Origin: Lachnospiraceae bacterium
GTDB taxonomy: Bacteria; Bacillota; Clostridia; Lachnospirales; Lachnospiraceae
Assembly: GCA_017935565.1 (NCBI GenBank)
Contig: JAGBHK010000003.1
Location: forward strand, 1 to 46,934
Direction of reading: 5' to 3'
Length of the DNA: 46,934 bases
Made by a program: the position numbers and the translations under genes. The notes beneath the pieces are model-generated. The model was not told the DNA's origin, did no database searches, and saw nothing but the letters and a program-made list of their open reading frames with translations. This document shows, one piece after another, positions 1 to 46,934 of the stretch. Positions within the stretch are counted from its first letter, which is position 1, and the number at the start of each line of letters is the position of its first letter.

Positions 1-85
1 CCTTAACTCCGGGTGGTGTTTCAGGCCATTTCCCTTCTCGATATAGTTGAACACATTCTTTTTTAAACTCATAAGAGTATCTCAT
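1..85 (-). CDS. IS3-like transposase, N-terminal end only
   Basis: Only the first 28 codons of a leftward gene are present; it runs off the window. The start is the ATG complementary to 83-85, with a strong ribosome-binding site (AGGAGG) complementary to about 94-99. The peptide begins MRYSYEFKKECVQLYREGKW. This resembles the N-terminal helix-turn-helix segment of IS3-family OrfA-type transposases common in Clostridia, which bind the element ends. The short length limits the call. The gene lies just inside what looks like an element terminus at 130, which supports the identification. Confidence 0.65.
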   Translation of the reverse strand, partial: MRYSYEFKKECVQLYREGKWPETPPGVK

Positions 86-130
86 AAAAATAACCCTCCT
101 TACTGGATTTTGTCCAGCAAAGAGGGTACA
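1..130 (-). mobile_element. One end of an insertion sequence (IS3-like), boundary near 130
   Basis: Read leftward, the sequence from 130 starts TGTACCCTCTTTGCTGGACA, with the 5'-TG expected at IS3-family ends. It contains a small dyad (CTGGA...TCCAG, 103-117) and leads after 45 bases to the transposase ATG. The other end and any target duplication are outside the window. The exact boundary is inferred from the TG dinucleotide and from the sequence change to the kdpD upstream region. Confidence 0.55.
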
Positions 131-165
131 TATCAAAAAGTAGAGCCTCTTTTTAATTTTTCTGG

Positions 166-207
166 TATAATTTCTTTACCCAATCTTAACCATTATAATG
201 ATATAAT
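166..207 (+). promoter_or_regulatory. Candidate -10 elements upstream of the kdpDE pair
   Basis: Three perfect TATAAT hexamers lie between the IS end and the kinase start, at 166-171 (preceded by TGG, an extended -10), 194-199 and 202-207. No good -35 hexamer is obvious. The sensor/regulator pair may be transcribed from one or more of these. Which is active cannot be told from sequence. Confidence 0.4.
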
Positions 208-234
208 CCCTCGTGTAAGGGAGAAGGAGCGAAT

Positions 235-1299
235 TTGAAAGATTACAGAAGAATTATTAAGGATATTTTAGTGACAATTATTATATTAGTCAGCCTCTTT
301 TTATGCTGTCTTGCAGTTGATAATTTTGTGCATGAGCAGGCGATTATTCCAGCTGTATTCACATTAGGTGTGTTTATAATTTCTTTAATTACGAAGGGTT
401 ATATTTATGGAATATTGTCTTGTTTAGGAAGTGTTTTAGCAGTAAATTATGCATTTACATTTCCTTATTTTGAATTTAATTTTACCATTCAGGAAAATTT
501 GATTTCAGCTATTATTATGCTTATTATTACAATAGTTACAAGTGCATTGACAACAAAGGTTCGTCAACAGGAAGAGATAAGAGTTGAAACTGAAAAAGAA
601 AAGATGAGAGCTAATTTATTAAGGGCAATTTCTCATGATTTAAGGACTCCATTGACTACGATATATGGTTCTAGTCAAACAATTGTCGAAGGTGGAGAAA
701 GCTTGTCTAGAGAGCAGATTTCTAAATTAGCAGATGGCATAAAGGAAGATTCTCAGTGGTTAATGGGAATGGTTGAAAATCTTTTAACAGTCACAAGAAT
801 TGATAATAATAATCTTAAAATAAAAAAGAATGATGTAGTTCTTTGGGAATTGGTAGATTCTGTTCTTATAAGATTTAGAAAGAGATACCCAAAGCAGGAT
901 ATTGAGGTGGATATTCCAGAGGATTTTATAAGTATACCTATGGATGCGACATTAATTGAACAAGTCATTGTTAATTTACTCGAAAATGCCGTACAACATG
1001 CAAAAGGCATGAATTGGCTTGAACTTAAGGTTTTTACGGTGGGAAAAAATGCTATTTTTGAAATATCTGACAATGGATGTGGTATTGAAAAGGACAAGTT
1101 AGACCATATTTTTGAGGTGTATTTTGAAAAAAAGGAAAGACCTGTTGATAATCATAAAAATAGTATGGGAATAGGTTTGGCTGTGTGTGCTTCTATTATT
1201 AAAGCACACGAAGGCTGCATTACCGTAGAAAATAGAAAAGCAGGCGGAAGTTGTTTTAGATTTTCACTTTCTATGGAGGAAACAGGAGATGAGCAATAA
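235..1299 (+). CDS. kdpD: Short KdpD-like sensor histidine kinase
   Basis: This membrane sensor kinase is expected to autophosphorylate and pass phosphate to the regulator encoded next. Residues 10-105 contain four hydrophobic segments like the DUF4118 region of KdpD. The H box (AISHDLRTPLTT) has the phospho-acceptor His near residue 134. The N box (NLLENAVQHA), G1 (DNGCGIEKD) and G2 (GIGLAVCASI) follow. The start is TTG at 235, seven bases after AAGGAG. At 354 residues it lacks the roughly 400-residue cytoplasmic KdpD/Usp N-terminus of classical KdpD. It may therefore be a naturally short homologue, and its signal is unknown. No kdpABC genes are visible. It overlaps kdpE by 11 bases, so translation is probably coupled. 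Confidence 0.85.
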   Translation: MKDYRRIIKDILVTIIILVSLFLCCLAVDNFVHEQAIIPAVFTLGVFIISLITKGYIYGILSCLGSVLAVNYAFTFPYFEFNFTIQENLISAIIMLIITIVTSALTTKVRQQEEIRVETEKEKMRANLLRAISHDLRTPLTTIYGSSQTIVEGGESLSREQISKLADGIKEDSQWLMGMVENLLTVTRIDNNNLKIKKNDVVLWELVDSVLIRFRKRYPKQDIEVDIPEDFISIPMDATLIEQVIVNLLENAVQHAKGMNWLELKVFTVGKNAIFEISDNGCGIEKDKLDHIFEVYFEKKERPVDNHKNSMGIGLAVCASIIKAHEGCITVENRKAGGSCFRFSLSMEETGDEQ

Positions 1300-1993
1300 A
1301 CATAAAATATTGTTAATTGAAGATGAAAATAATATATCAAATTTTGTTAAAACAACGCTGGAAGGACAGGAATATAAAGTTATTGTTGCCGCCAATGGTT
1401 TAGAGGGAATGACTTTGTTTAATTCTTATTGCCCAAAAGTTGTGATATTGGATTTGGGCTTGCCTGATATGGATGGAGTTGAACTAATCAAAGAGATAAG
1501 AAAAAAATCTGATACACCAATTATTGTTTTATCTGCACGAAGTAGCGAAAGTGATAAGATTGAAGCGCTTGATTTAGGAGCTAATGATTATGTTACAAAG
1601 CCATTTGGAACAGGAGAATTATTGGCAAGACTTAGAGCGACTATACGAAACAGTCGTCATGCTGAAGGTGGCGGAGCGCCTAAAGATAAATTTGTCTTGA
1701 ATGATTTATTAATTGATTATGATGCAAGACAAATATTTATTAATGGACTTGAAATCAAACTTACTCAGACCGAATTTAATATAGTTGAACTTTTGTCAGT
1801 ACATGCAGGTAAAGTTATGACTTATTCTGAAATTTTGAAGAAAATTTGGGGATATTCGGACGTTGGAAGTATAAAGAAACTTCAGGTTAATATGGCCAAC
1901 ATAAGAAAGAAACTTGGAGAAAGACCTGGTGAGAATAAGTATATTATTAATGAACTTTCTGTTGGATATAGAATGAGAAATACAGAAAATTAA
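1289..1993 (+). CDS. kdpE: KdpE-like OmpR-family response regulator
   Basis: This is the cytoplasmic DNA-binding partner of the kinase just upstream. The receiver domain covers residues 1-120, with the acidic pair (IEDE) near 10-13, the phospho-acceptor Asp near 55 in VILDLGLPD, and the conserved Lys in TKPFG. A winged-helix OmpR-type DNA-binding domain spans about 130-232. The length (234 residues) is normal for KdpE. Its targets in this genome are not visible, since no kdp ATPase genes are in the window. Assignment as KdpE rather than another OmpR-family regulator rests on the KdpD-like partner and overall similarity. Confidence 0.88.
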   Translation: MSNKHKILLIEDENNISNFVKTTLEGQEYKVIVAANGLEGMTLFNSYCPKVVILDLGLPDMDGVELIKEIRKKSDTPIIVLSARSSESDKIEALDLGANDYVTKPFGTGELLARLRATIRNSRHAEGGGAPKDKFVLNDLLIDYDARQIFINGLEIKLTQTEFNIVELLSVHAGKVMTYSEILKKIWGYSDVGSIKKLQVNMANIRKKLGERPGENKYIINELSVGYRMRNTEN

Positions 1994-2001
1994 TAAATTG
2001 A

Positions 2002-2030
2002 TTGACAAATCGCCAAAATTTTGCGATGAT
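2002..2030 (+). promoter_or_regulatory. Promoter of the Ca2+/Na+ antiporter with an internal operator-like dyad
   Basis: TTGACA (2002-2007) is followed after 17 bases by GATGAT (2025-2030), which is preceded by TGC and so forms an extended -10. The spacer carries a near-perfect dyad, ATCGCCAAAATTTTGCGAT (2009-2027). A bound protein there would block RNA polymerase, so repression is likely. The regulator is unknown. Confidence 0.6.
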
Positions 2031-2052
2031 TTAATGGTGTTTTAGATAAGAG

Positions 2053-2067
2053 TGGTAAGGATTACCA
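2053..2067 (+). promoter_or_regulatory. Dyad TGGTAA-GGA-TTACCA in the antiporter leader
   Basis: A perfect 6-bp inverted repeat with a 3-base centre lies between the promoter and the ribosome-binding site (GGAGGAG, 2079-2085). It could be a second operator or a short leader hairpin. The sequence does not match a site I can assign to a regulator. Confidence 0.4.
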
Positions 2068-2089
2068 TTTAATATATGGAGGAGAAATA

Positions 2090-3019
2090 ATGGATATTTT
2101 ACTTAATTTACTTTTATTAGTAGTAGGATTTGCTATGCTTGTTAAAGGAGCGGATTGGTTCGTTGATGGAGCTGCAGGTATTGCCAAGAAGTTTGGTATT
2201 CCGGAGTTGGTAGTAGGTCTTACTATTGTTGCTATGGGAACAAGTGCACCGGAGGCGGCTGTAAGTGTTACATCAGCTTTATCGGGAAATGCAGGAATTA
2301 CAATAGGAAATGTTTTAGGAAGTAATATTTTAAATACTTTGGTTATACTTGGTCTTACAGGTACCATCATCGCTGTGTCTATTCAAAAGTCGACACAATT
2401 TATTGAAATGCCATATATGCTTTTGATTACAGGTGTTTTAATATTTATGGGTATGTCAGGTAATGAGATTACACGATTTGAAGGTGTGCTTCTTTGGGCA
2501 CTATTTATTATTTATATGGCATATCTTTTCGTTATGGCTAAGAAAGGTAAGCAGGAAGAAGATAAACCTGAAACAAGACCAGTATGGATATTGTTGGCGT
2601 TAGGTGTGATAGGCGCAGTAATAGTTGTTTGGGGTAGTGATATCACAGTTGATAGCGCAGTTGCATTGGCAGAGGTAATTGGAATAAGTGATAGAATTAT
2701 TGGCCTTACAATTGTAGCATTGGGTACATCATTGCCAGAACTTGTAACATCTGTTACAGCAGCGAAAAAAGGAAGCGCAGATATAGCTATAGGTAATATT
2801 GTAGGTAGCAACATATTTAACATCTTATTTGTAGTTGGAACTAGTGCACTTATTACTAATATTCCATATGCAAGCGGATTTGTAATTGATGGTATTATTT
2901 CTGTGGCAGCAGGTGTGCTTCTTTGGATTAGTACAGTTAAAACAAAAAAACTTACAAGGCCTTGGGGTATTGCGATGCTTTTATCATATGCAGCGTATGT
3001 TGTTTACTTATTAGTGTAA
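2090..3019 (+). CDS. Calcium/sodium antiporter, CaCA family (YrbG type)
   Basis: This inner-membrane cation/Ca2+ exchanger has about ten hydrophobic segments in 309 residues. It shows the two inverted alpha repeats of the family. Repeat 1 has AMGTSAPE (near 49) with GNVLGSNILN; repeat 2 has ALGTSLPELVTSV with GNIVGSNIFN. The acidic Glu in each GTSxPE motif is the known ion ligand. A short hydrophilic loop (KKGKQEEDKPE) separates the halves. Length and layout are normal. It is monocistronic: its own promoter lies upstream and a strong hairpin follows. Ion specificity (Ca2+/Na+ versus K+ or H+) cannot be read from sequence alone. Confidence 0.9.
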   Translation: MDILLNLLLLVVGFAMLVKGADWFVDGAAGIAKKFGIPELVVGLTIVAMGTSAPEAAVSVTSALSGNAGITIGNVLGSNILNTLVILGLTGTIIAVSIQKSTQFIEMPYMLLITGVLIFMGMSGNEITRFEGVLLWALFIIYMAYLFVMAKKGKQEEDKPETRPVWILLALGVIGAVIVVWGSDITVDSAVALAEVIGISDRIIGLTIVALGTSLPELVTSVTAAKKGSADIAIGNIVGSNIFNILFVVGTSALITNIPYASGFVIDGIISVAAGVLLWISTVKTKKLTRPWGIAMLLSYAAYVVYLLV

Positions 3020-3040
3020 AAATAGAATATTGAATATACA

Positions 3041-3099
3041 AAAGATGAGTACATGACTTATTCGACATATTGGTCGAGTTTGGTCATATACTCATCTTT
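3041..3099. terminator. Bidirectional terminator between convergent genes
   Basis: A long hairpin pairs AAAGATGAGTA-CATGAC (3041-3057) with the complementary stretch at 3083-3099, with an inner TCGAC/GTCGA stem. It is followed by a T-rich run on the plus strand. The right arm forms the last codons and stop of the DUF1836 gene, so the terminator overlaps coding sequence. Confidence 0.75.
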
Positions 3100-3601
3100 C
3101 TTTTAATTCTCTTAAATAACTGTCCAAATAAATCTTGTGGGCAATAGTTATGATAACAGTTCTCAACAAGACACGTTCTTTGTTGTTAGTTGAACCAATT
3201 TCTTTTAGAAAATCTTTATTACCAAAGACAAATTGAATTATATTTTCAAATTCGTCGCAAAAGTAATTATATGCGATTTCGGGAGTAAAATGCTCCTTTT
3301 GTAATGTGAAAATATTACTAATATCGTCAAGAGGCATAACAGTTTTGGCAAGTGCAATAAATATGAGATAACCGATGTGATCTCTTTGATACTGCTTCTT
3401 TACTGGTGCGGGAATGTATTTGTTTTTAACATAGTTGCTTACCATAGAAGGCGTTAGTTCGACATTCCCTAATTTGCCAATGTGTATATTTATATATCTG
3501 ACGGTCTGCTCTAAAAAAAGGCCGACATCTGGTATTTCATTATAGCGTGGTAGATGAAATTTTTTTAAATCATCTTTGCACTGTAATTCGATATAATTCA
3601 T
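3092..3601 (-). CDS. DUF1836 domain protein
   Basis: This 169-residue cytoplasmic protein matches the Firmicute DUF1836 family. It has an N-terminal region around LPRYNEIPDVGLFLEQ, then a helix-turn-helix-like stretch (LTPSMVSNYVKNKYIP, about residues 50-65) and an Arg/Lys-rich turn (KKQYQRDHI). The family is thought to be MerR-like DNA-binding, but no target is established. The gene is transcribed alone from a consensus promoter (see 3640-3668) and ends inside the shared terminator. The role is not known; a transcription factor is inferred. Confidence 0.75.
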   Translation of the reverse strand: MNYIELQCKDDLKKFHLPRYNEIPDVGLFLEQTVRYINIHIGKLGNVELTPSMVSNYVKNKYIPAPVKKQYQRDHIGYLIFIALAKTVMPLDDISNIFTLQKEHFTPEIAYNYFCDEFENIIQFVFGNKDFLKEIGSTNNKERVLLRTVIITIAHKIYLDSYLRELKER

Positions 3602-3639
3602 TGGATTTAAACCTTTCGTAAGGGTAGTTTGATAACTAA

Positions 3640-3668
3640 AGTATAATGAAAAATAAACACAATGTCAA
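3640..3668 (-). promoter_or_regulatory. Promoter of the DUF1836 gene
   Basis: On the minus strand TTGACA (complement of 3663-3668) and TATACT (complement of 3640-3645) are separated by exactly 17 bases. Transcription would start near 3633, about 30 bases before the gene. Confidence 0.7.
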
Positions 3669-3711
3669 TAATAAAAATTGCGATATAGGATGAAAGGTTT
3701 TTGAAAAACTC

Positions 3712-3740
3712 TTGACAGAGTTTGAAATAACATATAATAT
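3712..3740 (+). promoter_or_regulatory. Promoter of the first DegV gene
   Basis: TTGACA at 3712-3717 is followed by TATAAT (3733-3738, spacing 15) overlapping TAATAT (3735-3740, spacing 17). One of these is probably the -10. The ATG follows 40 bases later, behind AATGGAGA. Confidence 0.65.
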
Positions 3741-3780
3741 TGTATAGAGAATATAAAAGGAAAGAAAATGGAGATTAGTT

Positions 3781-4617
3781 ATGATAGTAAGAGTGATTTC
3801 AGATTCGTCTAGTGACATTAAACATATGGATAATGTGGATTTTAGAATCGTTCCTTTAAGTATTTCTACAGATGAAAAAGAGTTTATAGATGCCGAAGAT
3901 TTGGACGTTATTTCCATGACAGAATATATGGCTTCATACAAGGGTGTTTCGAGAACAGCATGCCCTAGTGTTGGTGCATGGCTTGATGCATTTGAAGGCG
4001 CTGATATTATTTATATTGCAACACTTACAGGAGGATTGTCGGGAACTTATAATTCGGCCGTAGCTGCAAAAGAAATATTTTTACAGGAGAATCCTAATGC
4101 GAAAGTAGCCATTTTTGACACATTAAGTGCAGGTCCTGAAATTAGACTCATTGTCGAAAAGATTGCAGACCTTGTGAATGAGGGCAAGGATTTTGAAACA
4201 GTATGTGAAGAAACTAAATCATATATGAGTAAAACAAGATTATTCTTTTCCCTTGAATCATTACATAATCTAGCGCAGAATGGTCGTGTGAATAAATTGG
4301 TTGCATCAGCAGTAGGCGTTCTTGGTATTAGAATTTTTGGAACGGCCAGTGATGAAGGTAAACTTGACCCTATTTCAAAGTGTAGAAACGAGAAAAAGGT
4401 TATATCTGTTATGCTCGAAAATCTTTTAAAAGCAGGATATGAAGGTGGGAAATGTTATCTTGCGCATGTAAATAATAGTGAGTTTGCTGAGAAAATAAAA
4501 AGTGCTATTAAAGAAAAATTCGGAACATTGGATTTGAATTTTAAGGTGTATTTAACAAGAGGACTTTGTGGTTATTACGCAGAACGAGGCGGCGTGTTGA
4601 TTGGAGTCGAATGTTAA
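3781..4617 (+). CDS. DegV family protein
   Basis: This 278-residue cytoplasmic protein belongs to the DegV (FakB-like) family, whose members bind a fatty acid and can present it to the FakA kinase. The family start is clear (VRVISDSSSDI, residues 3-13). It also has the substrate-pocket loop TLTGGLSGTYNSA near 80-93 and a FAHVNN-like segment (LAHVNNSEFA) near the C-terminus. It is monocistronic, with its own promoter and a terminator just after the stop. A second DegV paralogue lies at 32986-33864. No fakA gene is in the window, so a fatty-acid role is inferred from family membership only. Confidence 0.88.
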   Translation: MIVRVISDSSSDIKHMDNVDFRIVPLSISTDEKEFIDAEDLDVISMTEYMASYKGVSRTACPSVGAWLDAFEGADIIYIATLTGGLSGTYNSAVAAKEIFLQENPNAKVAIFDTLSAGPEIRLIVEKIADLVNEGKDFETVCEETKSYMSKTRLFFSLESLHNLAQNGRVNKLVASAVGVLGIRIFGTASDEGKLDPISKCRNEKKVISVMLENLLKAGYEGGKCYLAHVNNSEFAEKIKSAIKEKFGTLDLNFKVYLTRGLCGYYAERGGVLIGVEC

Positions 4618-4630
4618 TATTTTAGAAATG

Positions 4631-4661
4631 AATCGGGCTAGTGATAGCTCGATTTTCTTTT
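4631..4661 (+). terminator. Rho-independent terminator after the first DegV gene
   Basis: ATCGgGCTA (4632-4640) pairs with TAGCtCGAT (4645-4653) over a GTGA loop and is followed by TTTTCTTTT. It lies 14 bases after the stop codon. Confidence 0.8.
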
Positions 4662-4788
4662 ATATAATAGGAAATTCCGTTGGAACTTCCTATTATATAA
4701 AAAGTGCTCCGCAGGATGCGCACCTCGCGGCAAGGAAATAATTGCTTCGCAATTCCGCTCGGGCGCGAAGAGTTTGCGGAGCAAACTC
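4661..4788. repeat. Composite palindromic element A (AT-rich hairpin plus GC-rich hairpins)
   Basis: This 288-base gap holds no ORF but dense structure. A 13-bp perfect arm TATATAATAGGAA (4661-4673) pairs with 4687-4699. Next comes a GC-rich block closed by CTCCGCA (4707-4713) against TGCGGAG (4775-4781). Inside are AATTGC-ttc-GCAATT (4740-4754) and GAGTTTGC-gga-GCAAACTC (4770-4788). The layout resembles the elements near 19.1 and 23.7 kb, although the bases differ. It is GC-rich compared with its surroundings. Confidence 0.55.
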
Positions 4789-4811
4789 TATTTTTATGAT
4801 TAAAAAATTAA

Positions 4812-4883
4812 TGATAAACGATAAAAAGTTGTTGACAAAAATTAAATTAGTGATAAAATATGTTTAACGATAAACGATAAAAA
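4812..4883 (+). promoter_or_regulatory. Promoter flanked by two 16-bp direct repeats
   Basis: The promoter is TTGACA (4832-4837), a 16-base spacer, and TAAAAT (4854-4859) with an upstream TGA extended -10. It sits between TGATAAACGATAAAAA (4812-4827) and CGATAAACGATAAAAA (4868-4883), which match at 15 of 16 bases and lie 56 bases apart. Each repeat contains two GATAAA cores. These look like operators, plausibly for the HTH protein encoded second in this operon. Confidence 0.65.
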
Positions 4884-4905
4884 TTTAATGATAGGAGAAA
4901 AAGTT

Positions 4906-5607
4906 ATGAAAGAAAATTATATCGAAAAAATTAAAAAAATGGGTAAGATTGCAACTGTTATAGTGAATATAGCAAGAGTATTTGTAATAATTGGAATGGT
5001 TGGAGTTATTATCGCAGCAGTTGTATTTGCCGTGTTACCAAAGGACTTATGTAAGGTTAATGTAAGTGGTGCTGCTGAAGTAGAGGTAGATTTGTCAAAA
5101 TTTGGTGTAAAATTGGATGACACAGATAGGGATGAGATTACCAAAGATTTCACAGACTCGATGGATTTTGAAATTAACAATGTTGATTATGTTGGTACAG
5201 ATGTGAAAGTTGATGAGGATTCTATTACGATTAATGCGTCAGCAGATAAGTATACAATATATGTCAAGAATTTGTGGATTCTTATGTTAGTAGTATTTTT
5301 GTCTATGGCATTAACTTTGGTTACACTTATCTTTGCGGGAAAAGTTTCTAAAGCATTTAGAGATTGTGAAAATCCATTTGAAATGAATGTTATTAATAGT
5401 ATGCAAAAATTAGCATATTCACTTATTCCTTGGGCTTTGGTTGGTTCGTTTAGTGATTCTTTGGCACAGTCTATATTCACGAATAATATTGATATTGTCC
5501 TTGGTGTTAATATGGAAACAGTGTTTGTTATACTCATTATTATTTGTTTGACATATGTGTTTAAATATGGTGCAATGTTACAGCAAGAATCAGATGAGAC
5601 ATTATAG
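4906..5607 (+). CDS. DUF2975-like integral membrane protein
   Basis: This is a 233-residue membrane protein. Its first hydrophobic helix is at about 15-45, then comes a hydrophilic, probably extracytoplasmic segment rich in Asp and Val (about 50-125), then three more helices (about 128-150, 170-195, 205-225). This matches DUF2975 proteins, which are commonly encoded with a small YozG-like HTH protein, as here. The start at 4906 is chosen because AGGAGA sits 7 bases upstream. The function is not known; the pairing suggests a membrane component controlled by, or controlling, the HTH partner 12 bases downstream. Confidence 0.7.
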   Translation: MKENYIEKIKKMGKIATVIVNIARVFVIIGMVGVIIAAVVFAVLPKDLCKVNVSGAAEVEVDLSKFGVKLDDTDRDEITKDFTDSMDFEINNVDYVGTDVKVDEDSITINASADKYTIYVKNLWILMLVVFLSMALTLVTLIFAGKVSKAFRDCENPFEMNVINSMQKLAYSLIPWALVGSFSDSLAQSIFTNNIDIVLGVNMETVFVILIIICLTYVFKYGAMLQQESDETL

Positions 5608-5619
5608 GATGGTGAAAAT

Positions 5620-5838
5620 ATGGGAAAGATAGTTTTAAGATTAGACCGAGTTATGGCTGATAGGAAGATGAGTCTGAATGAATTGTCCGAAAAAGTTGGT
5701 GTATCAAATGTTAATTTGTCAAAGATGAAAACAGGAAAAATTAGCGCTATAAGATTTTCAACTTTGGAGGCAATTTGCGAGGTATTAGATTGTCAGCCAG
5801 GAGATATACTTGAATATGAGAAGGAAGATGGCGCCTAG
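5620..5838 (+). CDS. Small XRE/YozG-type HTH transcriptional regulator
   Basis: This 72-residue protein is a Cro/C1-type helix-turn-helix throughout. It has LNELSEKVGVSNVNLSKMKTG with the recognition helix near residues 30-40, and ends with LEAICEVLDCQPGDILEYE, typical of the YozG family. It follows the DUF2975-like gene by 12 bases, and its stop codon overlaps the ribosome-binding site of the symporter gene. Autoregulation through the CGATAAACGATAAA repeats at the operon promoter is likely but inferred. Confidence 0.85.
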   Translation: MGKIVLRLDRVMADRKMSLNELSEKVGVSNVNLSKMKTGKISAIRFSTLEAICEVLDCQPGDILEYEKEDGA

Positions 5839-5851
5839 GAGGATATAAAAC

Positions 5852-7267
5852 GTGGAAGTATTTAATAATGTATTAACGAAGATCAATGATGTGATGTACA
5901 CATACATTTTAATTATTTTACTAGTAGGGACGGGACTTTATTTTACCATAAGGACCAGGGGAGTACAGTTTAGATTGCTAAAAGATGGGCTTAAATCTAT
6001 GCTTGCAAAAGATGAGGCTAGCAGTAAGGATGAGAAAAAAGTTTCATCCTTTCAAGCGCTTATGATTTCCACTGCGTCCAGAGTTGGTACCGGTAATATT
6101 GCAGGTATTGCTACGGCTATTGCAACAGGGGGTGCAGGTGCAGTGTTTTGGATGTGGATTACTGCTTTGGTGGGTGGTGCTTCTGCATTTGTAGAAAGTA
6201 CACTAGCTCAGGTATATAAGGTGAAAGATAAGGACCAGTTTAGAGGCGGACCATCGTATTATATGGAGAGAGCATTGAAGGCTAGGTGGATGGGAATTAT
6301 ATTTTCAATTTTGCTGATAATTTGTTTTGCGTACGGATTCAATGGTTTGCAGGCATTTAATATGTCATCAGCTATGGAGTATTATTTTGTTGATTATAAT
6401 AATTCTATGGGGCCAATGATTTTAGGAATTGTTTTAGCCGTTTTAACAGGTCTAGTAATTTGGGGTGGAACACATAGAATCGGTTTCATCTCGTCTGTTA
6501 TTGTTCCGATTATGGCGTGTGCATATATTTTAATTGGTTTGGTTACTATGATTATCAATATTACAGAACTTCCTAGTATCTTTGCGACAATTATAAAGAA
6601 CGCTTTCAATGTTAGAGCAATGATGGGAGGATTCGCAGGAAGTGCTATTGTTATAGGTATAAAGAGAGGTTTGTTCTCTAATGAGGCAGGTATGGGTAGT
6701 GCGCCAAATGCTTCAGCATCAGCAAATGTTCCTCATCCTGTAAATCAAGGATTGGTTCAGGTGGTATCTGTATTTATTGATACGATACTTATATGTTCAA
6801 GTACAGCTATGATGCTTCTTACATCTAATGTTGAAGGTGTGGCAGGAGAATTAGATGGTATTCCATATGTGCAACAGGCGATTAGTTCAAATGTTGGTAA
6901 GTGGGGAATTCACTTTATAACTGTGGCGATATTTGCATTTGCATTTACAAGCGTAATTGGAAATTATTGTTATGCAGAATCTAATATATTGTTTATCAAA
7001 AATAATAAAATTGTTTTAAATGTATTCAGAGTGACATGCGTATTGGCTGTATTTTTAGGTGCACAGGCTGATTTTACGCTTGCATGGAACCTTGCAGATG
7101 TAACAATGGGATTTATGGCTATTGTGAATATAATAGCAATTCTTATACTTAGTAACGTAGCCGTCAAGGTTTTGAAGGATTACGAAAAGCAAAAGAAAGA
7201 TGGTAAAAAGCCGAAATTTGTAGGTGAAGATATAGGAATTGAAGGAACTGTGTGGACAAAAGAATGA
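5852..7267 (+). CDS. Alanine/glycine:sodium symporter, AGCS family
   Basis: This 471-residue inner-membrane transporter has about ten to eleven hydrophobic segments. AGCS signatures include the N-terminal TRGVQFR region, ASRVGTGNIAGIATAI (near 76-91), the loop FRGGPSYYMERALK, and GLFSNEAGMGSAPNASA (near 270-290). It should import alanine or glycine with Na+. The start is GTG at 5852, nine bases after AGGAGG; no better ATG exists. It is the third gene of the DUF2975/HTH operon, so it may share that regulation. A strong terminator follows. Confidence 0.92.
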   Translation: MEVFNNVLTKINDVMYTYILIILLVGTGLYFTIRTRGVQFRLLKDGLKSMLAKDEASSKDEKKVSSFQALMISTASRVGTGNIAGIATAIATGGAGAVFWMWITALVGGASAFVESTLAQVYKVKDKDQFRGGPSYYMERALKARWMGIIFSILLIICFAYGFNGLQAFNMSSAMEYYFVDYNNSMGPMILGIVLAVLTGLVIWGGTHRIGFISSVIVPIMACAYILIGLVTMIINITELPSIFATIIKNAFNVRAMMGGFAGSAIVIGIKRGLFSNEAGMGSAPNASASANVPHPVNQGLVQVVSVFIDTILICSSTAMMLLTSNVEGVAGELDGIPYVQQAISSNVGKWGIHFITVAIFAFAFTSVIGNYCYAESNILFIKNNKIVLNVFRVTCVLAVFLGAQADFTLAWNLADVTMGFMAIVNIIAILILSNVAVKVLKDYEKQKKDGKKPKFVGEDIGIEGTVWTKE

Positions 7268-7269
7268 GA

Positions 7270-7302
7270 AAAAGGAAGATGATTATGAGTCATCTTCCTT
7301 TT
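7270..7302. terminator. Bidirectional terminator between symporter and motA
   Basis: AAAAGGAAGATGA (7270-7282) pairs with TCATCTTCCTTTT (7290-7302), with A-rich and T-rich flanks on both strands. The right arm encodes the last residues of MotA, so the terminator is embedded in the motA 3' end. Confidence 0.8.
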
Positions 7303-8062
7303 CTTCTTTCATTTCTAATATAGATTTAATTTTCTCTTTTATTATTCTAGAGTTTTCGCCAGATTGTATGGATAAAACCCCTTCTATGGTTAACTCCATA
7401 ATGAGAGTTTCTTGTTCACTATTTTTTTCGAGTTTTCTAGCAATAGGGGTACAAATCCAATTAGCAATTACAGAACCGTATAATGTGGTAATTAGTGCTA
7501 AAGACATATTAGGACCGATTGCGTTCATATTATTACCCATAGATTTCATCATATTAATTAGTCCTAGAAGAGTACCGACCATTCCCCATGCTGGAGCGCA
7601 AGATGCAAAATCATTCCAAAAACGGATGTTTTTTAAGTTCCTCTCATTTTTGTGAAAGAGTTCGTTTTCTAAAATGTCTTTTACGAGGTCTGGGTCTGTT
7701 CCATCAACTATAAGTCGTATGCCTTTGTTTAAAAATGGATTTTCAATGGTTTCTGATTTTTCTTCAAGACTTAATAAGCCTTCTTTTCTAGCTATATCTG
7801 ACATCTCTAATATTTTTATTGTAATATCTTCAGGTTTGGTGTTTGGAAGTTTAAAAGCATTTACAAAACTTTTAAAGCCTGATAAATAGTCATTGAAGGA
7901 GTCTGCCATTGTTAAAACGGCAAACAAACTTCCTCCTAATGTAACTAAAAGCGATGGGATATGTACAAAATTCATAATAGTCCCTATACCACCATTTGAA
8001 GCAATACCAAATAAAATAGCTAAAAAGCATAATAAAAATCCTGATAGTGCTGCTATATTCAA
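7283..8062 (-). CDS. motA: Flagellar motor stator protein MotA (orphan)
   Basis: This 259-residue membrane protein of the MotA/TolQ/ExbB proton-channel family normally forms the stator ring with MotB. Four hydrophobic segments are seen, at about 5-25, 34-52, 155-178 and 185-208. The two channel prolines are present, in CAPAWGMVGTLLG (near 157) and in the TM4 region IGPNMSLALITTLYG. A charged cytoplasmic loop (about 55-150) and tail are normal. The start is TTG at 8062, nine bases after GGAGG; no ATG fits. No motB is adjacent. It lies 16 bases downstream of the XRE-MotA-like gene and is probably co-transcribed with it. Confidence 0.88.
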   Translation of the reverse strand: MNIAALSGFLLCFLAILFGIASNGGIGTIMNFVHIPSLLVTLGGSLFAVLTMADSFNDYLSGFKSFVNAFKLPNTKPEDITIKILEMSDIARKEGLLSLEEKSETIENPFLNKGIRLIVDGTDPDLVKDILENELFHKNERNLKNIRFWNDFASCAPAWGMVGTLLGLINMMKSMGNNMNAIGPNMSLALITTLYGSVIANWICTPIARKLEKNSEQETLIMELTIEGVLSIQSGENSRIIKEKIKSILEMKEEKEDDS

Positions 8063-8078
8063 TTAGTTATGCCTCCAT

Positions 8079-8810
8079 TCATTCTTCATATAGTTTTAAA
8101 CTTAATATTTTGCAAAATGGTAATAAAACTAATACCATAATTAAACTATATAAAATAGACAATATTGCAACAGCGAGATTTGGACCTAATAATTCTCGGT
8201 TTTCTAGTAAACCTAAAACGGTAACTACAGCTAATAAAGAAGATATTAGTCCTGATACGATAATGCTACAAATTCCTAATTTAATGGCAGAGTAAGCTCG
8301 CCTGATTTCGCATTTATTTTTAGAGGATTTACTAAAGCAAATTGGAAAAGCCCTAAAAAAATCTTTTAAAGAACCAGACATAATCATAATAATTAATGTG
8401 AAGGCTAGTATTGGAATAAAACTATAAATATCTAAAAACCAATATATAGAGCCGTTCATTGATATAACAAGTAACCAAATCCAACTTAATAGTAGAATTA
8501 TTGAAATGGCAACAGTGATTGTTTTAGTAGTGGGATTTTTTGAATCTTTTATTAAATTTACCATATTTTCTTCCGCCTTTCCGTGATAGTCATCTATGGA
8601 AAGTTTCTCGCCGGAAAGTAATTCGTTTACATTAATATTTAAAATTTCGCACAATTTTAAAAGGATTGAATTATCGGGCATACTTTTGCCACATTCCCAT
8701 TTAGAAACGGCCTTATCACTTATTCCAATCAGTTCAGCTAATTGTTTTTGAGTGAGATTTTTTTCTTTACGCATTTCGGCAATGAACTTTCCTATTTTAA
8801 TTTGATCCAT
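8079..8810 (-). CDS. XRE-family regulator with a MotA-like membrane domain
   Basis: Residues 6-62 form a Cro/C1-type HTH (LTQKQLAELIGISDKAVSKW). After a linker there are about four hydrophobic segments (about 97-118, 122-146, 172-203, 212-240). The second half resembles the MotA encoded 16 bases downstream. WFLDIYSFIPILAFTL then SGSLKDFFRAF aligns with the MotA TM2 region, and LLGPNLAVAILSILYS with IGPNMSLALITTLYGS of MotA TM4. The TM3 proline of MotA (APAW) is absent. The start at 8810 is chosen for AGAGGT upstream; a longer frame to 8894 has no ribosome-binding site. A membrane-tethered regulator of the motA operon is inferred. Confidence 0.75.
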   Translation of the reverse strand: MDQIKIGKFIAEMRKEKNLTQKQLAELIGISDKAVSKWECGKSMPDNSILLKLCEILNINVNELLSGEKLSIDDYHGKAEENMVNLIKDSKNPTTKTITVAISIILLLSWIWLLVISMNGSIYWFLDIYSFIPILAFTLIIMIMSGSLKDFFRAFPICFSKSSKNKCEIRRAYSAIKLGICSIIVSGLISSLLAVVTVLGLLENRELLGPNLAVAILSILYSLIMVLVLLPFCKILSLKLYEE

Positions 8811-8934
8811 GTGAGATACCTCTTTTCTATATATTGTTGTACAACTTTGATAGCATAAATGTATCACATTTTTATTTAAGGGTAAACCTACCATTGGTAG
8901 AGTTGCGGTAGAAATAGAATTGCTAATAATATCT

Positions 8935-8965
8935 ATTTGACGCGCGTCAAATAAAGTTGTATAAT
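8935..8965 (+). promoter_or_regulatory. Promoter and palindromic operator of the HipA-type module
   Basis: ATTTGACGCGCGTCAAAT (8935-8952) is an 18-bp perfect palindrome that contains the -35 hexamer TTGACG (8937-8942). TATAAT (8960-8965) follows after 17 bases. The palindrome is the obvious binding site for the HTH-bearing partner protein and would give autorepression, as in hip operons. Confidence 0.75.
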
Positions 8966-8999
8966 GATGTTAAAAAATAGTTGCTTTGGAGGTGATAAA

Positions 9000-9821
9000 A
9001 TGAATCAAAAGGTAATTGTAGAGAAGCAAGACCTCACATATCTTAGATGGTCGCATGCAAGAAATTCAAGTGGAACAGCAGGGACATTTTTAAAGTCACA
9101 ATCGGTATTATCTGGTGAAAAGATATATTATAAGTTGTCAAATTATGATAGCGAAAAAGGAATCATTGGACATGAATGCGTAAATGAAATTATTGTAGAC
9201 CGTTTGCTTACTATTTTGGGAGTAGAACATTTAGAATATCAACTTATTCATGCAGATATAGAAATAGATGGGAAAATTTATGATACATGGTTATGTGCGT
9301 CAAGAGATTTTAAAGCTAGAGGAGAAACTAAAACTGCGTTGGATAATTATTATCAGATTAATAAGAAAGAAAATGAATCGCGTTATGATTTTTGCGTGAA
9401 TAATGGTTGGAAGAAGTATATTGATACAATGCTGGTGATAGATTACCTGATATTAAATAGAGATAGACATGGTGCGAATATAGAAGTTCTTAGAAATGGG
9501 CGCAAGAAAATAATAAGAATTGCTCCTTTGTTTGATCATGGTTTGTCTTTGTTATGTTCATGTTATAGCGATGTGGAAGTTGAGAAGTTTGATATATTGG
9601 AAGATAAACCTTGTCAAAATTTTATTGGTAGTCGTTCTACTTTTGATAATTTAAATCTTGTTAAAGACAAAAGTGATGTGTTCCAATCTATATTAAGATT
9701 ACAAGATAAAGAAACACTATTTGCAGATTTAGAATTGGTATTATCAGAAAAACATTTGAATAAGATATGGGATATGATATGGGCAAGGTGGTGTGAATAT
9801 GAAAAGTTATGCAATTTATGA
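9000..9821 (+). CDS. HipA/HipT-like Ser/Thr kinase-fold protein
   Basis: This 273-residue cytoplasmic protein carries the HipA kinase core without the usual N-subdomain. A Gly/Ser-rich loop (NSSGTAGTFLKS, 22-33) sits where HipA binds the ATP phosphates. The likely ATP-binding Lys is near 45 (YYKLS), the catalytic loop is LNRDRHGAN (152-160), and the metal-binding motif is PLFDHG (176-181). HipA-family toxins phosphorylate translation factors; the substrate here is unknown. The ATG at 9000 follows GGAGGTG. It is first in a two-gene operon and overlaps the next gene by 23 bases. A regulatory or DNA-element kinase role cannot be excluded. Confidence 0.75.
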   Translation: MNQKVIVEKQDLTYLRWSHARNSSGTAGTFLKSQSVLSGEKIYYKLSNYDSEKGIIGHECVNEIIVDRLLTILGVEHLEYQLIHADIEIDGKIYDTWLCASRDFKARGETKTALDNYYQINKKENESRYDFCVNNGWKKYIDTMLVIDYLILNRDRHGANIEVLRNGRKKIIRIAPLFDHGLSLLCSCYSDVEVEKFDILEDKPCQNFIGSRSTFDNLNLVKDKSDVFQSILRLQDKETLFADLELVLSEKHLNKIWDMIWARWCEYEKLCNL

Positions 9822-10608
9822 TGAAGACTTGAATAGAACTTCTGCGGTGGGCTATTTATTTTATTACGAAAAGTCTAGTAGTTTTATAATAGAATTATGT
9901 GATGACCTAAATGAATGGGATGCTCCATTATTGTTTCAAAATTACGTAAAGCGAGGGATATATACTATTTCAAGAGATGTAAGTCTCATGTGGGTTAGGG
10001 AAAGAGTGATTCCCAGTGGTAGACAAAATATTGGAAGTATTTTAAAAAACCATAAACTAAAAAAATATAACGAAATGTCTCTTCTTTTGTTATCAAGGGG
10101 AAAATGTATACAGGATGGTTGCTATATCGTTCAGGCGGAGGATATACCGGAAGATATAAAGGAGAGAATGAAAAAAAATGTTCTGGATTGTTTTGTAACT
10201 GAAGGCAACCAACTTGTTTGTATGTTTAAAGATAATACTGTACGAGTGGTGGATATAGAAAAACTTATTGAAAAGTATAGGGATATTTCTTATGTTTTAA
10301 AAAAGAAAGAACTTATGGATAGTGTAAAAGTGGGTGTTGGGGGGTACAGTATTTTGTTTAATGATTCAATTGAAATTCAGACATATGATTTGAGGAAAAT
10401 TGGTGTATTGTTGCCTTTATCTACAAAGGATTTTTGCAATTTTATTAAAAAAAATGTTGTTGATACATCGACCGCATGTGATGTGTTACAGTGTTCAAGG
10501 CAAAATCTATCATATTTAGTTAATGAGAGAAAAATTGAGCCAATTATTTATGGTACTAAAGAGAATTTATATCTAAAAGGAGAAATTGAAAGAGTTATGA
10601 ATGAGTAG
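9799..10608 (+). CDS. HipS-like / DUF2442-like / HTH partner of the HipT-like kinase
   Basis: I see three parts in 269 residues. Residues 1-115 include SLMWVRERVIPSGRQNI and a YNEMSLLLLSRGKCIQDGCY stretch. These recall the HipA N-subdomain, which is the HipS antitoxin in tripartite systems. Residues 140-205 resemble DUF2442 (FKDNTVRVVDIEKLIEK). Residues 215-269 form a likely helix-turn-helix (DTSTACDVLQCSRQNLSYLV). The start at 9799 is supported by AAGGTGG upstream, and the 23-base overlap suggests translational coupling and a fixed ratio with the kinase. It is probably the antitoxin or regulator that binds the 8935-8952 palindrome. Domain boundaries are by eye. Confidence 0.6.
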   Translation: MKSYAIYDEDLNRTSAVGYLFYYEKSSSFIIELCDDLNEWDAPLLFQNYVKRGIYTISRDVSLMWVRERVIPSGRQNIGSILKNHKLKKYNEMSLLLLSRGKCIQDGCYIVQAEDIPEDIKERMKKNVLDCFVTEGNQLVCMFKDNTVRVVDIEKLIEKYRDISYVLKKKELMDSVKVGVGGYSILFNDSIEIQTYDLRKIGVLLPLSTKDFCNFIKKNVVDTSTACDVLQCSRQNLSYLVNERKIEPIIYGTKENLYLKGEIERVMNE

Positions 10609-10753
10609 GTATAAAATCCCAAGATTTACAGATAATAGAACTAGAACAAAGAAAATGTTGAAAACTTGGTTCTTAGATGACATAGAAAATGTAAATGGAG
10701 GCAAAGTAAATGAAAGCAACAGGAATAGTTCGTCGAATAGACGAACTTGGTAG
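10601..10753 (+). CDS. Possible 50-residue basic peptide
   Basis: The ATG overlaps the stop region of the HipS-like gene (ATGAGTAG). The frame runs 50 codons, the last third inside spoVT in another frame. The product is rich in Lys, Arg and Asn (RFTDNRTRTKKMLKTWF). There is no ribosome-binding site at normal spacing, so it would depend on reinitiation after the upstream stop. It may be a chance frame; no family is recognised. Confidence 0.25.
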   Translation: MSRYKIPRFTDNRTRTKKMLKTWFLDDIENVNGGKVNESNRNSSSNRRTW

Positions 10754-11249
10754 AATAGTAGTACCAAAGGAGATTAGAAGAACTCTTAGGATACGAGAGG
10801 GTGACCCTATGGAAATATTTACAGATACTGAAGGTAAAGTTATTCTCAAAAAATATTCGCCAATTGAAGATATTTTGGAACATGCTAAGCAGGCAGCAGA
10901 GGTTGTTGCAAGAATTACGGGGATGGGTGTTATTATTACTGACAGAGATCAAGTTATAGCGGTATCTGGCTCGGCAAAGAGAGATGATATTGGAAGAAAT
11001 ATTAGTAGTACTTTGGAAGAATTTATGAAAGAAAGAAGAAATGTTAATTCTACAAAGGGTGACAGAAAGATAGAAATAGTAGCTGGTGAAGAAGCGGTTG
11101 AGGGCGAACAAGTTATATGTCATATTCTTTCTGATAGTGATGTTATTGGTAGTATTATTATTGTTTCTAAAGATAAGACTATAACTGAAGTGGAAAGTAA
11201 ACTTGCATTGATGGTTTCTATGTTTTTGGGAAGACAATTAGAGGCATAA
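10710..11249 (+). CDS. spoVT: Stage V sporulation protein T (AbrB-GAF regulator)
   Basis: This 179-residue DNA-binding regulator acts in the forespore late in sporulation. Residues 1-50 are an AbrB swapped-hairpin domain (GIVRRIDELGRIVVPKEIRR). Residues 60-178 are a GAF-like domain, matching full-length SpoVT. The ribosome-binding site GGAGG lies 11 bases upstream. It is the first gene of the conserved spoVT-to-ftsH block. A terminator follows directly, so it is probably monocistronic or the tail of the HipA-type transcript. Confidence 0.93.
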   Translation: MKATGIVRRIDELGRIVVPKEIRRTLRIREGDPMEIFTDTEGKVILKKYSPIEDILEHAKQAAEVVARITGMGVIITDRDQVIAVSGSAKRDDIGRNISSTLEEFMKERRNVNSTKGDRKIEIVAGEEAVEGEQVICHILSDSDVIGSIIIVSKDKTITEVESKLALMVSMFLGRQLEA

Positions 11250-11273
11250 AAAGGAGTGAAAATACTCCTTTTT
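11248..11273 (+). terminator. Terminator after spoVT
   Basis: AAAAAGGAGT (11248-11257) pairs perfectly with ACTCCTTTTT (11264-11273) over a 6-base loop. The hairpin starts at the spoVT stop codon. Confidence 0.82.
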
Positions 11274-11368
11274 ACATAGCAAAATAGCAATTTGTTCAAA
11301 AAAAAGGCGTAAATTTCTCTAAATTTCACAAAATTTTTGAGAAAATGCGTTAAAATTCGTATTTTTTC

Positions 11369-11397
11369 TTGACAAATGCTTATAAAGAGTTTATAAC
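11369..11397 (+). promoter_or_regulatory. Promoter of hup
   Basis: TTGACA (11369-11374), 17 bases, TATAAC (11392-11397). This predicts a leader of about 80 bases before the hup ATG, consistent with strong expression of a nucleoid protein. Confidence 0.75.
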
Positions 11398-11486
11398 TAG
11401 AGGTAGGGTAAGAGTTACATAAATGTACCCGTGACAAATTCACAGTAGTGTGAAAATAAATGAATTACACAGAGAGGAGTTCAATC

Positions 11487-11777
11487 ATGAACAAAGCTGA
11501 ATTAGTAGCAGCAATCGCTGCAAAGACAGAATTATCAAAGAAGGATTCTGAGAAAGCATTAAAGGCTTTCATCGAAGTAGTAACAGAAGAATTAAAGAAA
11601 GGTGGCAAAGTTCAGTTAGTTGGCTTTGGTTCTTTCGAAGTTGCTAAGAGAAGCGCAAGAACAGGTAGAAACCCACAGACAGGTAAGGAAATGAAGATCG
11701 CAGCTTCTAAGGCTCCTAAGTTCAAAGCTGGTAGAGGCTTAAAGGATGCTGTTAACGCTTCTAAGAAGAAAAAATAA
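11487..11777 (+). CDS. hup: HU family DNA-binding protein
   Basis: This is a 96-residue histone-like dimeric DNA-bending protein of the nucleoid. The start [13 protein letters not shown] is at 11487 behind GAGGAG; an upstream in-frame ATG at 11460 lacks this support. The signature [20 protein letters not shown] (about 46-65) is the DNA-intercalating arm region. The C-terminus ends in a short Lys run. It has its own promoter and terminator. Codon use is more biased than in the neighbours, with many GCT, AAG and GTT codons, as expected for a highly expressed gene. Confidence 0.95.
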
Positions 11778-11794
11778 TTTAGCATTTAAAAATG

Positions 11795-11822
11795 AAGTGC
11801 CGCTTTTATAGCGGCACTTTCT
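11795..11822 (+). terminator. Terminator after hup
   Basis: AAGTGCCGC (11795-11803) pairs with GCGGCACTT (11811-11819), followed by TTCTAT. It is a strong GC stem just after the gene. Confidence 0.8.
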
Positions 11823-11845
11823 ATATGTAGAAAAGGTGATTAGAA

Positions 11846-12085
11846 ATGAGATTAGACAAGTATTTAAAAGTTTCAAGACTTATAAAAAGAAGAACAGTAG
11901 CTAATGAAGCGTGCGATGCAGGAAGGGTGTTTGTAAACGACAAACCAGCCAAAGCATCAGTTAGTGTAAAAGTTGGGGATATAATTGAGATTCAGTTTGG
12001 TACAAGAAATGTTAAGGTTGAAGTTACAACTGTGGCTGAAACAGTTAAGAAAGAAGAAGCAAAAGAAATGTACAGGGAATTGTAA
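11846..12085 (+). CDS. rqcP: S4 domain RNA-binding protein RqcP (YabO/Hsp15 family)
   Basis: This 79-residue protein consists of a single S4 RNA-binding domain (MRLDKYLKVSRLIKRRTVAN ... GRVFVNDKPAK). In Bacillus the orthologue YabO/RqcP binds stalled 50S subunits and helps RqcH add alanine tails. Position before yabP/yabQ/divIC matches the Bacillus and clostridial order. The ribosome-binding site AAAGGTGA precedes the ATG. Confidence 0.88.
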   Translation: MRLDKYLKVSRLIKRRTVANEACDAGRVFVNDKPAKASVSVKVGDIIEIQFGTRNVKVEVTTVAETVKKEEAKEMYREL

Positions 12086-12146
12086 TATTTCATAATGAAT
12101 TTGAATATATTTAAATTAAATTATTAGGGCAACATAGAGGATTAAT

Positions 12147-12425
12147 ATGGAGGAAAAAATTGAAAAGAAGGGGCATAAATTGCAACTGAATGATAGGAAG
12201 CAGGGCATAATATCTGGGGTTAAGGATGTTATTTCTTTTGACCCAGAAGTTGTTTTGTTGGATACATATTTAGGTTTGTTGACTATTAAAGGAAAAGATT
12301 TGCATGTAAAACGACTTACGCTTGAAAGAGGAGAAGTCGATATTGAAGGAGAGATTGACAGTTTTCTATATACCGAATCAAAGAGCGCGAAGAGAGCTGC
12401 ATTTGCCTCTAGATTGTTTAAATGA
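12147..12425 (+). CDS. yabP: Sporulation protein YabP
   Basis: This 92-residue protein of the YabP/YqfC family is needed for spore development in Bacillus. It shows the family pattern of an N-terminal basic segment, then GVKDVISFDPEVVLLDTYLGLLTIKGKDLHV-type beta strands (no transmembrane helix), then LTLERGEVDIEG. It precedes yabQ, with a 4-base ATGA overlap. Confidence 0.9.
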   Translation: MEEKIEKKGHKLQLNDRKQGIISGVKDVISFDPEVVLLDTYLGLLTIKGKDLHVKRLTLERGEVDIEGEIDSFLYTESKSAKRAAFASRLFK

Positions 12426-12874
12426 TGGGCGATTTTATAATAAATGATGCAATGTTATTTTTAGATGCTCTGATATGCGGAATGATTATTGCAGTTGCAT
12501 ATGACATTTTGAGGCTTTTTAGAAATATTATTCCACATTTAATATTTTTTGTTAATGTAGAAGATTTTGTATTTTGGAATATCGCGGGTATTTATTTTTT
12601 TGCAGTGATGTTTAGTGCAAATAATGGTGTTTTGCGGGGCTTTTTCTTGATTGGAACAATTTTAGGTGCGTATGTTTATAAAAAGTCGTTTGGTGAATTA
12701 TTATTTGGATTATTGACCTTGGGAATTAATTACATTATTAATAATCTATTGAAAAAACCTATCAATAAAGTTATAATAAAAGCTATAAAAGCAAAGGAGT
12801 TATCTGATGGCGGAACAGAGAAGAAAAAAAGCTGTGAGCACAAGAGTTGCCACAAGAAAAAAGAAATCAAATAA
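12422..12874 (+). CDS. yabQ: Sporulation membrane protein YabQ
   Basis: This 150-residue membrane protein is required for spore cortex formation in Bacillus. Four hydrophobic stretches are visible (about 8-28, 35-60, 65-85, 90-112), with the family motif AVAYDILRLFRNIIPH. The C-terminal tail is basic and Cys/His-bearing. The start at 12422 overlaps the yabP stop; a second ATG at 12425 is equally possible. The 3' end runs 68 bases into divIC, an unusually long overlap, so the last 22 residues may be non-conserved. Confidence 0.82.
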   Translation: MMGDFIINDAMLFLDALICGMIIAVAYDILRLFRNIIPHLIFFVNVEDFVFWNIAGIYFFAVMFSANNGVLRGFFLIGTILGAYVYKKSFGELLFGLLTLGINYIINNLLKKPINKVIIKAIKAKELSDGGTEKKKSCEHKSCHKKKEIK

Positions 12875-13136
12875 ATTAGGCATTTTTGTTACTGTTGTTG
12901 CATCTCTCGCCATTGTTGTAGCGATTTCTTTCCAAAACAATAAATTGGAGCAAAAACTTGAAAAACTAAAACTTGAAGAAGAAAATTATCAGGAATTATT
13001 AGATAAAGAGCAGGATAGAACAGCTGAACTTGAGGAAAAGGCCAAGTATGTTAAGACTAAAGCTTATATAGAAGAGACGGCTAAAAAGCTTGGTTTGGTT
13101 TATCCTGATGAGATTATATTTAAACCTAAAAACTAG
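12807..13136 (+). CDS. divIC: Septum formation initiator DivIC/FtsB family
   Basis: This 109-residue bitopic division protein has a short basic cytoplasmic N-terminus, one membrane helix (about 24-42), then a coiled coil (about 46-85, LEQKLEKLKLEEENYQELL). It ends with the FtsB/DivIC-type KLGLVYPDEIIFKP segment. Its usual partners are DivIB/FtsQ and FtsL. The ATG is preceded by AAAGGAG at good spacing, inside the yabQ frame. A terminator follows. Confidence 0.85.
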   Translation: MAEQRRKKAVSTRVATRKKKSNKLGIFVTVVASLAIVVAISFQNNKLEQKLEKLKLEEENYQELLDKEQDRTAELEEKAKYVKTKAYIEETAKKLGLVYPDEIIFKPKN

Positions 13137-13175
13137 GACGGCAAGTAATTTACTTGACCGTCTTAATTTTTTTTA
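13137..13175 (+). terminator. Terminator after divIC
   Basis: GACGGCAAGTAA (13137-13148) pairs with TTACTTGaCCGTC (13150-13162, one bulge), followed by TTAATTTTTTTT. It ends the rqcP-yabP-yabQ-divIC transcript. Confidence 0.85.
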
Positions 13176-13324
13176 ACTGATTAAATTCGATTCAAAAGTA
13201 TTATTCTGATTGAAAATGTCTTGAAAAAATCATATTTATCCACTTTCGTTTGACAAAAAAAGTTTTGTACAGGATATATAATTTCCAACGAAAAATTTAT
13301 TGCCAAGGGCAGAAAGGTGGAAAA

Positions 13325-14989
13325 ATGAAAGAAAAAATTATTAAGTCAACAATTTTACAAATGATAGGTTTTGGTGCAGCACGGGTTGTTATTTATAATT
13401 ATAATCCTATTGGTATTGCATATTACATAGCGTTAAGTTGTAGTCGTATTATAAGATGGCCGGCATTTCCAATTATGCTTGTTTCTATGTTTATGGTTAT
13501 GGATGTACTAACTGTTGCAAAATACGCATTGATTATGATGGCAATTTCCATAATATTTTGGATTTTTGAAACGAGAACAAACAGAGTTAATATTTTGGCA
13601 GGAGCCTTTGTTGGTGCTGGAATAATGTTATTTATGGAACTGACGGATGTGTTCCTTAAAAATCAGGGGACGCGAGAAGGAATGCTAGCAATGACTACAT
13701 CGGTGTTAGCATTTTCATTGTCAATAATTCTGTATAATGTAATGTTGTTTTTTATTTCTGGTGGTAGTAGAAAAAATGATTCCTATAAAAAACAAAAGAA
13801 AAGGCATACAGATATGGTAAATGCCTATGAAGAGCGAATTGGACATGTGTCAAAGGCTCTTGAGCGAATGGGAAAATGTATTGAGGAATTAAAAGACGAT
13901 TATGAAATGAAAGAAATAAAATGTAGATGCAATGAGTGTAAAACATTGTTGAGGCAAAATCGAATATATAGGAATAAATTGAATGAAAGTAAGAAGGTGA
14001 TTTCATTGCAATTATATGAAATTTCAAAGGTATTAAAGAATTTTTCGTATGATTGTTATGATATGAAGCGAGTGGAAGAAGACCAGGAAGAAAGGCTGAA
14101 GGATGAATTATTGCAAAAAGGTATTATTTTGAGACGAATTGTGGTTTTATCAAGTAAAAAAGGTATTGATGAAATTATAGTAACAATGCGAGCTAAAAGA
14201 GGAAAAAATGTTGCAATTAGAGAGATTGAAAAAATCATTGGTAGGGTCTTTGTAAAAAATGTAAAACTGGTTAATGATGAATATCGAATGGTTAATTCGG
14301 AGGAAATTACGTATCGATTTAAGGAAGAACCGAACTTCATTGTGTTACATGGAATCGCAAAAAATTCAAAGGATGAGGAGGTTTCTGGGGATTCGTTTAG
14401 TTGTATTGAGTTGAATTCGGGGCAAACTATTTTAAGTATTTCGGATGGTATGGGCACAGGATTAAAAGCTTATAAAGAAAGCGAAATGGTGGTTGATTTA
14501 CTGGAAGAGTTCGCGTATGGAGGATTTGATGAAGAGGTTGCTCTTAGAATGATAAACAGTATTTTTACATTAAATGGAGAAGAAACGGCCACAGCGACGG
14601 TAGACATGGGAATAATCGACAGATACTCGGGGGTGTGCGATTTTGTAAAATTAGGAGCTGCCTCAACATATGTTAAGCGTGGAGATTGGTTAGAAGTTAT
14701 AAAGTCAACTTCATTGCCTATAGGTGGCGAGGAATTTGTTGATATGGAAAGCACAAGTAAGAAGTTGTACGACGGAGATTTTGTAATTATGATGTCAGAT
14801 GGGCTTATGGAGGCTGTGGAAAGTCAAGAAAAAGAGGAAGCCCTGGGGGAAATTATTATGGGTATAAAATCGTTGAAACCTAAAGAAATGGCACATGAAA
14901 TATTGTCTAGAACACTTGAACTTACAAAGAGTAATAAAAGAGATGATATGACGGTTATGGTTACTGGAATTTGGGATAAATATGCTTGA
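13325..14989 (+). CDS. spoIIE: Stage II sporulation protein E, compact form
   Basis: This PP2C-type Ser phosphatase dephosphorylates SpoIIAA to activate sigma F and also localises to the division septum. The C-terminal 200 residues contain the phosphatase motifs SISDGMGTG and MMSDGLMEA with a GGEEF segment. The N-terminal 145 residues hold only about four to five membrane helices, against about ten in Bacillus SpoIIE, and total length is 554 rather than about 800. The start at 13325 follows AGGTGG; a frame from 13250 lacks a binding site. It is followed by tilS 46 bases later. Confidence 0.88.
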   Translation: MKEKIIKSTILQMIGFGAARVVIYNYNPIGIAYYIALSCSRIIRWPAFPIMLVSMFMVMDVLTVAKYALIMMAISIIFWIFETRTNRVNILAGAFVGAGIMLFMELTDVFLKNQGTREGMLAMTTSVLAFSLSIILYNVMLFFISGGSRKNDSYKKQKKRHTDMVNAYEERIGHVSKALERMGKCIEELKDDYEMKEIKCRCNECKTLLRQNRIYRNKLNESKKVISLQLYEISKVLKNFSYDCYDMKRVEEDQEERLKDELLQKGIILRRIVVLSSKKGIDEIIVTMRAKRGKNVAIREIEKIIGRVFVKNVKLVNDEYRMVNSEEITYRFKEEPNFIVLHGIAKNSKDEEVSGDSFSCIELNSGQTILSISDGMGTGLKAYKESEMVVDLLEEFAYGGFDEEVALRMINSIFTLNGEETATATVDMGIIDRYSGVCDFVKLGAASTYVKRGDWLEVIKSTSLPIGGEEFVDMESTSKKLYDGDFVIMMSDGLMEAVESQEKEEALGEIIMGIKSLKPKEMAHEILSRTLELTKSNKRDDMTVMVTGIWDKYA

Positions 14990-15035
14990 TTTTAGAGATT
15001 TTATCAAGTATAGTAGATAAATGGAGGAAAAAACA

Positions 15036-16421
15036 TTGTTAGATAAAATTAGAGAATACATAAAATTTAATAATTTGATAAACGATGGTGACAAAGTTTT
15101 GGTGGGCGTTTCCGGTGGTGCGGATTCGATGTGTCTGCTTTCGGTTCTGTTGGACTTTTCTATTGATGTATGTGTTGTTCATATTAATCATATGCTTCGT
15201 GGAAAAGATGCCGAAGAAGACCAGCTCTATGTGGAAAACTTTTGCCGTGATAAAGGTATTAAATGCTATTCATTTTCATATGATGTAGATAAAATCGCAA
15301 AAGAGAAAAAAATATCATGTGAAGAGGCTGGAAGAATGGTGAGATATGAGGCTTTTAACAATGTGTTAAAAGAGGAAGGTTGCCAAAAGATTGCGGTGGC
15401 GCATAATGCTGATGACAATGCGGAGACGATTCTACATAACCTTTTTAGAGGCACGGGGTTAAAAGGTCTTGTTGGAATTGCACCGAAGCGAGATGTTATT
15501 ATTAGACCGCTTTTGGAAACTACAAGAGCCGAAATTGAAAGCTATTTAAAGGCTAAAAATATTGAATTTAGAAGTGATGCTACAAATTTTGAAGATATAT
15601 ATACACGAAACAAAATTCGAAACGCGGTACTTACTTATGCTAAAGAAAACATTAATGTAAATGTTTCGGGACACATTACAAATACTGGTAAAATGCTTGG
15701 CGAAATAGATGATTTTATTGAGATTGAGGGAAATAAAGCATACTGCACAACGGTATCTGAAACAGATAATGGTATACTGATTTTAGATGAAGGCTTTGAA
15801 GAGTTACATATTGTAATTAAGAGATATATCGTAAGAACTGTCCTTAGTAAGGTTTCGGGAAGTTTAAAGGATATTACCCACAGACATATCGAGGATGTTT
15901 TGGGATTGTTTAATAATCAGGTATCAAAGAATGTAAACTTGCCATATGATATGGTTGCCAGAAGAACTTATGATGGTGTTGTTGTTGAAAAAATCATTGT
16001 TAATAATGTTTCTAATGCTACATATGATGAGATAAAAGTTTGTAGATTTGGTGAATTTTTATTGGGACCGAATGGGAAAAAACTTGTAGTTTCGCCATTT
16101 TCTAAAGAAGAGTGGGAAACTAAGGAAAATAAATATGAAGAAAAAATGTATACTAAATGGTTGGATTGTGATATACTAGAGCGTAATTTGGTAATTCGTA
16201 CCAGAAGGCCTAAAGACTATATTGTGGTCGATGGTAACGGTTCTAAAAAGAAATTAAAAGACTATTTTATAGATTTGAAGATACCAAAAAATGATAGAGA
16301 TAGTGTATTATTACTAGCCGATGGGGAAGAAATTCTGTGGGTTATCGGTTACAGAATAAACTATAATTATAAGATTACAAAAGAAACTAAAAATATTGTT
16401 GAATTTAGGTACATAGAATAA
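15036..16421 (+). CDS. tilS: tRNA(Ile)-lysidine synthetase TilS
   Basis: This enzyme modifies C34 of tRNA-Ile(CAU) to lysidine using ATP and lysine. The N-type PP-loop motif VGVSGGADSMCLL is near residue 25, with the family's HNADDNAET motif after it. The C-terminal TilS domain (TRRPKDYI ... KKLKDYFIDLKIP) is present. I place the start at TTG 15036. GGAGG lies 8 bases before it, and the resulting N-terminus (M-LDKIREYIK) fits the family. The upstream ATG at 15021 contains that ribosome-binding site. The protein is 461 residues. Confidence 0.92.
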   Translation: MLDKIREYIKFNNLINDGDKVLVGVSGGADSMCLLSVLLDFSIDVCVVHINHMLRGKDAEEDQLYVENFCRDKGIKCYSFSYDVDKIAKEKKISCEEAGRMVRYEAFNNVLKEEGCQKIAVAHNADDNAETILHNLFRGTGLKGLVGIAPKRDVIIRPLLETTRAEIESYLKAKNIEFRSDATNFEDIYTRNKIRNAVLTYAKENINVNVSGHITNTGKMLGEIDDFIEIEGNKAYCTTVSETDNGILILDEGFEELHIVIKRYIVRTVLSKVSGSLKDITHRHIEDVLGLFNNQVSKNVNLPYDMVARRTYDGVVVEKIIVNNVSNATYDEIKVCRFGEFLLGPNGKKLVVSPFSKEEWETKENKYEEKMYTKWLDCDILERNLVIRTRRPKDYIVVDGNGSKKKLKDYFIDLKIPKNDRDSVLLLADGEEILWVIGYRINYNYKITKETKNIVEFRYIE

Positions 16422-16441
16422 AGGAATAAGAGGATAAAGAG

Positions 16442-16963
16442 ATGAGTGATAAGATTAGAACATTGATTTCTGAATCGGATGTTAATAGGCGTATTGCAGA
16501 GATTGCAGAGCAGATTAATCAAGATTATGCAGGTGAAGAGGTTAGATTGATTTGTATTTTGAAGGGTAGTGTGTTTTTTACATGTGAACTTGCAAAGAGA
16601 ATTAATTTGCCTGTAACCATTGATTTTATGCAGGTTTCAAGCTATGGCAATGGAACAACTAGCAGTGGAAGAGTTAGAATTGCAAAGGATTTAGATGAGT
16701 CGGTTGAAGGTATGAATATTATCGTTATTGAAGATATTATTGATTCTGGAAGAACTCTTAGTTATCTTATGGATATTTTAAAAGCTAGAAATCCAAAGTC
16801 TATTAAGCTTTGTACTCTTTTAGATAAGCCAGACAGAAGAGTTGTTGATATTGATGTTGACTATACAGGTTTTGAAATTCCAGATGAATTTGTTGTAGGT
16901 TATGGATTAGATTATGCACAAAAATATAGAAATTTACCATATGTTGGAGTGGTAGAATTATAG
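16442..16963 (+). CDS. hpt: Hypoxanthine phosphoribosyltransferase
   Basis: This 173-residue purine-salvage enzyme converts hypoxanthine or guanine with PRPP to IMP or GMP. The PRPP-binding loop [13 protein letters not shown]-type sequence ([14 protein letters not shown]) is near 97-110. The flexible-loop residues [11 protein letters not shown] are near 73-83, and the purine-site segment [20 protein letters not shown] follows. It sits between tilS and ftsH, the classic Firmicute order, 20 bases after tilS. Confidence 0.95.
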
Positions 16964-16982
16964 TAATTTAGGAGGAAATGTA

Positions 16983-18797
16983 ATGAAGAAGCAGACAAAA
17001 GGTTTGGGATTTTATTTTGTAATCATTATGTTGATTTCTCTTATCCTTTATATGGTTGCAACCATTGGAGCTAACAAGTCGGAATATAATTATACAAAAT
17101 TTATAGAAGACTTAAAAGAAGAGAAGATTAATGAGATAACCATTAGCCAGAATATGGAGGTCCCAACAGGTTATTTAATCATTAAGTTTGATGATAACAA
17201 TAAGGAAACATTGTATGTATCAGATGTAAATGAAGCTATAGCAGATATGCGTAGTTATGATTTTGATGATTACACATTGGAGGACGTAGAAGGAGAAAAT
17301 ATCTTCATAGAAGTAATTCTTCCATTTGGATTTGCCATAGTTGTTTTATTTATCATTTTAGCAATGTTAAACGGAAATGGAGCTGGCGGTGGCGGCGGAA
17401 AGATGATGAATTTCGGTAAGAGCCGCGCTAAGATGTCTACAGATAGTAAGACGACATTTGATAATGTTGCAGGTCTTGCAGAAGAAAAAGAGGATTTGGA
17501 AGAAATCGTTGATTTCCTTAAATTCCCTAAGAAATACATAGAAGTTGGTGCAAGAATTCCAAAGGGTGTTATTTTAGTAGGTCCTCCTGGAACAGGTAAG
17601 ACACTTCTTGCTAAGGCGATAGCCGGTGAAGCGAAGGTGCCATTCTTTAGCATTTCTGGTTCGGATTTCGTAGAAATGTTTGTTGGTGTTGGTGCATCAA
17701 GAGTAAGAGATTTGTTTGAAGAAGCAAAGAAGAATTCACCATGTATCGTATTTATCGACGAAATCGACGCAGTTGCAAGACGTCGTGGAACAGGTATGGG
17801 TGGCGGACATGACGAAAGAGAACAGACTCTCAATCAGTTATTAGTTGAGATGGATGGTTTTGGAGTGAATGAAGGCATTATCGTTATGGCTGCAACAAAC
17901 AGAGTTGATATTCTTGACCCTGCGATTTTACGTCCAGGTCGTTTTGATAGAAAGATTTATGTTGGAAAACCTGATGTTAAGGGTAGACAGGAAATATTAC
18001 AAGTACATTCAAAGGATAAGCCTTTAAGTGATGATGTTGATATGGAAAGAATCGCCAGAACAACAGCAGGATTTACAGGTGCTGACCTTGAAAATCTTAT
18101 GAATGAATCAGCTATTGCAGCTGCTAAGGCTGATAGAAAGTTTATTACACAGGAAGATATTGATAAGTCATTTATTAAGATTGGAATCGGCGCTGAAAAG
18201 AGAAGTAGAATTATTTCTGAAAAAGAAAAGAAGATTACAGCTTACCACGAGGCTGGTCACGCAATATTGTTCCATGTACTTCCAGATGTTGGACCTGTAC
18301 ATACAGTTTCTGTTATCCCAACAGGCAATGGAGCAGCAGGTTATACAATGCCACTTCCTGAAAAGGATGAAATGTTTAACTCAAAGGGCAAGATGCTTCA
18401 GGATATTATGGTAAGCCTTGGTGGACGTATTGCAGAGGAAATTATCTTCGAGGATATTACAACAGGTGCTTCACAGGATATCAAGCAGGCAACAGCTATG
18501 GCTAAAGCAATGGTTACAAGATATGGTATGTCAGAAAATCTTGGTCTTATCAGCTATGGCAATGATGATGACGAAGTATTTATTGGAAAAGATTTTGCTC
18601 ATAGTTCAAGAGGCTATGCAGAAGATACAGCTTCTAAGATTGATGCAGAAATTAAGAACATTATAGATGATTGCTACAAGAAGGCGAAAGACCTTATCTT
18701 GAAGCATAAGAATGTTCTTGAGAAATGTGCAGAACTTCTTATCGAAAAAGAAAAGATTGGAACAGAAGAGTTTGAAGCATTATTTGAAGAAGTTTAG
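16983..18797 (+). CDS. ftsH: ATP-dependent zinc metalloprotease FtsH
   Basis: This membrane-anchored AAA+ protease degrades misfolded and regulatory proteins. It has two N-terminal membrane helices (about 8-28 and 109-129) flanking a small extracytoplasmic domain, then a Gly-rich linker. The Walker A GPPGTGKT is at 200-207, with Walker B FIDEIDA and the second region of homology [17 protein letters not shown]. The C-terminal protease has the zinc site HEAGH. At 604 residues it is a normal length. The ribosome-binding site AGGAGG lies 7 bases upstream. It is the last gene of the tilS-hpt-ftsH cluster. Confidence 0.96.
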
Positions 18798-18832
18798 AAA
18801 TGGTAAAGATTTAAATTATTATGAATAAATTG

Positions 18833-18861
18833 TTGATTTTTTTGACATAATTCATTATAAT
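18833..18861 (+). promoter_or_regulatory. Promoter of the riboswitch-controlled ATPase gene
   Basis: TTGATT (18833-18838), 17 bases, TATAAT (18856-18861). Transcription would start near 18868, just before the riboswitch aptamer. A nearby TTGACA (18842-18847) has no -10 at workable spacing. Confidence 0.65.
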
Positions 18862-18881
18862 GCCACTTATAACTAAATTAA

Positions 18882-18980
18882 TTCCTATACAAAAAGGGAG
18901 TAGTTGCATATAATCATAGTAGATTATATGTCCTGGTTTTCGTCAGTACGTTTGCTTTTGCAGACCGGAGGCTAGGGAAC
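18882..18980 (+). promoter_or_regulatory. yybP-ykoY family (Mn2+) riboswitch aptamer
   Basis: The conserved elements of the class are present in order: AAAAAGGGAGTAG (18891-18903), a variable hairpin CATATAATC/GATTATATG (18907-18930), the loop CGTCAGTACG (18941-18950), and GCAGACCGGAGGCTAGGG (18960-18977). UUCCUA (18882-18887) can pair with UAGGGAA (18973-18979) to close the junction. This family senses Mn2+ and commonly precedes P-type ATPase or exporter genes, as here. Identification is by recalled consensus, not by a covariance search. Confidence 0.82.
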
Positions 18981-18997
18981 ATAAAGATGTTAAACGA

Positions 18998-19042
18998 GAC
19001 TTTTTGTGTGTGTCTTTTTGATACACACAAAAAGTCTTTTTT
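18998..19042 (+). terminator. Riboswitch expression-platform terminator
   Basis: GACTTTTTGTGTGT (18998-19011) pairs perfectly with ACACACAAAAAGTC (19023-19036) and is followed by six T. It lies 18 bases past the aptamer and 270 bases before the gene, so it likely decides readthrough. Within the aptamer ACAAAAAG (18889-18896) is also complementary to CTTTTTGT (19000-19007), a candidate antiterminator pairing. Confidence 0.8.
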
Positions 19043-19060
19043 GCGCGAAGCAGTGAGCCA

Positions 19061-19155
19061 AGCGACGATAGTCGCTAGAAACAATAAATATAAGGAAACT
19101 TTTGCTTGCAAAAAAGTTGACTTATATTTATTGTTTCGATGACGGGAACCGTCAT
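19061..19155. repeat. Composite palindromic element B (leader hairpins)
   Basis: Three hairpins follow one another in the ATPase leader: AGCGAC-gata-GTCGCT (19061-19076); a 17-bp perfect stem GAAACAATAAATATAAG (19078-19094) with 19121-19137, whose inner part pairs AACTTTT with AAAAAGTT; and ATGACGG-gaa-CCGTCAT (19139-19155). It has no coding potential. The arrangement (long AT-rich hairpin beside short GC hairpins) matches the elements near 4.7 and 23.7 kb. Confidence 0.6.
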
Positions 19156-19159
19156 TTGG

Positions 19160-19298
19160 CGAACGCCGCGACAGCGAGCAACTTATGTTGCGAGCGGAAA
19201 GAGGCGGTGAAGCGAACGCCGCGACAGCGAGCAACTTATGTTGCGAGCGGAAAGAGGCGGTGAAGCGAACGCCGCGACAGCGAGCGACGAAAGTCGTA
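19160..19298. repeat. 53-bp tandem repeat, 2.6 copies, in the ATPase leader
   Basis: Copies begin at 19160, 19213 and 19266 with CGAACGCCGCGACAGCGAGC. The first two are identical over the full 53 bases. Each full unit contains a GCAAC-ttat-GTTGC hairpin. The third breaks after 20 bases into GACGAAAGTC. The block is GC-rich in an AT-rich genome and ends 10 bases before the ribosome-binding site AAAGGAAG. There are no unique spacers, so it is not CRISPR. Confidence 0.85.
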
Positions 19299-19314
19299 AG
19301 AAAGGAAGTATAGT

Positions 19315-21921
19315 ATGAAAGAAATTTATCAAACATCTAAAGAAGAACTTTTAAAAGAAGTTGATGTGACCAAGGGGTTGACAGATGACGATGTCTGTCT
19401 TTTGTTGGCCACAAAGGGTGAAAATGTATTGCAGGAATCTGAAAAAAAGAGTGGATTTCAGATTTTTTTAGAGCAGTTTAAAGATTTGCTTGTAATTATA
19501 TTAATTGTAGCAGCTGTAATCTCAATGATTTCAGGAAATGTTGAAAGTACAATTGTTATTTTTGCAGTTATCATTCTTAATGCAATTTTAGGTACAGTAC
19601 AGTATTTAAAGGCTGAGAAATCATTGGAATCTTTAAAAGCATTGTCATCACCACACACAAAGGTTATCAGAAATGGTCTTACACAGGAAATAGATTCAAA
19701 GAAGGTTGTACCTGGTGATATTTTATTGCTTGAAGCGGGCGATATGATTGTTGCAGATGGTAGAATTATTGATAACTTCTCATTGCAGGTAAATGAAAGT
19801 TCACTTACAGGTGAGTCAACAAATGTTGATAAAAAAGATGAAAACATTGAGATGGAAGTTCCATTGGCGGACAGAATCAATATGGTTTATTCAGGAACAT
19901 TAGTTACTTATGGTAGAGCAAAAATACTCGTTACAGGTACTGGTATGGATACTGAAATGGGTAAAATTGCCACACTTATGAATAATACAAAAAATAAGAA
20001 AACACCATTGCAGGTAAGTTTAGATGATTTTAGTAAGAAACTTGCAATTGTTATTATGACTATCAGTGTTTTGGTATTCGGTCTTAGATTGTGGCAGAAT
20101 GAACCAGTGCTTGATTCTTTGATGTTTGCAGTTGCATTGGCAGTTGCTGCGATTCCTGAAGCATTAAGTTCTATTGTTACAATTGTACAGGCTATGGGTA
20201 CAAGAAGAATGGCTGATGATAACGCCATAATAAAGGAATTGAAGGCAGTTGAAAGTTTAGGTTGTGTGTCTGTTATTTGTTCGGATAAGACAGGTACATT
20301 GACACAGAATAAGATGACTGTAAAAGAAATCTATGTGAATAATGAACTTTTCAAACCAGAAGAACTTGATTTGAAGAATAGACTTCACAGATATTTATTA
20401 TACACTGCAATATTGGATAATGATTCATTTATCAATGATGACAAAGGTGTTGGTGACCCTACAGAATATTGTCTTCTTACAATGGCAAGACAGGCGGGAC
20501 TTACAAATGCCGGTATTTCTGAAACTGACATTAGAGAAATGATGCCTAGAATGGAAGAAATTCCATTTGATTCAGACAGAAAACTTATGAGTTCAAAATA
20601 CAGAATACATGGCGTACCAACAGTTCTTACAAAGGGTGCTGTTGATATGCTTCTTGACAGAACAGTAAAAATCTACACTGCGGATGGTGTTAGAGAATTT
20701 ACTGCCGAAGATAAGGAAAATGTATTAAAACAGAACCAAACATTTTCAGAAAATGGACTTCGTGTGCTTGCATTTGCATATAAAGAAGTTGATGAAGATG
20801 ATGTTCTTACACTGGAAAATGAAACCGGATATACATTTATCGGTTTAGTATCGATGATTGACCCACCTAGAGAGGAATCGATGGAAGCTGTTAAAGATGC
20901 TATTGGTGCAGGTATTAAGCCAGTTATGATTACAGGTGACCATAAGGTTACAGCTACAGCTATTGCTAAACAGATTGGTATTTTCAAGGATGGAGACACA
21001 TCTGTTACCGGTCAGGAACTTGACGCAATGACTGATGAAGAGTTAGATGCTAAGCTTGCAGATATTTCAGTATATGCAAGAGTTTCGCCGGAAAATAAGA
21101 TTAGAATTGTTGATGCATGGCAGAGAAAGGGAAATATTGTTGCTATGACAGGTGATGGTGTAAATGACGCACCTGCGCTTAAGAAGGCTGATATCGGTAT
21201 TGCAATGGGTATCACTGGTACAGAAGTATCAAAAGATGCTGCGGCAATGATTTTAGCTGACGATAACTTTGCAACAATTATCAAAGCTGTTTTAAACGGT
21301 AGAAATGTTTATAGAAATATTTTAAATGCAATACAGTTCTTATTGTCAGGTAATCTTGCAGCTATTTTTGCAGTATTATATTGTTCATTCTTAGCTTTGG
21401 GAACACCATTTGAACCAGTGCATTTATTATTTATTAACCTTTTGACCGACTCATTACCAGCCCTTGCAATTGGTATGGAACCAACAGATAAGAGTCTTCT
21501 TAAGAATAAACCAAGAGACGCAAAACAGGGAATATTTACAAAGAAATTTGCTGGAATATTAGTGGTTTACGGTGCATTAATTGCAATTGTTACAATGATT
21601 GGTTATTATATAGGCCTTGAAGAAAGTGCAAAATCTGCCACAACAATGGCATTTGCAACTCTTACATTGGCTAGATTATTCCATGGATTTAACTTAAGAA
21701 GTGAAAAATCTATATTTAAGATTGGATTTATGAGCAATAAATGGAGCATTGGAGCATTTATTTTAGGTGTATTATTATTGGCGTTAGTATTATTTGCACC
21801 ATTTATGCACAAACTGTTTGTAATTGATCCTCTTAATGGTTCACAGGCGTTAAGTATTTTAATATTAGCGTTTATTCCAACAGCAGTTATCCAAATTGTA
21901 AGATTGTTTAAAAAGAATTAA
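19315..21921 (+). CDS. P-type cation-transporting ATPase (Ca2+ type; possible Mn2+ exporter)
   Basis: This 868-residue membrane pump of the P2A/PMCA-like group exports divalent cations using ATP. It shows an N-terminal cation-ATPase segment, TGES (about 165-168), and the ion-site motif IPEAL in TM4 (280-284). The phosphorylated Asp is near 324 in CSDKTGTLTQ. MVTGD-type (MITGDHK) and GDGVNDAPAL hinge motifs are present, with about six C-terminal helices. Such pumps are usually annotated as Ca2+ ATPases. The yybP-ykoY riboswitch upstream argues that Mn2+ is a physiological signal and perhaps a substrate. The ATG follows AAAGGAAG. Pyruvate kinase begins 45 bases after the stop. Confidence 0.9.
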   Translation: MKEIYQTSKEELLKEVDVTKGLTDDDVCLLLATKGENVLQESEKKSGFQIFLEQFKDLLVIILIVAAVISMISGNVESTIVIFAVIILNAILGTVQYLKAEKSLESLKALSSPHTKVIRNGLTQEIDSKKVVPGDILLLEAGDMIVADGRIIDNFSLQVNESSLTGESTNVDKKDENIEMEVPLADRINMVYSGTLVTYGRAKILVTGTGMDTEMGKIATLMNNTKNKKTPLQVSLDDFSKKLAIVIMTISVLVFGLRLWQNEPVLDSLMFAVALAVAAIPEALSSIVTIVQAMGTRRMADDNAIIKELKAVESLGCVSVICSDKTGTLTQNKMTVKEIYVNNELFKPEELDLKNRLHRYLLYTAILDNDSFINDDKGVGDPTEYCLLTMARQAGLTNAGISETDIREMMPRMEEIPFDSDRKLMSSKYRIHGVPTVLTKGAVDMLLDRTVKIYTADGVREFTAEDKENVLKQNQTFSENGLRVLAFAYKEVDEDDVLTLENETGYTFIGLVSMIDPPREESMEAVKDAIGAGIKPVMITGDHKVTATAIAKQIGIFKDGDTSVTGQELDAMTDEELDAKLADISVYARVSPENKIRIVDAWQRKGNIVAMTGDGVNDAPALKKADIGIAMGITGTEVSKDAAAMILADDNFATIIKAVLNGRNVYRNILNAIQFLLSGNLAAIFAVLYCSFLALGTPFEPVHLLFINLLTDSLPALAIGMEPTDKSLLKNKPRDAKQGIFTKKFAGILVVYGALIAIVTMIGYYIGLEESAKSATTMAFATLTLARLFHGFNLRSEKSIFKIGFMSNKWSIGAFILGVLLLALVLFAPFMHKLFVIDPLNGSQALSILILAFIPTAVIQIVRLFKKN

Positions 21922-21966
21922 GTTAGTATAATAGTTGTAAATTAGTAGTTATTGATAGGAGACTTT

Positions 21967-23382
21967 ATGAGAAAGACAAAAATAATATGTACGGTGGGAC
22001 CAGCGTGTAGAAACGATGAAATTTTTACAAAAATGTGTAAGGCAGGTATGAATATTGCTCGCTTGAACTTTTCGCATGGCGACCATAAGGAGCAGCAGGA
22101 AAATATGGATTTGGTTAAGAGAGTCAGAAAAAAACTTAACCTTCCAATTGCTATAATGCTTGATACAAAAGGACCAGAGTACAGAATTAAGACTTTTAAG
22201 GATGGCAAAATATTTTTAAATGACGGAGACAAATTCGTTTTTACAACCGACGAAATCGAAGGCGATGAGAAAAAAGTTTCCGTTAATTATAAGGATTTGA
22301 CATCGGATTTAAGCATAGGTGACAGAGTATTAGTTAATAATGGTTTGTTGATATTTGAAGTTACAGAAATAGTTGGGAATGATGTTATTTGCAACACTAT
22401 TGTAGGCGGTGAGTTGTCTAATAGAAAGAGTATGAATTTCCCAAATAAGGTTATGAATCACAAGTTTTTAAGCGATAAAGACAAAGAGGATTTACTTTTT
22501 GGTATTGAAAATGGTGTTGATTTCGTGGCTGCTTCATTTGTATCAAGAAAACAGGATATGCTTGACATGAGACAATTTCTCGATGACCATGGCGGAAATG
22601 AAATTGAGATTATTGCTAAAATTGAAAATAGAGCTGGTGTTGAAAATATTGAAGAAATATGCGAAATTGCTGATGGTATTATGATTGCAAGAGGCGACCT
22701 TGGTGTAGAAATTCCATTTATGGAATTACCTTCAGTTCAGAAATACCTTATTAGAAAATGTAGAGAGTTGGGTGTGCGAGTTATTACTGCTACAGAAATG
22801 TTGGAATCTATGATTCATAACCCTCGCCCTACAAGAGCTGAACTTTCAGATGTTGCAAATGCGGTTTATGACGGGACTTCAGCCATAATGCTTTCAGGTG
22901 AGACAGCAGCAGGTAAATATCCTGTTGATGCGGTTAAAAATATGTCAGATATTGCTGAATTTACTGAAAAGGGCATAGATTATGCTAGAAGATTCAAGGA
23001 TAATGATTACGAAATTAAGGGTATTGTAGGTGCTATTTCGCATTCTACATGTTCTATGGCTATCGATGTAGGGGCAAAAGCTATAGTTGTAAATTCTCTT
23101 AGTGGTAAAACGGTTAGAAATGTAAGTAGATTTAGATGTCCTATAGACATCGTTGGTATGACGATTTCAGAAAAGGCATGGCGTAAACTTAATTTAAACT
23201 GGGGTGTTACACCAGTGTTAAGCGAAAGATATGATACATTAGAAGACATTTTTGACAATGCGATGGAAAAGGCACAGGAAATATGTGGCTTGCAGTCCGG
23301 TGATAATGTGATACTTACTGGTGGACTTATAAATGGACAAACAGGAAATACAAACATCATTAAGGTTGAAAAAGTGAAATAA
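21967..23382 (+). CDS. pyk: Pyruvate kinase
   Basis: This glycolytic enzyme converts phosphoenolpyruvate and ADP to pyruvate and ATP in the cytoplasm. Landmarks are the N-terminal TKIICTVGPA, MLDTKGPEYR, the active-site Lys region IIAKIENRAGVENI, the RGDLGVE motif, and TATEMLESM. The C-terminal domain (about 350-471) lacks the extra PEP-utiliser-like domain of Bacillus Pyk, so the 471-residue length is the short form. The start at 21967 is supported by AGGAG 5 bases upstream. No terminator is evident between the ATPase and pyk, so co-transcription and indirect Mn2+ control are possible. Confidence 0.95.
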   Translation: MRKTKIICTVGPACRNDEIFTKMCKAGMNIARLNFSHGDHKEQQENMDLVKRVRKKLNLPIAIMLDTKGPEYRIKTFKDGKIFLNDGDKFVFTTDEIEGDEKKVSVNYKDLTSDLSIGDRVLVNNGLLIFEVTEIVGNDVICNTIVGGELSNRKSMNFPNKVMNHKFLSDKDKEDLLFGIENGVDFVAASFVSRKQDMLDMRQFLDDHGGNEIEIIAKIENRAGVENIEEICEIADGIMIARGDLGVEIPFMELPSVQKYLIRKCRELGVRVITATEMLESMIHNPRPTRAELSDVANAVYDGTSAIMLSGETAAGKYPVDAVKNMSDIAEFTEKGIDYARRFKDNDYEIKGIVGAISHSTCSMAIDVGAKAIVVNSLSGKTVRNVSRFRCPIDIVGMTISEKAWRKLNLNWGVTPVLSERYDTLEDIFDNAMEKAQEICGLQSGDNVILTGGLINGQTGNTNIIKVEKVK

Positions 23383-23422
23383 AAAGGTATTTTCGGTCTT
23401 TAAGAGGGAAATGAAGTGAAAA

Positions 23423-23456
23423 TTGTGCAAGTTGCACAAAAGTTAATGTAACTTTT
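23423..23456 (+). promoter_or_regulatory. Adjacent operator-like dyads downstream of pyk
   Basis: TTGTGCAAGTTGCACAA (23423-23439) is an inverted repeat with 8-bp perfect arms. It is directly followed by AAAAGTTA-atg-TAACTTTT (23438-23456). Related TTGTGCAC and TTGTTGCAA words follow at 23465-23487. They lie 40-70 bases upstream of the -10 of the putative RNA promoter. The first dyad is Rex-like in outline (TTGTG...CACAA) but one base shorter than usual; the regulator is unassigned. Confidence 0.45.
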
Positions 23457-23489
23457 TGTAAACTTTGTGCACACTTAATTGTTGCAAGG

Positions 23490-23603
23490 TGTTATACTAC
23501 GTAATGTAAAAACCCCCCAATACATTATATAGTTTTTGCTACACCCCATAAAAACGAAATACCTTCTCCTAAAGAGCGGCAGTTAAACTGCCGCTCTTTA
23601 ACA
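23490..23603 (+). ncRNA. Candidate C-rich small RNA
   Basis: An extended -10 (TGTTATACT, 23490-23498) would start an RNA near 23505. The RNA contains CCCCCC (23513-23518) in a loop closed by AAAAAC/GTTTTT (23508-23513, 23532-23537), then ACACCCC (23541-23547) and CCTTCTCCT (23562-23570). It ends in a 14-bp hairpin, AAAGAGCGGCAGTT against AACTGCCGCTCTTT (23571-23599). No ORF with a ribosome-binding site is present. C-rich single-stranded motifs are typical of Firmicute sRNAs that mask Shine-Dalgarno sequences. The hairpin lacks a strong U tail, and there is no clear -35. Confidence 0.4.
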
Positions 23604-23604
23604 T

Positions 23605-23858
23605 TCGTGAAACATTGAGTCGGGCAAAGGAAGAAATACATAACGGCATAGAAAACTTGCTCGCAAGGTTTTCGATGCCGTTATGTATTTCTTGCTTTAT
23701 GCGACGAAAGTCGCGATGACTGACCGAAGGTCAGGAATTAGCCCGACGAAGTATGTATATGCGACGAAAGTCGCGATGACTGACCGCAGGTCAGGAATTA
23801 GCCCGACGAAAGTCGCGAATCTTACCCGCAGGTCAGGAATTAGCCCGACTTTACACGG
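23605..23858. repeat. Composite palindromic element C with inverted ends
   Basis: AGTCGGGC (23618-23625) pairs with GCCCGACT (23843-23850); weaker flanking similarity (TTCGTG against CACGGAA) extends this. Inside is a perfect 19-bp stem, AAGAAATACATAACGGCAT (23631-23649) with 23675-23693, carrying an inner GAAAAC/GTTTTC hairpin. It is followed by a repeat unit starting GCGACGAAAGTCGC at 23701 and 23761, plus a shorter copy from 23804. Each has TGACC-gMAGG-TCA and AATTAGCCCGAC segments. GCGACGAAAGTCG also occurs at 19285-19297. It looks like a MITE-like or structured-RNA element. Confidence 0.65.
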
Positions 23859-23865
23859 AATCTAC

Positions 23866-23894
23866 TTGCTAAAATGCATAAAATCATATAAAAT
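23866..23894 (+). promoter_or_regulatory. Promoter of the GH13 gene
   Basis: TTGCTA (23866-23871), 17 bases, TAAAAT (23889-23894). A second perfect TATAAT (23900-23905) has no matching -35. The first predicts a leader of about 46 bases. Confidence 0.5.
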
Positions 23895-23911
23895 TGATAT
23901 ATAATATTTAT

Positions 23912-23937
23912 GGAGGATATCCCTAATATATAGGGAT
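23912..23937 (+). promoter_or_regulatory. Ribosome-binding site followed by a hairpin before the GH13 start
   Basis: GGAGG (23912-23916) lies 30 bases before the ATG at 23947, too far for normal initiation. A perfect 7-bp hairpin, ATCCCTA-atata-TAGGGAT (23919-23937), fills the gap. Folding it would bring the site to an effective distance of about 11 bases. Confidence 0.5.
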
Positions 23938-23946
23938 GTAAGATAT

Positions 23947-26052
23947 ATGTTATCATCGAGAATGTCATTTAACGATAAAAAACTTATGTATATACAGAGT
24001 ATGAAAGGTCTTATGAACACTAGTGTTATTTTCAGTGATTGTACTGAGAATTTCCTTAATCCTTGTGAGCCAGAACCTTTCGATACAATTAGAATAAAAC
24101 TTAGAACATCTAGAGCAAATGTAGATGCGGTATTCTTGTGTATAGATGGAACTGAAATGCCTATGAAGGTCATTGAGTCTGATATGGCATATGATTATTA
24201 TGCGTTTGATTATAAACTTGCAGATAAGAAAGTAACTTACTATTTCAAGATTATAAATGGATTTGAAGAGTGTTACTATGACAGATTTGGATGCTACGCA
24301 AGCGTGAGAAATGAGTACGCCTTTGCCATAACTCCTGGTTTTAAAACTCCGGATTGGGCTAAAGGAGCCGTTATGTACCAAATATATGTTGATAGGTTTT
24401 ATAATGGCGACAAGACAAATGATGTATTAGATAGAGAGTATTCATATATTGACGATTATTCAGTACAATGTAAGGATTGGTACAAATACCCTGCAGCTAT
24501 GGGAGTTAGAGAGTTCTACGGTGGAGATTTGCAAGGCGTTCTTGATAAGATGGAATATCTTGAAAAACTTGGGGTTGAGGTTATTTATTTTAACCCATTG
24601 TTTGTGTCACCATCTAATCATAAGTATGATATACAGGATTACGATTATATTGACCCTCATTTTGGTAAGATAGTAGTTGATGAAGGGGATGTATTGCCTG
24701 AGGGCGAAATGGATAATGCGAAGGCTACAAGATTTATTACTAGAGTTACCAGAAAAGAAAATCTTGAAGCAAGTAATGAACTTTTCGCGAAAGTCGTTGA
24801 AGAGGCTCATAAACGTGGCATAAAGGTGATAATTGACGGTGTATTCAATCATAGCGGCTCATTCAATAAATGGATGGATAGAGAGCGTATTTATGAGAAT
24901 CAGGAAGGCTATGAAAAAGGTGCTTATGTATCTAAAGATAGTCCTTATAATACATTTTATAAGTTTACTGTAGAGGATAGTAAGGAATGGCCATATAATA
25001 AGAATTATGATGGCTGGTGGGGGCATGATACATTACCTAAGTTAAATTATGAGGCCTCTGATAAGTTAGAAGAATATATTTTGAACATTGGTAAAAAATG
25101 GGTATCACCACCATATAATGTTGATGGTTGGAGACTTGATGTTGCAGCAGATTTAGGACACAGTGAACAGTATAACCATGAATTTTGGAAGAAGTTTAGA
25201 AAAGTTGTTAAAGAGGCTAATCCAAATGCAATAGTCCTCGCAGAACATTATGGAAATCCTGAAAGTTGGTTGCAGGGTGATGAATGGGATACCATTATGA
25301 ACTATGATGCGTTTATGGAGCCTTTGACATGGTTTTTGACGGGTATGGAAAAGCATAGTGACAGAAAAGAAGATAGTTTACGAGGGAATTCAGAAAACTT
25401 TTTCAATACTATGAAGCATTATATGTCAAAATTCCAGATGCCATCTTTGTTGGTTGCGATGAATCAGTTGTCAAATCATGACCATTCAAGATTCTTAACA
25501 AGAACAAATAGAACTGTGGGAAGAACAGCTTCACTTGGTGCTGCAAAGGCTGATGAAGGCGTTGATAAGGCTGTTATGAGAGAAGCAATAGTAATGCAGA
25601 TGACATGGCCAGGAGCACCTACGTTATATTATGGTGACGAGGCAGGATTGTGTGGATGGACGGATCCTGATAATAGGCGAGCTTATCCATGGGGACATGA
25701 AGATGTGGATTTGATAGAGTTTTATAGAGAACTTATTGCAATTCATAAACGTCACGAGGCATTGAAAAAAGGCTCATTTATTGAATTGTATAGAGATGTA
25801 AATGTGATTTCTTATGGTCGTTTCTATAAGAATGAAAAGATAATTGTTATTGTAAACAATAATGATGAAGAAAAACATATTGAGATTAACACACTTCCAG
25901 TGGGGATATTCTACGAGTCAAATGTCGAAAGACGAATACTTACTACAGAAAGTGGATATAATGCAGGTAAACTTAAAATTCACATCAGTAATTCTGATTT
26001 ATCCGTGGATATGCCACCTAAATCGGCGGCAATATATGTGAATATAGTATAA
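23947..26052 (+). CDS. GH13 alpha-glucanase (neopullulanase / maltodextrin glucosidase type)
   Basis: This 701-residue protein has no signal peptide, so it is probably cytoplasmic and acts on imported maltodextrins. Residues about 35-130 form a CBM34-like N-terminal beta domain. The GH13 barrel follows, with IIDGVFNH (295-302), the nucleophile Asp398 in GWRLDVA, the acid/base Glu433 in LAEHYG, and Asp512 in LSNHDHSR. A C-terminal beta domain (about 630-701) ends the protein. The start at 23947 is the ORF's first ATG but has no adjacent ribosome-binding site; see the hairpin at 23912-23937. An alternative start at 23962 is possible. It is monocistronic. Confidence 0.88.
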   Translation: MLSSRMSFNDKKLMYIQSMKGLMNTSVIFSDCTENFLNPCEPEPFDTIRIKLRTSRANVDAVFLCIDGTEMPMKVIESDMAYDYYAFDYKLADKKVTYYFKIINGFEECYYDRFGCYASVRNEYAFAITPGFKTPDWAKGAVMYQIYVDRFYNGDKTNDVLDREYSYIDDYSVQCKDWYKYPAAMGVREFYGGDLQGVLDKMEYLEKLGVEVIYFNPLFVSPSNHKYDIQDYDYIDPHFGKIVVDEGDVLPEGEMDNAKATRFITRVTRKENLEASNELFAKVVEEAHKRGIKVIIDGVFNHSGSFNKWMDRERIYENQEGYEKGAYVSKDSPYNTFYKFTVEDSKEWPYNKNYDGWWGHDTLPKLNYEASDKLEEYILNIGKKWVSPPYNVDGWRLDVAADLGHSEQYNHEFWKKFRKVVKEANPNAIVLAEHYGNPESWLQGDEWDTIMNYDAFMEPLTWFLTGMEKHSDRKEDSLRGNSENFFNTMKHYMSKFQMPSLLVAMNQLSNHDHSRFLTRTNRTVGRTASLGAAKADEGVDKAVMREAIVMQMTWPGAPTLYYGDEAGLCGWTDPDNRRAYPWGHEDVDLIEFYRELIAIHKRHEALKKGSFIELYRDVNVISYGRFYKNEKIIVIVNNNDEEKHIEINTLPVGIFYESNVERRILTTESGYNAGKLKIHISNSDLSVDMPPKSAAIYVNIV

Positions 26053-26056
26053 AAAA

Positions 26057-26156
26057 GAGAACCCTTCCAGGTTACTGGAAGGGTTCTCCCATGTATGAGT
26101 GCGTTCATACATGGAAAGGAGTATGTATATGAAAAAGGGATAATAAGCCTTTTTAT
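26057..26156. terminator. Three-hairpin intergenic region, last one a terminator
   Basis: GAGAACCCTTCCAG (26057-26070) pairs perfectly with 26075-26088. CCATGTATGA (26089-26098) pairs with TCATACATGG (26105-26114). AAAAAGG (26133-26139) pairs with CCTTTTT (26148-26154) and can act in both directions for the convergent genes. Between the second and third stems, AGGAG precedes a 4-codon frame (ATGAAAAAGGGATAA), probably meaningless. The first two stems lack U runs. Confidence 0.65.
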
Positions 26157-26158
26157 AC

Positions 26159-28234
26159 CTAAACCTTAAATTTTTCTAAAAGTTCTGTTAATTTAGAAGA
26201 CCTGTCTGATAACATATTGGCAGCATTACTTAAATCTTTGATAGCACTATTCTGAGCTTCAACTGTTGTTGAAACGGATTCTGAACAAGCGGCCGTTTCA
26301 GCTGAAACAGAAGATATGTTTTCAACTGCTTCAAGAGTGATATCTCGTGAACTTTCAATGTTTGCAACGTTTTTAGTGATATCATTTAATGATACAAGCA
26401 ATGTATCGATATTTGTCTTCATTTCGTTAAATGCTTCTGTTGTATCTGCAACAGAACTCTTCTGTACTTGAACAATTTCGTAAGCTTCTTTTGAAATATC
26501 AACAACATGATTTGTTTTATCAAGTATTTCGCCAATAATCTTTTCAATCTGGTTAGCAGATGATAATGATTGTTCTGCTAATTTGCTGATTTCACTAGCA
26601 ACAACTGCGAAACCACGACCTGCTTCACCAGCTCTTGCAGCTTCGATGGAAGCATTGAGAGAAAGGAGGTTAGTCTGTTCGGCAATTTCATTGATTGCAT
26701 GAATAATGTTAACAATAGAACGTGATTTTTCTTGTAATTCTTCAATAGCATCAATAACATTACCAGTAATGCGAGTTGTTGAAATGGTACTTTCATTAAC
26801 TCCTTCAACAGATGTAATACCAGCGGTAATAGAATCGTTTGTAACTTCAGCAATTCGTTGAATTTCATTTGTGTTATCAGTAACTGTGTGAATCTTTTCA
26901 GATAATAAATCCATTTGTGATAAACAGTTATCTGAATCTTCGTCGAGTTTGCTTGTGCCAGTCATAATCTCATCAACCGAATTATTAATATTCTTTGATG
27001 ATTCCATAAATACTGTTGATGTGTTGTAAACATTGCCTGCGGCTTCAACTAATTCAGTATTTACGTCTTGAACATTTGTAATAAGGTTTCTAACATGATC
27101 AACAGTGTTGTTAACCGCGTCGTTTATAAGTTTGAATTCATCTTTTCGTTTATTTGTAATTTCAACAGTGAAGTCGCCTTCAGAAACCTTTCCAAGGGCA
27201 TTAATAGTATTATTAATTGCACGAGTGAATCCTGTTGAAATGAAGATGGCGACTGCAATAGCAATGATAACGGCTACAATTACAATGAATAAAGTCATAA
27301 TCTTAATATCGTCAACTTTGCTTATAAGAACATCTTCAGCAATTAAGGAACAAACCATGTAACCTTTTCCGTCTATTTTAGAGAAGATAAACTTATAGTT
27401 TTTTCCGTCTAATGTAATATCAGTGCATCCGCTTTCTTCTTCGGAATCGATAGCTTCTTGATAAAAATCTTTACCAAAGAAGACTTTTTCGTCAGAAACG
27501 GTTTTTGTTGAATATATTTCAGAACCGTCAACTGAAACTAATGCAACAGAACCGCCTTCACCAACATCTAATGCATCGAGCGATGATTGAATGGTGCTCT
27601 TACTAATATCAATTACAAGTAAAACTTTGTGATCATGGAATTTTCTTACAATACGCATGCCGTATTTATTACTGTCATATCCTAATTTTTCGTCCACTTC
27701 ACATGAGTTACCAAACCAATGATTTTCAAATGGAGCCGCGCTAACAACTTTGCCCAACTCGGAATTCATCAGTGTTGAGTATGGCTTATCTGTAGATGCA
27801 GGAATTGTTATTGTACCGATAGAAGGATGTTCGTCGGAAAGTAACATCAAGTTTACAATCAACTGGTCGGAATTTACATGATTGTACATCTCGTTTGAGT
27901 ATGTAGTTTCCACAGAACCTTTTTTGCCAGGGTCTGACTCTAATAAATCAAATGTACCTGAAAAATACTGTTTGATTTCTTTGACATTCAAGTAGCCTTT
28001 GTACCTTGACATAACAGTGTCAGTAACAAGAGTTAATTGAGTGTCAATGGCATCTACAGTCTGTTCTGCAGACATAACATAACTGTCAATAACGGAAATA
28101 GACGCCTTATTAAACGAGATGATTCCTAATACAATTATACAAATGATAGGAAGTGAAAATCCAGCAATAAGTCTAAATTTAATGCTTTTGAAAAAACCAA
28201 TGCTTTTCTTTGTGTTCTTCGTTTTCTTTTTCAT
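26159..28234 (-). CDS. Methyl-accepting chemotaxis protein
   Basis: This 691-residue transmembrane chemoreceptor has a basic cytoplasmic N-terminus and TM1 (about 24-45). An extracytoplasmic dCache-like sensory region of about 250 residues follows, then TM2 (about 305-330), a HAMP domain (about 330-385), and a long coiled-coil signalling domain. The hairpin tip that contacts CheA/CheW is intact ([20 protein letters not shown], near 540). The start is supported by GGAGG 7 bases upstream. No che genes are adjacent. With motA in this window it supports a motile cell. The ligand cannot be inferred. Confidence 0.93.
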
Positions 28235-28274
28235 ACCTTGTCCTCCATAAATGTATCTAAAAGTAAAGACAAAT

Positions 28275-28290
28275 ATAGACAGAACTGTCT
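28275..28290 (-). promoter_or_regulatory. Dyad in the chemoreceptor leader
   Basis: ATAGACAG-aa-CTGTCT (28275-28290) is nested in a larger imperfect inverted repeat whose outer arms are AAAAGTAAA (near 28259) and TTTTACTTT (near 28310). It may be a leader hairpin or operator for the minus-strand chemoreceptor gene. I could not place a sigma-D promoter with confidence. Confidence 0.35.
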
Positions 28291-28404
28291 CTATATATTC
28301 AATATTTAGTTTTACTTTACGTACTTTGCTTGTTCTTCCTATTATACTATATATTCAAGAAGAAGTCTAGCGAAAAAGGATGTTTTTTAGGTGATTAAAA
28401 AAAT

Positions 28405-28435
28405 AAAAAAACATCCATAATGTGGATGTTTTTTT
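28405..28435 (-). terminator. Terminator of the tRNA operon
   Basis: AAAAACATCC (28407-28416) pairs with GGATGTTTTT (28424-28433), with A and T runs extending the stem on both sides. On the minus strand it follows tRNA-Leu by about 15 bases and ends in a T-rich tract. Confidence 0.8.
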
Positions 28436-28447
28436 GAATAAATATAA

Positions 28448-28531
28448 TGCCGGCGACCGGAATCGAACCGGTACTGTATTGCTACAACGGGATTTTAAGT
28501 CCCGCGCGTCTGCCTGTTCCGCCACGCCGGC
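28448..28531 (-). tRNA. tRNA-Leu(UAA)
   Basis: This 84-nt tRNA has an acceptor stem GCCGGCG/CGCCGGC, a long variable arm (GTTGTAGCAATACAGT region), T loop GGTTCGATTCC, and an anticodon loop CTTAAAA giving UAA. The CCA end is not encoded, so it must be added by the nucleotidyltransferase. It is second in the Tyr-Leu operon. Confidence 0.95.
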
Positions 28532-28560
28532 AGAACTATAAAGGTAAGAATTGTTATACA

Positions 28561-28757
28561 ATTCACTTTAGTGCGTGAACCAAAAGGTTCTGTTACCAAC
28601 AAAATGGTGTTAGACATGCGCCAAATTTCGAAGAAATTTGTGTGCATATCCATGAATCACAAAGTGATTCACTTTAGTGCGTGAACCAAAAGGTTTCACC
28701 ACCGATAAAATAGTGTTAGACATGCGCCAAATTTCGAAGAAATTTGTGTGCATATCC
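28561..28757 (-). repeat. 91-bp direct repeat between the two tRNA genes
   Basis: Copies at 28561-28651 and 28667-28757 start ATTCACTTTAGTGCGTGAAC, lie 106 bases apart, and match at about 83 of 91 positions. Eight differences cluster in one 17-base stretch. Both copies conserve GAACC-aaaa-GGTT and AAATTTC-gaa-GAAATTT hairpins. A GAATCAC-aaa-GTGATTC hairpin spans the junction. The block would be transcribed as spacer in the tRNA precursor and holds no gene. Confidence 0.85.
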
Positions 28758-28782
28758 GTTATGAGTCGTTTACGACTCATAA

Positions 28783-28864
28783 TGGATGGAGGTGGATTCG
28801 AACCACCGAAGCAAGTTGCAGCAGATTTACAGTCTGTCCCCTTTGGCCACTCGGGAATCCATCC
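28783..28864 (-). tRNA. tRNA-Tyr(GUA)
   Basis: This 82-nt tRNA has an acceptor GGATGGA/TCCATCC, an anticodon loop CTGTAAA giving GUA, a class II variable arm (GCAACTTGC), and T loop GGTTCGAATCC. No CCA is encoded. A perfect 11-bp hairpin (TTATGAGTCGT, 28759-28769, with 28772-28782) directly follows the 3' end and may guide processing. Confidence 0.95.
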
Positions 28865-28886
28865 AAAAGCAAAACGCTCGATTTGC

Positions 28887-28915
28887 ATTATACAATACAA
28901 AGGAGCGTTTTGCAA
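28887..28915 (-). promoter_or_regulatory. Promoter of the tRNA-Tyr-Leu operon
   Basis: On the minus strand TTGCAA (28910-28915), exactly 17 bases, then TATAAT (28887-28892). The promoter sits within an 11-bp inverted repeat, GCAAAACGCTC (28869-28879) and GAGCGTTTTGC (28903-28913), so one arm covers the -35. Confidence 0.75.
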
Positions 28916-28961
28916 GAAGAAAATTTAAATAATGAAAAAAATTATTATAAGTAAATATTAC

Positions 28962-31900
28962 TTACTTTGTAACATAAGTTAAATACTCTTTAAGAACCTC
29001 ATTAGACGATAAAGCCTGATCGTGTATCTTAAAGTCTGAAATTAAACCAGCAAAACTATCCTGGTAAATATCACCGCCAAGAATTATTCTAAGAGGTGTA
29101 TTCATAAATGGTACATCTTGTCTTGAACCAAACAATTCGCCATTGAAATATAAACAAGAAATGTTATGCTTGGTGTTATATGTAGCAACAACATGGTACC
29201 ATCTACCTGGCTTGATATTGATTGCACCACCTGTATCATGCCATTCGTCAAGGGCGTTATCCTTGAAACGCAATGAAGGTCGTCCATCGAAAGCATGAGG
29301 CAAAATACTACAAAATCCTCGTTCGAACGATGCAAAGAACAATGATGTCCAAATGCTAACAGTATCAGGTTTGAACCACATCGATATTGAAAAGTCCGAA
29401 ATAGGGAACAATTCAGTAGGTAATTCTAATACATTTGTAGTAAATGTTCCGCCAGGCAAGAAGAAGGCTTTCATATTATCTAATGGACCATCTTCATATC
29501 TTATAATATCACCATTGTATCGTGCAGTGTATGTACCTGTAGAATCACTAAGTGAATCATTAAATGGAAAATGAATAACGTTTGCTTTACTAACGAAATG
29601 TTCCATGGTGTATTCGTCAAATTGTTTCTCAGGCAACGGTTTACTATAGTAATACCCTTGGAAAATGTTACAACCAAGTTTATATAGCATATCACATTGA
29701 GTTAGATATTCGACACCTTCACATAAAACAGAGATATGTAACTTTTTAGCCATTTCAATGATAGAAGCCAAAATGATGAGCTGTTTATCATTTAAAATAG
29801 CATCTGATAAGAATACTCTATCAAGTTTTAAAGTATCGATAGGAATGCTATTCAATACGTTTAGCGATGAATAACCTGAACCAAAGTCGTCCATTGATAT
29901 TTGGATTCCAAGTTCTGATAATCCTTCCATCAATTCAAGAACTTTGTCCATATTTTCCATATAAATACTTTCTGTTAATTCGAATTCCAAGTATTCTGTA
30001 GGAATTTCGTATTCATCCAAAAGCATTTTAATATATTCGATTAAGGCGTCATCTAAGAGATGAAGTCTCGAAATATTCATGGATATAGGTACAACTGGCA
30101 AATTCTTATCGAGTCTGTTGCGAATATATTTAAATACTTCACGATAAACAAAATAGTCCAGTTCGATAATAAGACCATTGCTCTCATACAATGGAATAAA
30201 ATCACCAGGGAAAATCATCGAACCATCCGGCTTAATCCATCTGATTAATGCTTCTGCACCACATATCTTGGTTGTACCACTTTCTATTTTTGGTTGATAA
30301 TAAACTACAAATTCGCCATTTTCTAAAGCAGAGTAGAAATCTGCAGATAATTTCATATTTGTAGCCAATGCATTCATCATATTTGTATCAAAAAGAATGC
30401 AATTTTTTGTAGGATTAAGTTTAGCTTCTTTACGCGCTGTGTTTGCGTTTGAAACAGCTGTCTCCAAAAGGATGTCTTCGTCTTTGTCAATAATGTAAAC
30501 ACCGGAAGAAATGCTAATCTGTGCATTGAAAAATTTTTCATGAATAGCATCTTCAGTAATTCTATTCTTTTCAGCAACTGCATCTAAAAATTCTTCATTG
30601 GTCATACTATCATCTAGCAAGACGGCAGATAAAATATTATCTGAATAAACACGAGTCGCTGCAATAAAAGCAATATTACGCTCTAGGGTCTTTTCAACAA
30701 AGAATTTGATTAATTCGTCACCAACTGAATAACCATATGTTTCATTAATATATTTAAAATGCAAAATATCAGAGTAAACCAAAGCAATTCTGCAAGGTCT
30801 TGGTGCTACCATAAAAGGCTGCATTTTTTCATGAAAATAGTCATATTTTAAAAGTCCAGTTAACGAATCGTGAGCATTCATCTGCTCAACCAAAGATTCA
30901 GTTTGATTTAAAGCCCTCATATTCATCAAGTAAGATGAAATAATACGACAGAACATCTTCAATGTACTAATATCCTGTGTTGAGAAATTGACATTTTTAG
31001 TGAGGTCAATGAAGTCAATACAACCAATAAATGAATTGTCTGAATAAATTGGAACCTCCATAAATGTTTTGAAATGTCCAGGATAATCCATAATATCGCA
31101 ATCAAGAGGAACTTCGTCCGTTGATTGCCACAAATAATAACCATTACTGTAATGGGATAACATTGTATTCCAGTCTTTTTCTGAATAATTCCATACCTTG
31201 CCTATAAGAGGGGCTTTTTTTACATCTTCCTGAATGTATTCGTAAATGTATTTAAGAGTGTATGGCGATTCAGTTACTTCACGTATGGCGATTAACGAAA
31301 TACCATAGTGATTTGTAACATTTCTCAAGAGGAGGTTAATAGCATTATCAACATCCTTAGAGTCTTCCATAATTTTGAATGTGAAATCCATCAATTCATA
31401 AGCGTATGTATTGATAGCATTAGTTTTCTTCTTGTTAAATGTAGTATAACCTTCGTCGTTTTTCTTACTACGACCACCAGAAGTTATGTTTTTGTTATCT
31501 GGTGAATATATAGTGTAACCGTCTTTGCCGTTGTTTTTGTTAAAATACATGGCGTTGTCAGCTTTTTCATAAAGAGTAGAGAAGTCGGAACCATGTTCGT
31601 TGAATAAAGAAATACCAACGCTTACAGAAACCATATAATTACCTTCGCCAACATATGTATTACGAATAGCGTGTCTTAAAGAATTTGCTTTATCAACTAC
31701 ATCTGAAAGTTGTCGATAATCCTTCATAAGAACCATAAATTCATCGCCACCTATACGACCGACAATATCGGAAGACCTAAATGTGGATTTGATAGCAGAG
31801 GCGATACTTGTCAAAACGGCATCACCAAATAAATGTCCATTGTTATCATTAACTGATTTGAAATTATCAATGTCAATGACAAATAATGCACAATTTGAAT

Positions 31901-32069
31901 TTGGATAATCAAACAAGTAGTTGCTAATCAATTGTTGAGTATGCATTTTGTTTGTTAAACCAGTTAATGAATCTAGTTGTGTCTCTGAATGAGTATAGTT
32001 AAAATTAGCAAGTTTTTTGCGATTGTTGCTACTAACACTATGAACCCTTCCTGTAACGGTCTTCTTCAT
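28962..32069 (-). CDS. c-di-GMP protein: GGDEF-GAF-GGDEF(degenerate)-EAL-LamG
   Basis: This 1035-residue protein has no membrane helix or signal peptide. GGDEF domain 1 (about 30-195) has an intact RIGGDEF site (105-111) and an RSSD inhibitory site (98-101), so it should make c-di-GMP. A GAF-like region spans about 220-390. GGDEF domain 2 (about 400-565) is degenerate (RVYSDNIL replaces GGDEF). The EAL domain (about 570-820) keeps GAEALIRW, FELTES, MDDFGSGYSS, LKLDR and EGVE, so hydrolysis is likely. Residues about 833-1030 form a LamG/concanavalin-like domain (SISMWFKPD, GRWYHVVATYN, YFNGELFG). The gene is monocistronic. Confidence 0.88.
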   Translation of the reverse strand: MKKTVTGRVHSVSSNNRKKLANFNYTHSETQLDSLTGLTNKMHTQQLISNYLFDYPNSNCALFVIDIDNFKSVNDNNGHLFGDAVLTSIASAIKSTFRSSDIVGRIGGDEFMVLMKDYRQLSDVVDKANSLRHAIRNTYVGEGNYMVSVSVGISLFNEHGSDFSTLYEKADNAMYFNKNNGKDGYTIYSPDNKNITSGGRSKKNDEGYTTFNKKKTNAINTYAYELMDFTFKIMEDSKDVDNAINLLLRNVTNHYGISLIAIREVTESPYTLKYIYEYIQEDVKKAPLIGKVWNYSEKDWNTMLSHYSNGYYLWQSTDEVPLDCDIMDYPGHFKTFMEVPIYSDNSFIGCIDFIDLTKNVNFSTQDISTLKMFCRIISSYLMNMRALNQTESLVEQMNAHDSLTGLLKYDYFHEKMQPFMVAPRPCRIALVYSDILHFKYINETYGYSVGDELIKFFVEKTLERNIAFIAATRVYSDNILSAVLLDDSMTNEEFLDAVAEKNRITEDAIHEKFFNAQISISSGVYIIDKDEDILLETAVSNANTARKEAKLNPTKNCILFDTNMMNALATNMKLSADFYSALENGEFVVYYQPKIESGTTKICGAEALIRWIKPDGSMIFPGDFIPLYESNGLIIELDYFVYREVFKYIRNRLDKNLPVVPISMNISRLHLLDDALIEYIKMLLDEYEIPTEYLEFELTESIYMENMDKVLELMEGLSELGIQISMDDFGSGYSSLNVLNSIPIDTLKLDRVFLSDAILNDKQLIILASIIEMAKKLHISVLCEGVEYLTQCDMLYKLGCNIFQGYYYSKPLPEKQFDEYTMEHFVSKANVIHFPFNDSLSDSTGTYTARYNGDIIRYEDGPLDNMKAFFLPGGTFTTNVLELPTELFPISDFSISMWFKPDTVSIWTSLFFASFERGFCSILPHAFDGRPSLRFKDNALDEWHDTGGAINIKPGRWYHVVATYNTKHNISCLYFNGELFGSRQDVPFMNTPLRIILGGDIYQDSFAGLISDFKIHDQALSSNEVLKEYLTYVTK

Positions 32070-32195
32070 AGTAATCCTCCTGTAATCCTTTGAGTATATA
32101 TCAATATTTTGTTAATTCACACAAATAATTTAATATATTTTACCACAATAATTATAGATTATCTACATTTTTTAACAAATTTTTTTAATTCTTTC

Positions 32196-32223
32196 TTGAA
32201 AATATAATAATTAGGGATATACT
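32196..32223 (+). promoter_or_regulatory. Promoter of the HAD phosphatase gene
   Basis: TTGAAA (32196-32201), 16 bases, TATACT (32218-32223). The gene follows about 40 bases later. Confidence 0.55.
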
Positions 32224-32262
32224 TGTAGTTGTAGATTAATAAAGAAAAGGAATATATTGATT

Positions 32263-32919
32263 ATGAAAGCATATAAAGCAGTGGTTTTTGATTTGGATGG
32301 AACATTATTAAATACATTGGAAGATTTGTGCGATAGTACAAATTATGCGTTAATGCAAAAAGGATATCCGACAAGGGATATTGATGAGGTTAGAAGTTTT
32401 GTTGGAAATGGAGTGGAAAAATTAATTGTAAGAGCTTTGCCAGAAAATACTTGCGAGAGTGAAGTTGTAGAGGTTCTTAAAATATTTAAAGAGCATTATA
32501 AGGTTAATTCTAAAAATAAGACCAGACCTTATGAGGGAATAATGGAACTTCTTAAAGAACTAAAGGATAAAGATTTTAAGATGGCTATTGTTTCAAATAA
32601 ATTTGATTTGGCTGTTAAAGAACTTAATAAGGAATTTTTTGGAGAGTACATTGAATATGCTTATGGTGAATGTGAAACTATAAGAAAGAAACCTAATCCA
32701 GACGCTGTGTTTATGGCATTGAAGGATTTGGATGTATTACAGCATGAGGCAGTTTATGTAGGTGATTCAGATGTTGATATATTAACTGCCCAAAACGCTG
32801 GGTTAGATTGCATTTCAGTAACCTGGGGATTTAGGACTAGAAGAGAACTTGAAATGAGTGGCGCAGTATCAATAATAGATGAGCCAATAGATTTAATGGA
32901 TATTATTTATAAGTATTAA
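32263..32919 (+). CDS. HAD-family phosphatase (phosphoglycolate phosphatase-like)
   Basis: This 218-residue cytoplasmic hydrolase has HAD motif I FDLDGTLLNT with the nucleophile Asp10 and acid/base Asp12. Motif II is IVSNK (near 110), the motif III Lys lies in RKKPNP, and motif IV is YVGDSDVDILTAQNAG. The helical cap type and length match Gph/PpaX-like enzymes; the natural substrate is uncertain. I chose the ATG at 32263. A TTG at 32257 is closer to AAGGA and remains possible. It has its own promoter, and the DegV gene downstream has another. Confidence 0.85.
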   Translation: MKAYKAVVFDLDGTLLNTLEDLCDSTNYALMQKGYPTRDIDEVRSFVGNGVEKLIVRALPENTCESEVVEVLKIFKEHYKVNSKNKTRPYEGIMELLKELKDKDFKMAIVSNKFDLAVKELNKEFFGEYIEYAYGECETIRKKPNPDAVFMALKDLDVLQHEAVYVGDSDVDILTAQNAGLDCISVTWGFRTRRELEMSGAVSIIDEPIDLMDIIYKY

Positions 32920-32924
32920 TTATC

Positions 32925-32953
32925 TTGCGAGTTAATGTGAAGTGTGATAAAAT
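32925..32953 (+). promoter_or_regulatory. Promoter of the DegV-rSAM-exonuclease operon
   Basis: TTGCGA (32925-32930), 17 bases, TAAAAT (32948-32953) with an upstream TG extended -10. It lies in the short gap after the HAD gene. Confidence 0.6.
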
Positions 32954-32985
32954 GTATTCGAATTGTGCTATGGAGGTAAAATAAA

Positions 32986-33864
32986 ATGGCTAAGACAGCA
33001 ATTGTGACAGATAGCAATAGTGGAATTACACAGGCTGAGGGAAAAGAGTTAGGGATTTATGTGTTACCGATGCCTTTTATTATTAATGATGAAACATATT
33101 TTGAAGATATAAACCTTTCTCAGGAGGAATTTTACGAAAAACTCGAAGGAGATGCTGATATTTCGACTACTCAGCCAAGTCCTGAACAGGTAATGAATAT
33201 ATGGGATGATGCTCTTAAGGATTATGATTATGTTATTCATATTCCAATGTCTAGTGGACTTAGTGGTTCTTGTTCTACAGCGATAATGCTTTCTCATGAG
33301 GATGAATATGAGGGTAAGGTATTTGTTGTGGACAATCAGAGAATTTCAGTAACACAGAGAAGAGCTTGTCTTGATGCTAAAGCGATGGCGGACAGTGGAA
33401 TGGATCCAAAGTCTATATATGATAAACTTATGGAAATGAAACTTGAAGCAAGTATTTACATTATGGTTGATACTTTGAAGTATTTGAAAAAGGGTGGAAG
33501 AATTACAGCAGCAGCGGCTGCATTGGGAACAATTCTTAAACTTAAACCCGTTCTTCAGATTCAGGGTGAAAAACTTGATGCGTTTTCAAAGGCAAGAACG
33601 ATAAGTATGGCTAAAAACATTATGATTGAAGCTATTATGAAGGATATAGAGACAAGATTTGGTGGAGATGTTAAAAACGTTCATATTGCGTTTGCGCATA
33701 CTAAGAACGAAGAAGAAATTTCGAATATGAAAAAAGAACTTCTTGAGAAAATACCTGGAATTGATGAGGAGAGTATTGTAATTAATCCTCTTTCATTGAG
33801 TGTTTCATGTCACATTGGACCAGGAGCGCTTGCTGTTGCAGTTGAGAAGAAACTTAATGCATAA
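32986..33864 (+). CDS. DegV family protein (second paralogue)
   Basis: This 292-residue fatty-acid-binding-type protein begins with the family motif AIVTDSNSGIT (residues 4-14). It has the DISTTQPSPEQV loop, then IPMSSGLSGSCSTA (near 87-100), LKYLKKGGRI, and an FAHTKNEEE-type segment. It differs from the protein at 3781-4617, which has TLTGGLSGT instead, so the two probably bind different lipids. The start follows TGGAGG. It leads an operon with a membrane protein, a radical SAM protein and an exonuclease (gaps 17 bases, overlap 38, overlap 8). Confidence 0.9.
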   Translation: MAKTAIVTDSNSGITQAEGKELGIYVLPMPFIINDETYFEDINLSQEEFYEKLEGDADISTTQPSPEQVMNIWDDALKDYDYVIHIPMSSGLSGSCSTAIMLSHEDEYEGKVFVVDNQRISVTQRRACLDAKAMADSGMDPKSIYDKLMEMKLEASIYIMVDTLKYLKKGGRITAAAAALGTILKLKPVLQIQGEKLDAFSKARTISMAKNIMIEAIMKDIETRFGGDVKNVHIAFAHTKNEEEISNMKKELLEKIPGIDEESIVINPLSLSVSCHIGPGALAVAVEKKLNA

Positions 33865-33881
33865 GAAATGGAGAGTAGACA

Positions 33882-34877
33882 ATGAATGAATTGAACTCTA
33901 AAGTCTATAGAATTGTAAAAAATGAATTGGGTTCTGTAAAGGTAATGATTATGGCCATAATGATATCATTTGGCTTGGTGTTATCGATTGCAAATTTTGT
34001 TATTAGTGTATTTAATTCAGCAGATGTAGCTAATAAGGTCAAAGAACTAATACAAAGTCCTTACGATGCTCAAACAAATAATGCTCTTAGCCTTACTATT
34101 TTGGTGGTAATGGTTATTGAAGTTTTATTGTTTTTAGTGAATTTTATACCTTTGGTGCTTATGGCTTTTGGTATATATTTAATATATGAAAATGCCAAAA
34201 AAACTGATGGTATGGTAAAGACAACTGGTTTGAAAATTGTTGGTGGCGTAATGAAATATCACGGTATTGTGTATTTTGTTTATGTTGGATTATTTGCGAT
34301 TGTGGCTATAGCGCTGGTTGTATTGACTCATGGATTTACTGATAAGGTTGCTTCCTTCCTTGGAAGTGATGACATAGAATTTATAGGAAGTATCAAGGTT
34401 TTATCGGTATTTTTATTGTTTATTGTTGGTATTGTAGCTTTTGTATTGATAGGAATTGGTGTGATATTTTTGTCATTATCCAAAACTATGAAATTTGTCG
34501 CAGGGACCCAATACGGTAAGTTAGAAGGTAAGATTTCAGGATTTGGTGTTGCTATAATGCTTTTGGTTGGAGCACATAATTTAACTTCAATTTTTTCGGG
34601 ATTTTCAGCATCGGCGATGAGTCAGGAAGATATTCAAATGATGGAAGAAATGTTTGGAGGTACGGTGGCAAATATTATTGTAAATATGATGCCTTCTGAT
34701 ACAATACAGTTTGAAATGTTAGTTATTTCAACAGCGTATGCATTCTTTATTGGTGCGACACAGCTTTTGGGAGCAATAACGCTTGTGAATATGAGATCAA
34801 AAATTAACAGAGCAATACAGGAACAGGAATTTAATAATTATGGTGGAGACAATTTTATTGGTGGCAATCAATGCTAA
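33882..34877 (+). CDS. Membrane protein of unknown function
   Basis: I do not recognise this 331-residue protein. It has an N-terminal helix (about 20-42), two helices at about 68-100, two at about 125-150 and 165-200, then a hydrophilic Met/Glu-rich segment (SQEDIQMMEEMFGG, near 247-260) and a final helix (about 280-298). The N- and C-termini are hydrophilic. It starts 17 bases after the DegV gene behind ATGGAGAG, and its 3' end overlaps the radical SAM gene by 38 bases, so co-expression is likely. No motif suggests an enzymatic role. Confidence 0.75.
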   Translation: MNELNSKVYRIVKNELGSVKVMIMAIMISFGLVLSIANFVISVFNSADVANKVKELIQSPYDAQTNNALSLTILVVMVIEVLLFLVNFIPLVLMAFGIYLIYENAKKTDGMVKTTGLKIVGGVMKYHGIVYFVYVGLFAIVAIALVVLTHGFTDKVASFLGSDDIEFIGSIKVLSVFLLFIVGIVAFVLIGIGVIFLSLSKTMKFVAGTQYGKLEGKISGFGVAIMLLVGAHNLTSIFSGFSASAMSQEDIQMMEEMFGGTVANIIVNMMPSDTIQFEMLVISTAYAFFIGATQLLGAITLVNMRSKINRAIQEQEFNNYGGDNFIGGNQC

Positions 34878-36546
34878 ATATATTCATTCTAATTTAGCAG
34901 TACATAGCCTAAAGGCGTATTCGAAGGAATATGCAGAAAAAATTCAAATTGCAGAATATACCATAAACAACTTAATTGAAGATATTCTAGACGATATTTA
35001 TTTGAAAAAGCCGGATGTTCTGGCTTTTTCGTGCTATATATGGAATATTGAATATGTTGAGAAGTTGATGGTTGAATTGAAAAAATTACTTCCAGACACA
35101 GATATTTGGCTTGGTGGTCCGGAGGTTTCTTATAATGCGCAAAAATATTTTGAAGAATTTGATTGCGTTAAGGGTGTTATGGTTTCAGAAGGTGAGGAAA
35201 CTTTTAAAGATATTGTGACAAATTATGTCAATGGAAATGATGATTTTGAGAGCATTGCAGGAATCATTACAAAAGATAAACCTATTGCTGATGTTAGAAA
35301 ATGCGTAGATATGTCAAAAATTCCATTTCCATATGAAAACCTAAAAGAATTTGAGAACAGAATTATTTATTACGAAAGTAGTAGGGGCTGCCCGTTTTCG
35401 TGTAGTTATTGTTTGTCATCCATAGACAAAACTTTACGATTTAGAAGTCTTGAACAAGTTTTTGAGGAACTCAAATTTTTTATGGACAACAAGGTTAGTC
35501 AGGTTAAATTTATTGATAGAACATTTAATTGTGACAAAAATCGCAGCGAAAAAATCTGGCAGTATATATTAGAAAATGACAATGGAATAACGAATTTTCA
35601 CTTTGAGATTTCGGCAGATTTAATTACTGAGGAACAGATTGAGATATTAAATAAAATGCGCCCAGGATTGGTACAACTTGAAATTGGTGTGCAGTCAACC
35701 AATGAAAAAACTATCGAGGCTATTCGTAGAAAAATGGATTTGGAGAGATTGAAAAATGTAGTATCAAAGATTAAAAGTGCTAGAAATATCCATTTACATC
35801 TCGATTTGATTGCAGGGTTGCCATATGAAGATATCGCTACATTTAAGAAATCATTTAACGATGTGTATGCCATGGAACCAGATGAATTGCAACTGGGATT
35901 TTTGAAGGTTTTACATGGGGCGTATATGTATGATGACGCCAAGGAATACGGTATTGTTTACAAGAATTTCCCACCATATGAAGTGCTGTATACTAAATGG
36001 TTGAGTTTTGATGATGTGCTCAAATTAAAGAAAATTGAAACGGTTCTTGAAATATATTACGGAAGCAATCAGTTCAGAAATACTGTTAATTACTTAATAA
36101 GTTTTTTTGAATCACCTTATGATTTTTATGAGGTTCTTGGAGATTTTTATGATGAAGTTCATAAAAAAGGAGAGAAACATTCAAGAATTGAAAGATATAA
36201 TTTACTTTTAGATTTCGTAAAAAAGGTGGAAGGCGCCAATGAAGAGGTTTTAAAAGAAGTTATGACATTGGATATATATTTGCGTGAAAATATGAAGACA
36301 AGACCTTCATTTTCTGTGGATATGTCTGCATACAAGGATGCTCTACGAGTGCTTGTTAAGGATGGCACTATTAAGAAAACTGAACATATCGAGGCGATTT
36401 CATTGGAGGTAGCAAAGGCATATCTTGATATAGAATGTTGCGAAAATTGTGAAAAGATTTTCGTAAAATTTGATTACGATAATAGAAATCCTATAACTTT
36501 TGATGCGTCAGTTTCGATAGTTGGAAAGGCGGTTGAAAATGCTTAA
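34840..36546 (+). CDS. B12-binding-type radical SAM protein (DUF4080 family)
   Basis: This 568-residue protein has an N-terminal cobalamin-binding-like Rossmann region (residues 1-135: VAINAKYIHSNLAV, FSCYIWN, WLGGPEVSY). The radical SAM core follows, with the cluster motif GCPFSCSYC (near 184-192), then DLIAGLPYED (near 328). A C-terminal DUF4080 domain completes it. The substrate is unknown. It overlaps the upstream gene by 38 bases. The ATG at 34840 is used; a TTG at 34858 preceded by GGTGGAG is an alternative but would trim a conserved hydrophobic strand. Confidence 0.85.
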   Translation: MVETILLVAINAKYIHSNLAVHSLKAYSKEYAEKIQIAEYTINNLIEDILDDIYLKKPDVLAFSCYIWNIEYVEKLMVELKKLLPDTDIWLGGPEVSYNAQKYFEEFDCVKGVMVSEGEETFKDIVTNYVNGNDDFESIAGIITKDKPIADVRKCVDMSKIPFPYENLKEFENRIIYYESSRGCPFSCSYCLSSIDKTLRFRSLEQVFEELKFFMDNKVSQVKFIDRTFNCDKNRSEKIWQYILENDNGITNFHFEISADLITEEQIEILNKMRPGLVQLEIGVQSTNEKTIEAIRRKMDLERLKNVVSKIKSARNIHLHLDLIAGLPYEDIATFKKSFNDVYAMEPDELQLGFLKVLHGAYMYDDAKEYGIVYKNFPPYEVLYTKWLSFDDVLKLKKIETVLEIYYGSNQFRNTVNYLISFFESPYDFYEVLGDFYDEVHKKGEKHSRIERYNLLLDFVKKVEGANEEVLKEVMTLDIYLRENMKTRPSFSVDMSAYKDALRVLVKDGTIKKTEHIEAISLEVAKAYLDIECCENCEKIFVKFDYDNRNPITFDASVSIVGKAVENA

Positions 36547-37252
36547 TTCATATATTTTATTGGATTTAGAAACCACGGGACTTAGTGCTAAAGAAGATGC
36601 AATCATTGAGATTGGTGCGTTAAAAGTGGTTGATGGAAAAATTGTTGATAAAATTGAAACTTTTATTAATCCAGCAAGAAAAATACCACATCGAATAACA
36701 GAAGTTACTGGGATAAACGACGAAATGGTTGAAAATGCACCATATATTGCAGAAGTGATTGCGGACGTTGTGAAGTTTCTTCAAGGATTTACAATAATTG
36801 GTCACAATGTGATGTTTGATTATAGTTTCCTAAAGCGTACAGCGGTTAATCACAAGTATACGCTAGAAACTAAAGTGATAGATACACTTAAAATTTCGCG
36901 ACAATTGCTTACAGATTTACCAAAAAAATCGTTAGAATATTTGTGTAATCATTTTGGTATAAAGGACGAGAATCACCATCGCGCGATTAATGACGCGTAT
37001 GTGGCGGGTGAATTATATAAGCTTTTGTGTAATGAATACGAGGAAAACAATCCAGATGTATTTGAGCCAAAGGAAGCTATATATAAAGTGAAAAAAGAAT
37101 CGCCTGTTACTAAAAAACAGGCGGAATGGTTAAAAGCACTTGTGGCTTATCATAATATTCAGATTGACTATGATATTGATAAATTGACTAAAAACAGCGC
37201 ATCCAGATATATTGATAAGATATTGGCAACTTATGGAAGATGCCCTAAATAA
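36539..37252 (+). CDS. DEDDh 3'-5' exonuclease (DnaQ/PolC epsilon-like)
   Basis: This 237-residue nuclease has Exo I LLDLETTGL (Asp near 8, Glu near 10), Exo II GHNVMFDYSFL, and Exo III HHRAINDAYVAGEL with the DEDDh His and Asp. The C-terminal 65 residues (VTKKQAEWLKALVAYHNI) are a small extra helical region. It is far shorter than PolC, so it is a stand-alone proofreading-type or repair exonuclease. The ATG at 36539 follows AAAGGCGG and overlaps the radical SAM gene by 8 bases. The upstream frame extension is not needed. Confidence 0.85.
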   Translation: MLNSYILLDLETTGLSAKEDAIIEIGALKVVDGKIVDKIETFINPARKIPHRITEVTGINDEMVENAPYIAEVIADVVKFLQGFTIIGHNVMFDYSFLKRTAVNHKYTLETKVIDTLKISRQLLTDLPKKSLEYLCNHFGIKDENHHRAINDAYVAGELYKLLCNEYEENNPDVFEPKEAIYKVKKESPVTKKQAEWLKALVAYHNIQIDYDIDKLTKNSASRYIDKILATYGRCPK

Positions 37253-37258
37253 TATTGC

Positions 37259-37289
37259 TATATTAATGCTTTTTCAATGCATTAATATA
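37259..37289. terminator. Bidirectional hairpin between convergent genes
   Basis: TATATTAATGC (37259-37269) pairs perfectly with GCATTAATATA (37279-37289). It overlaps the last codons of the minus-strand gene. The stem is AT-rich with a T-rich loop, so its strength as a terminator is uncertain. Confidence 0.55.
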
Positions 37290-37889
37290 ACCGATGATGC
37301 TGTTTTTGTTTAAAGAATCGAGTTTATTTGCAACTTCTAACAGATAATCGAGTTTGCCAGTTTGATTTTTTTTAATATAAAGGTCTGCTAATAACTTGTA
37401 ATTACCGCTTATATCTGTTAAAATATCAATGCCGAATTCAAGTACTTTGATGGCATCGTCAGTGTAATTTAAGTCATTTAATCTTGTTCCATACATATGA
37501 ATAAGTTTGACTAATTCGGTATAATTGGTGTCATATTCATCCAAAGCAGTGATGTTTGCTGGGCCGAAATTCATTTTAATGTCGGTAACAGTTTTGCCTG
37601 TGAGATTAAATATACGTTTATTTTGTAATTCGATAAGTTCTTCGTTACATTTTAATAGTATTTTATCGTCAGTATCTTTGGCTGATAATCCTGAAAGGAG
37701 AATAGCGTCAGGCACCTTTACATATTCAAGGGAGTCGAGGGGAACACGACGAACACCGTTTGCTTCGTTTTCGCGTTTCCAAAAGTCGTCCTCTTTTCGT
37801 TTTTCGAGTTTTGACGCTTTGTTTCTTTCATAAGTAAACCAAGCGATAAAAATTAAAAATAAACCAAATATTGGATAATAAAAATTCAT
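37263..37889 (-). CDS. Membrane-anchored TPR-like hypothetical protein
   Basis: This 208-residue protein of unknown function has one N-terminal membrane helix (about 3-20), then a charged segment (KASKLEKRKEDDFWKREN) placing the rest in the cytoplasm. Residues about 115-205 form helical pairs resembling two to three tetratricopeptide repeats (NYTDDAIKVLEFGIDIL, GNYKLLADLYIKKNQ). It probably acts as a scaffold. It is divergent from the small membrane peptide at 37935. The binding site AGAAAGG lies just upstream. Confidence 0.7.
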   Translation of the reverse strand: MNFYYPIFGLFLIFIAWFTYERNKASKLEKRKEDDFWKRENEANGVRRVPLDSLEYVKVPDAILLSGLSAKDTDDKILLKCNEELIELQNKRIFNLTGKTVTDIKMNFGPANITALDEYDTNYTELVKLIHMYGTRLNDLNYTDDAIKVLEFGIDILTDISGNYKLLADLYIKKNQTGKLDYLLEVANKLDSLNKNSIIGYINALKKH

Positions 37890-37934
37890 AATAGTAAGCC
37901 TTTCTTAAAAGAATAGCTTCGGATAGGAGGAAAT

Positions 37935-38036
37935 ATGAATATCTACAACAAAAAAACACAGAAGAAACTTATTACAGTTATCGCTATTATTCTTGTTGCA
38001 TCTATGATATTACCACTCATCGTTGCTGCATTATAA
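37935..38036 (+). CDS. 33-residue single-pass membrane peptide
   Basis: AGGAGG lies 6 bases before an ATG that opens a 33-codon frame. It has a basic N-terminus (NIYNKKTQKK) and one hydrophobic helix (about 13-33) ending at the stop. The pattern (short positive tail plus one helix) is that of small Firmicute membrane proteins such as the Prli42 class, but no orthology is claimed. It stands between a divergent gene and the PurM-like gene 59 bases downstream, so it may lead that operon. Confidence 0.65.
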   Translation: MNIYNKKTQKKLITVIAIILVASMILPLIVAAL

Positions 38037-38095
38037 TTGTAAGTGAACGAAACAAAAATGTCAACAAATAGGATTTGATTAACTAGGAGAGAGCA

Positions 38096-39061
38096 ATGAA
38101 GATTGGAAAACTTTCAGAGTCGACTCTTAAAAGAGCGATTTTAAAGACAATTAAATATCGTGACAGAAAGCGTACCAAGATTGCTTGTAATGTTGGCATT
38201 GATGCATCGAGAATGGATGTGTCTGATTGGGGTGAGATGCTAGTTTCTACTGAGACACTGGCAGGCCCTATTGACAAGATGTATAATAGAGCTATAATTC
38301 GCGCATGCAATAATATGTATGCGGCAGGAGGAATTGTTGAAGCAGTTTCATTTGCATTTACATTGCCTGAGTATGTTAAAGAAAAACATATCAGGCAGAT
38401 TATGGATGCTCTTTCGGATTATTGCAAGGAGCATAGTATTATAATAAGTGGTGGACATACGGAAGTGTCAAAATATGTGACTGAACCAGTGGTTACAGTT
38501 ACAGCTTTTGGAAGGGCTGTAAAAGATTTGTCGTATAAAAATATAGAGCCTGGAATGGACATAGTGATGTCTAAGGCTATAGGCCTTGAAGCTACAGTGT
38601 TATTAGCTGAAAAAGAAGAATTGAAGGAGAGATTTTCTCCATCATATATTGAAAGAGGTAAGAAATATATAGATTATCTCGATATCCGCAGTGAGGCTGC
38701 AGTCGCCATTAAGCATGGCGTAGCTGCCATGCATGATGTGTCGGAAAGTGGCATTTTTGGTGCGCTGTGGGAAATGGGTGAAGCTGGCAATTTTGGATTG
38801 TCGGTTAACCTTAAGGATATTAATGTTTATCAGGAAACAATTGAATTTTGCGAATATTTTGGACTTAATCCTTATATGATATCATCAGCAGGGTGCCTTT
38901 TGATGGTAACTAATGACGGTGAAGGGTTGGTTGCAAGTCTTGAAGAAGAAGGAATACCTGCCTTTGTTATCGGTAAAATTACATATGTTAAGGATAAAGT
39001 TGTCGTAAATGAAGATGAAAATAGATATTTGGAGCCACCAAGAGGGTCCGTAAGTTTATAG
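38096..39061 (+). CDS. AIR synthase-related (PurM/HypE-like) protein
   Basis: This 321-residue protein has the two-domain fold of the PurM/SelD/HypE/ThiL ATP-binding superfamily. The N-domain includes NNMYAAGGIVEAVSFAFTLP (near 72-91), and SGGHTEVS (near 117-124) precedes the second domain. The C-domain has HDVSESGIFGALWEMGEA (near 212-229), which is HypE-like. No hydrogenase genes are present, so it is probably one of the unassigned HypE-like proteins of anaerobes. It lies 16 bases upstream of an Lrp-type regulator and an aminotransferase and is likely one transcript with them. The reaction is unknown. Confidence 0.82.
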   Translation: MKIGKLSESTLKRAILKTIKYRDRKRTKIACNVGIDASRMDVSDWGEMLVSTETLAGPIDKMYNRAIIRACNNMYAAGGIVEAVSFAFTLPEYVKEKHIRQIMDALSDYCKEHSIIISGGHTEVSKYVTEPVVTVTAFGRAVKDLSYKNIEPGMDIVMSKAIGLEATVLLAEKEELKERFSPSYIERGKKYIDYLDIRSEAAVAIKHGVAAMHDVSESGIFGALWEMGEAGNFGLSVNLKDINVYQETIEFCEYFGLNPYMISSAGCLLMVTNDGEGLVASLEEEGIPAFVIGKITYVKDKVVVNEDENRYLEPPRGSVSL

Positions 39062-39077
39062 AAAAGGAGAGAATTCT

Positions 39078-39575
39078 ATGGAGTTAACAAAGCTTAGAAG
39101 AGAGATTTTACAGGTTTTAGAAAAGAACTGTAAGATTGAATTAAAGGATTTAGCCGCGATGAACGGCATTTCAGAGGCTGAGGTTGCCAATGAAATTGCC
39201 AAAATGGAAAAAGAAAACATTATTTGTGGTTATCATACAATGATTAACTGGGACAATGCTGGCGAAGACAAGGTTGTAGCTATGATTGAGGTTTCAGTTG
39301 TGCCACAAAGAGGTGTTGGCTTTGATAAAATTGCAGAAAGAATATATAATTTCAGCGAAGTTGAAGCAGTTTACCTTATGTCAGGTGGATTTGATTTCAT
39401 GGTGCTTTTAAAGGAAAAGACTATGAGAGACGTTTCAACATTTGTTGCTGAAAAGTTATCGTTTATAGAATCAGTACGTTCCACATCAACACATTTTGTA
39501 CTTAGAAAGTACAAGGATCATGGAACGATACTTGTTGAGAGAAAAGAAGATGAAAGGATGTTGGTGACACCATAA
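39078..39575 (+). CDS. Lrp/AsnC family transcriptional regulator
   Basis: This 165-residue regulator has an N-terminal winged HTH (about 5-55: LQVLEKNCKIELKDLAAMNG, ISEAEVANEIAKME). The C-terminal RAM domain (about 65-150) senses amino acids (VAMIEVSVVPQRGVGFDKIA, SGGFDFMVLLKEK). It overlaps the aminotransferase start by one base (TAATG). This suggests it controls, and is co-translated with, that gene. Self-regulation in response to an amino acid is typical for the family. Confidence 0.9.
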   Translation: MELTKLRREILQVLEKNCKIELKDLAAMNGISEAEVANEIAKMEKENIICGYHTMINWDNAGEDKVVAMIEVSVVPQRGVGFDKIAERIYNFSEVEAVYLMSGGFDFMVLLKEKTMRDVSTFVAEKLSFIESVRSTSTHFVLRKYKDHGTILVERKEDERMLVTP

Positions 39576-40732
39576 TGAGAGATCCATTATCAGAAGTAGT
39601 AAAAGAAATGAAACCATCGGGAATTAGAAAATTCTTCGATATTGTAACAGAGATGAAAGACGCTATATCTTTAGGCGTTGGTGAGCCTGACTTTGCAACA
39701 CCTTGGCATGTAAGAGAGGAAGGTATCCACGCATTAGAGAGAGGCAGAACAGTTTATACATCAAATTCAGGTCTTATGGAACTTAGAGAGGAAATTTGCA
39801 AGTATCTTGCGAGAAGATTTAATGTTCATTACGACCACAAAAAGGAAGTTATCATCACAGTTGGTGGTAGCGAGGCAATTGATATTGCACTTAGAGCAAT
39901 GGTAAATCCTGGAGATGAGGTTATTATTCCTCAGCCAAGTTATGTTTCATATTTACCATGTGTTCAGCTTACATACGGTGTTCCTGTTATTTGTGAACTT
40001 AAGGAAGAAGACAATTTCAAGCTTACAAAGGAACTTTTATTGTCTTGTATTACGGACAAGACAAAAGTACTTATTTTACCTTTCCCAAATAACCCAACCG
40101 GCGCTATTATGGAGAGAGAATACCTTGAAGAAATCGCAAAGATTTGTGTGGAAAAGGATATCTTTGTTATTTCGGATGAAATTTATGCTGAGTTGTCATA
40201 CAACGGTACTCACGTTTCTATTGCGGAAATGGAAGGAATGAAGGAACGTACAGTTTTAATCAATGGTTTTTCAAAGGCATACGCTATGACAGGTTGGAGA
40301 CTTGGTTATGCTTGTGCCCCTGAAAAAATTATGGCTCAAATGACAAAGATTCATCAGTTTGCAATTATGTGTGCTCCTACAGTGAGCCAGTATGCAGCTA
40401 TCGAGGCTTTAAGAAATGGTGATGATGATGTTGAAGAAATGCGTAAATCATACGACCAGAGAAGAAAGTATCTCATCAAGACATTTAATGAGATGGGTAT
40501 CGAGTGCTTTGAGGCAGCAGGCGCATTTTATGTATTCCCTAACATTAAGAAGTTTGGTATGACTTCAGATGAATTTGCAACAAAGCTTCTTGAGAAGGAA
40601 AAACTTGCAGTAGTACCGGGAACAGCATTTGGTGACTGTGGCGAAGGTTTCCTTAGAATTTCATATGCATATTCAATGGAACAGTTGAAGGAAGCGTTAT
40701 CAAGAATTAAGCATTTTATTGAATGCTTGTAA
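39575..40732 (+). CDS. PLP-dependent aminotransferase, class I/II
   Basis: This 385-residue fold-type I aminotransferase has the N-terminal SLGVGEPDF, the TVGGSEAIDIALRA cofactor region, LPFPNNPTGA, and SDEIYAELSY. The Schiff-base Lys is in NGFSKAYAMTGWRLGY (near 233), and the substrate-carboxylate Arg is in GFLRISYAYS. It resembles aspartate/aromatic aminotransferases linked to Lrp regulators in Firmicutes; the exact amino donor is uncertain. Its stop codon forms the left end of the inverted-repeat element at 40730-40882. Confidence 0.92.
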   Translation: MRDPLSEVVKEMKPSGIRKFFDIVTEMKDAISLGVGEPDFATPWHVREEGIHALERGRTVYTSNSGLMELREEICKYLARRFNVHYDHKKEVIITVGGSEAIDIALRAMVNPGDEVIIPQPSYVSYLPCVQLTYGVPVICELKEEDNFKLTKELLLSCITDKTKVLILPFPNNPTGAIMEREYLEEIAKICVEKDIFVISDEIYAELSYNGTHVSIAEMEGMKERTVLINGFSKAYAMTGWRLGYACAPEKIMAQMTKIHQFAIMCAPTVSQYAAIEALRNGDDDVEEMRKSYDQRRKYLIKTFNEMGIECFEAAGAFYVFPNIKKFGMTSDEFATKLLEKEKLAVVPGTAFGDCGEGFLRISYAYSMEQLKEALSRIKHFIECL

Positions 40733-40882
40733 CTATTCAGAGCCATGCAAATTTTTAATAAATATGGACATTATGCTTGCATAAATGGACATATTTTTAA
40801 AAATTTATATGGCGAGAATGCCTACATGAGCAAAAGGAAAGCCTCGTAGAGGCGATTTTGCGAAGGAGGCTTTGAATAGTTA
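40730..40882. repeat. 153-bp inverted-repeat element between aminotransferase and trmL
   Basis: TAACTATTCAGAGCC (40730-40744) and GGCTTTGAATAGTTA (40868-40882) match in inverted orientation at 14 of 15 bases. Inside are an AT-rich imperfect hairpin with CATTATGC/GCATAAATG arms (about 40768-40786) and GCCTC-gta-GAGGC (about 40842-40854). The left end uses the aminotransferase stop codon. It may be a MITE-like insertion or a structured intercistronic RNA; it holds no ORF. Confidence 0.65.
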
Positions 40883-40915
40883 CTTAAAATTTATAATAAA
40901 AGGATTAATTAAGAG

Positions 40916-41413
40916 ATGTTAAATATAGTTTTACACGAACCTGAAATCCCTGCAAATACAGGCAATATAGGTAGAACCTGCTGTGCTACAGGCACAAGGC
41001 TCCACCTTATTGAGCCTATGGGATTCAAGATAAATGAAAAATCCGTAAAGAGAGCAGGACTTGACTATTGGGATAAGTTAGATGTTGTGATTTACGACAG
41101 CTACGCAGATTTTGTAGAAAAGAATCCTGATGCCAAAATTTATTATGCAACTACAAAGGCACCACAGTCCTATGATGAGGTGTCATATGAAGAGGATTGT
41201 TACATAATGTTTGGTAAGGAAAGCGCAGGAATTCCTGAAAGTATCTTGGTAAATAACGAGGAAACCTGTGTTAGAATTCCAATGAATCCTGATATTCGTT
41301 CACTTAATTTGTCTAATTCTGTGGCTATCATATTGTATGAGGCGCTTAGACAGAATAGTTTCAAGGGAATGGAGATGGAAGGGAAACTTAGGAATTACGA
41401 GTGGAGGAAATAA
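40916..41413 (+). CDS. trmL: tRNA (cytidine(34)-2'-O)-methyltransferase TrmL
   Basis: This 165-residue SPOUT-class enzyme methylates the wobble ribose of tRNA-Leu isoacceptors using SAM. Diagnostic parts are the N-terminal IVLHEPEIPANTGNIGRTC, the FGKESAGIPE loop (about 101-110), and the knot motif RIPMNPDIRSLNLSNSVAI. The length is normal. It may be read through from the aminotransferase or use a promoter in the preceding element. The next gene starts at or just after its stop. Confidence 0.94.
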   Translation: MLNIVLHEPEIPANTGNIGRTCCATGTRLHLIEPMGFKINEKSVKRAGLDYWDKLDVVIYDSYADFVEKNPDAKIYYATTKAPQSYDEVSYEEDCYIMFGKESAGIPESILVNNEETCVRIPMNPDIRSLNLSNSVAIILYEALRQNSFKGMEMEGKLRNYEWRK

Positions 41414-41421
41414 GATTACTA

Positions 41422-42000
41422 ATGAATAATATTAATTATACCAAACAAAAAATATGTCCATCCTGTGGAGCACCAGCAGTATCGGAAATTTGTCCTTATT
41501 GTGGGGTTAGGACAGGACTTAATACAGCATTGGCGGATATGGAATATCCTGTTTTGGAATGTAAGGAAGCGAGTTTAAGTTTTTGGAATGTAGTGTTTCC
41601 TTTGTTCTTTGTTTTTAGTTTTGGATTTTCTGGTTTATTTACGGTAGTTTTGGGGGCTAAGTTTACAACAGGTGTAATATTCATAGGTTTTTTTCCTTTG
41701 TTAATAAGCATTGTGGCTTTGAGTTTTGTAATTAGATCGTTGTCTAGATATATGAAGGTTAAACAAAAAGGCAAGGTAATGCTAGCTAAAGTTTACGGCT
41801 ACATGGATGATAACGTACTAATCAATGGCGTACCAACACAGGTTGTGAAACTACTTGTTCAAACACAGATGGGCCCTAGATTTATTTTATACAGCCTAGG
41901 AAAAACGATTAAACCATATGGTATAAATGACAGTATAGAAGTTATAGCATACGAAAATTATTTCCTTATTCTTAAGAATAAGGAAAGTGTAAAATGGTAG
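41422..42000 (+). CDS. Zinc-ribbon membrane protein of unknown function
   Basis: This roughly 192-residue protein has an N-terminal zinc ribbon of four cysteines, CPSCGAP and CPYCGVR (residues 12-32 from this start). Two membrane helices follow (about 58-80 and 88-110), then a soluble beta-rich tail (LAKVYGYMDDNVLINGVPTQ). The function is unknown. The start is ambiguous: ATG 41422 is 14 bases from GGAGG, while an in-frame GTG at 41401 has AGGA at better spacing and would overlap trmL by 13 bases. It is probably co-transcribed with trmL. Confidence 0.65.
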   Translation: MNNINYTKQKICPSCGAPAVSEICPYCGVRTGLNTALADMEYPVLECKEASLSFWNVVFPLFFVFSFGFSGLFTVVLGAKFTTGVIFIGFFPLLISIVALSFVIRSLSRYMKVKQKGKVMLAKVYGYMDDNVLINGVPTQVVKLLVQTQMGPRFILYSLGKTIKPYGINDSIEVIAYENYFLILKNKESVKW

Positions 42001-42019
42001 AAGTGTGAGAAATGCTGAT

Positions 42020-42050
42020 AAAAGGAGATGCCAATAAGGTATCTCCTTTT
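42020..42050. terminator. Bidirectional terminator before mutS2
   Basis: AAAAGGAGATGCC (42020-42032) pairs with GGTATCTCCTTTT (42038-42050) with one mismatch. A and T runs at the stem base serve both strands. It lies between the zinc-ribbon gene and the mutS2 stop. Confidence 0.82.
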
Positions 42051-42053
42051 GTA

Positions 42054-44423
42054 TTACTTAAACTCCGCAATAGTCACACCTGTATCACCTTCGCCAAAGG
42101 CTCCAAGTCTGTAACTACTAACATATTTCAACCTCTTCAAATGCTGATGTACAGCGTTTTTTAATGCTCCAGTACCGCGACCGTGAACAATTCTAACCTG
42201 TGGTAGATGTGCAAGGTATGCGTCATCTAAATATTTATCAAGTTCTGAAATTGCCTCATCAACAGTTTTTCCTATAAGATTGATTTCAGGGGAAATATTT
42301 AAAGATTTTGACATCTTAATCTTTCCGCTAGAACTCTTTTGCAAATTAGGGCCTGTGATAACAGGTACGTCAACAAGAACTAAATCCTTGATATTTACTT
42401 GTGAGCGAAGGATGCCCATCTGAACAAAAAGCATACCCTTGTCATTTGGCATAGAAGAAACAGTTCCTTCAAGATTCATGCTTAAAACCTTGACAGTGTC
42501 GCCTATACGGATATCTTTTGCTGTAAGATTACCTGTTTTAGGTTTGTTTTCTTTTACCTTCTTTTTCTTGTCATTGGCGTTAAGTTTTTCACGTGCGCCT
42601 GTACGAAGTTTTTCAAGTTCTTTTATGTCATTGCCAGCATTATTGATATTTCTAATGGTCTCGTCGGCAAAAGTTTTGGCTTCTTGTAAAATCTTTTCAG
42701 CTTCTTTTGTGGCATCGTTGATAATGCGTTCACGTCTATCATCAAGCTTTTCATATTTTTTCTCAAGTGCTTCTTTAAGACTCTTAACTTCCTGCTTGTA
42801 TTTCTCAATTTCTTCTTGTTCGCGCTCTATTGTAAGACGGCTTTCTTCAAGGCTTGTAACAACATCCTCAAAAGATTGCTTGTCTGTGTCAATGAGTTTT
42901 TTTGCATCATCAATAATATATGATGGAAGTCCTAATTTGCCTGAAATTGCAAATGCATTACTCTTTCCTGGGACACCAATTAAAAGTCTGTAAGTAGGAC
43001 TTAAGGTTTCTACTGAAAATTCGCAAGAAGCATTTTGAACACCTTCGGTTGAAAGTGCAAATATTTTAAGCTCACTGTAATGAGTTGTAGTCATTACTTT
43101 GGCACCGATATTCTTCAAAAATGTCAACATACTTATGGCAAGGGCTGCACCTTCTGTAGGGTCTGTACCTGCGCATAATTCATCGAATAGACAAAGTGAA
43201 TTGTCATCGGCTTTATCAAGTATTTTGATAATATTTGTCATATGTGATGAGAAAGTACTTAAACTTTGCTCGATACTCTGCTCATCACCAATGTCTGCGT
43301 AAATTTCATTAAATACATTTAAGGTTGAACCTTCATCGCAAGGAATATGAAGGCCTGCCTGCCCCATAAGGGAAAGTAAACCAGTGGTCTTCAAAGAAAC
43401 AGTTTTACCGCCAGTATTAGGGCCTGTTACAACAAGCAAATTATATTCGTCACCCAATGTAATGTTGATTGGAACAACAGTTTTTTGATTTAAAAGAGGG
43501 TGTCTTGCGCATTTTAAATTAATAATGCCATCGCCGTTAAAAATCGGTTCGCTGCATTTATATTCCTTGGAGAGCGCCGCTCTTGCAAATATAAAGTCAA
43601 GTTCTGACAAAATCAAGAAATCATTGTAGATTTCTTCTGAGTGTTCGGCGGTACTTGCAGAAAGAGTAGCGAGAATTTTTTCTATTTCCTCATTTTCTTT
43701 AATACTTAATTGTCTTAATTCATTGTTTAAGTTTACAACGCCCATAGGTTCGATAAATACAGTTGAGCCTGTTGCCGACTGGTCATGGACCATACCTTGG
43801 AAATTGTTTTTATATTCAGCTTTAACAGGTAAACAGTAACGACCGTTACGCATGGTTACAACAAAGTCTTGGAGCATTGTTCTAGTTGTCTGTGAATTAA
43901 CCATTGCATTTAAAACATCATGAACCTTCTGGTTAATATTCTTCATTGAACGTCTAATTGAATTAAGGGCGCTGCTAGCGTCATCAGCGATTTCTTCTTC
44001 TGAAATGATACATCTTTTAATCTCATTGTTAAGAGGGCTCAATGGTTCGAGCGCACTAAACATTTCTGAAAGGGAATCATTGTAATCCTCGCCTTCCGTG
44101 TTTTTAGAGAAACTCTTAATTTTAAGCGCCACATTTAATACAGAACTGATATCAAGCAATTCTTTGGCTGAGAGATTGCTGCCAACTTCGAGTCTTTTAA
44201 TGTGCTCTGCAATGTCTCGTGTACCTGAAAAGGAAACGCTTCCTTTTTGCCAAAGTCTTTTTAGGGCGTCGCTGGTTTCTTTTTGCATTGCCATGATTTT
44301 TTGAATATCATTTATTGGTTCAAGCTCGTTACATTTCTTTTGACCAAGCGGTGTGCTTGAATGTGCTGCGAGCTTATCTATAATTTTATTAAATTCAAGG
44401 GTTTTTAATACTTTTGAATTCAT
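42054..44423 (-). CDS. mutS2: MutS2 ATPase
   Basis: This 789-residue homologue of MutS2 acts on branched DNA and, in Bacillus, on collided ribosomes. It has the MutS core and lever regions, Walker A TGPNTGGKTVSLK (about 335-347), and Walker B with the signature FDELCAGTDPTEGAALA. A long charged coiled coil spans about 515-600, and a C-terminal Smr domain about 710-789. The Smr HGRGTG motif is intact. The usual LDLRG motif is replaced by INLIGK, so nuclease activity may be reduced or absent. The gene is monocistronic on the minus strand. Confidence 0.94.
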   Translation of the reverse strand: MNSKVLKTLEFNKIIDKLAAHSSTPLGQKKCNELEPINDIQKIMAMQKETSDALKRLWQKGSVSFSGTRDIAEHIKRLEVGSNLSAKELLDISSVLNVALKIKSFSKNTEGEDYNDSLSEMFSALEPLSPLNNEIKRCIISEEEIADDASSALNSIRRSMKNINQKVHDVLNAMVNSQTTRTMLQDFVVTMRNGRYCLPVKAEYKNNFQGMVHDQSATGSTVFIEPMGVVNLNNELRQLSIKENEEIEKILATLSASTAEHSEEIYNDFLILSELDFIFARAALSKEYKCSEPIFNGDGIINLKCARHPLLNQKTVVPINITLGDEYNLLVVTGPNTGGKTVSLKTTGLLSLMGQAGLHIPCDEGSTLNVFNEIYADIGDEQSIEQSLSTFSSHMTNIIKILDKADDNSLCLFDELCAGTDPTEGAALAISMLTFLKNIGAKVMTTTHYSELKIFALSTEGVQNASCEFSVETLSPTYRLLIGVPGKSNAFAISGKLGLPSYIIDDAKKLIDTDKQSFEDVVTSLEESRLTIEREQEEIEKYKQEVKSLKEALEKKYEKLDDRRERIINDATKEAEKILQEAKTFADETIRNINNAGNDIKELEKLRTGAREKLNANDKKKKVKENKPKTGNLTAKDIRIGDTVKVLSMNLEGTVSSMPNDKGMLFVQMGILRSQVNIKDLVLVDVPVITGPNLQKSSSGKIKMSKSLNISPEINLIGKTVDEAISELDKYLDDAYLAHLPQVRIVHGRGTGALKNAVHQHLKRLKYVSSYRLGAFGEGDTGVTIAEFK

Positions 44424-44452
44424 GTTATCTGCCTTTCTGCATTGAAATATGT

Positions 44453-44481
44453 TTGCATTTGAGTTAATAATACATTATAAT
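44453..44481 (+). promoter_or_regulatory. Promoter of the yhaM-rlmD operon
   Basis: TTGCAT (44453-44458), 17 bases, TATAAT (44476-44481). The start codon is at 44519, behind GAAAGG. Confidence 0.65.
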
Positions 44482-44518
44482 ATTAGAAAATTCAATAAAA
44501 TTTGAAAGGTTAGAAAAA

Positions 44519-45469
44519 ATGAAATACATAGAAACTTTACGCGAAGGTGAAAAAATTCAGGAGATATATTTTTGTAAATCAAAAACAACAGCGATGACAA
44601 AGACTGGAAAGCAGTACGATTCTGTAGTTTTGCAGGATAAAACAGGTGCTGTTGACGGTAAAATATGGGACCCGAATTCCCTAGGAATAGATGATTTTGA
44701 TGCTATGGATTATGTGGATATTGTGGCAGAAGTTACGGTGTTTAATGGAACTACACAGCTTAACATTAAGCGAGTTAGAAAGGCACATGAGGGCGAGTAT
44801 GACGAGAGAGAATATTTGCCAGTGTCTGAAAAAGATATTGATACTATGTACGAAGAACTTAAAGGTATTATCGGCACTGTGAAGAATGAATATCTTAAAA
44901 AATTACTGGAAATGTTTTACGTGGATAATGATGGTTTGGTAAAGAGAATTAAGAATCATTCAGCGGCAAAAAGTGTTCATCACAGCTTTGTAGGCGGACT
45001 TTTAGAACATACACTTTCAGTTACAAAAATTTGTGATTGTTTTGCAAAATTGTATCCTATAATTAATAGAGATTTATTGGTAACTGCAGCCATATTCCAT
45101 GACATAGGTAAAATCAATGAATTGTCAACATTCCCAACAAATGATTATACAGACGAGGGACAGCTTTTAGGTCACATTGTATTGGGATATCATATGATTG
45201 CAGATGCTATTAAAAAGATTGACGGATTCCCAGTTAAACTTGGAAATGAATTGAAGCATTGTATTTTGTCGCATCATGGTGAGTTGGAATTTGGTTCGCC
45301 AAAGAAACCAGCATTGATTGAAGCTATTGCGTTATCATTTGCTGACAATGCGGATGCAAAGATGGAAACTGCAAAAGAGATTTTAAATAGCACACAGCCA
45401 CCAGAAGGTACAGAATGGCTTGGCTATAACAGATATATTGATAGTAACATTAGAAAGACTTCGGTGTAA
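44519..45469 (+). CDS. yhaM: 3'-5' exonuclease YhaM family (OB-HD)
   Basis: This 316-residue protein has an N-terminal OB-fold nucleic-acid-binding domain (about 1-95: TKTGKQYDSVVLQDKTGAVD). An HD hydrolase domain follows (HHSFVGGLLEHTLSV near 160-175, then FHDIGKINEL near 198-207, and HHGELEFGSPKKP). This is the layout of Bacillus YhaM/CBF1, a 3'-5' exonuclease acting on RNA and DNA. It is the first of two genes. The rlmD start codon lies one base after its stop. Confidence 0.88.
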   Translation: MKYIETLREGEKIQEIYFCKSKTTAMTKTGKQYDSVVLQDKTGAVDGKIWDPNSLGIDDFDAMDYVDIVAEVTVFNGTTQLNIKRVRKAHEGEYDEREYLPVSEKDIDTMYEELKGIIGTVKNEYLKKLLEMFYVDNDGLVKRIKNHSAAKSVHHSFVGGLLEHTLSVTKICDCFAKLYPIINRDLLVTAAIFHDIGKINELSTFPTNDYTDEGQLLGHIVLGYHMIADAIKKIDGFPVKLGNELKHCILSHHGELEFGSPKKPALIEAIALSFADNADAKMETAKEILNSTQPPEGTEWLGYNRYIDSNIRKTSV

Positions 45470-45470
45470 T

Positions 45471-46838
45471 ATGGTAAATAAAAATGACACATTTACGGTA
45501 GATATAATTGATATCGGCACAAATGGAGAGGGTATTGCGAAATTGGAAGATGGCTATACGCTTTTTATTAAGGATGCGGTAGTTGGCGATAAAGCATTGG
45601 TTAAGATAATGAAAACTACTAAGTCCTATGCTTATGCTAGATTAATGGAAGTGATAGAACCTTCGCCATTTCGTGTGGAACCAAAATGTCCTGTAGCGAA
45701 GCAATGTGGAGGCTGTCAGATTCAGGAAATCGATTATAAAAAACAACTTGAATTCAAGGAAAATAAAGTTAAGAATAATATTATCCGTATAGGTGGTATA
45801 AAAGAGCCGTCTATGCTTCCTATTATTGGTATGGAGAAACCTTGGCAATATAGAAACAAGGCTCAATTTCCTGTGGGGATTTCTAAGGATGGGCAAGTGA
45901 TTTCAGGTTTTTATGCAGGGCGAACACATTCTATAATTGAGTGCGATACTTGCGACATTGGTATAGATGAAAACCGTGAAATTATGAGCATTGTTAAGGA
46001 ATTTATGAAAGAAAATGGCATTAGCGCGTACAACGAAGAAACGGGCAAAGGACTTGTACGCCATGTGCTTATTCGAAAAGGTTTTGTGACTGGACAGGTG
46101 ATGGTTTGTCTGGTTATTAATGGCGATAAATTGAAAAACGCTGATGTACTGGTTGATACATTGTTAAAGATTGAAGGTATGACTAGCATTTCTTATAGCA
46201 TAAATAAAGAAAATACAAATGTAATTATGGGCAAGACTATAGTGAATTTGTATGGAAATGGGTATATTACAGATTACATTGGAGATGTTGCTTTTAGAAT
46301 ATCACCACTTTCATTCTTTCAGGTAAATCCCGTGCAGACAAAGGTTCTTTATGGAAAGGCTTTAGAGTTTGCAGAACTTTCCGGCAAGGAAAATGTGTGG
46401 GATATGTACTGTGGAGTTGGTACAATTTCGTTGTTTTTAGCGAAAAATGCATTGAAGGTGCGCGGAGTTGAAATTGTTCCAGAAGCAATCGATGATGCAA
46501 AGAAAAATGCAGAAATAAATGGTATAGAAAATGCAGAATTTTTTGTAGGAAAAGCAGAAGATGTGCTCCCAAGCCATTTTGAAAAAACAGGTGAAGGTGC
46601 AGATGTAATTGTTGTCGACCCGCCAAGAAAAGGTTGCGATGTAAGTGTGCTTGAAACGATGGTTAAGATGCAACCGAAAAAAATCGTGTATGTAAGCTGT
46701 GATTCGGCTACATTGGCAAGGGATTTGAAGTTTTTGACAGAGAATGGATTTAAACTTGAGAAGGTGCAGCCTGTGGATATGTTTCCGCACAGTGTGCATG
46801 TGGAGTGCGTAACACTGCTCCAAAGGAAAAATACCTGA
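45471..46838 (+). CDS. rlmD: 23S rRNA (uracil-5-)-methyltransferase RlmD/RumA family
   Basis: This 455-residue SAM-dependent methyltransferase has an N-terminal TRAM domain (about 1-60). The iron-sulphur cysteines are in CPVAKQCGGCQIQ (about 72-84), with a fourth in ECDTCDIG. SAM-binding motifs are VWDMYCGVGTISL and VVDPPRKGC; the catalytic Cys lies in YVSCDSATLARDL. The start at 45471 is used because it directly follows the yhaM stop; an upstream frame from 45420 lies inside yhaM. Whether it modifies rRNA U1939 or a tRNA position (TrmA-like) cannot be settled from sequence. Confidence 0.88.
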   Translation: MVNKNDTFTVDIIDIGTNGEGIAKLEDGYTLFIKDAVVGDKALVKIMKTTKSYAYARLMEVIEPSPFRVEPKCPVAKQCGGCQIQEIDYKKQLEFKENKVKNNIIRIGGIKEPSMLPIIGMEKPWQYRNKAQFPVGISKDGQVISGFYAGRTHSIIECDTCDIGIDENREIMSIVKEFMKENGISAYNEETGKGLVRHVLIRKGFVTGQVMVCLVINGDKLKNADVLVDTLLKIEGMTSISYSINKENTNVIMGKTIVNLYGNGYITDYIGDVAFRISPLSFFQVNPVQTKVLYGKALEFAELSGKENVWDMYCGVGTISLFLAKNALKVRGVEIVPEAIDDAKKNAEINGIENAEFFVGKAEDVLPSHFEKTGEGADVIVVDPPRKGCDVSVLETMVKMQPKKIVYVSCDSATLARDLKFLTENGFKLEKVQPVDMFPHSVHVECVTLLQRKNT

Positions 46839-46934
46839 AACTCCTTGAATTTAGGCACTTTGAGCGACATATACTGTTCTCCCAAAGTGACCGAAAAGAG
46901 AAGAAAAAGGCAATTTCCAACGGAGTAAACGTCC
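46839..46934. other. Downstream flank, no feature recognised
   Basis: The 96 bases after rlmD contain no terminator hairpin with a T run, no tRNA and no ORF with a ribosome-binding site. A weak CACTTTG/CAAAGTG inverted pair (about 46856-46896) is noted only. Confidence 0.5.

Follow-up and report, generated by a model that had tools for sequence, protein, structure and literature searches.

A conserved two-gene module of a HipA-type kinase and a HipS-DUF2442-HTH partner: a putative toxin-antitoxin system

RESULTS

The two genes described here occupy positions 9000 to 10608 of the window, by which we mean the whole 46,934-nucleotide stretch of DNA that was analyzed. The two-gene module is real and conserved: a short HipA-type kinase is encoded directly ahead of a partner that joins a HipS-like domain, a DUF2442 domain and a helix-turn-helix (HTH) domain in a single chain. 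With a probability of roughly three in four, we read the pair as a bicistronic type II toxin-antitoxin module that belongs with the HipA-kinase systems and whose composite antitoxin doubles as the repressor. This reading is the best explanation for the predicted folds, the gene overlaps of 14 to 32 nt, the agreement between kinase and partner divergence in a Mantel test, the occurrence of the operator in full loci only, the placement of a 16-mer operator sequence, and the pattern seen at HTH residue 239. Both genes carry the label "hypothetical protein" in the single annotated record inspected.

Gene arrangement and predicted folds

The kinase gene runs on the forward strand from an ATG at 9000 to 9821, immediately behind the sequence GGAGGTGA, and encodes a 273-residue Ser/Thr kinase of the HipA/CtkA type, the putative toxin. 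The partner gene (9799 to 10608, same strand) begins at an ATG within the 3' end of the kinase gene, preceded by AAGGTGGTG, with a GTG at 9793 as an alternative in-frame start. It encodes 269 residues, the putative antitoxin and autorepressor, and the two genes overlap by 23 nt (9799 to 9821). An earlier note, made from the letters alone, had proposed these open reading frames, their coordinates, the kinase-first order and the 23-base overlap, and a reading of the ORFs bore them out; its description of the locus as a split HipA-type module is supported by the folds of the kinase and of the three partner domains, and the kinase does lack the N-subdomain, as the note had stated.

The kinase and the partner were modeled as single chains, and by fold comparison the window kinase has a HipA-type kinase fold. 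It is without the approximately 100-residue N-subdomain-1, so that its Gly-rich loop lies close to the N terminus, and it retains the lysine strand, an NRDRHGxN-type catalytic loop and an FDHG-type Mg motif. Each of these three elements is present in 27/27 kinases with a full partner and in 4/4 kinases whose partner is HipS only. The Gly-rich loop reads [ST]SGT in all 27 full loci and in none of the four HipS-only loci, which carry loop variants, and S23 and S24 are kept in at least 90% of 27 aligned kinases. Pfam HipA_C is matched at E≤1 by all 27 aligned kinases (best value, 5.9e-8), the window's own kinase scoring 0.03, below the cut-off. CtkA of Helicobacter pylori (PDB 3akj/3akk), a proinflammatory kinase according to the PDB title, shares about 18% identity.

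The AlphaFold2 model of the partner has a pLDDT of 93.7, and fold comparison divides it into three domains: residues 1 to 114 (9799 to 10140) match the HipS/HipA N-subdomain-1 fold (five strands, three helices), residues 123 to 203 (10165 to 10407) match DUF2442, and residues 219 to 269 (10453 to 10605) match an HTH. The fusion of these three parts, as claimed in the earlier note, is supported by the fold matches of all three domains, and residues 1 to 115, singled out there for checking, do model as a HipA N-subdomain. Pfam searches with the window's own partner did not call DUF2442 and returned only HTH_17, below the cut-off; 6 of 25 members of the partner family match DUF2442 at E≤1. HIRAN is absent among the 23 Pfam families matched by any of the 25 partners at E≤1, and a HIRAN domain in the partner was rejected since 0/25 match it; a HIRAN search of the window's own genome gave no match at E≤1e-6.

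Relation of the HipS-like domain to HipA

The HipS-like domain is tied to the HipA N-subdomain by its fold, by one-piece kinases, and by HipN proteins. A profile of partner residues 1 to 113 aligns with the N-terminal part of 14 one-piece kinases of 383 to 463 residues from the same order as the window's organism (probability, 92.8; E, 4e-7), and the kinase profile aligns with the C-terminal part of the same proteins (probability, 99.7; E, 3.7e-26); the controls, five column shuffles and the partner's rear half, gave probabilities of at most 1.8. In these relatives, therefore, the two domains form one protein in the order HipS-kinase. Compared directly by hhalign with eight canonical HipA/HipS N-subdomains from related genomes, the HipS-like domain gave no significant match (probability, 0.2, no higher than 10 shuffles); L135 and L136 were excluded from the canonical HipA_N profile. 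When the profile of residues 1 to 113 was run against 28 loci with E values set for 10,000 sequences, it matched three HipS-HIRAN proteins (L159, 1.3e-4; L144, 1.6e-3; L147, 5e-3) and two kinase-adjacent proteins of the window's own genome (L003, 5.7e-4; L002, 8.8e-3). Four of these five adjoin a recognized kinase and L144 does not. Pfam Couple_hipA is above cut-off in L147, L159 and L136, the last of which is the same gene as L144.

The same domains were met in several other layouts, and the window's own genome holds a second and a third split module. L002 (contig C7 of the same genome, 1087 to 2850) has a CtkA-like kinase followed by a 299-residue protein with a HipS-like stretch, the C-terminal part of which looks resolvase-like by eye, with no Pfam resolvase or HTH match at E≤0.01. 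L003 (contig C33 of that genome, 606 to 1971) has the order reversed, with a 180-residue XRE HTH-HipS fusion directly before a 272-residue kinase. In L065 (479 to 1923) a protein with a resolvase-type HTH ahead of a HipS-like domain lies directly upstream of a kinase, and in L059 XRE, HipS and kinase are found in one protein. The layouts thus include one-piece HipS-kinase, XRE-HipS-kinase in one chain, XRE-HipS then kinase, resolvase-type HTH-HipS then kinase, and kinase followed by HipS, by HipS-HIRAN, or by HipS-DUF2442-HTH.

Distribution and matched divergence of the pair

Full loci number 25 with the window included (L004 to L016 and L037 to L048); further examples are L098, L099, L164 on a viral contig, and L180 on plasmid pNP95 of Pseudobutyrivibrio xylanivorans, where the partner reading frame found starts 19 residues late. 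In L165 the partner stands at a contig end and the kinase is cut off. Some match was obtained in 30 members of a set of 195 genomes and a full partner in 10, the window's own genome included. Module-type kinases (E below 1e-70) occur in 13 members of a 295-genome set, again with the own genome, and kinases of any kind, distant ones included, in 93. A full partner is present in seven genomes of a 391-genome set, with one more (G235) holding a broken remnant that has no kinase before it, and in two genomes of a 299-genome set, both of the window's family. Seven other genomes of the genus, some of them incomplete, gave no match at E≤0.01. In the sets searched the module was confined to the window's class, taken as Clostridia on the basis of the relatives that carry a name. 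Phage records yielded only three kinase matches, all distant and each under 30% identity.

The kinase and partner genes overlap by 14 to 32 nt in 27/27 loci, comprising 25 full and 2 HipS-only loci; another HipS-only locus, L102, has no overlap. Across the 25 full pairs, kinase and partner divergence agree (Mantel r, 0.86; none of 2,000 permutations as high). The loci are related to one another, so these counts are not independent. A tree of 54 kinases, from which the HipA rows L130 and L132 (matched stretch under 120 residues), the HipA locus L133 and L137 were excluded, unites the 27 full-locus and 4 HipS-only kinases in one supported clade (97/95), with the one-piece kinases (98/94), the HipS-HIRAN pair (97/88) and HipA outside it. 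It does not show the full loci alone as one clade, and long branches make the deep joins unsure.

Decaying copies were also observed: L100 has a partner remnant at 1795 to 2241 with no kinase before it, and L084 has fragments of kinase and partner at approximately 4971 to 6000. A 205-residue protein in L020 (1321 to 1938) has matches to the HipS end and to the HTH but lacks most of DUF2442, and no kinase was recognized beside it.

A conserved operator over the promoter

Just before the two genes, on the same strand, the sequence TATTTGACGCGCGTCAAATA (8934 to 8953) is an exact palindrome. It contains the -35 hexamer TTGACG (8937 to 8942) of a sigma-A-type promoter that extends over a 17-nt spacer to TATAAT (8960 to 8965), and the palindromic promoter of the earlier note is borne out in that the palindrome overlaps the -35 box. 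This promoter (8937 to 8965) is the best promoter-like site between 8800 and 10800, at 11/12; weaker sites in that interval number 10, compared to 11.9 in shuffles, and so show no excess. Shuffles of the window held on average 0.02 matches to the palindrome with up to three mismatches.

The 16-mer TTTGACGNNCGTCAAA occurs as a single exact copy in the window's own assembly, which is about 81% complete; with up to two mismatches, that genome gives 6 hits per strand, fewer than the 12 per strand of the reversed control. Across the 195 genomes the exact 16-mer is found in 10 places, 8 of which, in 5 genomes, lie directly before a module kinase; the reversed pattern is found in 3 places. Among the 10 genomes of this set with a full partner, 5 have the exact 16-mer and the other 5 have only variants. 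The exact copies outside the module, on contig C3 of G006 and contig C7 of G114, had no family kinase in the stretches read and were set aside. The former (1454 to 1469 of L066) lies just behind a canonical hipBA pair; G006 is of the same genus and has no match to the partner, and its operator copy may be due to chance or be a terminator.

The core pattern TTGAC-N4-GTCAA, with at most one mismatch and within 150 nt before the kinase, is present in 27/27 full loci and in 0/4 HipS-only loci (L017, L018, L101 and L102); for L101 and L102 the search was also extended over all of the retrieved locus, with fewer mismatches allowed, and for L017 and L018 it covered the 150 nt. L164 and L180 also have it, bringing the count to 29/29 readable full loci, a figure that excludes L165, with its kinase cut at the contig end, and the broken loci L100 and L084/L019/L051. 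Shuffled upstream regions contained the pattern in 0 to 4 of 200 cases per locus. The operator is conserved and is tied to the HTH-bearing partner. In 25 of the 27 loci a hexamer with at most two mismatches to TATAAT follows a copy of it 17 nt on, such that the left half of the operator would serve as the -35 box; the two exceptions are L016 and L048, whose conserved site does not coincide with that box. A second copy is seen in 12/27 loci, 41 to 45 nt away in eleven and 32 nt away in L014. The paralogues L002 and L003 have no operator before the kinase, although in L003, where the 150 nt lie inside the preceding gene, this says little.

The nucleotide before TTGAC varies with residue 239 of the HTH. 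Where residue 239 is Asp, the flank is C in 7/7 loci; where it is Tyr, the flank is T only in 15/19, with the remainder C only (L015), mixed C and T (L009 and L011), or A and T (L006). The other residues are Gln with C (L048), His with T (L180), and Trp with A and G (L016, which has a deletion in the HTH). The loci are related and most of the C-flanked operators belong to one clade, which includes L015 with Tyr and C, so that the pattern supports, but does not prove, that the HTH of the partner reads this site.

Neighboring genes

In the 19 loci inspected by eye, the neighbors vary in most and are mostly housekeeping-like; a few loci share neighbors (L077 and L078), and ATPase genes precede the kinase in L069 and L076. 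The gene spoVT directly follows the pair in the window, L004 and L005. A divergent XRE-type gene (8079 to 8811) adjoins the pair in the window but is not a constant neighbor in the 19 loci by eye, and it was rejected as part of the module. In six other spoVT-bearing genomes of the genus the gene to the left of spoVT also varies, as judged by eye, so a clean empty site could not be demonstrated.

Defense genes adjoin the module in two places. In L164, from a viral collection, an OLD/GajA-like ATPase gene (6008 to 7852; GajA, 2.1e-26) lies behind the pair, and the HipS-only L083 (5722 to 9786), which is the same locus as L017 (773 to 2686), is situated between Septu genes (PADLOC: PtuA, 1.9e-120; PtuB, 3.1e-78) and hicA-hicB, giving three systems in a row. 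The surroundings of the window and of most other loci read contain no defense neighbors by eye. Scans of flanking proteins covered nine and eight proteins, chosen by eye, the nine being run against PADLOC. The kinase itself matches the PADLOC entry PDC-M03A at 2.4e-9; PDC-M03 has candidate status, and none of the open-licence papers searched used the term.

DISCUSSION

Several described systems resemble the module in part. In hipIN, made up of the HipI kinase and HipN (HipS-HIRAN), a short kinase without N-subdomain is likewise encoded first, and the downstream partner likewise starts with a HipS-like domain and has a putative DNA-binding domain behind it (PMC8262856); the C-terminal half of that partner is HIRAN, compared to DUF2442-HTH here, and the HIRAN-linked kinases of the two hipIN-like loci that we found, L147 and L159, fall outside the module clade, with the deep branches unsure. 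In hipJS (HipJ kinase and HipS), described by Gerdes in 2021, the kinase also comes first and HipS second (PMC8262856). This layout is seen in the four HipS-only loci, all of which join the module kinase clade and may belong to the HipJ family; the hipJS partner is a lone HipS, whereas the partner here has HipS fused to DUF2442-HTH and the promoter carries an operator. The hipBST systems of E. coli O127 and Legionella, too, have a core kinase separate from the HipS subdomain, with the same folds, but as three genes in the order B-S-T with a separate HipB, instead of two genes with the kinase first and S fused to the DNA-binding part.

DUF2442 has its own history among such systems. The DUF4160/DUF2442 pair dhiTA is listed as a toxin-antitoxin system (PMC8198452), and there the neighbor of the DUF2442 gene encodes DUF4160 in place of a HipA-type kinase. 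NE0471 (PDB 2auw) is a stand-alone DUF2442-HTH protein, and the stand-alone form also occurs among our loci, adjoining a DUF4160 gene in L022. Since DUF2442-HTH exists alone beside DUF4160 and the dhiTA pair is listed, the partner looks like HipS joined to an antitoxin-like DUF2442-HTH protein. The earlier note had judged the combination of gene order and fusion to be new. The order is not, as pairs in which the kinase precedes a HipS or HipS-HIRAN gene were described in 2021, together with HipL, a one-piece kinase-HipS-HIRAN protein (PMC8262856). The DUF2442-HTH arm fused to HipS, and its operator, a combination of neutralizer and repressor in one chain, did not turn up in the main texts of the open-licence PMC papers searched.

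In the mechanism that we propose, the upstream HipT-like core kinase would be the toxin, with an aminoacyl-tRNA synthetase or another essential protein as its target by analogy. The partner, translated from the start within the 3' end of the kinase gene, would dock its HipS-like domain at the position that N-subdomain-1 holds in HipA, and its conserved loop of residues 69 to 77 would extend to the Gly-rich loop and keep ATP from binding, in the manner of HipS acting on HipT. HipS has been found experimentally to neutralize HipT in HipBST (PMC10627512, PMC9325769); the E. coli HipS inserts Trp65 at the Gly-rich loop of HipT (PMC10627512), and the Legionella HipS shifts the P-loop and blocks ATP (PMC9325769). 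The loop here is R69-V-I-P72-x-x-R75-Q76-N77, with R69, P72, R75, Q76 and N77 invariant in 25/25 aligned partners. Alignment by eye of L-I-P-E-G-W in a related HipS (L128) with V-I-P-S-G-R in the partner would place the invariant Arg75 where E. coli has Trp65, and Arg75 seems to be its counterpart; the Trp is present in some, not all, HipS proteins (PMC10627512). The C-terminal HTH would bind the palindrome over the -35 box, identified as an operator by comparison, and repress the operon, and loss or titration of the partner would then free the kinase and derepress the genes. The DUF2442 domain probably serves as a structural or dimerizing link and would have come, along with the HTH, from a DUF2442-HTH protein. 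In nature, phage infection may well be what triggers the system.

The kinase could be non-toxic, phosphorylating a specific cell protein, with the partner as a transcription factor and regulatory subunit and no role for either in growth arrest. The housekeeping-like neighbors, which differ from locus to locus, and spoVT behind the pair in three loci are in keeping with such an arrangement, but the patchy distribution, with no match at E≤0.01 in seven other genus genomes, some of them incomplete, the plasmid and viral-contig copies, the remnants in L100 and L084, and the operator in the promoter are all toxin-antitoxin-cassette-like, and we consider it unlikely. It is also quite unlikely that the HipS-like domain completes the kinase, such that the kinase would be inactive alone and active with its partner: in one-piece HipA the subdomain does belong to the kinase chain (PMC8262856), and the one-piece relatives keep the HipS-like domain N-terminal to the kinase, but a separate HipS is inhibitory in both HipBST systems compared (PMC10627512, PMC9325769). 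It is very improbable that an unrelated host regulator, such as the product of the adjoining XRE-type gene might be, reads the palindrome, given that the own assembly holds a single exact copy, that the site is absent from the 150 nt before all four HipS-only relatives, that it follows the module through differing neighborhoods, and that its flank varies with HTH residue 239.

A role as a phage-defense effector, with infection as the trigger, sensed via the DUF2442-HTH arm or through lost repression, is compatible with the toxin-antitoxin reading and is quite possible in its own right. The match to PDC-M03A and the ATPase, Septu and hicA-hicB genes in L164 and L083 point toward it, as does the DUF3037 system, in which a HipA-like kinase neutralized by its neighbor protects against phage (PMC12548924). 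Set against these are the window and most other loci, which have no such neighbors by eye, the extent of the PADLOC scan, nine eye-picked flanking proteins, and the status of PDC-M03 as itself only a candidate.

Returning to the toxin-antitoxin reading, the layouts met show one domain pair rewired to different DNA-binding parts. We tentatively suggest that the N-subdomain of HipA acts as a transferable antitoxin domain. Joined in evolution to many different DNA-binding modules, before or after the kinase, it would here have captured the DUF2442-HTH of another toxin-antitoxin type. The module offers a test of kinase neutralization by HipS where the E. coli Trp65 seems to be absent, and its operator is defined well enough for direct testing. 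Where hipBST splits neutralizer (HipS) and repressor (HipB), both appear here in one protein. If the proposed mechanism is true, this chimeric antitoxin would couple operator binding and kinase inhibition in a single chain, and pulling the protein off operator or kinase, for example by an invading phage, would fire the system.
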